Shown: piece by piece, positions 1-37,008 of the stretch
Layout of the letters: every line of letters starts with the position of its first letter
How positions within the stretch are numbered: position 1 is the stretch's first letter
Translations under genes and position numbers: made by a program
Source: a virus
DNA length: 37,008 nt
IMG/VR virus record: IMGVR_UViG_3300035162_002834
Location: 1-37,008 of that record
Direction: 5' to 3' (one strand)
Notes under the pieces: model-generated
Database searches by the model: none
What the model saw: the letters and a program-made list of their open reading frames with translations, nothing else
Told to the model about the DNA's origin: nothing

Positions 1-676
1 TTCCACGTGATTCAGCAGACTCAGCTAAAGGGTCAGCAGATGCAGCCATAGGTACAGCGTAATCTTCAGGCTCCTCATCATCATCATGATAATTTACATT
101 CTTGTTAATAGTAGTTTCCTTTTCTTTAATGAAATCTTCAAAAGCCATAATTCTTCTTGTAGCTTTAGGAGTTTCTTTTTCTTCAGAAGCAACGTCTACA
201 CCATCCTCATCTTCGACCTCATCAGCTTCAGCAGGAACTTCTTTTGTAATTTCTTGGTCACTAGATACTAAATCATCTTCACCTTCTAAAGATTCAGTAT
301 CGCCAGTTTTTGCTTCCTCATCTTCGAGCTCTTCAGCATCTTCTTCAATCTCATCTTCAACTGCAACTGTTTCCTCATCACTAGTTTTCTGGTCACCTTC
401 GCCTTCTGCAGATTTAGGTTCGCCTAATACTACTTCTTCATCCTCGATCTCCTCAGCAGTATCATCACCTTCCTCAGAAATATTATCCTTTGTTGCAAAA
501 CTTTTTGATAATGCTTCTAATTTAGAAAGAAGATCTTTCTCGTTCTTTAATTCTTCTATACTGTTAAAACCAATCTTTTTGATTAATTCATCAACAGCTT
601 CTTTGCTTACTTTTGCAGATTCTGTGATGGGTTGATCCTTCGCAGATATTGCAGAAAACTTTTTGACTGACTTCAT
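1..676 (-). CDS. Acidic low-complexity phage protein (C-terminus outside window)
   Basis: The ATG is at 676-674, and 225 codons are open to the left edge, so the C-terminus is missing. The first 60 residues are mixed (MKSVKKFSAISAKDQPITES at the N-terminus), with a probable helix at residues 25-60. Residues 65-170 are dominated by Glu and Asp, a highly charged linker-like stretch. A short hydrophobic/charged motif, MAFEDFIKE, lies at 177-185, followed by another DDDEEPED acidic patch. I do not recognise a family. In T4-like phages such acidic proteins are often virion or prohead-core components, but that is only analogy. The long Ser-rich plus-strand reading frame opposite it is the antisense of the Glu/Asp codons and is not a gene. 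A TATATAAA-type motif at 690-705 lies 14 nt before the start and may be its promoter. The gene is not overlapped by uvsW, so it may be a separate transcription unit. Confidence 0.8.
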   Translation of the reverse strand, partial: MKSVKKFSAISAKDQPITESAKVSKEAVDELIKKIGFNSIEELKNEKDLLSKLEALSKSFATKDNISEEGDDTAEEIEDEEVVLGEPKSAEGEGDQKTSDEETVAVEDEIEEDAEELEDEEAKTGDTESLEGEDDLVSSDQEITKEVPAEADEVEDEDGVDVASEEKETPKATRRIMAFEDFIKEKETTINKNVNYHDDDEEPEDYAVPMAASADPLAESAESRG

Positions 677-689
677 GTTAGTTGTTTTT

Positions 690-705
690 ATTTTTTTATA
701 TATCC
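690..705 (-). promoter_or_regulatory. Candidate late promoter for the acidic protein
   Basis: The minus strand reads GGATATATAAAAAAAT here, with the TATATAAA core about 20-28 nt before the ATG at 676. It is a variant of the AATATATAA motif found before several other genes in this window and resembles the T4 late -10 element TATAAATA. No -35 element is obvious, as is normal for T4 late promoters. The first base differs from the other copies (G for A). Confidence 0.35.
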
Positions 706-731
706 ATGTCTTAATGAAAAGATATTCTATA

Positions 732-2237
732 TTAGAATCTTATGTTCTGAACATCAAATGGAAATTTTTCTTCTTTATATATGGTTCGTCTAGCTATACC
801 ATGACGGTATACATAATTAACCCAATCGTGTTCTTCGGCTTTATATCTAAAATCATCAATAAAGTCATAAATTTTAACTACATCTTTGGATGAGTGCTTC
901 CTTAATCCTCTACCAATGCTTTGTCTAATAATCACTTCAGATTTAAAACTTTCAGTAAAGAAAATGTTATGTATATTTTTTATTGAAATACCAGTAGAGA
1001 ATGTACCGTATGACGCGACAATTATTACATCATCGTTCTTTTCCATTCTACTTTTAAACTCTTCTCTCACGTCTACATTAACTGAGCCATCTACGTAATA
1101 AACTTTCTTGTCAGTTATTTGTCTTAGTTTTTGGTATATTTTTTCACCGTATGCAATTTTATGAAATAGGACTAGTGAATTAGACGTTGACTTTTTTATA
1201 ACTTGGCAAACAAAATCTAGCCTCTTATCGCTCTGGTTAATAAAGTTTTGTTCTAAACCAAATAGTTTTTGTCTATCTTGTGGATTCTTTGAAAGAAAAG
1301 AAAAAGATTCTTTTTGAGCAGGTGTTGCATAATCCATGTGTAACTGTATAACTTTACACAAAGCAATATAACCTTCATCTTGTAAATAGTTAGCCTTTAC
1401 TTGAGTAACAAGAGGGCCCATTGCTGACATTAAACTTAATCTATTAACAGTTCCCTTTTTAGGAATAGTTCCACTTAAACCAAACCTAAAATCACAGTGC
1501 CAGCATTTATCCATAATCTTTTGAATCGAATTAGCTTTTGCTTTATGAGTTTCATCTACAAATACGGCATCAAATTGACTGAAGTATTCCTCGTCTTTTT
1601 TAACTAAAGATTGATAAGTTCCAATTACTAAGTTTGAGCTTTTTCTAATTTTTGCACCTGCATATATCTGTTGAGTCTTTAATGGAATTCCACATTTATT
1701 ATATTCATCAAAATCACCAGTAGCCTGCAAGACCAGATTTACATTAGGAACAATCATTAGTATTTTTTTCTTGTCTAATTTGTCCATCATATATGCAACT
1801 ACCATAAAAGATATTAAAGTTTTACCAGCTGATGTTGCAAGCTCAGCTAAACATCTTCTATATTTTAATATTTTAAATGCTGCCTCTATTTGATATTCTC
1901 TAGGCTTAAAGTCAGGGTGATCTTTAAAAATACTAGTTACCCAGACTCTAAAATCGTCTTCAGTAATTTCAGTATCAAATATATCAGTAATACCATTTAG
2001 TGAACATTGAAAATCGTAGTCTTTACAGATGTCTAATACTTCTTTCCATAAACCTGCTGGTATTTTATTTCTTTTTACAAACGATACATTACCATCCCAG
2101 ACTTTCTTTTTAACTAAAGGGTGGAATCGCCATCCTTCAATTTTTTTAGTCAAGCTACTTTTTAACTGCTCATATTCTAGTTCAGTGCAGGCATCGATAA
2201 CCAAAAACTTTTTGTTTTCTGAGAGAGACAGTTCCAT
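732..2237 (-). CDS. uvsW: UvsW-type superfamily 2 DNA/RNA helicase
   Basis: This is the T4 UvsW helicase, which in T4 unwinds R-loops and branched DNA, drives branch migration and switches replication from origin-dependent to recombination-dependent. The protein has 501 residues (T4 UvsW is about 503). An N-terminal substrate-binding domain covers about 1-100. Helicase motifs follow in order: a PREYQ motif at 112-116, Walker A ATSAGKT at 134-140, motif II DETH at 228-231 (T4 has DECH), motif III SGT at 255-257, and motif VI with RQSIGRGLRKH around 438-448. The stretches IIVASYG, FSTGISIKN and the motif VI region closely follow T4 UvsW as I remember it. The start overlaps the stop of the UvsY-like gene (TAATG), suggesting translational coupling and joint action in recombination. 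All catalytic residues appear intact. Confidence 0.96.
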   Translation of the reverse strand: MELSLSENKKFLVIDACTELEYEQLKSSLTKKIEGWRFHPLVKKKVWDGNVSFVKRNKIPAGLWKEVLDICKDYDFQCSLNGITDIFDTEITEDDFRVWVTSIFKDHPDFKPREYQIEAAFKILKYRRCLAELATSAGKTLISFMVVAYMMDKLDKKKILMIVPNVNLVLQATGDFDEYNKCGIPLKTQQIYAGAKIRKSSNLVIGTYQSLVKKDEEYFSQFDAVFVDETHKAKANSIQKIMDKCWHCDFRFGLSGTIPKKGTVNRLSLMSAMGPLVTQVKANYLQDEGYIALCKVIQLHMDYATPAQKESFSFLSKNPQDRQKLFGLEQNFINQSDKRLDFVCQVIKKSTSNSLVLFHKIAYGEKIYQKLRQITDKKVYYVDGSVNVDVREEFKSRMEKNDDVIIVASYGTFSTGISIKNIHNIFFTESFKSEVIIRQSIGRGLRKHSSKDVVKIYDFIDDFRYKAEEHDWVNYVYRHGIARRTIYKEEKFPFDVQNIRF

Positions 2238-2686
2238 TAATATTCTTTATCGTCTAGGCTAATTCTATTACGGATAGCAAATGCCAAATTATCGCAAGTC
2301 TTTATACATTCTTGATAATAGTCCATATGAGATTGTAACATTTCCATCTGTGTTCTTAAATGACTTAAGTCAGCTTTAATGAAAGCAACCTTTTCACCAC
2401 TAGTTAATTTAATATCATAATCAATAGAATACTCCCTATACTTAATTTTATAGTATCGGTCGTAGGCTGCATTTCTTTTATGCTTAGTTGTTTTAAAATC
2501 TGTAATTTTATCTAACAAGATTTGTCGATAAGATAACATTAGTACTTGGCATTCTGCTAGATTACTCATCTCTTTTAATAAACCTACCAAGTTACTTATC
2601 TTGGTTTTCCAATCTGTTCTATCTTTTGCCAATCGTGTTGCTAATTCATCGTTAGCTTCTCCAGTTGCCGAATCATTATATTCCAT
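2237..2686 (-). CDS. uvsY: UvsY-like recombination mediator
   Basis: This 149-residue protein is mostly alpha-helical and charged, and is similar in length to T4 UvsY (137 aa). UvsY helps load the UvsX recombinase onto gp32-coated ssDNA. The alignment is weak but runs through the whole protein: a basic helix with spaced Lys and a Tyr-Tyr pair (KHKRNAAYDRYYKIKYRE, about 74-91), a segment with EKVAFIKADLSHL near 103-115, then a helix ending CDNLAFAIRNRI. T4 UvsY has matching features (a DYYSG stretch, a VLSADKDVLK stretch, and ALDAIKSRGFAIK near its end). Position is strong support: it sits directly before uvsW with a TAATG overlap, and in T4 uvsY is also just upstream of uvsW. The start overlaps the stop of the 73-aa gene the same way. 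UvsX is not in this window. Confidence 0.72.
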   Translation of the reverse strand: MEYNDSATGEANDELATRLAKDRTDWKTKISNLVGLLKEMSNLAECQVLMLSYRQILLDKITDFKTTKHKRNAAYDRYYKIKYREYSIDYDIKLTSGEKVAFIKADLSHLRTQMEMLQSHMDYYQECIKTCDNLAFAIRNRISLDDKEY

Positions 2687-2907
2687 TAAAATATACCTTT
2701 ATCATTATTAATCTTTTTGTAACTCTTTACTTTAGGTTGAAACCTTTTCTTAGGTTGGGGTAAAATAAAATTAGTTTTGAATTCTCCTAATATAGATTTA
2801 TTAAACGTAGAGAATAATCTAAGTTTTCTACTACCGTTTTCTAAATCTTTATAAAAGTCATCTAGCTCTTCACTCACGAAATTATTATATTTTTTAAGAC
2901 TCATCAT
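2686..2907 (-). CDS. Small basic protein with T4 CTS-like N-terminus
   Basis: This is a 73-residue protein of unknown function. Its start (ATGATG at 2907-2902) overlaps the TGA of the primase gene and its stop overlaps the UvsY-like ATG, so it is translated as part of the replication/recombination operon. The first residues, MMSLKKYNNFVSEE, resemble the T4 internal-protein capsid-targeting sequence MKTYQEFIAE (aromatic, two residues, Phe, aliphatic, x, Glu). The C-terminal half is Lys-rich with Pro-Gln-Pro and lacks a predicted fold. The second Met could equally be the start. Either the motif is a coincidence, or this small DNA-binding-like protein is packaged into the head. No function is assigned. 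Confidence 0.75.
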   Translation of the reverse strand: MMSLKKYNNFVSEELDDFYKDLENGSRKLRLFSTFNKSILGEFKTNFILPQPKKRFQPKVKSYKKINNDKGIF

Positions 2908-3974
2908 ATAAAAATAATATCTAATGAATCATTTGTAAAATATTTATCCAAGTCACTTAAGCACCCTGTTCGATTAGTAAATTCATATTTCACCAAATCA
3001 TTTAAATCTTTTACTTTTCTTGAAGGTATATCAAAATCTTTTAAAAACTTATCCCACATAAATACAGTTTGCCCACCTTTTAATTTTTCAATCATTCGTG
3101 TTTTACCTTCCATATCATTGTCAAAGAAATATCTTGCAGTAGGTATTTCATTGAATTCAATTATTTGTTTCTTAACACCAGTTAAACCAATTGAGTTATT
3201 CATAAACATTGCATCTATAGGTCCTTCGAATATTGAAAAATCTCTAGCTAAATCTACAGTTAATATACCAAATAACATTGATATTTTATTTAAGTTGTCT
3301 AAATCTTCTTCAGATACCTCTAATGTTTTATTTAACCTATCATATATTCGTTCTATATTCCAAGTCTTATATTTAGGTCCACCGCTATCTCCTAAGTCTC
3401 TGGTTTGGAAACCTAAGATTTTACCGTCAGGTGTAAGATTAAAAACATACAATTCTCGACGCCGTGGATCAAATGCAAACCTTTCAGTTTTATGATGGAG
3501 TAGCCTACTCTTTAAGTATGGGTATGCTTGATACGTAAATGTATTAATTGGATAAACATTAAAACCTAATGCTATCTCATCGAAGGTTAATGCTAAATCT
3601 TTAGCTTTATCAAAAAGATAAAAATCTAGATTTTCGCCTAATGAGAAATGTTTACGATTTTCTTTTATATAATTTATTACATCTATCCTATCATCACCTT
3701 CAAAGTTTTGGTTATGATCTGCTAAGAAAACATCTAAAGAAGCGTGAGCTGAACAATTATAACAGTGAAAGAATAAATCGTTCCAATAAAGATTACCTCT
3801 TTTCTTTCTATCATTATTAGAAGAATCTCCACAATATGGGCATGCCATATTTAACCTCCCTTTACTTTCTAGAATTCTCCTTTTCTCTGGATGAGAATGG
3901 TTAGTATGAAGTACTCGGACCACCTTATCGATGATCCGAGCTTTCATATCAGAAGATATTATTACTTCTGCCAT
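2904..3974 (-). CDS. 61: DNA primase, T4 gp61 / DnaG type
   Basis: This primase synthesises RNA primers for lagging-strand synthesis, working with a gp41-type helicase that is not in this window. At 356 aa it is close to T4 gp61 (342 aa). A zinc ribbon is formed by Cys45/Cys48 (CPYCGD) and Cys71/Cys74 (HCYNC). A DnaG-like Toprim core follows, with the catalytic Glu at 250 (FEGPIDAMF) and the acidic pair at 285/287 (FFDNDMEG). RRRELYVFNL at 171-180 and KILGFQTRDL at 185-194 match the conserved RNA-polymerase-domain motifs of primases. The gene starts 9 nt after the ssb stop and its TGA overlaps the next ATG. No missing key residue was noticed. Confidence 0.93.
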   Translation of the reverse strand: MAEVIISSDMKARIIDKVVRVLHTNHSHPEKRRILESKGRLNMACPYCGDSSNNDRKKRGNLYWNDLFFHCYNCSAHASLDVFLADHNQNFEGDDRIDVINYIKENRKHFSLGENLDFYLFDKAKDLALTFDEIALGFNVYPINTFTYQAYPYLKSRLLHHKTERFAFDPRRRELYVFNLTPDGKILGFQTRDLGDSGGPKYKTWNIERIYDRLNKTLEVSEEDLDNLNKISMLFGILTVDLARDFSIFEGPIDAMFMNNSIGLTGVKKQIIEFNEIPTARYFFDNDMEGKTRMIEKLKGGQTVFMWDKFLKDFDIPSRKVKDLNDLVKYEFTNRTGCLSDLDKYFTNDSLDIIFI

Positions 3975-3983
3975 AACTTCTAA

Positions 3984-4901
3984 TTAAAGATCTAAACCAT
4001 TAATGAAATCATCAAAATCTTCAGTTTTATCAGTTCCTGCTGCGACAGGTTCTTCAGATTTTGTTTCGGTTGTTGCTTTAACCGCAGCGGCTTCAGTTAC
4101 TTTCGTATTAACCGGTGCTGGTTTTGATCTTGTTATGTTTTGGATTGAATCACCTGGTGATGCGAATTGAGATAATACATTCATTACCTTTCCTCTAATT
4201 GCATCATCCCATGATTTATAACCCCAGCTCCCTAGCTCTGGAGCTTCTTTTAGTAATTCTAAAATTGCTTTACGACTTGCATCATCATCAGATACAGGTT
4301 CGCCTTCAATTGTCATTGGTGATTTGTTACCATGAAATTTGCACGAATCATAATTTGGAAAACCACCTTTCTTAGAAATTACTAATTCAAAGTTCTTTCC
4401 TTCAAAGGGATCAAACACTTGAGTAGGTTCGTCAAATTGTGGATTCAGTTCTTCATCAATTTTAGTTTTGATTTTATAACCGAATTTCATTACTTTAACT
4501 TGCCCTTCAAGATCTCTGTTTTGAGGATCCTTTACGATCTGTACCAATGCATAGAATACTTCTCTACGCTTTAAACCTTCTGACATTTTTTTATCTACTG
4601 CAGATTCAGAGTTTCTTAGTTTAAAGAACATATCCTGTACAGGACATTTTTCTCCAACGGTTGAAGGGGAATCGGCAAAAAAGCCGTTTCCTTCTCTGTC
4701 TTCTAGCCAGTAGACATATTTACGCTCGAATGGTTTTCTTGGGTTTTTAGCATTAGGTAGAAACCTAATTAAAGAACGGTAGATACCGTCTTGTCCTTGA
4801 TCTGGTTTTGGTGTGTATAAATCACTTGCTCCTGTGGAGGGTCGTTCACCAGTGTCTAAATCTTTTACACTTACATTAAAAATGTCGAATTCATTTGCCA
4901 T
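3984..4901 (-). CDS. 32: Single-stranded DNA-binding protein, T4 gp32 type
   Basis: This is the T4 gp32 homologue, which coats ssDNA cooperatively and organises replication, repair and recombination. Its 305 residues compare with 301 in T4. The OB-fold core (about 40-190) shows YRSLIRFLPN at 41-50, STVGEKCPVQ at 80-89 (T4: STHGDYDSCPVC), a VKDPQN segment, and GGFPNYDSCKF at 179-189 (T4: SGFSNYDESKF). The C-terminus is Ala/Thr/Glu-rich and ends in an acidic tail, TEDFDDFINGLDL, equivalent to T4 DLDDLLNDL, which binds partner proteins. Cys86 remains, but the second Cys of CPVC is Gln89, and I see no His or Cys matching the other T4 zinc ligands, so the zinc site is probably lost. It heads the primase-uvsW operon after an AT-rich leader of about 130-160 nt. 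Confidence 0.95.
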   Translation of the reverse strand: MANEFDIFNVSVKDLDTGERPSTGASDLYTPKPDQGQDGIYRSLIRFLPNAKNPRKPFERKYVYWLEDREGNGFFADSPSTVGEKCPVQDMFFKLRNSESAVDKKMSEGLKRREVFYALVQIVKDPQNRDLEGQVKVMKFGYKIKTKIDEELNPQFDEPTQVFDPFEGKNFELVISKKGGFPNYDSCKFHGNKSPMTIEGEPVSDDDASRKAILELLKEAPELGSWGYKSWDDAIRGKVMNVLSQFASPGDSIQNITRSKPAPVNTKVTEAAAVKATTETKSEEPVAAGTDKTEDFDDFINGLDL

Positions 4902-5065
4902 GTTAATTGCCTTTTTTTGTTATTAATTAATTTAAGATAACAAAACTCCGTATTAAACGCCTTTTAATTTATTGCCTATTTACTTTGCCTTGTTATCGCC
5001 AGTTTAAAAGTTACCAATAATTATTGATTCCTTTGTTTATTATATATTCACAGTGTCAGTTTGTT
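4902..5065 (-). promoter_or_regulatory. Long AT-rich leader of the ssb operon with palindrome
   Basis: This is the largest intergenic space in the window (164 bp), between the co-chaperonin stop and the ssb ATG. It contains an AATATATAATAAAC motif at 5035-5048 and, just downstream on the minus strand, a perfect 12-nt palindrome CAATAATTATTG at 5015-5026. The rest is A/T-rich with little obvious pairing. In T4, gene 32 mRNA has a leader with a pseudoknot and an unstructured A/U-rich stretch to which gp32 binds to repress its own translation. The position and composition here fit that kind of control, but I could not identify a pseudoknot. AAAAAAAGG lies shortly before the ATG and may be a weak ribosome-binding site. 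Confidence 0.4.
5034..5048 (-). promoter_or_regulatory. Candidate late promoter upstream of ssb operon
   Basis: The minus strand reads AATATATAATAAACA, nearly the same as copies before gp25 (30750) and inside the end of the 1566-aa gene (13520). It is about 130 nt before the ssb ATG, much farther than the other copies, so it would give a long leader. It is also just downstream of the co-chaperonin stop. Confidence 0.4.
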
Positions 5066-5350
5066 TCAGACTACTTGTATATTTTTATCTATTATTGCAG
5101 CTATATCCTCCTCACGTAAACTAAATACAGTATTACCATCATATTTGAATTCGGTACCTGCCAGATCTTGAAAGATAACCTTTATACCGATCTTAAAGTC
5201 TTTATCCTCTACGCCACTGCCTACCCCGGTAATTAAACCTGAATACGGCGGGGCATGCATACCTTCCTTTTTTAAAAGAATTATACTTCCAGATTTATCT
5301 AATTGTGAATCTTTTTTTAAAAAAATCCTATCTCCTAATGGTTTTAACAT
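5066..5350 (-). CDS. GroES/Cpn10 co-chaperonin, gp31-like role
   Basis: This is a 94-residue Cpn10-family protein, the usual GroES length. N-terminal MLKPLGDRIFLKK matches the GroES start (KPLGDRV). A mobile loop at about 16-31 contains SGSIILL, equivalent to the GroES hydrophobic tripeptide that docks on GroEL. GLITGVGSG at 38-46 and VIFQDLAGTEFKYDG at 58-72 match the conserved beta-barrel strands, and REEDIAAII near 80-88 is the usual C-terminal signature. T4 uses gp31, a structural GroES analogue, with host GroEL to fold its capsid protein. This gene probably does the same, although it is visibly closer to bacterial GroES than I remember gp31 being, consistent with acquisition from a cell. 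It has its own upstream space of 87 nt. Confidence 0.92.
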   Translation of the reverse strand: MLKPLGDRIFLKKDSQLDKSGSIILLKKEGMHAPPYSGLITGVGSGVEDKDFKIGIKVIFQDLAGTEFKYDGNTVFSLREEDIAAIIDKNIQVV

Positions 5351-5437
5351 AATATTTTAAATTTATTTGGTGTAAAGCTGAAACAAAGTTAACATGTTGC
5401 AATATAATTTTTAACTATTTAATTGAAAGAATAGTAT

Positions 5438-6097
5438 CTAGTAGCTAGCCTTTAATGCTTTAAGTATAAAGTAGGCATCAATGATATCGTCGATAGGTTT
5501 AGGAATTTTAATGCTAAAGTCCTTTCCTTGTGTCCATTTCCATAGTTTAGTAGATCTTAGGTTCTTATCATTTAGAACATCATCTTGGAATGCTTTAGCC
5601 ATATAATGTTTGTTTGCATTTCCTTTCCCAGCTAACTTCTTAACATGAGATGGTTGAAATACAGATAGATTTTCAATAGAGTACTTATCTATTAGTTCCT
5701 TTCTTAAAAATGTATTGTATTGAATAATGTCTATAAATGAATTCCCTTTAGACCCATACGAAAATCCTTCTAGCGCAACTGATACTTTATCACCCTCAAA
5801 TAGTGTCGAGAATATATTTACCATTAAAGAACTTATATTTCCAGCATCTTGCAGCTTTTGTCGCTCCCTAGGCAAAAATTCTTTGCTAGTTACATCTCGG
5901 TTATAAGCAAATCCTAGTATAGTAGAATCATCCATTAATTCTTTATGTATACTAAATGCTTTTGGTATTTTTCTACCTTCTTCATCCCATATACGATTGC
6001 CATAATTAAAAAAAGTTATGAAGTGGTACTCACCTTCTGTTGTTTCAATACAAACACCTGGGCTATTTAGCGAAAAATCAATTCCAATATTTATCAT
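5438..6097 (-). CDS. RuvC-like (RNase H fold) nuclease, probable junction resolvase
   Basis: The 219 residues show the RuvC/RNase H-fold pattern. The first acidic residue is in IGIDFSLNSPGVCI (Asp7), the second in VALEGFSYGSKG (Glu110), and a C-terminal acidic cluster is in PIDDIIDAYFI (Asp203, Asp204, Asp207). The GIDxSLxxxG start and the DDIIDA end are typical of RuvC-family resolvases. A Lys/His segment (HVKKLAGKGNANKHYMAKAF) around 151-170 sits where RuvC proteins have their DNA-contacting part. It would act on Holliday junctions and branched DNA before packaging, the job done by unrelated endonuclease VII (gp49) in T4. It follows the CTS-protein gene by 5 nt, and AATATAAATA just before its start may serve as a promoter or A-rich leader. 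Alternative: another RNase H-fold nuclease. Confidence 0.7.
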   Translation of the reverse strand: MINIGIDFSLNSPGVCIETTEGEYHFITFFNYGNRIWDEEGRKIPKAFSIHKELMDDSTILGFAYNRDVTSKEFLPRERQKLQDAGNISSLMVNIFSTLFEGDKVSVALEGFSYGSKGNSFIDIIQYNTFLRKELIDKYSIENLSVFQPSHVKKLAGKGNANKHYMAKAFQDDVLNDKNLRSTKLWKWTQGKDFSIKIPKPIDDIIDAYFILKALKASY

Positions 6098-6102
6098 TCT
6101 AT

Positions 6103-6459
6103 TTATATTCTCTTGCCAAGAACTGCACCAAGCGCGGCACCAACAAGACGTGAAGTCATTAAATCATATAAAGCACCCTTCTGAATACCTAAGACTTTTG
6201 CAATTGCCTTACCTACAGTTTTACCTAATGCAAAACCAGTAAGACCACCAAATATACTTCCTAAGATACCTTCATTTACAATTTCTTCTACAACAGTTTC
6301 CAGATCTTTGCCATTCTTATGCTCTTCCATAATTCGGTCAACGGTTAAATCAATCATATCTTCTTGCTCTTGTGACAAATCATGAGATTCGTTTAATATA
6401 TCTTGTATATCGATTAACGAGTTTTCATTTTCTGTTAAATAGTCTTTAAAGGTTTTCAT
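6103..6459 (-). CDS. Small protein with T4-type capsid-targeting peptide and glycine zipper
   Basis: This is a 118-residue protein. The first ten residues, MKTFKDYLTE, match the T4 internal-protein capsid-targeting sequence MKTYQEFIAE at key positions (MKT, aromatic, aliphatic at 8, Glu at 10). In T4 the gp21 protease cleaves after such (L/I)-x-E sites. LTE at 8-10 and LNE at 22-24 are both possible sites. Residues 25-62 are a charged helical segment. Residues 64-91 and 107-116 are hydrophobic and Gly-rich (GSIFGGLTGFALGKTVGKAI), glycine-zipper-like and potentially membrane-inserting. I infer a head-packaged protein that may be ejected with the DNA, possibly acting at the host membrane. A strong promoter-like motif lies 13 nt before the start. 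No homologue is named. Confidence 0.75.
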   Translation of the reverse strand: MKTFKDYLTENENSLIDIQDILNESHDLSQEQEDMIDLTVDRIMEEHKNGKDLETVVEEIVNEGILGSIFGGLTGFALGKTVGKAIAKVLGIQKGALYDLMTSRLVGAALGAVLGKRI

Positions 6460-6471
6460 TGTGAGTTCTTT

Positions 6472-6486
6472 ATTTGTTTATATATT
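6472..6486 (-). promoter_or_regulatory. Candidate late promoter for CTS protein
   Basis: The minus strand reads AATATATAAACAAAT, identical over 15 bases to the motif before the amidoligase-like gene (32955-32969). It lies 13-27 nt before the ATG at 6459 and overlaps the TAA of the upstream gene. The sequence that follows, AAAGAACTCACA, contains GAACT, which also occurs in the other copy's leader (CAGGAACTAC). Confidence 0.5.
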
Positions 6487-7039
6487 AGGCTACATTAACT
6501 ACAACATCTAAGATGTTATAAGTGAATTCTATATCAAAAGTTTGGAATTCAATAGTATTACTTGAGAAATTTAAATCTAATGCACCTATGCTTTTTATAA
6601 ACATATCTTTTAATTGAATAGTTACAAACACAGTTCCTTCTGCATCTAGCATCTGTACACCAACACCCTCAGGTAAGTATGGCTGTTTACCACTTAATTT
6701 ATAATAGTAATCAAACATTTCAATAGCCATCCAATAATTAACATAGCCATCAAAAGCTTGCATAGTAACAGTTAATGATTTATCAAATAATTGCTGTTTA
6801 GGTATACTTGATCTAAATGCTCGTGTATTTCCAGGATAGTCAGTTTGAGTAACAGGATCAAATGATGGGCCTGGTAAATTAATAGACTGTATTCCATAAT
6901 TCCAATAATCGATAGGTTCTTTAATTAAGCCACCTGGTATTCTATTAAGAAATGGTTTATATTTCTCAACAATAGGTTTAGGTATAAAATTCCTTGGAAA
7001 GTCAAATTTAAACTGGTTATTTCTAGCACTTAATATCAT
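6485..7039 (-). CDS. Tail-tube-fold protein (gp19-like), tentative
   Basis: This is a 184-residue protein. The layout resembles T4-type tube proteins (gp19, 163 aa): an N-terminal region, a loop-rich middle (SINLPGPSFDPVTQTDYPGN, 53-72), a strand LTVTMQAFDG near 89-98, an aromatic helix (NYWMAIEMFDYYYKL), and a C-terminal strand pair (SNTIEFQTFDIEFTYNI) that recalls the NNEIQTFEVTLALDYW end of gp19. This is fold-level pattern matching by eye, so the family call is moderate. It could be the tail tube, a tube terminator or a gp48/gp54-type junction protein. It lies at the end of the baseplate/fibre block rather than next to a sheath gene, and no sheath is visible in the window. Confidence 0.5.
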   Translation of the reverse strand: MILSARNNQFKFDFPRNFIPKPIVEKYKPFLNRIPGGLIKEPIDYWNYGIQSINLPGPSFDPVTQTDYPGNTRAFRSSIPKQQLFDKSLTVTMQAFDGYVNYWMAIEMFDYYYKLSGKQPYLPEGVGVQMLDAEGTVFVTIQLKDMFIKSIGALDLNFSSNTIEFQTFDIEFTYNILDVVVNVA

Positions 7040-7048
7040 ATCATTTAA

Positions 7049-7960
7049 TTATATTCCTGACGCGAACTCATTATCTTTTAAACTGTTATTGCTTCCTTTT
7101 GCTTGGCTTACTGCATTATTAGCTAATGAATAGTTTTGTAAAGTTCCTGCTGCTTGTTTATAAAAACCTTTTCGCTGAGCGGCAGTCTGTGCATTCCTGT
7201 TTGCATCAGAAAGTGCCCTGGACTGTTGCTTTATTTTAGATCGCTGCACTGCTAGCAGTTGTGCATCAGCCGCAGCTCGGTTAAGGGCATCAACGGTTGT
7301 AGAATCTAAATCTGCACTCAATACAGCAATTTCATCAATTAAGTCAGTATTACTATTCTGTAATTGCTGTATAGTCAAATCGTCTTCTCCTGATGATGTA
7401 ACTAAAAAAGCATTATCTTCTTTGAGTTTAGTATTCTCATCTTGCAAGTTTCCAAGCTGAATACTATATTCTATACGCTGTTCTTCAATCTGAGAATTTA
7501 ATGATATTCTACTAGCATCATCAAAAGCTAACCAAATTCCTTGATACACAACTGATTCATCTGAAATAGAACCATCACTCTCATCAATCATTTTTGTAGA
7601 GATATAAAAGTTATTATTATTTAATGCCAAAATCTTTTTACTATCTGATCTTGTAATCCTAAATAATACTTGACCCTGGGATAAATCTACTTCTTCTACT
7701 TGTGTATGGTTTTTAATATCAATCTCATCAGTAGTTCCAATAAAATTCATAAAGATATTTCCAACATTACTTAAATCTATTGGAGTATCTTCACCATCGA
7801 CGTCATCATATAAAGTAAAAAGAAAGTAATCATCAAATGGAGATATTCTTATAGTAGCATCACCTTGCGGTAATGGTTGATCGTTAACAGATAAGTTAAC
7901 AAATCTTTGAAAATATTCCTTTTGTGGTGCTGTTAAAGTTATGTTAGTTTGTATCGCCAT
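7049..7960 (-). CDS. Structural protein with N-terminal beta-sandwich and coiled coil
   Basis: This is a 303-residue protein of unknown family. Residues 25-150 look like a beta-sandwich (DATIRISPFDDYFLFTLYDD, then a YISTKMIDESDGS strand-turn), similar in style to the N-terminal domain of siphophage upper baseplate (BppU-like) proteins. Residues about 155-262 are a Glu/Asp/Gln-rich heptad coiled coil, and the end is Gly/Asn-rich and probably disordered. The start lies inside the preceding gene's 3' end (17-nt overlap), so the two are translationally linked. A role as a baseplate or fibre attachment protein is an inference from architecture and neighbours. Confidence 0.6.
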   Translation of the reverse strand: MAIQTNITLTAPQKEYFQRFVNLSVNDQPLPQGDATIRISPFDDYFLFTLYDDVDGEDTPIDLSNVGNIFMNFIGTTDEIDIKNHTQVEEVDLSQGQVLFRITRSDSKKILALNNNNFYISTKMIDESDGSISDESVVYQGIWLAFDDASRISLNSQIEEQRIEYSIQLGNLQDENTKLKEDNAFLVTSSGEDDLTIQQLQNSNTDLIDEIAVLSADLDSTTVDALNRAAADAQLLAVQRSKIKQQSRALSDANRNAQTAAQRKGFYKQAAGTLQNYSLANNAVSQAKGSNNSLKDNEFASGI

Positions 7961-9329
7961 CAGATTCTGTTATTGTTTGTATTTTAACTGGAGTTATTGC
8001 AGCTTTAATTTTTAACCTATCTCTAAACGTTGTTACATAGCTTGTTTTTACTACTAGCTTTTCTGCAATTTGTTCAGATGTATTTGCAGTATTATCTACA
8101 GATGCTACTGTTGATCCGGTACCTACTACAATCTGGTTCCCATTATCATTATTAATTTGGTTATAAACATTAGCAACAGTTGGCACTACTCCTAAATTAA
8201 TCTGTATCATCTGTCTCCCATATTTTTGAGCATCAAACGAAGTTAATCTTGCATTTTTAATTATCTGTGTATTGTCCGCTAAGTTATACAATCTTAGCAC
8301 ATAGTTAATAGAAAAAGAAACAGCAGTATTTGCATTTTTAATAATAGGCCTAAATAAAATAGGCTCATCAAAATCTGTCGTTTGCGTAAATGCCTGGAAG
8401 CTAGTTTGCGAATGAACTGTGCCTACTTGCTCAGTAACACTTATTTCGTGGAATACTATATAATTACCTTCGCCTTGCTGATTCAAAGTAGAAATAAAGT
8501 TGTTAAATGAAGATCCGGTTACTTGCCCTGATAATTCATAATAATCACCATTTGTAGACTCAATCACCTGAGCATATAAGTTATCATAAACATCTCTGTT
8601 CAATATAGAAACAGAATTAATTTCCTGCATCTCGTAAAAACTATATGCATTTTCTACAATAGTTTGAAAAATCCCGCTAGCACGTAGTGTAATTGGAGGC
8701 GTACCTAAAAAACCTTGCCCTTCGGTTAGTTTGTAAGTTAAAGAATTTGTATTTGTCCCATCCTCATCATTCATATAATACAATGAAGGAACTCGCCACT
8801 CAATATAGCTAGCATATAATTTATCAGCCAACAATAATGGATCTGCTTGTAGGGTTGGTGTATCGTCTTTAAGGAAATTAATAGAAGCAAGATTCATCAT
8901 AACACCATCTCTACGCGGTGCTAAGACTTCAAATATAATACCATCAAATCCAGTAAAATTAAATCCAGCTACAAAATGAATTTTAACTTTGTCATATTTA
9001 ACTAGTAGGTCAGGAGAAAATGATTGTAAAAGATTTGCAGTATCGGTTAAGAATGCAACTGAATCATTATAAGGTGGGCTAAGAGAAGTATTTAAAGAAA
9101 CATATTGAGTTCTAGCAGTATTGTTAGAAGCTGAGGAGATATCTCTATAGTTTCCCATCGTTGCACTTACTGCACTAGTATTAAAGAAATAAGTTCCTTT
9201 AGTCTGTGTATCCCTCATAAGCTCTATTGGGTAAGTAGCTGTACTGAAAGTAGGAGGCGTAGATTGACTAGTATAGATGTACTCTATAAGTATTTCTGGT
9301 GATATTTGTATAAACCTTGATGATTCCAT
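7944..9329 (-). CDS. Unidentified virion/baseplate protein, 461 aa
   Basis: I do not recognise a family. The protein is rich in Thr, Ser, Asn and beta-strand patterns, lacks any transmembrane segment or signal peptide, and looks like a multi-domain beta structural protein. EILIEYIYTSQ lies near the N-terminus, an AGFNFTGFDGIIFEVLAPR segment near residue 125, and a segment with RLKIKAAITPV near the C-terminus. The leader GGTAAATAAATAGAATAGA is A-rich with no Shine-Dalgarno. It lies between the membrane protein and the 303-aa protein in the fibre block, so a peripheral baseplate or fibre connector role is plausible. Confidence 0.6.
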   Translation of the reverse strand: MESSRFIQISPEILIEYIYTSQSTPPTFSTATYPIELMRDTQTKGTYFFNTSAVSATMGNYRDISSASNNTARTQYVSLNTSLSPPYNDSVAFLTDTANLLQSFSPDLLVKYDKVKIHFVAGFNFTGFDGIIFEVLAPRRDGVMMNLASINFLKDDTPTLQADPLLLADKLYASYIEWRVPSLYYMNDEDGTNTNSLTYKLTEGQGFLGTPPITLRASGIFQTIVENAYSFYEMQEINSVSILNRDVYDNLYAQVIESTNGDYYELSGQVTGSSFNNFISTLNQQGEGNYIVFHEISVTEQVGTVHSQTSFQAFTQTTDFDEPILFRPIIKNANTAVSFSINYVLRLYNLADNTQIIKNARLTSFDAQKYGRQMIQINLGVVPTVANVYNQINNDNGNQIVVGTGSTVASVDNTANTSEQIAEKLVVKTSYVTTFRDRLKIKAAITPVKIQTITESDGDTN

Positions 9330-9343
9330 TCTATTCTATTTAT

Positions 9344-10129
9344 TTACCATTGCAAAAGCTTTGGATTCCACGAAACGCCAATTCCAAGATATGGTCCTAA
9401 CTGCCCATTATTTAAAACTCCCATTCCTATATTCAAACCTAATCCAAACTGTTTTCTATTCTGTCTCTGTAAGCTTTTAAACTCCGAGCTCTTTCTATCA
9501 ATCATTATTCCTTGTGTATCATTAAAAGTAGTTCCTGGATAATCAGAAGTTAATTTAATAAATATTTCTTTGGTATTTACATCTTGTGATAGTGTAGCAT
9601 CTAGCCAAATATTCTGTTTAAGACCAATTGTTGCCAAACCAAATGTTAAACTATCTGTAAAACTATAAGGCAAGTCTACATTTATTAATCTTGAACTCCT
9701 AGGCCAATTGCGCTCTGACTTAAAACTTAATACAGAATTAAAACTATCCATACCTTGAATTATTATAGTATCGGTTGTTATAACTGGTACTTCAATAATT
9801 ATTTCTTCTATTACAGTTTTATACTTAATAATTGTAACAGGTGGTCTATCTTGTTCATATTCTAAACTATCTCTTAATTCTTCTAGTGATAAAGTTAATC
9901 CCTTAATTTCTCCAACGGATTCTCCTTTATCATTAATGTAATTATTAATAGTATCATTAGCTGCAACTAAGTTATTTTGAAATCGTGTGACTTCACCTTT
10001 TGCATTTTCAGTTTCATTACACTGTCTTAGGAGTAAAAAAAATAACACCACAATGCTACCAAACAAAAACATTCTAGTGTTCTTTGGGTCTGTTAGAATA
10101 CCGAGAATATTTTTAAGAATTAATATCAT
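9344..10129 (-). CDS. Inner-membrane-anchored coiled-coil protein, possible spanin
   Basis: This is a 261-residue protein with one N-terminal transmembrane helix (about 20-34, FLFGSIVVLFFLLL) preceded by positive charges, so the rest should face the periplasm. A coiled coil runs at about 40-95 (VTRFQNNLVAANDTINNYI). A Val/Ile-Thr segment follows, with beta-rich sequence to the end, and the C-terminus has repeating Gly/aromatic strands (FGLGLNIGMGV, PYLGIGVSWNP). A TM plus coiled-coil ectodomain is what an inner-membrane spanin needs. Small proteins with similar Gly-rich ends are, to my memory, common in Bacteroidetes phages. No lysin or holin is visible beside it, so a spanin role is only suggested. 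Its ATG overlaps the TGA of the 77-aa gene. Confidence 0.55.
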   Translation of the reverse strand: MILILKNILGILTDPKNTRMFLFGSIVVLFFLLLRQCNETENAKGEVTRFQNNLVAANDTINNYINDKGESVGEIKGLTLSLEELRDSLEYEQDRPPVTIIKYKTVIEEIIIEVPVITTDTIIIQGMDSFNSVLSFKSERNWPRSSRLINVDLPYSFTDSLTFGLATIGLKQNIWLDATLSQDVNTKEIFIKLTSDYPGTTFNDTQGIMIDRKSSEFKSLQRQNRKQFGLGLNIGMGVLNNGQLGPYLGIGVSWNPKLLQW

Positions 10130-10359
10130 TCTATATACTTAAGAAGTTTGTTTGGCGTTACCTCAGCTGCTCCATATTTTTTTACAATTTTTTGTATAAA
10201 CTTAGTTTCCTTTCCTTTCATAGAATCTACTTCTTCAAAAAGACTATCTCTTTTCTTTGCTAGGCTTTCAATACTTTTCTGCATTAGATCTAAAGAAAGT
10301 TGAATTTCTCTATATCTACTTACAAAACCATTTAAATCTTTTATTTCTTTCTTTGTCAT
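10126..10359 (-). CDS. Small coiled-coil protein, 77 aa
   Basis: This is a Lys/Glu-rich helical protein with a heptad pattern from about 10 to 55 (LSLDLMQKSIESLAKKRDSL). The end, KYGAAEVTPNKLLKYIE, looks like a small capping motif. There is no transmembrane helix. It is translationally coupled to the membrane protein downstream (ATGA overlap), which suggests the two act together. It is AT-rich in codon use like its neighbours. The function is unknown. Confidence 0.6.
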   Translation of the reverse strand: MTKKEIKDLNGFVSRYREIQLSLDLMQKSIESLAKKRDSLFEEVDSMKGKETKFIQKIVKKYGAAEVTPNKLLKYIE

Positions 10360-10380
10360 TTCTTTGTTTATTAAAATTAA

Positions 10381-13300
10381 TTATCGGTTTAATTCATATG
10401 AAAACGTAAACTTAAGGAAACTGGTTATTACACCTTGTGTCGGAGTCCCTTGCATTATTGGGTATACTTTTAACCACATATGCGAAGCGTCTCCGTCGTT
10501 ATCAGCAGCATACATAGGGTTTAACAGGGTTCCACCACCGCCACCAACAATACCAGACGAGAGGGGATCTTGCAGGACGAAACCTTCACTACTAGCCCCA
10601 TTAAGCTGGTTTGTCTGTAGAGTTGAGGAGGTTTGTCCATCTAATACCCCAACCACGGCTCCGGATATATTTAGATTATTAACACCCTGCTGGCTACCAG
10701 GTATAGTAGGGTATATATCGTCTGTATTAGCATCACCAACTTGTAATGGCCACGGTATAGGGCCAATAGTAACTTCGAAGTTATTAGCAGCGTTCTCGGT
10801 TCCTCCATTATAACCCCCACCCCATTTTACTAATTCTGAACTTGGTACATCGTATGCGCTACCATTGCGATCAACTTGCGTCTTGATCATACCAGAACCT
10901 GTAACAACTCTACCTACTCGCTGCCATTGATATTTATATTTAAATTTAGCAGAAGCAGAATTATAATTAATAGAGCCCAGATTCGTTACCCAATAGTTGT
11001 TCCAACCCTGGGCACCACTCATAAAACATTGTTGTTCTACTCTAGTGTCAGGATCAGCGTTTCCACTAACAGCCCCTCCAAATCTAGACACATAATAATG
11101 GCCTACATAATCTCCCCATACTTTAAACGCCTGCCTACCTCTCCATTGGTCTCCAATATTAACACCACCCGCAAGCTTTTTAGTTGTACCTCCTCCACTC
11201 GGTGGAACATTTTGATCTAACGGGCTACCGTCACCATTGTTATCTAATGCTCTTTGTCCATATAAATATACTCTACCTGATACTGGAGTACCAACACCCT
11301 CATCTCCATAAGCAGTAATTGGTGTGATAGCCGACTCTTGCATCGAATTTAAACCTATTGTTATACCTGATGTACCATAAAATGTACCCTCGCTAAGATA
11401 CTTTGGCTTTGGTGTAGACCATAGTCTTACGTTAGCATTAATGTTATCACCATTAGCAAGAGCTGAACCCCCGCTCGATTGAACATCATCAGTCTGAGTT
11501 GGTATTGTAGGGTACATCCACAATGAACCTGGTAATGTAGTTTGATTACCGTTAGCCCCAGGGGTGATTCCAGTTTTTCCGAATGTTCCTTTTGTCACAT
11601 TACTTCTAATATGCAATGTGCCTTGGTTTTCTTTTTGCCAAGGTGAATATGACACAGGGTCAGAAACAGATAACTGTACTGCATAGGGTCCAATAATTTC
11701 TCCACCACCATTATAACCTGGGCCTTGTGGATTAAGGTTTGGTACACCTACCGTTGGGCTAATACCAACATGCATAGTATCAGTTGGGGTATTATCAGTC
11801 CCAAACTCTTCAGCAGAATCTATAACTATTAATGGTTTATATACAGTATAAGTGGCAGTTCCTACTGGTGATATTCCTCCGCCCACCATTATTCTACCTG
11901 CTGGTAATACCGAACCTCCTATGAATTGAACTCTAGTTTTACTATCATTCTGAATAACTACATCCGCATTCTGTGCATTTATCGTAGTATCTAACGATCT
12001 AGACCTAATGTCTATGCTACCGTTGCCACCGCCGCCGCTACCCCCAGCAAATATATTTATTGAACCACCGCCTGCTCCATAAGCGGTCCATATATTAACA
12101 GCGCCCCCCACAGCATTTTTTATATCAATATCACCAGAATTAGTTATTGCCGAAATATTACCAGAACTTGTGGTTAATGAGATATTACCAGAACTTGTGG
12201 TTGTTGTATTATCACCAGTAGTAGTCGTTTGAGTAATATCACCAGTTGTTGCTGCCATTCCAATATCACCTGAGTCTGTTAATAATCTAATTTGACCAGT
12301 TGGTGAAGTTCCTAATCTAGTAGTTAAAAGAATATCACCACCTGAATATAAACCAATTTGATCACCGGCACTACTAACAAGACGGATTTCTCCAGATTGA
12401 ACTTGCCATTTACCTGTTCTTGCTGGGCTTGTTTGATCAACTAATGCTCCTATATTTCCAGCTTCAGTTAAGGTAGTACCAGAAGTTCCTAATGTTGATA
12501 CTATAAATTTAGAACCTCCTGTAATTGGCCCTTCTGCAACAGTAACTTGAAAATTAGAATGTTGACCACCAAATACCGCAGCATCGTTATCAATACCAGT
12601 TTGCATTAATATATCGCTACCTGCTTCAAAAAACTGAGCACGCTCTGGTGAATATAAGTGAATACCCCTCATCTCTACCTGTGAAGTTGCAGAAGGATAT
12701 TTATTTTTTGGAACGTCTAAAGTTAAAACATCATCAACACCAATCTTAATACCACTTAACTGTGATATAGAAGTCTGTTCATATAAGTCTTGATTACCAG
12801 GTGCAGCACCACCATGAAATACTAATGATCTTCCATCCGAATTTTTTTGGTGTACAACAACAGAAGCAATATCAGAAGTTATGGCTGTTGCAATATCATT
12901 TGGGATTTTATAAGCATCGGTTAAAGGAATACCGGTAAGTGAATCCGTATTAGTAACAGCCCCACCCATCATAACAGATGGTACACCTTCATTATCAGGA
13001 GTTGCCCCATCATTTAAGCCTATAGGTGCATTATATACTGTATTTTTATTTAATAGAGAAGGTGATCCAAACTCATCACCAAAATACCCAGCGGCCCCAG
13101 CTGGACCAGTAGGTCCAGTTAAATTTATAGTAGTTGAGCTCCATGCTAATCCAGTATATTCCCATACTTGGCCATTAAGTTGTAAATAATAATCAGCTTC
13201 TAATGGTGTTGCTGTTGGAAAGCTAGCATTAGGTGTAGTACCTGGTAATGTTGATGAAGTATCTTCATACCATGTACTTCCCTTTTCGCCTCTACCACCG

Positions 13301-13443
13301 GTTGGACCAGTTGGACCAGCAGGGCCAGCAGGACCAGCAGGACCGCCACCATTAAGTAACAATTGATCAAAATTAAAGTTGGTCTTGTCAACTAATTGTG
13401 AAATAGTATCTGATGCTATTATTTCTTGTATAGTGATTGGCAT
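10381..13443 (-). CDS. Collagen-containing tail fibre / adhesin
   Basis: This 1020-residue protein has clear modular structure. An N-terminal 30 residues (MPITIQEIIASDTISQL, then TNFNFDQLL) are shared in pattern with the 215-aa fibre-like protein at 24271-24918 and are probably a virion-attachment module. A collagen-like Gly-Pro-Ala/Thr stretch follows at about 33-55, and a second short one (GPTGPAGAAG) at about 110-120. About six 9-residue repeats with GDI/GNI starts lie near 390-445 (GNISLTTSS type), suggesting a beta-helical or beta-prism shaft. Gly/Ser/Asn-rich beta sequence continues to the end, which finishes with SFLKFTFSYELNR. No peptidase or intramolecular chaperone motif was seen. 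A probable promoter lies 64-77 nt upstream, inside the preceding gene. Likely role: host recognition. Confidence 0.75.
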   Translation of the reverse strand: MPITIQEIIASDTISQLVDKTNFNFDQLLLNGGGPAGPAGPAGPTGPTGGRGEKGSTWYEDTSSTLPGTTPNASFPTATPLEADYYLQLNGQVWEYTGLAWSSTTINLTGPTGPAGAAGYFGDEFGSPSLLNKNTVYNAPIGLNDGATPDNEGVPSVMMGGAVTNTDSLTGIPLTDAYKIPNDIATAITSDIASVVVHQKNSDGRSLVFHGGAAPGNQDLYEQTSISQLSGIKIGVDDVLTLDVPKNKYPSATSQVEMRGIHLYSPERAQFFEAGSDILMQTGIDNDAAVFGGQHSNFQVTVAEGPITGGSKFIVSTLGTSGTTLTEAGNIGALVDQTSPARTGKWQVQSGEIRLVSSAGDQIGLYSGGDILLTTRLGTSPTGQIRLLTDSGDIGMAATTGDITQTTTTGDNTTTTSSGNISLTTSSGNISAITNSGDIDIKNAVGGAVNIWTAYGAGGGSINIFAGGSGGGGNGSIDIRSRSLDTTINAQNADVVIQNDSKTRVQFIGGSVLPAGRIMVGGGISPVGTATYTVYKPLIVIDSAEEFGTDNTPTDTMHVGISPTVGVPNLNPQGPGYNGGGEIIGPYAVQLSVSDPVSYSPWQKENQGTLHIRSNVTKGTFGKTGITPGANGNQTTLPGSLWMYPTIPTQTDDVQSSGGSALANGDNINANVRLWSTPKPKYLSEGTFYGTSGITIGLNSMQESAITPITAYGDEGVGTPVSGRVYLYGQRALDNNGDGSPLDQNVPPSGGGTTKKLAGGVNIGDQWRGRQAFKVWGDYVGHYYVSRFGGAVSGNADPDTRVEQQCFMSGAQGWNNYWVTNLGSINYNSASAKFKYKYQWQRVGRVVTGSGMIKTQVDRNGSAYDVPSSELVKWGGGYNGGTENAANNFEVTIGPIPWPLQVGDANTDDIYPTIPGSQQGVNNLNISGAVVGVLDGQTSSTLQTNQLNGASSEGFVLQDPLSSGIVGGGGGTLLNPMYAADNDGDASHMWLKVYPIMQGTPTQGVITSFLKFTFSYELNR
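12155..12202 (-). repeat. Tandem 27-nt repeat in fibre shaft
   Basis: The 21-nt string atattaccagaacttgtggt(t) occurs at 12155-12175 and again at 12182-12202, a 27-nt period equal to nine codons. The repeat continues with sequence divergence on both sides, producing the GDI/GNI nonapeptide array in the fibre. Almost identical DNA copies suggest recent duplication of a rung. Confidence 0.8.
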
Positions 13444-13453
13444 TTCTTTTCTA

Positions 13454-16400
13454 TTATTTTTTAACTATAGTAACACTGAAACCAAACGATTCAGAGAAAC
13501 CTGTTCTTTTATTATATATTAGCCTTAGGTCAAATGGGTTTGTGTTTGTAGTTTTCGATGAAACATTATTATTGATACTTAGACCTGCACTAATTTTTTG
13601 TGCGTTGGTTAGTTCGGCAGTAGTAAATGTAGAAGGTACTTTTTCTCGACTAGGCAAAGTATAAAATTCCACTTTTTCTATTTTATATAATTTTAATATA
13701 TTTTCTCTAATGTATTGATTAACGTCGTCGTCTAAAGTTTCTAAATCTCCCCAACCATATAACTTGTTAACATACTTTTCAAATTGAGCTTTAATCGGTA
13801 TAAACAAATATTCCATTAGCCTCTTTTGGTTAAACAAATAAAATGCAATAGTTGGCGCAGTTGGCACCGGTGTTATTGCTCTTTTATTTACTACACCTTC
13901 AGATTTAATTACTTTCTTATTAACTCTAACTGAGGGGGTATTTAAATGCATAAAAGTACCATTCACTAAATCAGGTTGTCTTATTGCTCCTTTAACAAAT
14001 GGGCTAGGTTCAAATGTATCTAACACTATAGTTTCTGGAACTTTTAAATATTTTGAACCGAAGAATGACTTCCGTTCGCCCATTGATCTAGTACCAGCAA
14101 CATTTTCTATTAATGATTTATCTATACTTTTTATAAAATAAGCAGGATCCCAGTTTGAAGAAAACGCATAAAAGTCTTTATAATCAATTCCTATTTCTTG
14201 GATAAGTGGATATAAGCTAGGGAATGCGCTTTCTCTAGATAATTCCAAAACAGTTGATGGGTCTTGCTCATTCACTTTATGATAAAAGAAATTTTGTATC
14301 TGTCCGAAATTAAGATCAGCGCTATTAAATTGAGAATTTTTATATTTGCACAATTCTAATACTTTGAGTTTATATGCAGAATCTAAAACAATAGAACCAC
14401 CAGTAGCAGCTCCAGTAATACCACTATCAAAATCTATATTCATATAAGGATCTCTGAATGATAATATTGGTAATGCATACGGTGCATAATAGCCTGCATG
14501 CCTAGCAATTGGAATAAGACTAGGTTTCCTTTTTAGTGATAAATCATATCCTACAATATCAGTCAAATTAAATGCCGTTGGTTTAGCAGGGTCAGGTAAA
14601 ACCCCAACATATATTGATTTAAGAATATCGGCCTGGGCTCTTAATTGAATATTAAAAGTTTGAGCTAAAGAACCATCATCGTTTCTAACCTGGTCACCTG
14701 CACTATTTATAGTTTCATAAATAACATTAGGATTACCTATATTAACAGCATTAAATATTTCACCAAAACTTATAGACTTTAATCTATTTTCAAACTGAAG
14801 ATATCCATTATTGTCAATCGTATAAGTAGTACTTCTTAACGCAGTAGTAGACGGTGTTGTTGCTGGTAATACTACAGGGTTGCCATTCTTTGTTAGCGAA
14901 CTTGCAATAAATTTACTAGTTGATATCACATTAGTAATCCCACTAATTATATAGTCATTACCACTTATATTAAATTTAATTTCACCGTATGTACCATTTT
15001 CCAGTATTCTTATATCATTAACAAAATCTGGTAATACGTTACTTATATTTGGTATACCGATAAAAGTATATAATCCAGTATTCGTGTCTTGTGAGGATTC
15101 ATTAAAGCTTATTGCACCTCTGATGTTACTATTAGTATAATTATATGACCCGTCGCTATTCTTAGTTGGGGAACAGTCAGCATTTACATCAAACGAACTA
15201 TTTAAAGAATATAAAGATGTTCTATCAATAATAGGATCTCCTGTATTATTTAAACAACTTGATACATAATCTACTGAAATTAACATTACAACAGTTTTCC
15301 ACTTTTCATTTTTAATAAACTTGACTTGGGTTTCTGGTTTATCTGGAAGATTAGGAACTAATATAGCCGAGAAACGATAATCATTAAATGAACTATCAGA
15401 TACATATGACAATGTTGTAGCATTAAAATCTGATTTCTCAGTTCCTATTGCCTTCTGTCGTGCTGTAACCCTAACCCCTCTTAAAAACGTTTGGGCAAAA
15501 TTCTGTTCATCACCCCCACTAAATCTACCATATCTTAACTGCCTATCAATCTCAGTTATTCCTCCAGTCGTAAATTTTTCTACAATAAAATAGTCATCAA
15601 AATAATTTGTTATAGTGTTCTGAAAAGTACCAGGAACATACACTTGCCCTGTCGCTATATTTGCTTCAGTATTATCTGTTGGTGCTTTATCAATATAACT
15701 CCATGAACTCTTAATAGCATCTTGTGTAAAGTATTCTGGAAATTCGGAAAGGTAATACCATTCGTGAGTAAAACCAGAAGCTTCTTGGCCAATATCCCAT
15801 TTAGATGGTGCAAAGTTATTTAAACCAAACGCCAAACTAATATCTAATCTATACGGATGATTCCTAACGTCCTTACCATCGTTAACCCACGCCCACTTGT
15901 TAATGTATGGCGCAATTCTTGATATGTTAGCCTGTGAGGTTAAAAAGTTTTCTTGCAATCTAATATATTCAGAGCTAATGTTTTCATCGCTGGCAGTTTG
16001 GTCTTCACCCTCATCTAATAACCCAACAAGATTATAGAAACCGCCAGTGTCATAAAAAGATCTAATCTGTGGATTTGTACTAATACCAGTATACGTGGGT
16101 GGTGCAGTCGAACCAAGCTCTTGGTTATATTCAGCATACTCATAATTCAATTCACCTTCTCTACTATATAATGTACTATAGAAATCAAAATCAAAATCTC
16201 TAACTTCAAAAAATGAAAATCGACCAAACGATGGTTTATAATCCGAATAGAGAGCTATTTGATTAGTGCCTGTAACTATTATTTGATTTGTATTAAAAGT
16301 TATAATTACATACTTATCAATATCAGTATATCCTATAAGTTGGCCAAAGCCATCATATATAGGTTCTTCTGTGTAGGGCACCCATTCACCAATAGTAGTA

Positions 16401-18154
16401 TAGCCACCGGTAGTTTGTATAAAGTTACTTTTTATAAATCTATCTTGATCTCCAATCTCTACTTTAAGCAAACCGTTAGTTACATCATTACCACCAACAA
16501 AGTTTTTGTTTGGATCTACTAATGTAGTAACAGGGTATGTTTTTATTTGTGTAAATATCTCAGGATAATCTGTATCTATTTTAAAGTTTAATCTATCAAA
16601 CCTAGTACCACCAAATCTTGATTTTATATAAACAGTACTATCATTAAACGTGGCGGTAAAGAATCTAACATTTTCATTAATACCATTATTAATTGCAGAA
16701 GTTATAGCTTGTGTAACTTCTTGTATAGTCCCATTAGGGTTAAAGAACTTTTCGAATGATTTGCCTGGTATTGTTGCTAGTGTACTATTGGCAAAAATAG
16801 CACCAGTGAACTCAGACCCATCATAAAAAGATATCTTAGCACCTTCTTGCACATTATCTAATACGGCAATATACATCTGTGCTATACCCTGATGGCTTAT
16901 GATACTTGCATTAGCATAAGTATCAGGTTCAATATAACCAGTAAATAATGATATGTCTACTTTAGTATCAAATAACCTTATTTGATTTTCTCCCCACTGA
17001 GATCCTTTTTTAATTGTATGAAAATCATCTTCCTTATCTTTAACATAAAATACTGATTCAACTTCGCTTGTTCTGGTAGGTGTTGGTAATCCTGTAATAG
17101 TTGTAGTTTTGGCAGGATCTAAAAATAATAAAATACCTGCATCATTTGTCATTTCAAATGGAGTATTTAAATACTGTGATACTTCAGTTATATTTTTTAC
17201 TTTTGGTAATTGACTGCTCTCAGTATTGTCATAAAAACCCTTTCCTGATATATCAAACTGCCCTTCTTCTATTTCATTGACATACATACCAAAATATCTA
17301 TTAATCGAATAGTCATCTGCAGTTGGATCATCAAACAAAAATTCTAAGTTTAAAAGATTAGCTAAAAGTATTCCATTATTCTGAAACCCTTGGGTAAATA
17401 AATACTCGTCTTGTATAATAGTAGAATCTTTAACTACCATATCCTCGTATGCAAAATTACCACTACTAGTAAAACCACCGTACTTATAAGATATACCATT
17501 CCACAAGATTGGCTCATCTTTTCGCCAAGTCATATTAAGTGGAACTTCAGGAAACTCCTCTTGGTTTCTGTAATTTCTAATGTAAGAGCCTAAAGCAGTA
17601 CCTTCAGTTAAATCAAAGGTTTTAATAGCAGTACAATTCTCTAATACTTGTTTTGTAAAATTAGCAGAGGTTTGTGCGTTGGTTGCCCCAGCATTCTCTG
17701 ATGTTGCATTTACATTATTTACAGCAGCAGGATCGTCTAATCTAAAAATTACAAAAGCAGTAGGCATTTGTTCATTTAACCAGAGGGGTGCAAGCGTGCC
17801 TAAACTTTGTGGGTATGATTCTGACGCAATAGATCGAGTCCCTGCACAGTAAAACATTTCATATTGATTTCTGTAATTAGATAATACAGCAGTATCTTCA
17901 TATTCTTGAAATATTTCATAAGCAGACTCTATAGGAAATTTTCCATGATCAAAGAAACGAAATACATCTTGGTCATATGTACTTGCACTATTAACCTTGA
18001 ATGCTTTAAATTTTTGAGATGCTAATCTAGTATTGGCACTAAATGATTCTAAGTAAATATCTATCCCATCAGATACAACTTTTACATTCCCTGTCAATTT
18101 AGGGTTAGTTCTAACTACACTATATGATGCCTTATCAAGTAATTTCTCAGCCAT
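13454..18154 (-). CDS. Very large baseplate/virion protein, 1566 aa
   Basis: This is the largest gene in the window. I see no named domain. The N-terminus (MAEKLLDKASYSVVRTNPKL, then VSDGIDIYLESF) is followed by long stretches of aromatic-rich beta sequence (YSREGELNYEYAEYNQELGS, around 665-685) and many Tyr/Phe/Trp loop segments. The C-terminal 100 residues include a helical segment (FLFNQKRLMEYLFIPIKAQFEKYVNKL). The size, beta-richness and position between a 1283-aa protein and the collagen fibre suggest a major baseplate or fibre-arm component specific to this lineage, perhaps filling the role of T4 gp10 or the long-fibre proximal proteins. The leader AATAAATAAAAAAAG has no Shine-Dalgarno. 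Confidence 0.7.
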   Translation of the reverse strand: MAEKLLDKASYSVVRTNPKLTGNVKVVSDGIDIYLESFSANTRLASQKFKAFKVNSASTYDQDVFRFFDHGKFPIESAYEIFQEYEDTAVLSNYRNQYEMFYCAGTRSIASESYPQSLGTLAPLWLNEQMPTAFVIFRLDDPAAVNNVNATSENAGATNAQTSANFTKQVLENCTAIKTFDLTEGTALGSYIRNYRNQEEFPEVPLNMTWRKDEPILWNGISYKYGGFTSSGNFAYEDMVVKDSTIIQDEYLFTQGFQNNGILLANLLNLEFLFDDPTADDYSINRYFGMYVNEIEEGQFDISGKGFYDNTESSQLPKVKNITEVSQYLNTPFEMTNDAGILLFLDPAKTTTITGLPTPTRTSEVESVFYVKDKEDDFHTIKKGSQWGENQIRLFDTKVDISLFTGYIEPDTYANASIISHQGIAQMYIAVLDNVQEGAKISFYDGSEFTGAIFANSTLATIPGKSFEKFFNPNGTIQEVTQAITSAINNGINENVRFFTATFNDSTVYIKSRFGGTRFDRLNFKIDTDYPEIFTQIKTYPVTTLVDPNKNFVGGNDVTNGLLKVEIGDQDRFIKSNFIQTTGGYTTIGEWVPYTEEPIYDGFGQLIGYTDIDKYVIITFNTNQIIVTGTNQIALYSDYKPSFGRFSFFEVRDFDFDFYSTLYSREGELNYEYAEYNQELGSTAPPTYTGISTNPQIRSFYDTGGFYNLVGLLDEGEDQTASDENISSEYIRLQENFLTSQANISRIAPYINKWAWVNDGKDVRNHPYRLDISLAFGLNNFAPSKWDIGQEASGFTHEWYYLSEFPEYFTQDAIKSSWSYIDKAPTDNTEANIATGQVYVPGTFQNTITNYFDDYFIVEKFTTGGITEIDRQLRYGRFSGGDEQNFAQTFLRGVRVTARQKAIGTEKSDFNATTLSYVSDSSFNDYRFSAILVPNLPDKPETQVKFIKNEKWKTVVMLISVDYVSSCLNNTGDPIIDRTSLYSLNSSFDVNADCSPTKNSDGSYNYTNSNIRGAISFNESSQDTNTGLYTFIGIPNISNVLPDFVNDIRILENGTYGEIKFNISGNDYIISGITNVISTSKFIASSLTKNGNPVVLPATTPSTTALRSTTYTIDNNGYLQFENRLKSISFGEIFNAVNIGNPNVIYETINSAGDQVRNDDGSLAQTFNIQLRAQADILKSIYVGVLPDPAKPTAFNLTDIVGYDLSLKRKPSLIPIARHAGYYAPYALPILSFRDPYMNIDFDSGITGAATGGSIVLDSAYKLKVLELCKYKNSQFNSADLNFGQIQNFFYHKVNEQDPSTVLELSRESAFPSLYPLIQEIGIDYKDFYAFSSNWDPAYFIKSIDKSLIENVAGTRSMGERKSFFGSKYLKVPETIVLDTFEPSPFVKGAIRQPDLVNGTFMHLNTPSVRVNKKVIKSEGVVNKRAITPVPTAPTIAFYLFNQKRLMEYLFIPIKAQFEKYVNKLYGWGDLETLDDDVNQYIRENILKLYKIEKVEFYTLPSREKVPSTFTTAELTNAQKISAGLSINNNVSSKTTNTNPFDLRLIYNKRTGFSESFGFSVTIVKK
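13507..13520 (-). promoter_or_regulatory. Candidate late promoter inside the 1566-aa gene, upstream of fibre
   Basis: The minus strand reads AATATATAATAAAA, nearly identical to the motif before gp25. It is within the coding sequence for LIYNKR near the C-terminus of the 1566-aa protein and 64 nt before the fibre ATG at 13443. It could be a fibre promoter or a chance match in an AT-rich coding stretch. Confidence 0.3.
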
Positions 18155-18252
18155 TTAACTTTCACTTTTTTTATTTATTCACCAAAGATAAAGTTAAAAT
18201 AAAACAGCAGTAATGCTTAATTAAACTAGAGTGAAGCCACGGTTCTATTAGC

Positions 18253-21200
18253 TTACCCAGCCAGTGGATTTCCCCCTAAATTTGCAGGTGGAGTTGTGCT
18301 AATAACTGTTTGATTTAATGATGGTCTTAATCCTGCTACTACTTTCTCTAAATCGTTTAACCCTTTAGTAACAGATGCTTGTGGGAAATTAGCAATACTT
18401 AATCTATCAGATCTATAACTAGCACTAATTTCGATGTCAAATTGTACAGCATCGCTATTGTTTGGGTATATGTCAAAACCAAGCTTCTTGCTGTAAGTAA
18501 GATTAACAGTAGAACCGGTTGAGTCACCAGCAATATTTCCTAAACCAGTACCATCAGTAACACCAAAGTAATCAGTCATTCTATACTGAAATACTAATGG
18601 AATATTTATAGAGTTTTGCTGGCCGAATGGAATGATTTCATAAGATTGAATTGAATCACCATCTACTTGTATATTTTCATGAGCATCTGCTGAAATAAAC
18701 ATATAAGCTCCACATGACTGCTTACCTAATGTATATTGATCAAAACCATCAAATGACGATTTTGCATTTCTACTATAACCACCTGCAACATAATCAGGTG
18801 CTGTAGTATCCCATAAGTTTGCCAAAGCAGGGTCAAGTGTTAATGACGGGCTAGCTTCTAACACTTGTGAAGTATTGAAGAATGGGTTTAGTGTACCACC
18901 GCCAGCTGGAGATAACGCATATAAATCAGTAACATTTTCATTTATATATATTGCTTGCTGAATATCATAAGCCTCTCCAGATTTAACTGGCGCAAATTTA
19001 GATTGCCTAAACATTACACCACCAGTACCATTGCCTGCTGATGTACAGTCTACAACAGTGCCAGATAAACCAGATAGCGTGCCACTATCGCGAGTTAGTG
19101 CCTGGTATGTACCAGCATATACACTAAAATTAGTTAACCAAGGATGAGCAATTGAAACTGTAACTACATCATCATCTACGAGATAAGCAGCTCGAGTTGT
19201 TGGTAACCCAGCGGCATCAAAACCACCACCCCAGATAAATTCAGTAGTAGGAGCCCCTGCACCAGTAGCTGAGGCATCGCTATAGAGATTCTCGACGGTA
19301 TCTAAATTAAATGTGTAATCAGCATCAGGATTAATATAACTATAAAAATTCTTATCAGCAGAAACATCGCTAAATCTGCTATAAATAAACTGATTTTTAT
19401 TCTGTGTTGACTGGTATGGTGGTAATGAAACCATCTGCCCATACTTTGTTAATTTCGTTGTTACGGGATTAGTTAGGAGAATAGGAGTAAGATCATATTT
19501 TCTAATAGTATTATAATCAACGTCGTCTGCTCTAAATGTAGCTCTGCCATCCGATTGATTAATCGAACTGTTATCGAGCCATGAATAAGTTGCAGGTAAT
19601 ATAGTCGCCCCACTTTCCACATCAGCTAATGAATATGTTGGATTTTCTGATTGTTTAACCATCCTAGATCTATTTCCAGTAATCCTAGCAACTAATTGTA
19701 ATGCAGTTTGTGATGCATTAGCAATATTAATAAAATATGTTTTAGAAATTATAGCACCTCTTGGGTCATCTAAACCATCTACTTCTTGAGAATAAAAACC
19801 AGCAAATATTTTAGTAACGGTATTTCTCCGTATTGCGTAAGTATTACCAGCATCATCAACTAAAGTAGTGTTTATCTCGCCTTGTGTATTATTTAATATC
19901 TCAGCAAATAAATCTAATTGATTTTGCATTGCTGTTAATTTAGAAAATAAATCAATTGGCGTTTGGTTCTCAGATAAAAATCCAGATGCAATTACTGGTG
20001 ATGAATGCGCAAAATAAGTTTCGTTTGCTATAAATGAACTACTTAAGTGTGTATTTATTCCTTTAGCTTCTAGATCTTCCTCTAATGAAACTTTAGCTAA
20101 ATCTTCTATATTTTGAGCAACTATCGATTCTATTGCATTATCAGAACTTAAGTCTGCTGGAAATTCAACTAATACAGCTGGGCTCCATGAACTAAGTAAT
20201 GGGTTAGATGGCCAACCTGCTTCTGATATAGACCTTGCTTGTATTTCAACTTGCTCACCTTTTCTAATAGGTATATCTAATTGGTTAATGTTAATAGAAT
20301 CAGCATTATCATCATCAATAACTGTCCATTCATACAAACCCGTTATTGCATTTTTGGTTCTTGGTCTTAGTATACTTTCTACTTGAACGTAATTGGAAAA
20401 TGCACCTTGGCTAGTTCCACTACCATCTGTGAAAGTAAATTGATCTACTGGATTAGCGGCACCATCAGCGGAAAGGTATCTATAACGATATGCAAATTTT
20501 ATTATATCTTGTACTCCTGTCGCTGCTGCAGATTTTTCTGCAGGCATTGCCCAGAAACCTCTAACTCTATATTTAGGAGATATGCTTCTTACTGAATTAT
20601 CTTGTGCAGATGAATCAATCTCTGTAACTACTGATGCATAAAGTTTTGCTTGCGATGACCGCTCAGTAATAAGTCCTTGTAGCGCATTCCTATCAGCATC
20701 TCTTTCAACCTCAGTAGAATAATTAGTTGTTTGAATCTTTGTTCTACTCTGAGCAATAGCAACATTTAATTCAGTTAATGTAGACTGTATTGTATTCTTT
20801 TGGTTATTTAAATCCTGGAGTTGTACAATAACATCTGAGTTACTAACTTGCCCATTTATTAATGATACAGTAAAATCATTAGCTGATAGTACTGGCGCAT
20901 TAGGAATTAAACCTTCTCTACTTGTAGGAATTTTATCTTGTGCAAATGATAAAAGATATCTACCAAAGTCTACTGCATTTTGTTGATAGTAATCTGCTAA
21001 TGATTGTTGAGTACCGCTTGCATTAATAGTACTTAAATCATTAGTATAAAAACCACTACCAGGCGACCAGTTAACTGCAGGTATTTTAGAATCAGGATCA
21101 ATAGGTTTAATAAAGGTTACGCATCTCTCATTAAATCCAACAGTAACATCAACTTCTAATAAATTATTTAAAATTGATCCTATTTTTAATATATCAGCAC

Positions 21201-22104
21201 CAATACTAATAGTTCGTGAACCCTCTTGTAATCTCACTATAACCGAGTTAGTACTAGTGTCAATTTGGGTTACTGTATATCTAGTATCAATCGGCGTCGA
21301 GATGACTTCTAAACTATCCCCAACTGCAAGCTGTACCGTATCATCAAAGTCAGCTTCGGAATCTGTATAAAATATTTTGTTTAGTTTATATAATTTTTGA
21401 ATAGTTGTTTGCTCAACACCATTCACAGTCTCTGTAACACTCTCTTCTCCAATTCTTATTACACTAAAATTACCAGAGTATCTTTTATCCCTAGGTGGTA
21501 AATCTACAACAGCTTCATCTAAAACATATGATATGTTCTTTTGTACAATCTCTTGTAAAAAAGTATTATAATTAATAGAAGAATTCCCATTGTATTGATT
21601 TTGGAAAAAGTTAATTTTACTTTGTGAATTCGTATCTAAAATATATCTCTGTACAATAGCCCTCTCAGTGTCGATAGGGGCTTGCCCAGTAATATTAAAA
21701 GAAATATAAAGTAAAGGATTAATTAATTCCTCAAAAAACCAGTTAGGCTTAACATTAAATTGATTTATAGAATTAAGCTGTGTTAAATCTAAAGCCTCTG
21801 TTGGTAACTTAGCTAAAACTAATTTTCTAAATGTACCGTCAGGTAACCTAATTGAACTGCTCGCATCATTAAAATTAGTGAGGGTATTAATATTTGTATT
21901 TAACCTATCAACAGAATTTTTAAGATACCCAAAACTTGGAATAGTAATCCTAGCATTCGTACCATCGTTATTCTGAATATTGACTGTTACAGAATCTCTA
22001 CTTGAGGTAATCGCTTGGTTGACTTTCTCAAAGCTCTCCAGTGAATTGTTAAAAAGTCTTAACAATTCTGGTAGCAAAGTTTGTATTGAATTATTTTCAG
22101 CCAT
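18253..22104 (-). CDS. Large baseplate/virion protein, 1283 aa
   Basis: I do not recognise a named family. The N-terminal 60 residues are helical (LPELLRLFNNSLESFEKVNQ). Two coiled-coil segments follow: one about 428-460 (VQLQDLNNQKNTIQSTLTEL) and one near 695-735. Around 515-650 the pattern of a fibronectin-III-like or Ig-like domain appears (YRVRGFWAMP, then a YRYRYLSADG segment and a KGEQVEIQARSIS strand). The C-terminal third is beta-rich with FPQASVTKGLNDLEKV near the end. The protein ends in a Pro/Gly-rich tail. It is preceded by the A-rich leader AAATAAATAATAAAA. Position between the 706-aa and 1566-aa proteins points to the outer baseplate. Confidence 0.65.
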   Translation of the reverse strand: MAENNSIQTLLPELLRLFNNSLESFEKVNQAITSSRDSVTVNIQNNDGTNARITIPSFGYLKNSVDRLNTNINTLTNFNDASSSIRLPDGTFRKLVLAKLPTEALDLTQLNSINQFNVKPNWFFEELINPLLYISFNITGQAPIDTERAIVQRYILDTNSQSKINFFQNQYNGNSSINYNTFLQEIVQKNISYVLDEAVVDLPPRDKRYSGNFSVIRIGEESVTETVNGVEQTTIQKLYKLNKIFYTDSEADFDDTVQLAVGDSLEVISTPIDTRYTVTQIDTSTNSVIVRLQEGSRTISIGADILKIGSILNNLLEVDVTVGFNERCVTFIKPIDPDSKIPAVNWSPGSGFYTNDLSTINASGTQQSLADYYQQNAVDFGRYLLSFAQDKIPTSREGLIPNAPVLSANDFTVSLINGQVSNSDVIVQLQDLNNQKNTIQSTLTELNVAIAQSRTKIQTTNYSTEVERDADRNALQGLITERSSQAKLYASVVTEIDSSAQDNSVRSISPKYRVRGFWAMPAEKSAAATGVQDIIKFAYRYRYLSADGAANPVDQFTFTDGSGTSQGAFSNYVQVESILRPRTKNAITGLYEWTVIDDDNADSININQLDIPIRKGEQVEIQARSISEAGWPSNPLLSSWSPAVLVEFPADLSSDNAIESIVAQNIEDLAKVSLEEDLEAKGINTHLSSSFIANETYFAHSSPVIASGFLSENQTPIDLFSKLTAMQNQLDLFAEILNNTQGEINTTLVDDAGNTYAIRRNTVTKIFAGFYSQEVDGLDDPRGAIISKTYFINIANASQTALQLVARITGNRSRMVKQSENPTYSLADVESGATILPATYSWLDNSSINQSDGRATFRADDVDYNTIRKYDLTPILLTNPVTTKLTKYGQMVSLPPYQSTQNKNQFIYSRFSDVSADKNFYSYINPDADYTFNLDTVENLYSDASATGAGAPTTEFIWGGGFDAAGLPTTRAAYLVDDDVVTVSIAHPWLTNFSVYAGTYQALTRDSGTLSGLSGTVVDCTSAGNGTGGVMFRQSKFAPVKSGEAYDIQQAIYINENVTDLYALSPAGGGTLNPFFNTSQVLEASPSLTLDPALANLWDTTAPDYVAGGYSRNAKSSFDGFDQYTLGKQSCGAYMFISADAHENIQVDGDSIQSYEIIPFGQQNSINIPLVFQYRMTDYFGVTDGTGLGNIAGDSTGSTVNLTYSKKLGFDIYPNNSDAVQFDIEISASYRSDRLSIANFPQASVTKGLNDLEKVVAGLRPSLNQTVISTTPPANLGGNPLAG

Positions 22105-22127
22105 TATCTAGGTTTCAATTTTATTAT

Positions 22128-24248
22128 TTATTTAACTATGTCATAGACGAAAGTTAGCACGCCTTGTTCTGTACAAATCAAATCAATGATAGGAAGGGTG
22201 CTTATATCTACATTAGTTATAGTTGCTGCTAATTTACCGTATGCACCAGTGTTTAATCTGCTAGGGGCATCTGTATATAGCCTTATGTCTTGTGATCCCA
22301 TAAGAGGAACGTTGTTAAATGTCAACCTCATAGTTTGACCAGTTCTCCACTGAATATCTGTATCATCAATATAAATGTCTAGGCTACCTGCTGCTTGGTT
22401 TATTGTATCTAATCGTAGCATATTAGTATATGTACCTAGTTCAGTAAATACTTGTGGGGCTATTACATTTAAGTTTAGTGGATTTGCTGCAGTTATTTGA
22501 ACTGCTCCGTTATCTAAAGGAACCATTAAGTTATATGCTTGTACATTATTTGATACTTGTATCTGATTAGGTGTATTAGTATTAATTGTGATACCTGTAC
22601 CTTGTCTTACAACCGCTGTATTGTATTGCAGTGTAGTAGAAACTGTTCCGTTTGCTAATGCCTGTATCTCATCTGAGTTTTTAGCAATAAGATCCAACAA
22701 TGTAGTACTACTCGCAAAAGCTAAAGACGCATTATCAACTTGAGTTTGTAAATTTGTAATCTGGGCTTGTAAAAATGCTGAAGTACTAACAGAATTTATT
22801 GTATTTTCTACTGCACCTAACCTAACTTCTATATCAGCAATCTCTAACTGCTGTCTTTGGAATATTTGGGCCGAGGCTTGTAACTGAGCAGATGCATCAG
22901 AGAAAAGACCCATTGAGAAAGTATTGTAATCGTTTATGATTGTATCAATACCAGCAGATCCAGGAGAAGCGTCAAATCTTAAATTAATTTTAAACCCATA
23001 ACTATTACCGTTCTGGCCTGTTGTTGGGTTAGGCTTATATTTAGGATATCTTTGAATATAACCGCCATCAGTAGTAGGTGTTACATTATCTAATAATAAA
23101 ATACCATATAAGTTGGTTGTAGTGTTAGCAGAGTTGCTCATATCAACCATATCATAATAAACTAACACTGCATTAAATTCAAATGATGCTGCTAAATCAC
23201 TGCCATTAAACTGTGGTATTGTACTTATAGTTGAATCACCAGCAATCTGTTGATAGTTAGCAGCAGTAAAGTCTACACTAATTCCATCTAATTGGCTCCT
23301 TACGTACGCGGAGCCATTATAATTAGTAACGCCAGTATAATCATTTTTATACTTCCTAATATTTGCATTAAGTGCACTAGTGAATGTAGTAGGCTCTGTA
23401 AAGTATGCCTCAGTAATTGCGCTTGTAATATCTGGCCCTAATCCCATCCAATCAGCAGTAGGATCAGTATAACCCGCAGGGCCAAACCCTTGCAGCTGAG
23501 TATCATAATCATAGTATGCATAGACGTCTAACCCCTGTGGGTGTATTGTAGCTGAATTCCTTCCAAGGATATATTCACTTGTTCCTTGTATTGTTAGAGA
23601 TGGTTGATAGTTCGCGTCAGACACTGCATCAAAGAGTATTGTAGGGGTTCCACCCACTTCTGTTGGTACATTAATATACAACTCTGTATAAGCTTCTCCT
23701 GCTTTATCTACATTATTTACAATATCAATCCCACCAATATATTTTACTACTCTTCTATACTGGCGAGTTCCAGCGAGAGCTTCATCCTCCTCGCAAAACC
23801 TTGGGGTGGTTACAGTCCCTGATTTTTCTAGGGTAGTTGCCTCTCTAAACCTTATAGCCCCACATTCTTTGAGCCACTTAAAGAATACTCTTTCAGTTAC
23901 TGTTAAGTTAGTAGTATTATCATAACCCACGTCACTAATTATAAGTTCTTCTAAATTTAATGCATAATTTTGAAAACTTTCTGTAAAGTTAACATTAGGA
24001 TCTCCTTTTAGGCCGTCGTTCTCAATAGCACCATCAATAGTATCAAACTGCATATAGTTTTGAAAATTACCAAAATTGATTGGATCTAATCTATCAAAAT
24101 CTGGTAAATTAAGAAGCACAAACTTAGAAAAGACTAATTTAAGATCATCATTATTAAGAGTCCTAGATAAGTCTTTAGCAGAGGATGAGAACGTATAAAA
24201 AGTTCCACCATCTGCTTGCGGTGTTTTGATTAAGGGCGTTGTTGCCAT
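22128..24248 (-). CDS. Trimeric-fibre-like baseplate protein, 706 aa
   Basis: The N-terminal half (1-450) is beta-rich with several Tyr-rich loops. Residues about 460-540 form a strong heptad coiled coil (QIFQRQQLEIADIEVRLGAV and QAQITNLQTQVDNASLA), typical of trimeric fibre stalks. The C-terminal 150 residues are a compact beta domain (VVRQGTGITINTNTPNQIQV, then DIYIDDTDIQWRTGQTMRL), resembling small fibre tip domains. The protein ends TEQGVLTFVYDIVK. No enzyme motif was seen. It sits between the 215-aa fibre-like protein and the 1283-aa protein and is probably a short tail fibre or baseplate pin (analogous to T4 gp9-gp12 in position, not shown to be homologous). Confidence 0.6.
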   Translation of the reverse strand: MATTPLIKTPQADGGTFYTFSSSAKDLSRTLNNDDLKLVFSKFVLLNLPDFDRLDPINFGNFQNYMQFDTIDGAIENDGLKGDPNVNFTESFQNYALNLEELIISDVGYDNTTNLTVTERVFFKWLKECGAIRFREATTLEKSGTVTTPRFCEEDEALAGTRQYRRVVKYIGGIDIVNNVDKAGEAYTELYINVPTEVGGTPTILFDAVSDANYQPSLTIQGTSEYILGRNSATIHPQGLDVYAYYDYDTQLQGFGPAGYTDPTADWMGLGPDITSAITEAYFTEPTTFTSALNANIRKYKNDYTGVTNYNGSAYVRSQLDGISVDFTAANYQQIAGDSTISTIPQFNGSDLAASFEFNAVLVYYDMVDMSNSANTTTNLYGILLLDNVTPTTDGGYIQRYPKYKPNPTTGQNGNSYGFKINLRFDASPGSAGIDTIINDYNTFSMGLFSDASAQLQASAQIFQRQQLEIADIEVRLGAVENTINSVSTSAFLQAQITNLQTQVDNASLAFASSTTLLDLIAKNSDEIQALANGTVSTTLQYNTAVVRQGTGITINTNTPNQIQVSNNVQAYNLMVPLDNGAVQITAANPLNLNVIAPQVFTELGTYTNMLRLDTINQAAGSLDIYIDDTDIQWRTGQTMRLTFNNVPLMGSQDIRLYTDAPSRLNTGAYGKLAATITNVDISTLPIIDLICTEQGVLTFVYDIVK

Positions 24249-24270
24249 GTTTATTCTTTATCTTTAATTA

Positions 24271-24918
24271 TTATACTACTGTATATCCTGTTCCACCAAC
24301 AACATACCAAACTGGTACAGCTGATCCATTATCGATTGCCAAAAGATGTACGCTTTGCCCAAGTTGAGCCATTGTTAAATATGTGCTACCAGTACCTGGG
24401 AAAACAAAGTTACCACCAATACCTATAAGTTTTACTACTCCAGTATTAGCTCCACCGTAGACAAGAAATAATTCTTGGCCTATAACTCCACTATTTAAAG
24501 TAAGTGTTAATTCATCTACTGTATCTGAATTCTTACATACATATGTAGTAAACGCTGGTACTGCAGTACTAGTACCTATGGCAATAGTTGCCGGCATAGC
24601 AGCTGGATTCTCCAACACAGTTGGGTCCTGGTTATTTCTAATAATATTACCAGATACTGCAAGAGTTGAACTTAAAATTCTAACGTTTGCTGATATATCA
24701 AAAGTAGAAGCATTAATGTCTAATAATATTGTACTAATACCTACTCTTAATGCTTCTGTGGTCAGGCTAGTTAAACCTGTGATGGTAGCTGCTGATGGTG
24801 AAAAGTATACTTCCATCGCATTAATCTCGCTTGCAAGAACATTAAAGTTATCATTAAGTACTAACCTTGATCCTGACAAAGAATCTGTTCCTAAAATTTC
24901 TGTTACACTAATTGCCAT
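24271..24918 (-). CDS. Small fibre-like protein sharing the collagen fibre's N-terminus
   Basis: This is a 215-residue protein. The N-terminus, MAISVTEILGTDSLS, followed by NDNFNVLASEINAM, follows the same pattern as the collagen fibre's start (MPITIQEIIASDTIS, then NFNFDQLL): M-x-I-x-x-x-E-I-x-x-x-D-x-x-S and an N-x-N-F. The C-terminal 75 residues are a Gly-rich beta domain with VHLLAIDNGSAVPVWYVVGG, a frequent end for phage fibre tips. It overlaps the gp7-like stop by 11 nt, linking it to the wedge genes. A candidate promoter (AAATATAAAACAAAC) lies 8-23 nt upstream of the start. Probably a baseplate-attached trimeric fibre. Confidence 0.65.
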   Translation of the reverse strand: MAISVTEILGTDSLSGSRLVLNDNFNVLASEINAMEVYFSPSAATITGLTSLTTEALRVGISTILLDINASTFDISANVRILSSTLAVSGNIIRNNQDPTVLENPAAMPATIAIGTSTAVPAFTTYVCKNSDTVDELTLTLNSGVIGQELFLVYGGANTGVVKLIGIGGNFVFPGTGSTYLTMAQLGQSVHLLAIDNGSAVPVWYVVGGTGYTVV

Positions 24919-27900
24919 TTTGTTTTGTTTGTTTTATATTTAAGATATTTCTACCTTTTTTATATTTATTCCCATTACTATCAGTAAGTTCTAATGTTAT
25001 CATGTACTTCCCTGGGTCTTTAAAAAGATATGTTAGATACTTGCTTTCAAAATATATATCAGCCACTGATGAGTTAGTAGTATTGGAGATAGTCCACTTA
25101 GGATCTGCCTTCCCAATTATTCTACATTTATCATAGACAAACATAGCCCATGTCATTGGCGGTAATACTTTGCCGTTATTAATAAACTTAGCAGTACTCC
25201 ATGTTGGATTATTAGATAAGCTTTGGCTAGATTTATAAATTCTACTTGGGCAATCAACTGCACCTGTAGCAGTACTACATATTCTAACACCATTTACATC
25301 TACCATATCAATAGAAGTAAAATCACCAAAAACTCCATAGTATCTAGAAACGGCTTGTATATAAATTTGGCTACTTGCTGCATTCATCACTAAGTTATAG
25401 ATATATTTATTAATTATAGAATCAGTACTTAGGTTAAGCAAGTCTGCTGCTTCACTTAAAGTATTTACAGTAGCATCAAAATATTCTGTTCCAATTATAC
25501 CATTCTTATCTACTATCTTTAAATAACTATTAGGTTTTATTTCGCTAAATTCAAAAAATGCAGGAGTATCTCCAGTTGTAGCTGTCATATCCCACCATAA
25601 GTGGTATGCATTAGTCCAATCTGTAGATTCTGTATTTAAATTTTTCCATTGATACGGTCCACTAAAACTAACAGACCCATCATTTTGGTAATTCATTAAT
25701 TGAAAATCGGTATTTGTCCCAATACCAAATGTATTTAAGATTGCGTTAACCCTATCTAAAGATTCATATAAACTAGGAGTCTCATCATCCCATGTTACGG
25801 AAGGTTCAATTGGCAAATCCCAAAGAGAACCATAATCATTCCAAAGATATGCACCTTCGCTATTCCAGTTGTATATTAACTTTCTACCTTGATACCATCC
25901 TGAATATTCAACTTCTAATTCATCAACACAAATTGCACTAGTCTTGACTGAAGATGAAATATTATTATATAAATCAAACAGTTTCATCTCAACATTATAT
26001 TCACCGATATAAGGAAGAGTAAGCGGCAAAGTTTTATATGTACCTATTTCACCTCTTATGCTATAATAATAAGCTGATGAAACCGCAGTTTCTTCTTTCC
26101 AAATAGTCCATTCTATTTCTGTAAAATTGCCAGATTCCAAACCAACCCAAGTAAACAAAGTCTCTCCTGGGAGTTGTGTTTCAGTAAAGGCACCACCACT
26201 ACCTGCTGTTGCTAATACTACAGATGGAACAAATCTATTCACATCATTGCCGTAACATCTAATACATGGCCCAAAATCGTTTACGATGTCAGACCAATCA
26301 AACCACAACCAAGGATCTGTTTGTGTTGTTTTTAATAAAGCAATCTTATTATATAATGATGTTGTTATATCTTGTATAGTATCACTCCCACTAACAGTAT
26401 GCGTAACACCAGTACCTGTTGCAGGATCTGTTAATTTATAAACATCCCCAACAGATATACCTTGTACATTAAAATCAAATGTAAAGAAATCATTAGCATT
26501 TGTTAATTGATTCCATGTGCTATCAATATTATTCCAAGTTAAATTATTAAAGCTATCATTACTTAAAACTACCAAGGCCCCTGATTTAACACCAGGCTGG
26601 TCAGGTAAACTTTTTGACGATTCACCTGGCACAAAGTTTCTTTGCGTTCTACTTAACCCTGGTGCATATCTTGAAAAGTATGCAGCATATACTCCAGCCA
26701 CATCACTTATCTGTACATTTCCACCATCTTGCAATGTACCAAGAACACTGTTTGGATCAGGTCCTATTGGTGGTAGTGGCAACTCTTGGCCTGGTGTATA
26801 ATCTATAATCATATTTTGACCTACTGCCGCATTACCTGCAGCAAGAGGCGCGATATAAGCATTACAATAATTAATAACAGCTTTATCAACATAAGCAGCT
26901 TCTTTTAAACAGAACGAATTAAAAGTTCTAAGATCTTCTAAATAAATGCATGCTTCTGGTGTTACTTTAAAGTCTGTATTAATACCAACCTTTAAAGTAT
27001 TAGTATCATTCCTACTTATAGTATTTGTTACTTCCAATAAACCAAAGTAATCAGCCTCTGCAGTAATACCTGTAATATGAGCATTGAGTGGGAGGTATTC
27101 GTTTTCTAATTTTCTCTTTAAACCGAATAGTTTAATTAATACCTCCTCAATAGTAAAATCTTGTACTTCTTCTGTTACAGGTAGATCTTCATCGGTAAAT
27201 TTACCAGGTGTAATTTTATTAATTCTATAAATAAGACTAAACATACTAGTCTTTCTGAAATTCTTATTAGGTAAAGTTATACTCTTATCATCAAACTGTG
27301 CTAATGGAGAAAATAAATCTACGTTATTACTTTGAATATAATTACCAAACTGTGGAGAGTTAGCATTTACATTTTTCCAAAACTCTTGGACTTTTAGATT
27401 ATCATACCCAAAAAACTTAATTGCATTTATTAAACCTTTATAAGAACCTATGAATGGATAAATGTTACTTCCCTCCATCATGATTTCTTTACGCTTAAGA
27501 TTAATCTCTACATAGTCAGGTAAGGCTTCCTTTAAATTGGTATCTCTAAAAACTGTACTATCGGATGCAATAACACTATAACCCATATTTTGAGTCATAA
27601 CTCTAAGCCGATCATCTTCCTCGATGCTCTCAGCATAGACTGTAAACTTAGCAACTATGGTATTACTACATTTATCAGTAATTAATAATGTTCTCTTGTA
27701 GGTATTTTCATCCCCTGAAGAAAATGCAACATTTACTTGTAATGCGATAGATCTTATTTCATCAGTAACAATATAACCTTCCCCGTTAACTTTTTGACTA
27801 TCAGCATAGTCTAACGGAATTGTAAGCTTTGTATATTTCTCTAACGGTGGCCCATCAGGTTCTTGTACTAATGCTGATTGCGTTCCAGAAATAAAATTTT

Positions 27901-28210
27901 TGTTAAATTGGAAAAGAAATATTTCGTCAGGCGTATCAGTCTCCCAGCTAGCCTCCCAGCCACAACCACCACTACCAGTAGGATCACCAGTAGCTCCATC
28001 TATATAATCATGAGGATAGCCATACTCGAAAAGATTATTTGTAGAATTAACCATTTTTTGTAAAATAAACAGTTGTCCTACTTCAAATAAATCAATAGAA
28101 ACTTGTGGTAAAAAAATGTCACCAAACCACATGTCAGTAGTACTGTCATAGTCCATGTTATAATTCTTACCCCCTTTATCAAAAAAGGCTAAATGTTGCC
28201 AATAATTCAC
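24908..28210 (-). CDS. gp7-like baseplate wedge protein with PKD-like domains
   Basis: This is an 1100-residue protein directly downstream of gp6 and a small gene, the position of gp7 in T4 (1032 aa). A conserved-looking helix-rich segment around 245-275 (YPFIGSYKGLINAIKFFGYD, then LKVQEFW) resembles the gp7 region with FYSTKGIEASYKFLFKVLYN. Near 685-770 and at the C-terminus (about 1060-1095) are PKD/Ig-type beta domains, the latter containing FKDPGKYMITLELTDSNGN. In T4, gp7 forms the baseplate wedge with gp10, gp8, gp6, gp53 and gp25. The start is GTG at 28210, since an in-frame ATG comes only at residue 19 (MDYDSTTDMW). The gene begins 7 nt after the small gene's stop. The gp7 call rests on order and one segment. 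Confidence 0.55.
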   Translation of the reverse strand: MNYWQHLAFFDKGGKNYNMDYDSTTDMWFGDIFLPQVSIDLFEVGQLFILQKMVNSTNNLFEYGYPHDYIDGATGDPTGSGGCGWEASWETDTPDEIFLFQFNKNFISGTQSALVQEPDGPPLEKYTKLTIPLDYADSQKVNGEGYIVTDEIRSIALQVNVAFSSGDENTYKRTLLITDKCSNTIVAKFTVYAESIEEDDRLRVMTQNMGYSVIASDSTVFRDTNLKEALPDYVEINLKRKEIMMEGSNIYPFIGSYKGLINAIKFFGYDNLKVQEFWKNVNANSPQFGNYIQSNNVDLFSPLAQFDDKSITLPNKNFRKTSMFSLIYRINKITPGKFTDEDLPVTEEVQDFTIEEVLIKLFGLKRKLENEYLPLNAHITGITAEADYFGLLEVTNTISRNDTNTLKVGINTDFKVTPEACIYLEDLRTFNSFCLKEAAYVDKAVINYCNAYIAPLAAGNAAVGQNMIIDYTPGQELPLPPIGPDPNSVLGTLQDGGNVQISDVAGVYAAYFSRYAPGLSRTQRNFVPGESSKSLPDQPGVKSGALVVLSNDSFNNLTWNNIDSTWNQLTNANDFFTFDFNVQGISVGDVYKLTDPATGTGVTHTVSGSDTIQDITTSLYNKIALLKTTQTDPWLWFDWSDIVNDFGPCIRCYGNDVNRFVPSVVLATAGSGGAFTETQLPGETLFTWVGLESGNFTEIEWTIWKEETAVSSAYYYSIRGEIGTYKTLPLTLPYIGEYNVEMKLFDLYNNISSSVKTSAICVDELEVEYSGWYQGRKLIYNWNSEGAYLWNDYGSLWDLPIEPSVTWDDETPSLYESLDRVNAILNTFGIGTNTDFQLMNYQNDGSVSFSGPYQWKNLNTESTDWTNAYHLWWDMTATTGDTPAFFEFSEIKPNSYLKIVDKNGIIGTEYFDATVNTLSEAADLLNLSTDSIINKYIYNLVMNAASSQIYIQAVSRYYGVFGDFTSIDMVDVNGVRICSTATGAVDCPSRIYKSSQSLSNNPTWSTAKFINNGKVLPPMTWAMFVYDKCRIIGKADPKWTISNTTNSSVADIYFESKYLTYLFKDPGKYMITLELTDSNGNKYKKGRNILNIKQTKQNGN
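24927..24941 (-). promoter_or_regulatory. Candidate late promoter for small fibre protein
   Basis: The minus strand reads AAATATAAAACAAAC, followed by AAAACAAA and the ATG at 24918. It is a variant of the recurrent motif with TATAAA in place of TATATAA. It lies within the 3' end of the gp7-like gene. It could instead be only an A-rich translation leader. Confidence 0.3.
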
Positions 28211-28217
28211 TATCTTA

Positions 28218-28487
28218 TTAATTTATTTTTTGATACCATTTAGGTACAGCAAAGTTAAAATAAATCCTAACATACTTAACTCTATTAATATAGAATACCA
28301 TTATGGGAGTTAGGTAATCTTCTAAGAACTTTTTAAGATGAGGATTCCTAAACATATAAGAAGACATAGTATTATTTAATAAATTTTTAGAATAATCATA
28401 CCCAGTGTTTTTTAAGATCCAGCCTTCTTCATATGTAGCTCGATATAAACTAGGGAATCCCGTCCTGTTATCTTTAACTGTTGCCAT
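28218..28487 (-). CDS. Small baseplate-operon protein, 89 aa
   Basis: This is an 89-residue protein between gp6 (1-nt gap) and the gp7-like gene (7-nt gap). It has an aromatic and hydrophobic helix region (FLEDYLTPIMVFYINRVKYV, 54-73) but no clear transmembrane segment. T4 has gp53 in the same wedge assembly, but gp53 is about 196 aa and I see no similarity, so no name is given. AAGGA lies before the start, one of the few Shine-Dalgarno-like sequences here. Probably a wedge component or assembly partner. Confidence 0.65.
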   Translation of the reverse strand: MATVKDNRTGFPSLYRATYEEGWILKNTGYDYSKNLLNNTMSSYMFRNPHLKKFLEDYLTPIMVFYINRVKYVRIYFNFAVPKWYQKIN

Positions 28488-28488
28488 A

Positions 28489-30345
28489 TTAATTTCCTTT
28501 TAATGTTTTAAGTGTTGGGGAATCTTGTAATCTACCAGTATTTAATCCTGCAGAATTCGCACCTGTTGCAATAGTAGTACCTCTACTTCTTTGCGTTTTA
28601 TTATATTTTTCTTGTTGTATTTTATTATAAAGATTATCTGCGATTGCTTCTTTATAGAATACATTAAGTGAACTAATTTTGTTAGCTTCTGGTATTGGTT
28701 CATAGTAAGTACCATTCCTATCTTTCCAACCACCCCTAATAATTGCTAAATCATTATTTTCAATTATAACATCACCAAAGCTGTCCAAGCCTAATTGAGG
28801 ATCTTCGTCTTTCTTTAATACAATCTTTTTATTTTCTATTAATACTCGCTGATCTGTTATTGGATCAGTTCCATAAACAGGAATAAAATAAAAGCCATTT
28901 TTAATAGCATCTTCATTGAGTTCTGAAATAAAGAATACGTTAACAGAATCAATACCATCAACATTTTCTACAATAGAAATTATATCCGATCTTGGAATCC
29001 TATCTCTCCTATTTACATTTAAGAAATATTCATCTAGGTTTTTTCTTATTTCAATTCTAATCTCATCCTTATCATAATTATCAAACCATCTTATTACAAC
29101 ATTCAAAGCATACTTACGAATAATTGGATCTATTATTCGAGTCTCTGCAGTAACAACTTGTCTACCGCTTGCATTTAAAATTTCATAAGTCATTGCCTTT
29201 TCTTCTGCTGTCATAGAAAATTCTACTTCAGGTATACTGAAATAATCAATATCACTTGTAAGTTTCTTTTTTATGTCAGGAATCAAAAACAAGTAAATAA
29301 TATTATCATCATCTAAGTATTCGTCATTCTTTGTATTATAAGCATCTATAAAAGACCAAAAGTCATACTTACTCAAATAGTAAATATAATTGTTAGGGTT
29401 TGCTAATACGAATGAATTACTTTGGTACGGTGCAATCAATCGTGTGAATGCAGGATCTTCTGAATCTGAACCAAACATTGGATTTCTTGTAATGTTCATT
29501 GAAAGTATTTCATTTAAATCAACCTGTTCCCCTGATGAATCTGTTCCAGGTGTGGCGAACTTTATATCTAATTGTTTTCCACCAACATTACCAGCATTGC
29601 CTCGAGTTATTACATACGTGACTCTAATACGTGAACCTAGGGCAGGCGGTAAGCCGAACTGATTATTGCCAAAGAACACACTTAATCCACCGTTTACACT
29701 AGTTTTAACCATTACAGCTTTAGTGCCGTTATTCATGTCATATAATGACTCTACCTTTTTCCATAATTCTCCATCAACAAAAACATCTACTAAATATTGG
29801 TCAGTAGGATCCTTTGTTGTTAAGTTATAACTTTGTAATGCAAGCCCTGTTCCTGTAAAGCTTTGATCTGCTTTCTCACCTTGGATCACTTCAACATTAA
29901 CAAAAGTTTTTGTAGTTTTATCTAATCTAATAAAGTCGCTATTGAAACTTAAAAAGTAAGTTAAACTATTCTGACCTAATTCAAAACTTGCACCATTCAT
30001 GATTTGTACATAATCCCCATTAAGGAGAGTAGACGCACTTGTATTTAAGCGTAATCCAATTATACCTCTTGCAGATATACCTCGTGTAGGGTCATGACCA
30101 GTTAATCTAGACAAGCCATATATAGACTCGAGGTTTCTGGCTCTAGAAATATTTAATTCAGTTACAGCTGCTTCAATATAAAAGAATATCATTTCCCCTA
30201 AATTTGCAACAACAGTCAATACTTGACCAAACGGGGATGCTGGTGTAAATACCTCAATCGCTTGATCATAGGTTCTCTGAAGATATTCAAACGAATCTTC
30301 AAATAACTCAGTTGCTTTTATTCTTGTTTTACTAAAAAATGACAT
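28489..30345 (-). CDS. 6: Baseplate wedge protein gp6 (J-like family)
   Basis: The 618 residues compare with about 660 in T4 gp6. The N-terminus has the gp6/J-type pattern: a long helix around 20-80 (YLQRTYDQAIEVFTPASPFG, then MIFFYIEAAVTELNISRA), NLESIYGLSRLTGHDPTRG at about 72-90, then a beta domain starting ARGIIGLRL. A helical, charged C-terminal half follows (DEIRIEIRKNLDEYFLN at about 425-441). It lies directly downstream of gp25, the order gp25-gp6 seen in many contractile phages and injection systems. In the T4 baseplate, gp6 forms the ring around the hub that carries the sheath. A disordered Gln/Ser/Gly-rich tail ends the protein. Confidence 0.85.
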   Translation of the reverse strand: MSFFSKTRIKATELFEDSFEYLQRTYDQAIEVFTPASPFGQVLTVVANLGEMIFFYIEAAVTELNISRARNLESIYGLSRLTGHDPTRGISARGIIGLRLNTSASTLLNGDYVQIMNGASFELGQNSLTYFLSFNSDFIRLDKTTKTFVNVEVIQGEKADQSFTGTGLALQSYNLTTKDPTDQYLVDVFVDGELWKKVESLYDMNNGTKAVMVKTSVNGGLSVFFGNNQFGLPPALGSRIRVTYVITRGNAGNVGGKQLDIKFATPGTDSSGEQVDLNEILSMNITRNPMFGSDSEDPAFTRLIAPYQSNSFVLANPNNYIYYLSKYDFWSFIDAYNTKNDEYLDDDNIIYLFLIPDIKKKLTSDIDYFSIPEVEFSMTAEEKAMTYEILNASGRQVVTAETRIIDPIIRKYALNVVIRWFDNYDKDEIRIEIRKNLDEYFLNVNRRDRIPRSDIISIVENVDGIDSVNVFFISELNEDAIKNGFYFIPVYGTDPITDQRVLIENKKIVLKKDEDPQLGLDSFGDVIIENNDLAIIRGGWKDRNGTYYEPIPEANKISSLNVFYKEAIADNLYNKIQQEKYNKTQRSRGTTIATGANSAGLNTGRLQDSPTLKTLKGN

Positions 30346-30358
30346 TCAATTTATTTTT

Positions 30359-30721
30359 TTAAAAAATAGCCCCGACTACTCTCTGTTCGTTTACTGAAAT
30401 ATTAACAAAACAACCATCCCGTTCCAATGTTGAAAAGAAGACCACACTCGTGTCTATATTAAATCCTCCAATATCAGGTAAACAGTATGCTGCTATCTGG
30501 TTATTAATTTTATCTTTTATAGTACTCTCACTTAACACTAATGAAAATATTAATTCATCTAAATTTGCACCTATACCAGGGGCTCCTAAGACGTCGCCTT
30601 TACTAGTAAAAAGACAATTTTCAATTTTTATAATTAATTGAGACAAAGTATCACTTACTTCCAAAGTAGCATCATTATAGTTAGGAGCCTCTATATCTCG
30701 ACTATACATATCTCTTATCAT
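30359..30721 (-). CDS. 25: Baseplate wedge protein gp25
   Basis: This 120-residue protein matches the gp25/GpW family, which nucleates sheath polymerisation at the baseplate. The family core is at 33-62, with IENCLFTSKGDVLGAPGIGA followed by NLDELIFSL (the expected sequence is R-x-L-L-T-x-x-G-E-R-x-x-x-P-x-F-G-x-x-L). Length fits T4 gp25 (132 aa). It is preceded by a strong AATATATAATAAAA motif and followed after 13 nt by gp6. Older annotations call this family lysozyme, but no catalytic residues are apparent and I read it as structural. Confidence 0.88.
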   Translation of the reverse strand: MIRDMYSRDIEAPNYNDATLEVSDTLSQLIIKIENCLFTSKGDVLGAPGIGANLDELIFSLVLSESTIKDKINNQIAAYCLPDIGGFNIDTSVVFFSTLERDGCFVNISVNEQRVVGAIF

Positions 30722-30736
30722 ACTAGATCACTAATT

Positions 30737-30750
30737 TTTTATTATATATT
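30737..30750 (-). promoter_or_regulatory. Candidate late promoter for gp25
   Basis: The minus strand reads AATATATAATAAAA, beginning 29 nt before the ATG at 30721 in a 60-bp gap. The same 14 bases recur at 13507-13520. An in-gap location upstream of gp25/gp6/gp7-like makes it a plausible start of the wedge operon. Confidence 0.5.
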
Positions 30751-30781
30751 CTCTTTTTATTTAATAGCTTTCAGATTATAA

Positions 30782-31645
30782 TTATCCAGTAAAAAAGTAA
30801 TCAACGCCTTCGTCATTCTTAATTTCTTCAACTACTCTATCTACATCTTCTCTACCTTCACTTGAAATCATATCATAATTAATAGTAATATTACCTGGAA
30901 GATTAAACGAAAAGGTTCCTAGAATTCTAGCTAATTGAATTTTAGCTTGCCCTATAACGTATCTAACAAAAGCCTCATCTTGGAATAGCGCACAGTCAGG
31001 AATAGTTGAAAAGATTTCAAATATAACAGCTCGCCTAGGTAATTCACCTTGGAATCTAAATTTCTTAGTTAGTCTATTATAAGTATATGATATCTGAGGT
31101 AATAAAACCTGTCTTGCATTATCCATGAATAGTGAGTTAACTACATAGTACATTAAATTTTCACTACCTATACCTGCTCCATAAACATCATTATAGATAA
31201 ACTTATCAATTGAAAAATCTACATCACCTGCATTAAAGCTCATGCTACCAAAACCACCATCCTCACCTGACCAACCACCAATTTCAAATACAGCATTTAC
31301 TGAATACACTCTAGATGGCATTTGTACTATTCCTCTAGGGTTATTAATATTTTTCTTATTTGTTATAGTTTCGTTAGGTTGGCCTGTACCAAATGGAACA
31401 CCCTGGTTAAAAGCTTGTTTAGATAATGCCCCAGCTGGTAAAGCAATATACATCTGCTCTACGCTGTCTTCGTATATTTTGTTAAAGTAACCTTTTGCTC
31501 TGTTAATAATATTAGCTAATTCTTTTTTAGGAACAGTGAAAGGAATCTGACATGCAATAGTTAGCTCATCATTAATTTCTTTAATCAATGCGTCTAAGCA
31601 CGCTGCTTCTTCTGGATCATTACAATAAGAATTTGGATTTGCCAT
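30782..31645 (-). CDS. Unidentified virion structural protein, 287 aa
   Basis: This is a 287-residue protein I cannot assign. The N-terminal half is helical (CLDALIKEINDELTIACQIP, then a VPKKELANIINRAKGYFNKIY segment). The middle (GGWSGEDGGFGSMSFNAGDV and an IDKFIYNDVYGAGIG loop) is Gly-rich with loops, and the C-terminus is helix-beta with a basic ARILGTFSFN segment and GREDVDRVVEEIKNDEG at the end. Candidate roles are a connector or neck protein, or an extra wedge component. Its position between the amidoligase and gp25 supports a tail or baseplate role. The leader AAAAAATATAAATTAAC resembles the late-promoter motif. Confidence 0.6.
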   Translation of the reverse strand: MANPNSYCNDPEEAACLDALIKEINDELTIACQIPFTVPKKELANIINRAKGYFNKIYEDSVEQMYIALPAGALSKQAFNQGVPFGTGQPNETITNKKNINNPRGIVQMPSRVYSVNAVFEIGGWSGEDGGFGSMSFNAGDVDFSIDKFIYNDVYGAGIGSENLMYYVVNSLFMDNARQVLLPQISYTYNRLTKKFRFQGELPRRAVIFEIFSTIPDCALFQDEAFVRYVIGQAKIQLARILGTFSFNLPGNITINYDMISSEGREDVDRVVEEIKNDEGVDYFFTG

Positions 31646-31651
31646 GTTAAT

Positions 31652-32944
31652 TTATATTTTTTCTATTTCTATAATTTCAGTATTTTCAAATTTGGCTAAA
31701 TCTGTAGCTCTACCTTTTCTAAATATACCTCCATCCATTTCGCCACTAAAAACACCTCGTACACCAAAAACGTAAGAATCTTTAACTGCTACATTTTTAC
31801 TTACATAAGAATCTTCTATCTTGGAATCAATAACATCACTACCTCCAAATAAGTTACTTTCTAAAATGGACGAATTAATTAATTCTGAACTAAATATATC
31901 ACAGCCTATAATATTACCTTGAATTTTAGAATCAACAATATCAATTCCTTTTATTTCAAAACATTTCATTAACTCGGCGCCCTTAAGTTGCATGCGGCCA
32001 GTATCGGAATCATAATTAATTAAACCTTCAGTCAAACCCGCCTTAGTTAATAATTCAAATACATGTTCTCTCATTTTAGGATAATACGTCTCCACTATTT
32101 GATCGTAAGTTTTTAAATCAACCATTAATTTAATTTTAGGAAATTGTCTTTTAAATGCCTTGTATGTTTTATAAGATTTTACAACGCTATTGTGTGTTTC
32201 TAATATAATATCTAAGTTTTTAAGATCCTTTGCATTATAAACAGGATCAACTAAACTTTCATACAAAGACAAAACAAAATGTTCTGTCATATTCATTATA
32301 GTATTATACTTCTTCTCATAATCTTTACCACCTAAATATCTAAACTCAATATAGTTCTGTGGTAATTTAGAAAAGTTTACACCATAATATTTTTCAGACA
32401 CAAACATGTAGTTCCTCCATAAAATTTTACCAGGTGATGGCTGTGTCATACCACTCAATGGTACAATAAATTTTATAGATTTAGCATAAACCGAATCTTT
32501 TCTATCAGGAAATGCTTCATACACAGCATCTTCGTTAAAGTTAAGAACAAACTTACCAATATCTAAAGATGATACGTTAGCAGCAGTACCTAATTTTTTG
32601 CCATCAAATGCTACATTAACATGAATAGAACACCGATCGTTTGTAGATCCATTTTCTCTAATCCACTTTAATGTTTTTGCAATAACAAGTTTTGATTCAA
32701 CAAAAGGTAGTGGGCCTGTTACTAATTCAATCATACCAGATCCACCAGAATTATCAGGTTCTAATTTAAAGATCTCATCACTTGGTTTAAATTCACTATG
32801 AGCCTTTTCTTCAACTCTTATTTGTTTATTTAAAGCTTGAGATAAACTTCTTTTAACTTCGTCTAATCCTTCATTGGCAAAGAATTCAAATTCTAATCCA
32901 ATCTTAGATCCATATATTGCATTTAGCTGTTCGTTAGTATACAT
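31652..32944 (-). CDS. Amidoligase-like protein with C-terminal beta-helix
   Basis: This is a 430-residue protein. Its N-terminal 230 residues match the Amidoligase_2 (GCS/ATP-grasp-like COOH-NH2 ligase) pattern: GLEFEF at 16-21, MIELVTGPLP at 71-80, CSIHVN at 105-110 (family usually has HVHV) and YIEFRYLGG at 199-206. The middle (230-320) is helical. Residues about 333-405 form a repetitive five/six-residue beta-helix-like array (IDIVDSKIQGNIIGCDIFSS, then an ELINSSILESNLF stretch). Amidoligases join amines to carboxylates, for example gamma-glutamyl or peptidoglycan-type bonds. The substrate here is unknown. The HVH-to-HVN change may alter metal binding. It sits between the S1 protein and structural genes and has its own promoter-like motif. 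The family call is from motif memory. Confidence 0.55.
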   Translation of the reverse strand: MYTNEQLNAIYGSKIGLEFEFFANEGLDEVKRSLSQALNKQIRVEEKAHSEFKPSDEIFKLEPDNSGGSGMIELVTGPLPFVESKLVIAKTLKWIRENGSTNDRCSIHVNVAFDGKKLGTAANVSSLDIGKFVLNFNEDAVYEAFPDRKDSVYAKSIKFIVPLSGMTQPSPGKILWRNYMFVSEKYYGVNFSKLPQNYIEFRYLGGKDYEKKYNTIMNMTEHFVLSLYESLVDPVYNAKDLKNLDIILETHNSVVKSYKTYKAFKRQFPKIKLMVDLKTYDQIVETYYPKMREHVFELLTKAGLTEGLINYDSDTGRMQLKGAELMKCFEIKGIDIVDSKIQGNIIGCDIFSSELINSSILESNLFGGSDVIDSKIEDSYVSKNVAVKDSYVFGVRGVFSGEMDGGIFRKGRATDLAKFENTEIIEIEKI

Positions 32945-32954
32945 GTAGTTCCTG

Positions 32955-32969
32955 ATTTGTTTATATATT
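32955..32969 (-). promoter_or_regulatory. Candidate late promoter for amidoligase-like gene
   Basis: The minus strand reads AATATATAAACAAAT, identical to 6472-6486, and starts 25 nt before the ATG at 32944. It is followed by CAGGAACTAC, which contains AGGA. Confidence 0.5.
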
Positions 32970-32986
32970 CCAAACCAGGACTGCGG

Positions 32987-34126
32987 TTATGCTAGGTTCA
33001 TTGTAATCTTCCTATCACTAATATTAACACTACCGATTCTAACGTTAATAACATCTCCTCTTGTAAGATTAGCTGCCTTTAGTTTAGATTTATGGATTAA
33101 ACCACTTATTCCTTTTTCTAATTCAACGAATGCACCGTATGATGTTATCTTAGTAACAGTACCTTCAGTAACCATCATAGGTTTATATTTTTCATCAGCA
33201 CCATCCCACAAATCGATCTTAGGACCTAGCTGACTTAATATAATCTTCTTATCTGAAATAATTTCTTTAGCCCAAAACTGTAATTCATCCCCAGGTTTAA
33301 TTGATCTATTGTCTAATGCTAATTTAAACTCTTCGCTTAATTCAGCTCTTGGTATTAAACCAGTTAAGCATTCATCAAATTCAGCAAATACACCAAACTT
33401 AGTTGCCCCTGTTACAAAACCAGTTCTTTGCTCTTTGATAGTTTCATGTAAATTATCAATAGTAGTAGGTATCATTGTTCTTAAATATTCTCTATGGGAT
33501 ACAACAACAGTATCCTTATCTTTTGAGAACGTAATTGGCATTACAATAATTTCTTTACCTACTAATGAATTAAAGTCGTGGAGTTTATTTAAACCGCCTA
33601 GAGATCCTGGCATAAAACAAGTAATACCAGCAACATCTACCCAATACCCGCCATGGATCAGTTCTTTAACAATAGCAGTAAACCCAACTGATCTATCACC
33701 AATAGCATCTTTGATCTCTTTTAATTTCACTTCCATTATCGCATCTCCTATTGACGCAATTACATCTCCATTTTTAGAGGTTTTAATTTTAACATCTATT
33801 TCAATACCAACCTCTAACTGTTCCACGATATAATCAGGTTCTTTTGCTAAAATACAATATGCAGTATATTTAGATTGTATATCAATAAGTGCTCGCGTTC
33901 TATCTGGTGATATAAATGAAACTTCACCTCGTGTAGTATAAGCTGTCTTAGCTTCTATTAAATTAGTTTTCTGTAGAGTAGGCTCAGGGACATTATACAT
34001 TGATAAAACATCAGGGACATAAGATTCTGTGCTTAGCACTCTTGTACCCTGTGGTACTTGTACTTTAATTACTTTTGTATCAAATGGATCATCACTCAAT
34101 TGAATTGTGATTTCTTGTTCAGTCAT
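32987..34126 (-). CDS. Protein with four S1 RNA-binding domains (bS1-like)
   Basis: This is a 379-residue protein made mostly of S1 (OB-fold) repeats: about 65-130, 146-212 (VGFTAIVKELIHGGYWVDV), 233-300 (RTGFVTGATKFGVFAEF, with GLIPRAELS) and 319-379 (EGTVTKITSYGAFVELEKGI, with SGLIHKSKL). The last two are textbook S1 domains. This resembles bacterial ribosomal protein bS1 (six domains in E. coli), which brings mRNA to the 30S subunit, but is shorter. It could act on the ribosome, on phage mRNA, or with RNA polymerase or nucleases. It sits unexpectedly among baseplate genes. Because the leaders here are A-rich and Shine-Dalgarno-poor, a role in favouring phage mRNAs is a reasonable hypothesis, not shown. 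There is a 120-bp gap with a promoter-like motif upstream. Confidence 0.85.
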   Translation of the reverse strand: MTEQEITIQLSDDPFDTKVIKVQVPQGTRVLSTESYVPDVLSMYNVPEPTLQKTNLIEAKTAYTTRGEVSFISPDRTRALIDIQSKYTAYCILAKEPDYIVEQLEVGIEIDVKIKTSKNGDVIASIGDAIMEVKLKEIKDAIGDRSVGFTAIVKELIHGGYWVDVAGITCFMPGSLGGLNKLHDFNSLVGKEIIVMPITFSKDKDTVVVSHREYLRTMIPTTIDNLHETIKEQRTGFVTGATKFGVFAEFDECLTGLIPRAELSEEFKLALDNRSIKPGDELQFWAKEIISDKKIILSQLGPKIDLWDGADEKYKPMMVTEGTVTKITSYGAFVELEKGISGLIHKSKLKAANLTRGDVINVRIGSVNISDRKITMNLA

Positions 34127-34149
34127 TATTATTTTTTAAGAGGTTAGTT

Positions 34150-34165
34150 ATTTGTATTATATATT
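34150..34165 (-). promoter_or_regulatory. Candidate late promoter for the S1-domain gene
   Basis: The minus strand reads AATATATAATACAAAT, beginning 39 nt before the ATG at 34126 in a 120-bp gap that holds no other gene. No terminator-like hairpin was seen in the rest of the gap. Confidence 0.45.
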
Positions 34166-34246
34166 AACTAAGCCAGTGAAGTATTTATTATTGTACTCAT
34201 CACTAGTAGATTTGTTTCATCAAAGAATAAAATATATCTTTAATTA

Positions 34247-34522
34247 TTATGTGACTGCACCTGTTCCAGTACCTGCATGAACTCCTATAGTACCAGTAGT
34301 AGCAACCGCAGTAGTCACCACTCCTGATTTAATATAAGCATCAATAGCTGTAGCTGCTATTTTAGCAAATGCATCACCTCCTGCTTCTTTAATATCTTTA
34401 GCAGAAGTTTTGTTTGGTTTAGCTGACCTTATATTCTTTTTAGCTTCTACTTCCATTGCAGTTTCTCCTGCAACAAAGGCTTTCTTCATAGCTTCTTGTA
34501 GTGTTAATTTTACTAATGGCAT
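34247..34522 (-). CDS. Small protein adjacent to the spike, 91 aa
   Basis: This is a 91-residue protein 12 nt after the spike gene. The N-terminus is helical and Lys/Ala-rich (TLQEAMKKAFVAGETAMEVE). The C-terminal 20 residues are a repeating Val/Thr/Gly tail (VVTTAVATTGTIGVHAGTGT), a composition seen in small phage proteins beside spike genes. It is not a recognisable PAAR protein, since no Pro-Ala-Ala-Arg motif is visible. A structural or spike-assembly role is a guess from position. AAAATATATAAATT directly precedes the ATG. Confidence 0.6.
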   Translation of the reverse strand: MPLVKLTLQEAMKKAFVAGETAMEVEAKKNIRSAKPNKTSAKDIKEAGGDAFAKIAATAIDAYIKSGVVTTAVATTGTIGVHAGTGTGAVT

Positions 34523-34534
34523 AATTTATATATT

Positions 34535-35401
34535 TTAAAGTGTTTTAACATTCTTCTGGCTTAATTCACCAGCAGTCATTTTAGTAATTGGCGAAGATGT
34601 TGGGCCGCCTCGATCACCTATATGAGTATGACCGTTAAATAAACTCATAAATTTATTTCCTAATACAACCTTTTCACTCGCACCTTCCCCTAGTTCAATT
34701 GATGATGAATGATTTATAACAGTATTGTTACAATTGATTATTGCATCCTCACAATTAATTGTAACTTGAGCAGAATGAGTAAATGTTATATTTCCATCAT
34801 TAAGCATTACAATAGAATCACCATTTGTATTTATTATTTCAACAGAGTTATCTGGTTTAATATTAATTGTAGTAGGCCCTTCGGTTGTAGTATAGTCCAT
34901 CATCAAACCTTTTTCTTCAGTAAAGAAAACTTTGACATGCTCACCTTCTCTATCATTTGTTACTTCAGTACCGTTCTCACCACCTGTTAATCCAAATGCA
35001 GTATCATAAATAAGTACATGCGAGTTTTGGTATGATGCTTCTATCTCAGCTTTAGTTTCATCTGAAGGGTAAATGTTTTCATTGTAAACTGGTTGATAAA
35101 AATTTCCGTTGTCAAAAGTAACCCTAACAATAGATCCTAATTTTGGTATTTCAAATTTACCACTACCAGTACTGCTTCCACCATACATTAGTTGGTGCGG
35201 TCTTGCCCAAGGTAACGCAGCTGTTGGAATCTTGTATGCACTCTCAGGATCTCCTGAATCTACGCGCTCGTCCATTTTGCCATATACCCTTATCTTGCAT
35301 CGGCCTTCGAAAATATTATCAGCAGTATCTTCTACAATACCAACCCACTGAGTAGATCTTAGATCATCTGCATTAAAATTTGCTGGTTTTACTTTACTCA
35401 T
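34535..35401 (-). CDS. gp5/gpV-like tail spike without lysozyme domain
   Basis: This is a 288-residue protein that pierces the cell envelope at the baseplate centre. Residues 17-110 are the gp5-type OB domain (QWVGIVEDTAD, GRCKIRVYG, then IPTAALPWARPHQLMYGGS and SIVRVTFDNG). Residues about 170-245 are a repetitive beta-helix (NGDSIVMLNDGNITFTHSA, then CEDAIINCNNTVIN). The end holds GNKFMSLFNGHTHIGDRGG (249-266), the HxH-containing tip motif that in P2 gpV-type spikes binds an iron atom. T4 gp5 has a lysozyme domain between OB and helix; none is present here, and the length leaves no room for it. Its ATG overlaps the upstream stop. Confidence 0.85.
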   Translation of the reverse strand: MSKVKPANFNADDLRSTQWVGIVEDTADNIFEGRCKIRVYGKMDERVDSGDPESAYKIPTAALPWARPHQLMYGGSSTGSGKFEIPKLGSIVRVTFDNGNFYQPVYNENIYPSDETKAEIEASYQNSHVLIYDTAFGLTGGENGTEVTNDREGEHVKVFFTEEKGLMMDYTTTEGPTTINIKPDNSVEIINTNGDSIVMLNDGNITFTHSAQVTINCEDAIINCNNTVINHSSSIELGEGASEKVVLGNKFMSLFNGHTHIGDRGGPTSSPITKMTAGELSQKNVKTL

Positions 35402-36819
35402 TAGTTAAAAATATTAGTTGATGAAAGTCCACCATCTGGTGATGGGCCAGGTGCACCGAATGCGCTAGTCGGTTTTAAATTACCTAAGGTACTAGTTGAT
35501 GGATCAAACACACTATCTCCTAGTGTAGATTTTATATTGCCTGGCCCAGATGGACCTAACCCTCCTGCTTGTACAGCCGCACCTAGTGCTGCATTAACCA
35601 AACCTTGTGGATTTTGTAATGTACTCAGTATTTGATTTCCTAAACCAAATACATTCCCTAGGATAGCACTCTGTAATGCGCTGTTTGCCCTGTCTCTAGC
35701 TAAATCCTGAATATTTCCAGGTGCTGCTTTTATTTGAGCTAAACCAGATTCTATTGCCGCACTACCTGCTGCTTTAACATCACTTAACTTATCTTTAAAA
35801 AAATTCTTTGTTTTATTACTCATACCAGGTGAAGTACTCTTTTGCTGTTTATCTTCGGCTAATGCACTACTAAAACCAGAGAATTGAGATATCATTTCTA
35901 ATACTCCGTAACTCCACTTCATTTCAGTAGTTGTAATATTACCGCCCACATTAGTAACACCATCAAATACTTTACCACTAGCAGCTGAATCAAATATACA
36001 CTCAGAGAATTTAAACTTAACTTCTGAAGTGTTTTCATTTACATGATCTGCTGTAGTTGCTTCACCAGATCTCTGATTCTCGGCTCCCACTGTTTTTATT
36101 ACAGTTTTAAATTTTCTTATCTCATGAACACTTACATAAACACTAAACCTCATTAAATTCTTAGGCAAGACAAACCTTTTCATTCTTACATCATAACAAG
36201 CTAGTCTATATAAATTAAATAGAGCAGTCATTTTTAAATCTATAGCCTCAAGGCAACCGATGGCAATACCTTCATTTGCAGTTGATCCTGTATAAGGATC
36301 TTCAGAAAAGTTAATAGATTTACCCCAGCCTTCTACTAAACCACCAATAGTCTGAAAATAGTATGGTCTAGTGTTAACGATTTCTTGTAAACCTTGTATG
36401 AATGCCTTTAAGTACTCAGCTCTCTGGGCTTCACCAATTTTATTTAAATAACCGATGGCAGATGCTGAAACTGGAAAGCTTGAACCACCAGATGATTGTG
36501 TAATTTCATTTCTTGAACCAAAAGCTACATTAATCTCACCATCTGCAGAAGGGGCAGGCGATTGCTCCCCATCCGTTATTCCAGGATTACCTGTCGTTGC
36601 ACCATTAAATAGTGGTGATGTAATATCAAACAATAAACTAAAGCCTAGGTATGTAGGATCATCTAACGAAGTAACACCATTGCCTCCACTCCCACTAATA
36701 TTTTTTGTATTCACGAATCTTTTTGCAAAGTCGTATGCTGATGGAAATGACGACCCACCTAATGAAGCACCTGTTACCCCTGCGGCTACGAAAGGGTTTC
36801 CTAAATCTGTTAAAGGCAT
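35401..36819 (-). CDS. Probable tail-tube/baseplate junction protein (gp48/gp54-like)
   Basis: This is a 472-residue protein. The centre (about 130-250) has a helical piece (GYLNKIGEAQRAEYLKAFIQ) followed by a tube-like beta region (MTALFNLYRLACYDVRMKRF, then a LPKNLMRFSVYVSVHEIRKF stretch). The C-terminal 150 residues are Ala/Gly/Pro/Ser-rich and probably disordered, with an amphipathic helical stretch. T4 gp48 and gp54 use tube-like domains at the tube/baseplate boundary. That comparison is by layout and position (just upstream of the spike gene), not by clear sequence identity. The start is preceded by AATAAATATAAAAAT. An N-terminal Gly/Ser-rich segment is also likely flexible. Confidence 0.45.
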   Translation of the reverse strand: MPLTDLGNPFVAAGVTGASLGGSSFPSAYDFAKRFVNTKNISGSGGNGVTSLDDPTYLGFSLLFDITSPLFNGATTGNPGITDGEQSPAPSADGEINVAFGSRNEITQSSGGSSFPVSASAIGYLNKIGEAQRAEYLKAFIQGLQEIVNTRPYYFQTIGGLVEGWGKSINFSEDPYTGSTANEGIAIGCLEAIDLKMTALFNLYRLACYDVRMKRFVLPKNLMRFSVYVSVHEIRKFKTVIKTVGAENQRSGEATTADHVNENTSEVKFKFSECIFDSAASGKVFDGVTNVGGNITTTEMKWSYGVLEMISQFSGFSSALAEDKQQKSTSPGMSNKTKNFFKDKLSDVKAAGSAAIESGLAQIKAAPGNIQDLARDRANSALQSAILGNVFGLGNQILSTLQNPQGLVNAALGAAVQAGGLGPSGPGNIKSTLGDSVFDPSTSTLGNLKPTSAFGAPGPSPDGGLSSTNIFN

Positions 36820-36828
36820 ATCTTTTTA

Positions 36829-36844
36829 TATTTTTATATTTATT
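36829..36844 (-). promoter_or_regulatory. Possible late promoter / A-rich leader of junction protein gene
   Basis: The minus strand reads AATAAATATAAAAATA, 10-25 nt before the ATG at 36819 in a 23-bp gap. It combines an AAATA-type leader with a TATAAA core. It is the least similar copy of the motif and may only be an A-rich translation leader. Confidence 0.25.
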
Positions 36845-37008
36845 AGGTCGTCGGTGTAAACTCTCGACGTTGCAACGTTAGTCTCATTCTAACTGGCCCA
36901 GGTTTGGTAAATAACCACTCAACACCTGCTATAACATAAAACCCAGTTAAGTATTCATTTACAATACCATTTTCAGAATCAGCATCATTTTCGCTATCTT
37001 TACCAGAT
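36843..37008 (-). CDS. C-terminal end of an unidentified tail protein (5' end outside window)
   Basis: The stop is TAA at 36845-36843, and 55 codons are open to the right edge, so only the C-terminus is present. It reads NEYLTGFYVIAGVEWLFTKP, then a strand RMRLTLQRREFTPTT. The pattern of alternating hydrophobic residues before a charged strand is that of a beta-rich structural protein. Its position before the junction protein and spike suggests a tail hub or tube-associated protein (gp27/gpD-like roles are possible but not shown). Confidence 0.6.
   Translation of the reverse strand, partial: SGKDSENDADSENGIVNEYLTGFYVIAGVEWLFTKPGPVRMRLTLQRREFTPTT

What the first reader, a model, noticed from the sequence alone, without database searches (positions are those of the whole stretch)
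32987..34126. Phage-encoded four-domain S1 protein inside a tail gene block
Four S1 repeats, two of them textbook, make this close to a truncated bS1, the ribosomal protein that captures mRNA. The window's gene starts mostly lack a Shine-Dalgarno and follow A-rich leaders. A phage-made S1 could help its late mRNAs compete for ribosomes, or modulate RNA decay or transcription. This would be a translation-takeover element that T4 lacks. Its placement in the late tail operon, with its own promoter-like motif, suggests it is made late.
Basis: partly seen in the sequence, partly recalled or inferred. Interest (0 to 1): 0.75.

Follow-up and report, generated by a model that had tools for sequence, protein, structure and literature searches.

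The report
Phage-made copy of ribosomal protein S1
A large group of marine viruses that probably infect Bacteroidota bacteria carries, among its tail genes, its own shortened version of the ribosomal protein that feeds messenger RNA to the ribosome, probably to keep viral mRNAs translated; the idea itself has already been published for giant phages.

Summary
ORF 32987-34126(-), 379 aa, is a real, strongly constrained gene whose four OB folds align end to end with bS1 domains 1-4. AlphaFold and Foldseek put it on ribosome-bound bS1, and K/R sits at the uS2-anchoring Lys43 position in 72/72 homologues. It is a core gene of a marine myophage group: 61 of 61 informative loci recovered with the neighbouring baseplate gene carry it. 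Over 500 IMG/VR stretches encode relatives; published 462-735 kb huge phages and Lak have them too. The phage proteins form one clade, cut from all sampled bacterial bS1 by a long, fully supported branch, so this is no recent host copy. Larger contigs of the group also carry bS21, and one carries tmRNA.

Translation help on the host 30S is the best reading, but missing Shine-Dalgarno is not evidence for it. Five Bacteroidota-type phages without any S1 have near SD-less, A-rich leaders too, while the S1-carrying Microcystis phage uses SD. The leaders look like a host trait, which confounds the published S1/no-SD correlation. Selective takeover of late mRNAs is unsupported: tail-block leaders do not differ from the rest. 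Phage S1 hijacking was proposed by Al-Shayeb et al. 2020: a new member of a known kind.

The parts
32987..34126 (-). phage bS1-like protein, 379 aa, four OB (S1) domains
33944..34126 (-). N-terminal extension (aa 1-61): beta hairpin aa 2-24 and helices aa 37-43 and 48-58; aa 36-39 onward superposes on the bS1 N-terminus
   Evidence: AlphaFold model; VIA-align (9gut_B model 36-379 on bS1 1-347)
33749..33943 (-). OB domain 1 (aa 62-126), counterpart of the uS2-anchoring domain; K86 = E. coli K43
33491..33685 (-). OB domain 2 (aa 148-212), HGGYWVD...CFMPGSL block; Y161 and F171 = E. coli F120 and F130
33230..33430 (-). OB domain 3 (aa 233-299), Pfam S1 over cut-off
32990..33175 (-). OB domain 4 (aa 318-379), Pfam S1 over cut-off, RNA-face residues Y330, F333, H345
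34156..34163 (-). TATATAAT promoter-like motif 37 nt upstream of the S1 start codon, conserved across the group
34247..34522 (-). small variable gene, 91 aa, upstream neighbour
34535..35401 (-). gp5-type baseplate hub protein, upstream neighbour
   Evidence: PHROG phrog_430 and phrog_37871; Phage_base_V sub-threshold
31652..32944 (-). downstream neighbour, 430 aa, weakly amidoligase_2-like, function unknown
   Evidence: E=4.5e-4, below cut-off; synteny
30782..31645 (-). head-tail adaptor Ad2 (gp13-like)
   Evidence: phrog_211
28489..30345 (-). baseplate wedge subunit (gp6-like), used as the anchor for the presence/absence test
   Evidence: phrog_219
6485..7039 (-). tail tube protein (in other huge phages the S1 gene lies next to this one)
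   Evidence: phrog_45

Best explanation
A phage-encoded, shortened paralogue of ribosomal protein bS1 (domains 1-4 of six). Inferred mechanism: it is made with the tail proteins, docks on the host 30S platform through domain 1 (uS2) and domain 2, and uses domains 2-4 to hold A-rich, unstructured 5' leaders of phage mRNA over the mRNA path. It would thus supplement or replace host bS1 in initiation while a very large late mRNA pool must be translated on ribosomes that do not use Shine-Dalgarno pairing. Shown: homology, four folds, collinearity with bS1 D1-D4, anchoring-residue conservation, core-gene status, purifying selection. Inferred: 30S binding, timing, and benefit to phage mRNA. Preference for phage over host mRNA is not supported by the leaders. 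The larger contigs of the same group also carry bS21, the ribosomal protein next to bS1 on the platform, which fits ribosome remodelling.
For: Full-length rpsA-profile match in D1-D4 register; E. coli bS1 best solved relative. AlphaFold model with four OB domains; best folds are 30S-bound bS1: 9guv_B Z 14.5 over 314 residues and 9guq_B 165 residues at 3.3 A rmsd from model residue 39. K/R at the Lys43 position in 72/72, aromatics at the F120 and F130 positions in 72/72; Lys43 and the OB2 pocket are described in PMC10123108. D1-D3 suffice for 30S and mRNA binding in E. coli (PMC3858243), so four domains are enough. 61/61 informative loci keep the gene, dN/dS 0.06-0.20. bS21 in 7 of 11 larger contigs. 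Leaders carry A at -15..-11, where Flavobacterium leaders do and where bS1 domain 4 has been proposed to sit (PMC6847099). F. johnsoniae bS1 raises initiation on an SD-less mRNA about 2-fold (PMC9976891).
Against: Scores are far below the rpsA equivalog cut-offs (119 against 577 bits). D1 is poorly conserved, 0.43 against 0.65 for D2 and D3. The N-terminal helix keeps one aromatic position (Y44 in 53/72), not the Phe5/Phe9 pair, and K117 is not kept. No expression, binding or ribosome data exist. Related phages without S1 translate the same kind of leader, so the protein is not required for it. In Lak phages the homologue lies by a DnaB helicase and an RNA ligase, not by tail genes.
Confidence: 0.6

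Rival explanations
1. An off-ribosome RNA-binding protein: an RNA chaperone or modulator of phage mRNA decay or transcription, in the way host S1 works with T4 RegB or in Q-beta replicase.
For: Canonical RNA-binding faces in D3 and D4. S1 domains occur in many RNA-decay proteins, and host bS1 has extraribosomal roles (PMC13157829). Poor conservation of D1. Lak homologue, which matches only D1-D3, sits among RNA ligase and tRNA-His guanylyltransferase genes.
Against: The whole D1-D4 order of bS1 is kept, including the two domains that bS1 uses for the ribosome, with K/R at the uS2 Lys43 position in 72/72.
Confidence: 0.2
2. A virion protein, either a structural OB protein of the tail or a ribosome factor packaged and ejected to act at once on infection.
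For: Embedded in the tail block in its own group; in 78 of 80 diverse loci a gene of the window's tail block lies within 3 kb on the same strand, in three different slots.
Against: Folds and sequences match ribosomal bS1, not tail OB proteins. RNA-face residues are kept. The neighbour of one slot (g13454) has no known function, so that slot is not proven structural. Lak is an exception.
Confidence: 0.1
3. A partner of the phage's own tmRNA: S1 binds tmRNA, and phage S1 would support ribosome rescue with the phage tag.
For: tmRNA over the Rfam cut-off in 5 of 8 large S1-carrying records, in none of 5 related S1-less phages; the 181-kb relative has tmRNA with tag DNAELAMAA.
Against: Three S1-carrying giants have no tmRNA over the cut-off. 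Genome size differs between the two groups and could explain the difference. S1's part in trans-translation is disputed even for hosts (own knowledge).
Confidence: 0.07

Closest known systems
Possible rpS1 proteins of huge phages (Al-Shayeb et al. 2020, PMC7162821)
   Same: Records LR756500-LR756504 and LR745206, which by my recollection are that study's genomes, encode homologues of this protein (30-45% identity), and the proposal of ribosome hijacking and a link to missing SD is theirs.
   Different: Here it is a core gene of a marine group whose longest contig is 181 kb, with fixed synteny; it forms one clade with the huge-phage copies; and the SD link is shown to be confounded by host phylum.
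Bacterial bS1 (rpsA)
   Same: Collinear D1-D4, same folds, Lys43 and the two OB2 aromatics kept.
   Different: Two C-terminal domains missing, extra N-terminal hairpin, 26-29% identity, separated from all sampled bS1 by a 100/100 branch of length 1.9.
bS1 of Microcystis jumbo phage PhiMa05/MaAM05 (PMC13157829)
   Same: Phage-encoded bS1 of about 360 aa.
   Different: Near rplU/rpmA rather than tail genes, published as acquired from a Vampirovibrio-like host, in the bacterial part of a rough tree here; that phage does use SD.
Phage bS21 of Bacteroidetes phages (Chen et al. 2022, PMC9723584)
   Same: Bacteroidota phages, ribosomal protein near structural genes, late expression shown there for bS21.
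   Different: A different ribosomal protein; S1 is not mentioned in that paper. Contigs related to our window have both.
S1 motif protein of Virus NIOZ-UU157 and '30S ribosomal protein S1' of uncultured phages in UniProt
   Same: A0A7S9STL2 is 81% identical over 380 aa, so close relatives are already deposited.
   Different: Annotated only; no analysis of S1 found in the papers that name the virus.

Membership tests
bS1 (rpsA) homologue, domains 1-4 | tandem S1 OB domains collinear with bS1 D1-D4 | tested here: met
bS1 (rpsA) orthologue | score above NCBIfam equivalog cut-off | tested here: not met
   119 bits against 577 for TIGR00717, 118 against 368 for NF005208; hence filed as bS1-like phage paralogue, not as rpsA
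bS1 (rpsA) orthologue | places inside the bacterial bS1 tree | tested here: not met
   54 phage rows and 14 bacterial rows split by a 100/100 branch; bacterial sampling narrow
bS1 (rpsA) | basic residue inserting into the uS2 pocket (E. coli Lys43) | tested here: met
   K 52, R 20 of 72 at position 86
bS1 (rpsA) | N-terminal helix with Phe5/Phe9 stacking on uS2 | tested here: inconclusive
   helix predicted and superposed from residue 36-39; one aromatic, Y44, in 53/72
bS1 (rpsA) | OB2 pocket K117/F120/F130 | tested here: inconclusive
   both aromatics kept in 72/72, the lysine is not (H or P mostly)
bS1 (rpsA) | association with the 30S subunit | not testable with these tools
   needs sedimentation or cryo-EM
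phage rpS1 of huge phages (Al-Shayeb 2020) | multi-S1-domain protein of phage origin in the same protein family | tested here: met
   homologues in LR756500, LR745206, LR756501, LR756502, LR756504, same clade
phage rpS1 of huge phages (Al-Shayeb 2020) | phages carrying it rarely have Shine-Dalgarno sequences | tested here: inconclusive
   true for this group, but nearly as true for S1-less Bacteroidota-type phages, and false for the S1-carrying Microcystis phage
phage tail OB-fold protein | fold or sequence kin to known tail OB proteins | tested here: inconclusive
   none listed; PDB and viral libraries return bS1-like proteins first
phage tail OB-fold protein | present in purified virions | not testable with these tools
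   no virion proteome for this group

The most novel reading that the evidence does not exclude
The phage rebuilds the platform of the host ribosome: its own bS1 and its own bS21, which touch each other on the 30S, replace the host's late in infection (with a phage tmRNA for rescue in some members), giving a phage-specific initiation complex for SD-less mRNAs.
Probability: 0.2. Interest if true: 0.8.

Novelty: new member of a known kind. Interest (0 to 1): 0.5.

Why it matters
How Bacteroidota ribosomes find start sites without Shine-Dalgarno pairing is open, and bS1 binding to the A-rich leader is the standing guess (PMC6847099). A phage that has kept, under strong selection, a minimal D1-D4 version of bS1 is a natural tool to test that guess. 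The comparison here also removes one published argument: absence of SD does not track phage S1 once the host type is considered. If phage S1 does replace host bS1, this would be ribosome remodelling in a phage group common in marine metagenomes.

Tried and rejected
Recent capture of a host rpsA: rejected for the bacteria sampled, tree; a first tree was spoiled by a misread Anaerolineae row (L300) and long branches, which were left out. SD-less leaders as evidence of S1 function: rejected. A stronger A-rich leader on late genes: not found (only 19 genes). Single-sequence AlphaFold failed, pLDDT 31. A mixed phage/bacterial alignment gave no searchable pattern. The genome scan was run with a Bacteroidota-biased pattern, so its Flavobacteriaceae hits are not host evidence; the host inference rests instead on relatives of the baseplate gene with known hosts, the leaders and the bS21 tyrosine. 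No Foldseek row was a tail OB protein. TIGR/NCBIfam naming as rpsA rejected because cut-offs are not met. Plasmid hits to bS1 were chromosomal-type rpsA, short S1 proteins or Tex.

Full report
What is there. The window is an IMG/VR virus fragment. Its reverse strand encodes a T4-type tail and replication block: UvsW-like helicase, UvsY-like mediator, DNA primase, single-strand-binding protein, GroES, RuvC-like resolvase, tail tube, gp6-like baseplate wedge, Ad2/gp13-like adaptor and gp5-like hub. ORF 32987-34126 is 379 aa. Pfam finds two S1 domains over cut-off, domains 3 and 4. Whole-length rpsA profiles align residues 59-378 in D1-D4 register with E-values of 1e-34 to 1e-38, though far below the equivalog cut-offs. 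E. coli bS1 is the best solved relative (E=5e-25). A single-sequence AlphaFold run failed; with 72 homologues the model reached pLDDT 83.5 and shows four OB domains, an N-terminal hairpin and helices. The best structural matches are bS1 bound to the 30S subunit; the alignment begins at model residue 36-39 opposite residues 1-3 of bS1. AlphaFold was trained on such structures, so this supports the fold and says nothing direct about binding.

Is it constrained? Seventy-one marine loci carry it at 57-85% identity, with unbroken synteny: hub, small variable gene, S1, g31652, Ad2, gp6. Asked the other way round, with gp6 as the bait, S1 is present in 61 of 61 loci with enough upstream DNA; 13 were too short. 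dN/dS is about 0.06-0.20 (dS near saturation in most pairs). The upstream motif TAATATATAAT is conserved while its surroundings diverge. In the 181-kb relative, TATATAA occurs upstream of genes with a sharp peak at 20-29 nt: 22 sites in that bin against 6 or fewer in every other bin. A cruder test, TATATA counts at -45 to -20, was not above shuffles (19 against a mean of 11 and a maximum of 23).

How wide is the family? Huge-phage records of 462-735 kb and Lak phages have it. In 78 of 80 diverse loci a gene of the window's tail block lies within 3 kb on the same strand. There are three slots: next to the hub, after g13454, and after the tail tube; the tree needs only two changes of slot. Two cautions: g13454 has no known function, so slot two is structural only by its place in our window; and the Lak copy, which matches only D1-D3, lies by a DnaB helicase, an RNA ligase and a tRNA-His guanylyltransferase instead. 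The phage proteins and 14 bacterial bS1 (nine Bacteroidota, five others) are split by a 100/100 branch of length 1.9, so the gene was not taken recently from any lineage sampled.

Residues. At the position of E. coli Lys43, which enters a pocket of uS2 (PMC10123108), all 72 homologues have K or R. Positions of Phe120 and Phe130 are aromatic in 72/72; Lys117 is not kept. The helix before domain 1 keeps a tyrosine in 53/72 but not the Phe5/Phe9 pair. D2 and D3 are the most conserved domains (0.65 and 0.65), D1 the least (0.43). In E. coli, D1-D3 alone hold the 30S, bind mRNA and melt it (PMC3858243), so a four-domain form can in principle do the job.

Host and leaders. The baseplate gene's relatives with known hosts are phages of Tenacibaculum, Chryseobacterium, Flavobacterium and Prevotella, plus phage PAU, listed under Sphingomonas; weaker partial hits include a Variovorax and a Bacteroides phage. 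The bS21 of our group carries a tyrosine (AIYQQK, AVYRQK) where Bacteroidota bS21 has Tyr54; that position was read by eye. Leaders lack SD and are A-rich, with a block at -15 to -11 and A at -3, as in F. johnsoniae (PMC6847099). I therefore read the host as Bacteroidota (inferred).

The key control. Al-Shayeb et al. 2020 noted that huge phages with possible rpS1 rarely have SD and took this as support for a role in initiation (PMC7162821). Five phages of the same baseplate lineage have no S1 domain anywhere in their genomes. Stretches of them have A-rich leaders and little SD: pT24 0 of 37 and 0 of 30, PTm1 0 of 52, MA9V-1 0 of 15, MaF61 1 of 14, PAU 5 of 52 against 3% shuffled. T4 has 26 of 44, and the S1-carrying Microcystis phage has SD above shuffles (0.34 against 0.14). 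The missing SD thus follows the host type, not the S1 gene. Nor do tail-block genes have more A-rich leaders than others. Hence the window's leaders cannot be used as evidence that the phage S1 selects them.

Most likely function. A shortened bS1 paralogue that works on the host 30S late in infection, adding to or replacing host bS1 for SD-less mRNAs (confidence 0.6). Published support from the host side: bS1 raises initiation about twofold on an SD-less message in F. johnsoniae (PMC9976891). Seven of eleven larger contigs of the group also encode bS21, the neighbour that bridges bS1 to 16S rRNA (PMC10123108), and phage bS21 is expressed late in Bacteroidetes phages (PMC9723584). tmRNA is present over the cut-off in 5 of 8 large S1-carrying records and in none of 5 S1-less relatives, but genome size is a confounder. 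Rivals are an off-ribosome RNA protein, a virion protein, and a tmRNA partner.

Novelty. Phage-encoded S1 and the hijack idea are published, and a protein 81% identical is in UniProt. What is added here is that it is a core, purified-by-selection, tail-block gene of a broad phage clade with its own ancient branch, and that the SD argument for it fails.

Noticed in passing
L076-L085 (181-kb contig of locus L070), tmRNA at L078:3184-3528: A phage tmRNA with tag DNAELAMAA followed at once by tRNA-Ala(TGC); Leu, Arg and Gln tRNAs elsewhere on the contig.
   Followed up: partly
L086, L087 and the 181-kb contig at about 114138-114287: Phage bS21 of 61-66 aa with a tyrosine where Bacteroidota bS21 has Tyr54.
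   Followed up: partly
window 31652-32944: Conserved 430-aa neighbour of S1, weakly amidoligase_2-like; in the giant phages it lies far from S1. Function unknown.
   Followed up: no
huge phages LR745206 about 195.4 kb, and loci records of L212, L220, L200: A second protein of about 630-700 aa with one S1 domain, separate from the bS1-like gene.
   Followed up: no
L250:2002-3270 and L062:10001-11139: S1 gene split or frameshifted in these two contigs; assembly error or real decay not decided.
   Followed up: no
Sphingomonas phage PAU (JQ362498): Listed under an alphaproteobacterial host, but baseplate kin and leaders look Bacteroidota-like, with slight SD enrichment (5 of 52 genes, p=0.007); the host record may deserve a check.
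   Followed up: no
window 5066-5350: Phage GroES-type co-chaperonin between the single-strand-binding protein and RuvC-like genes.
   Followed up: no
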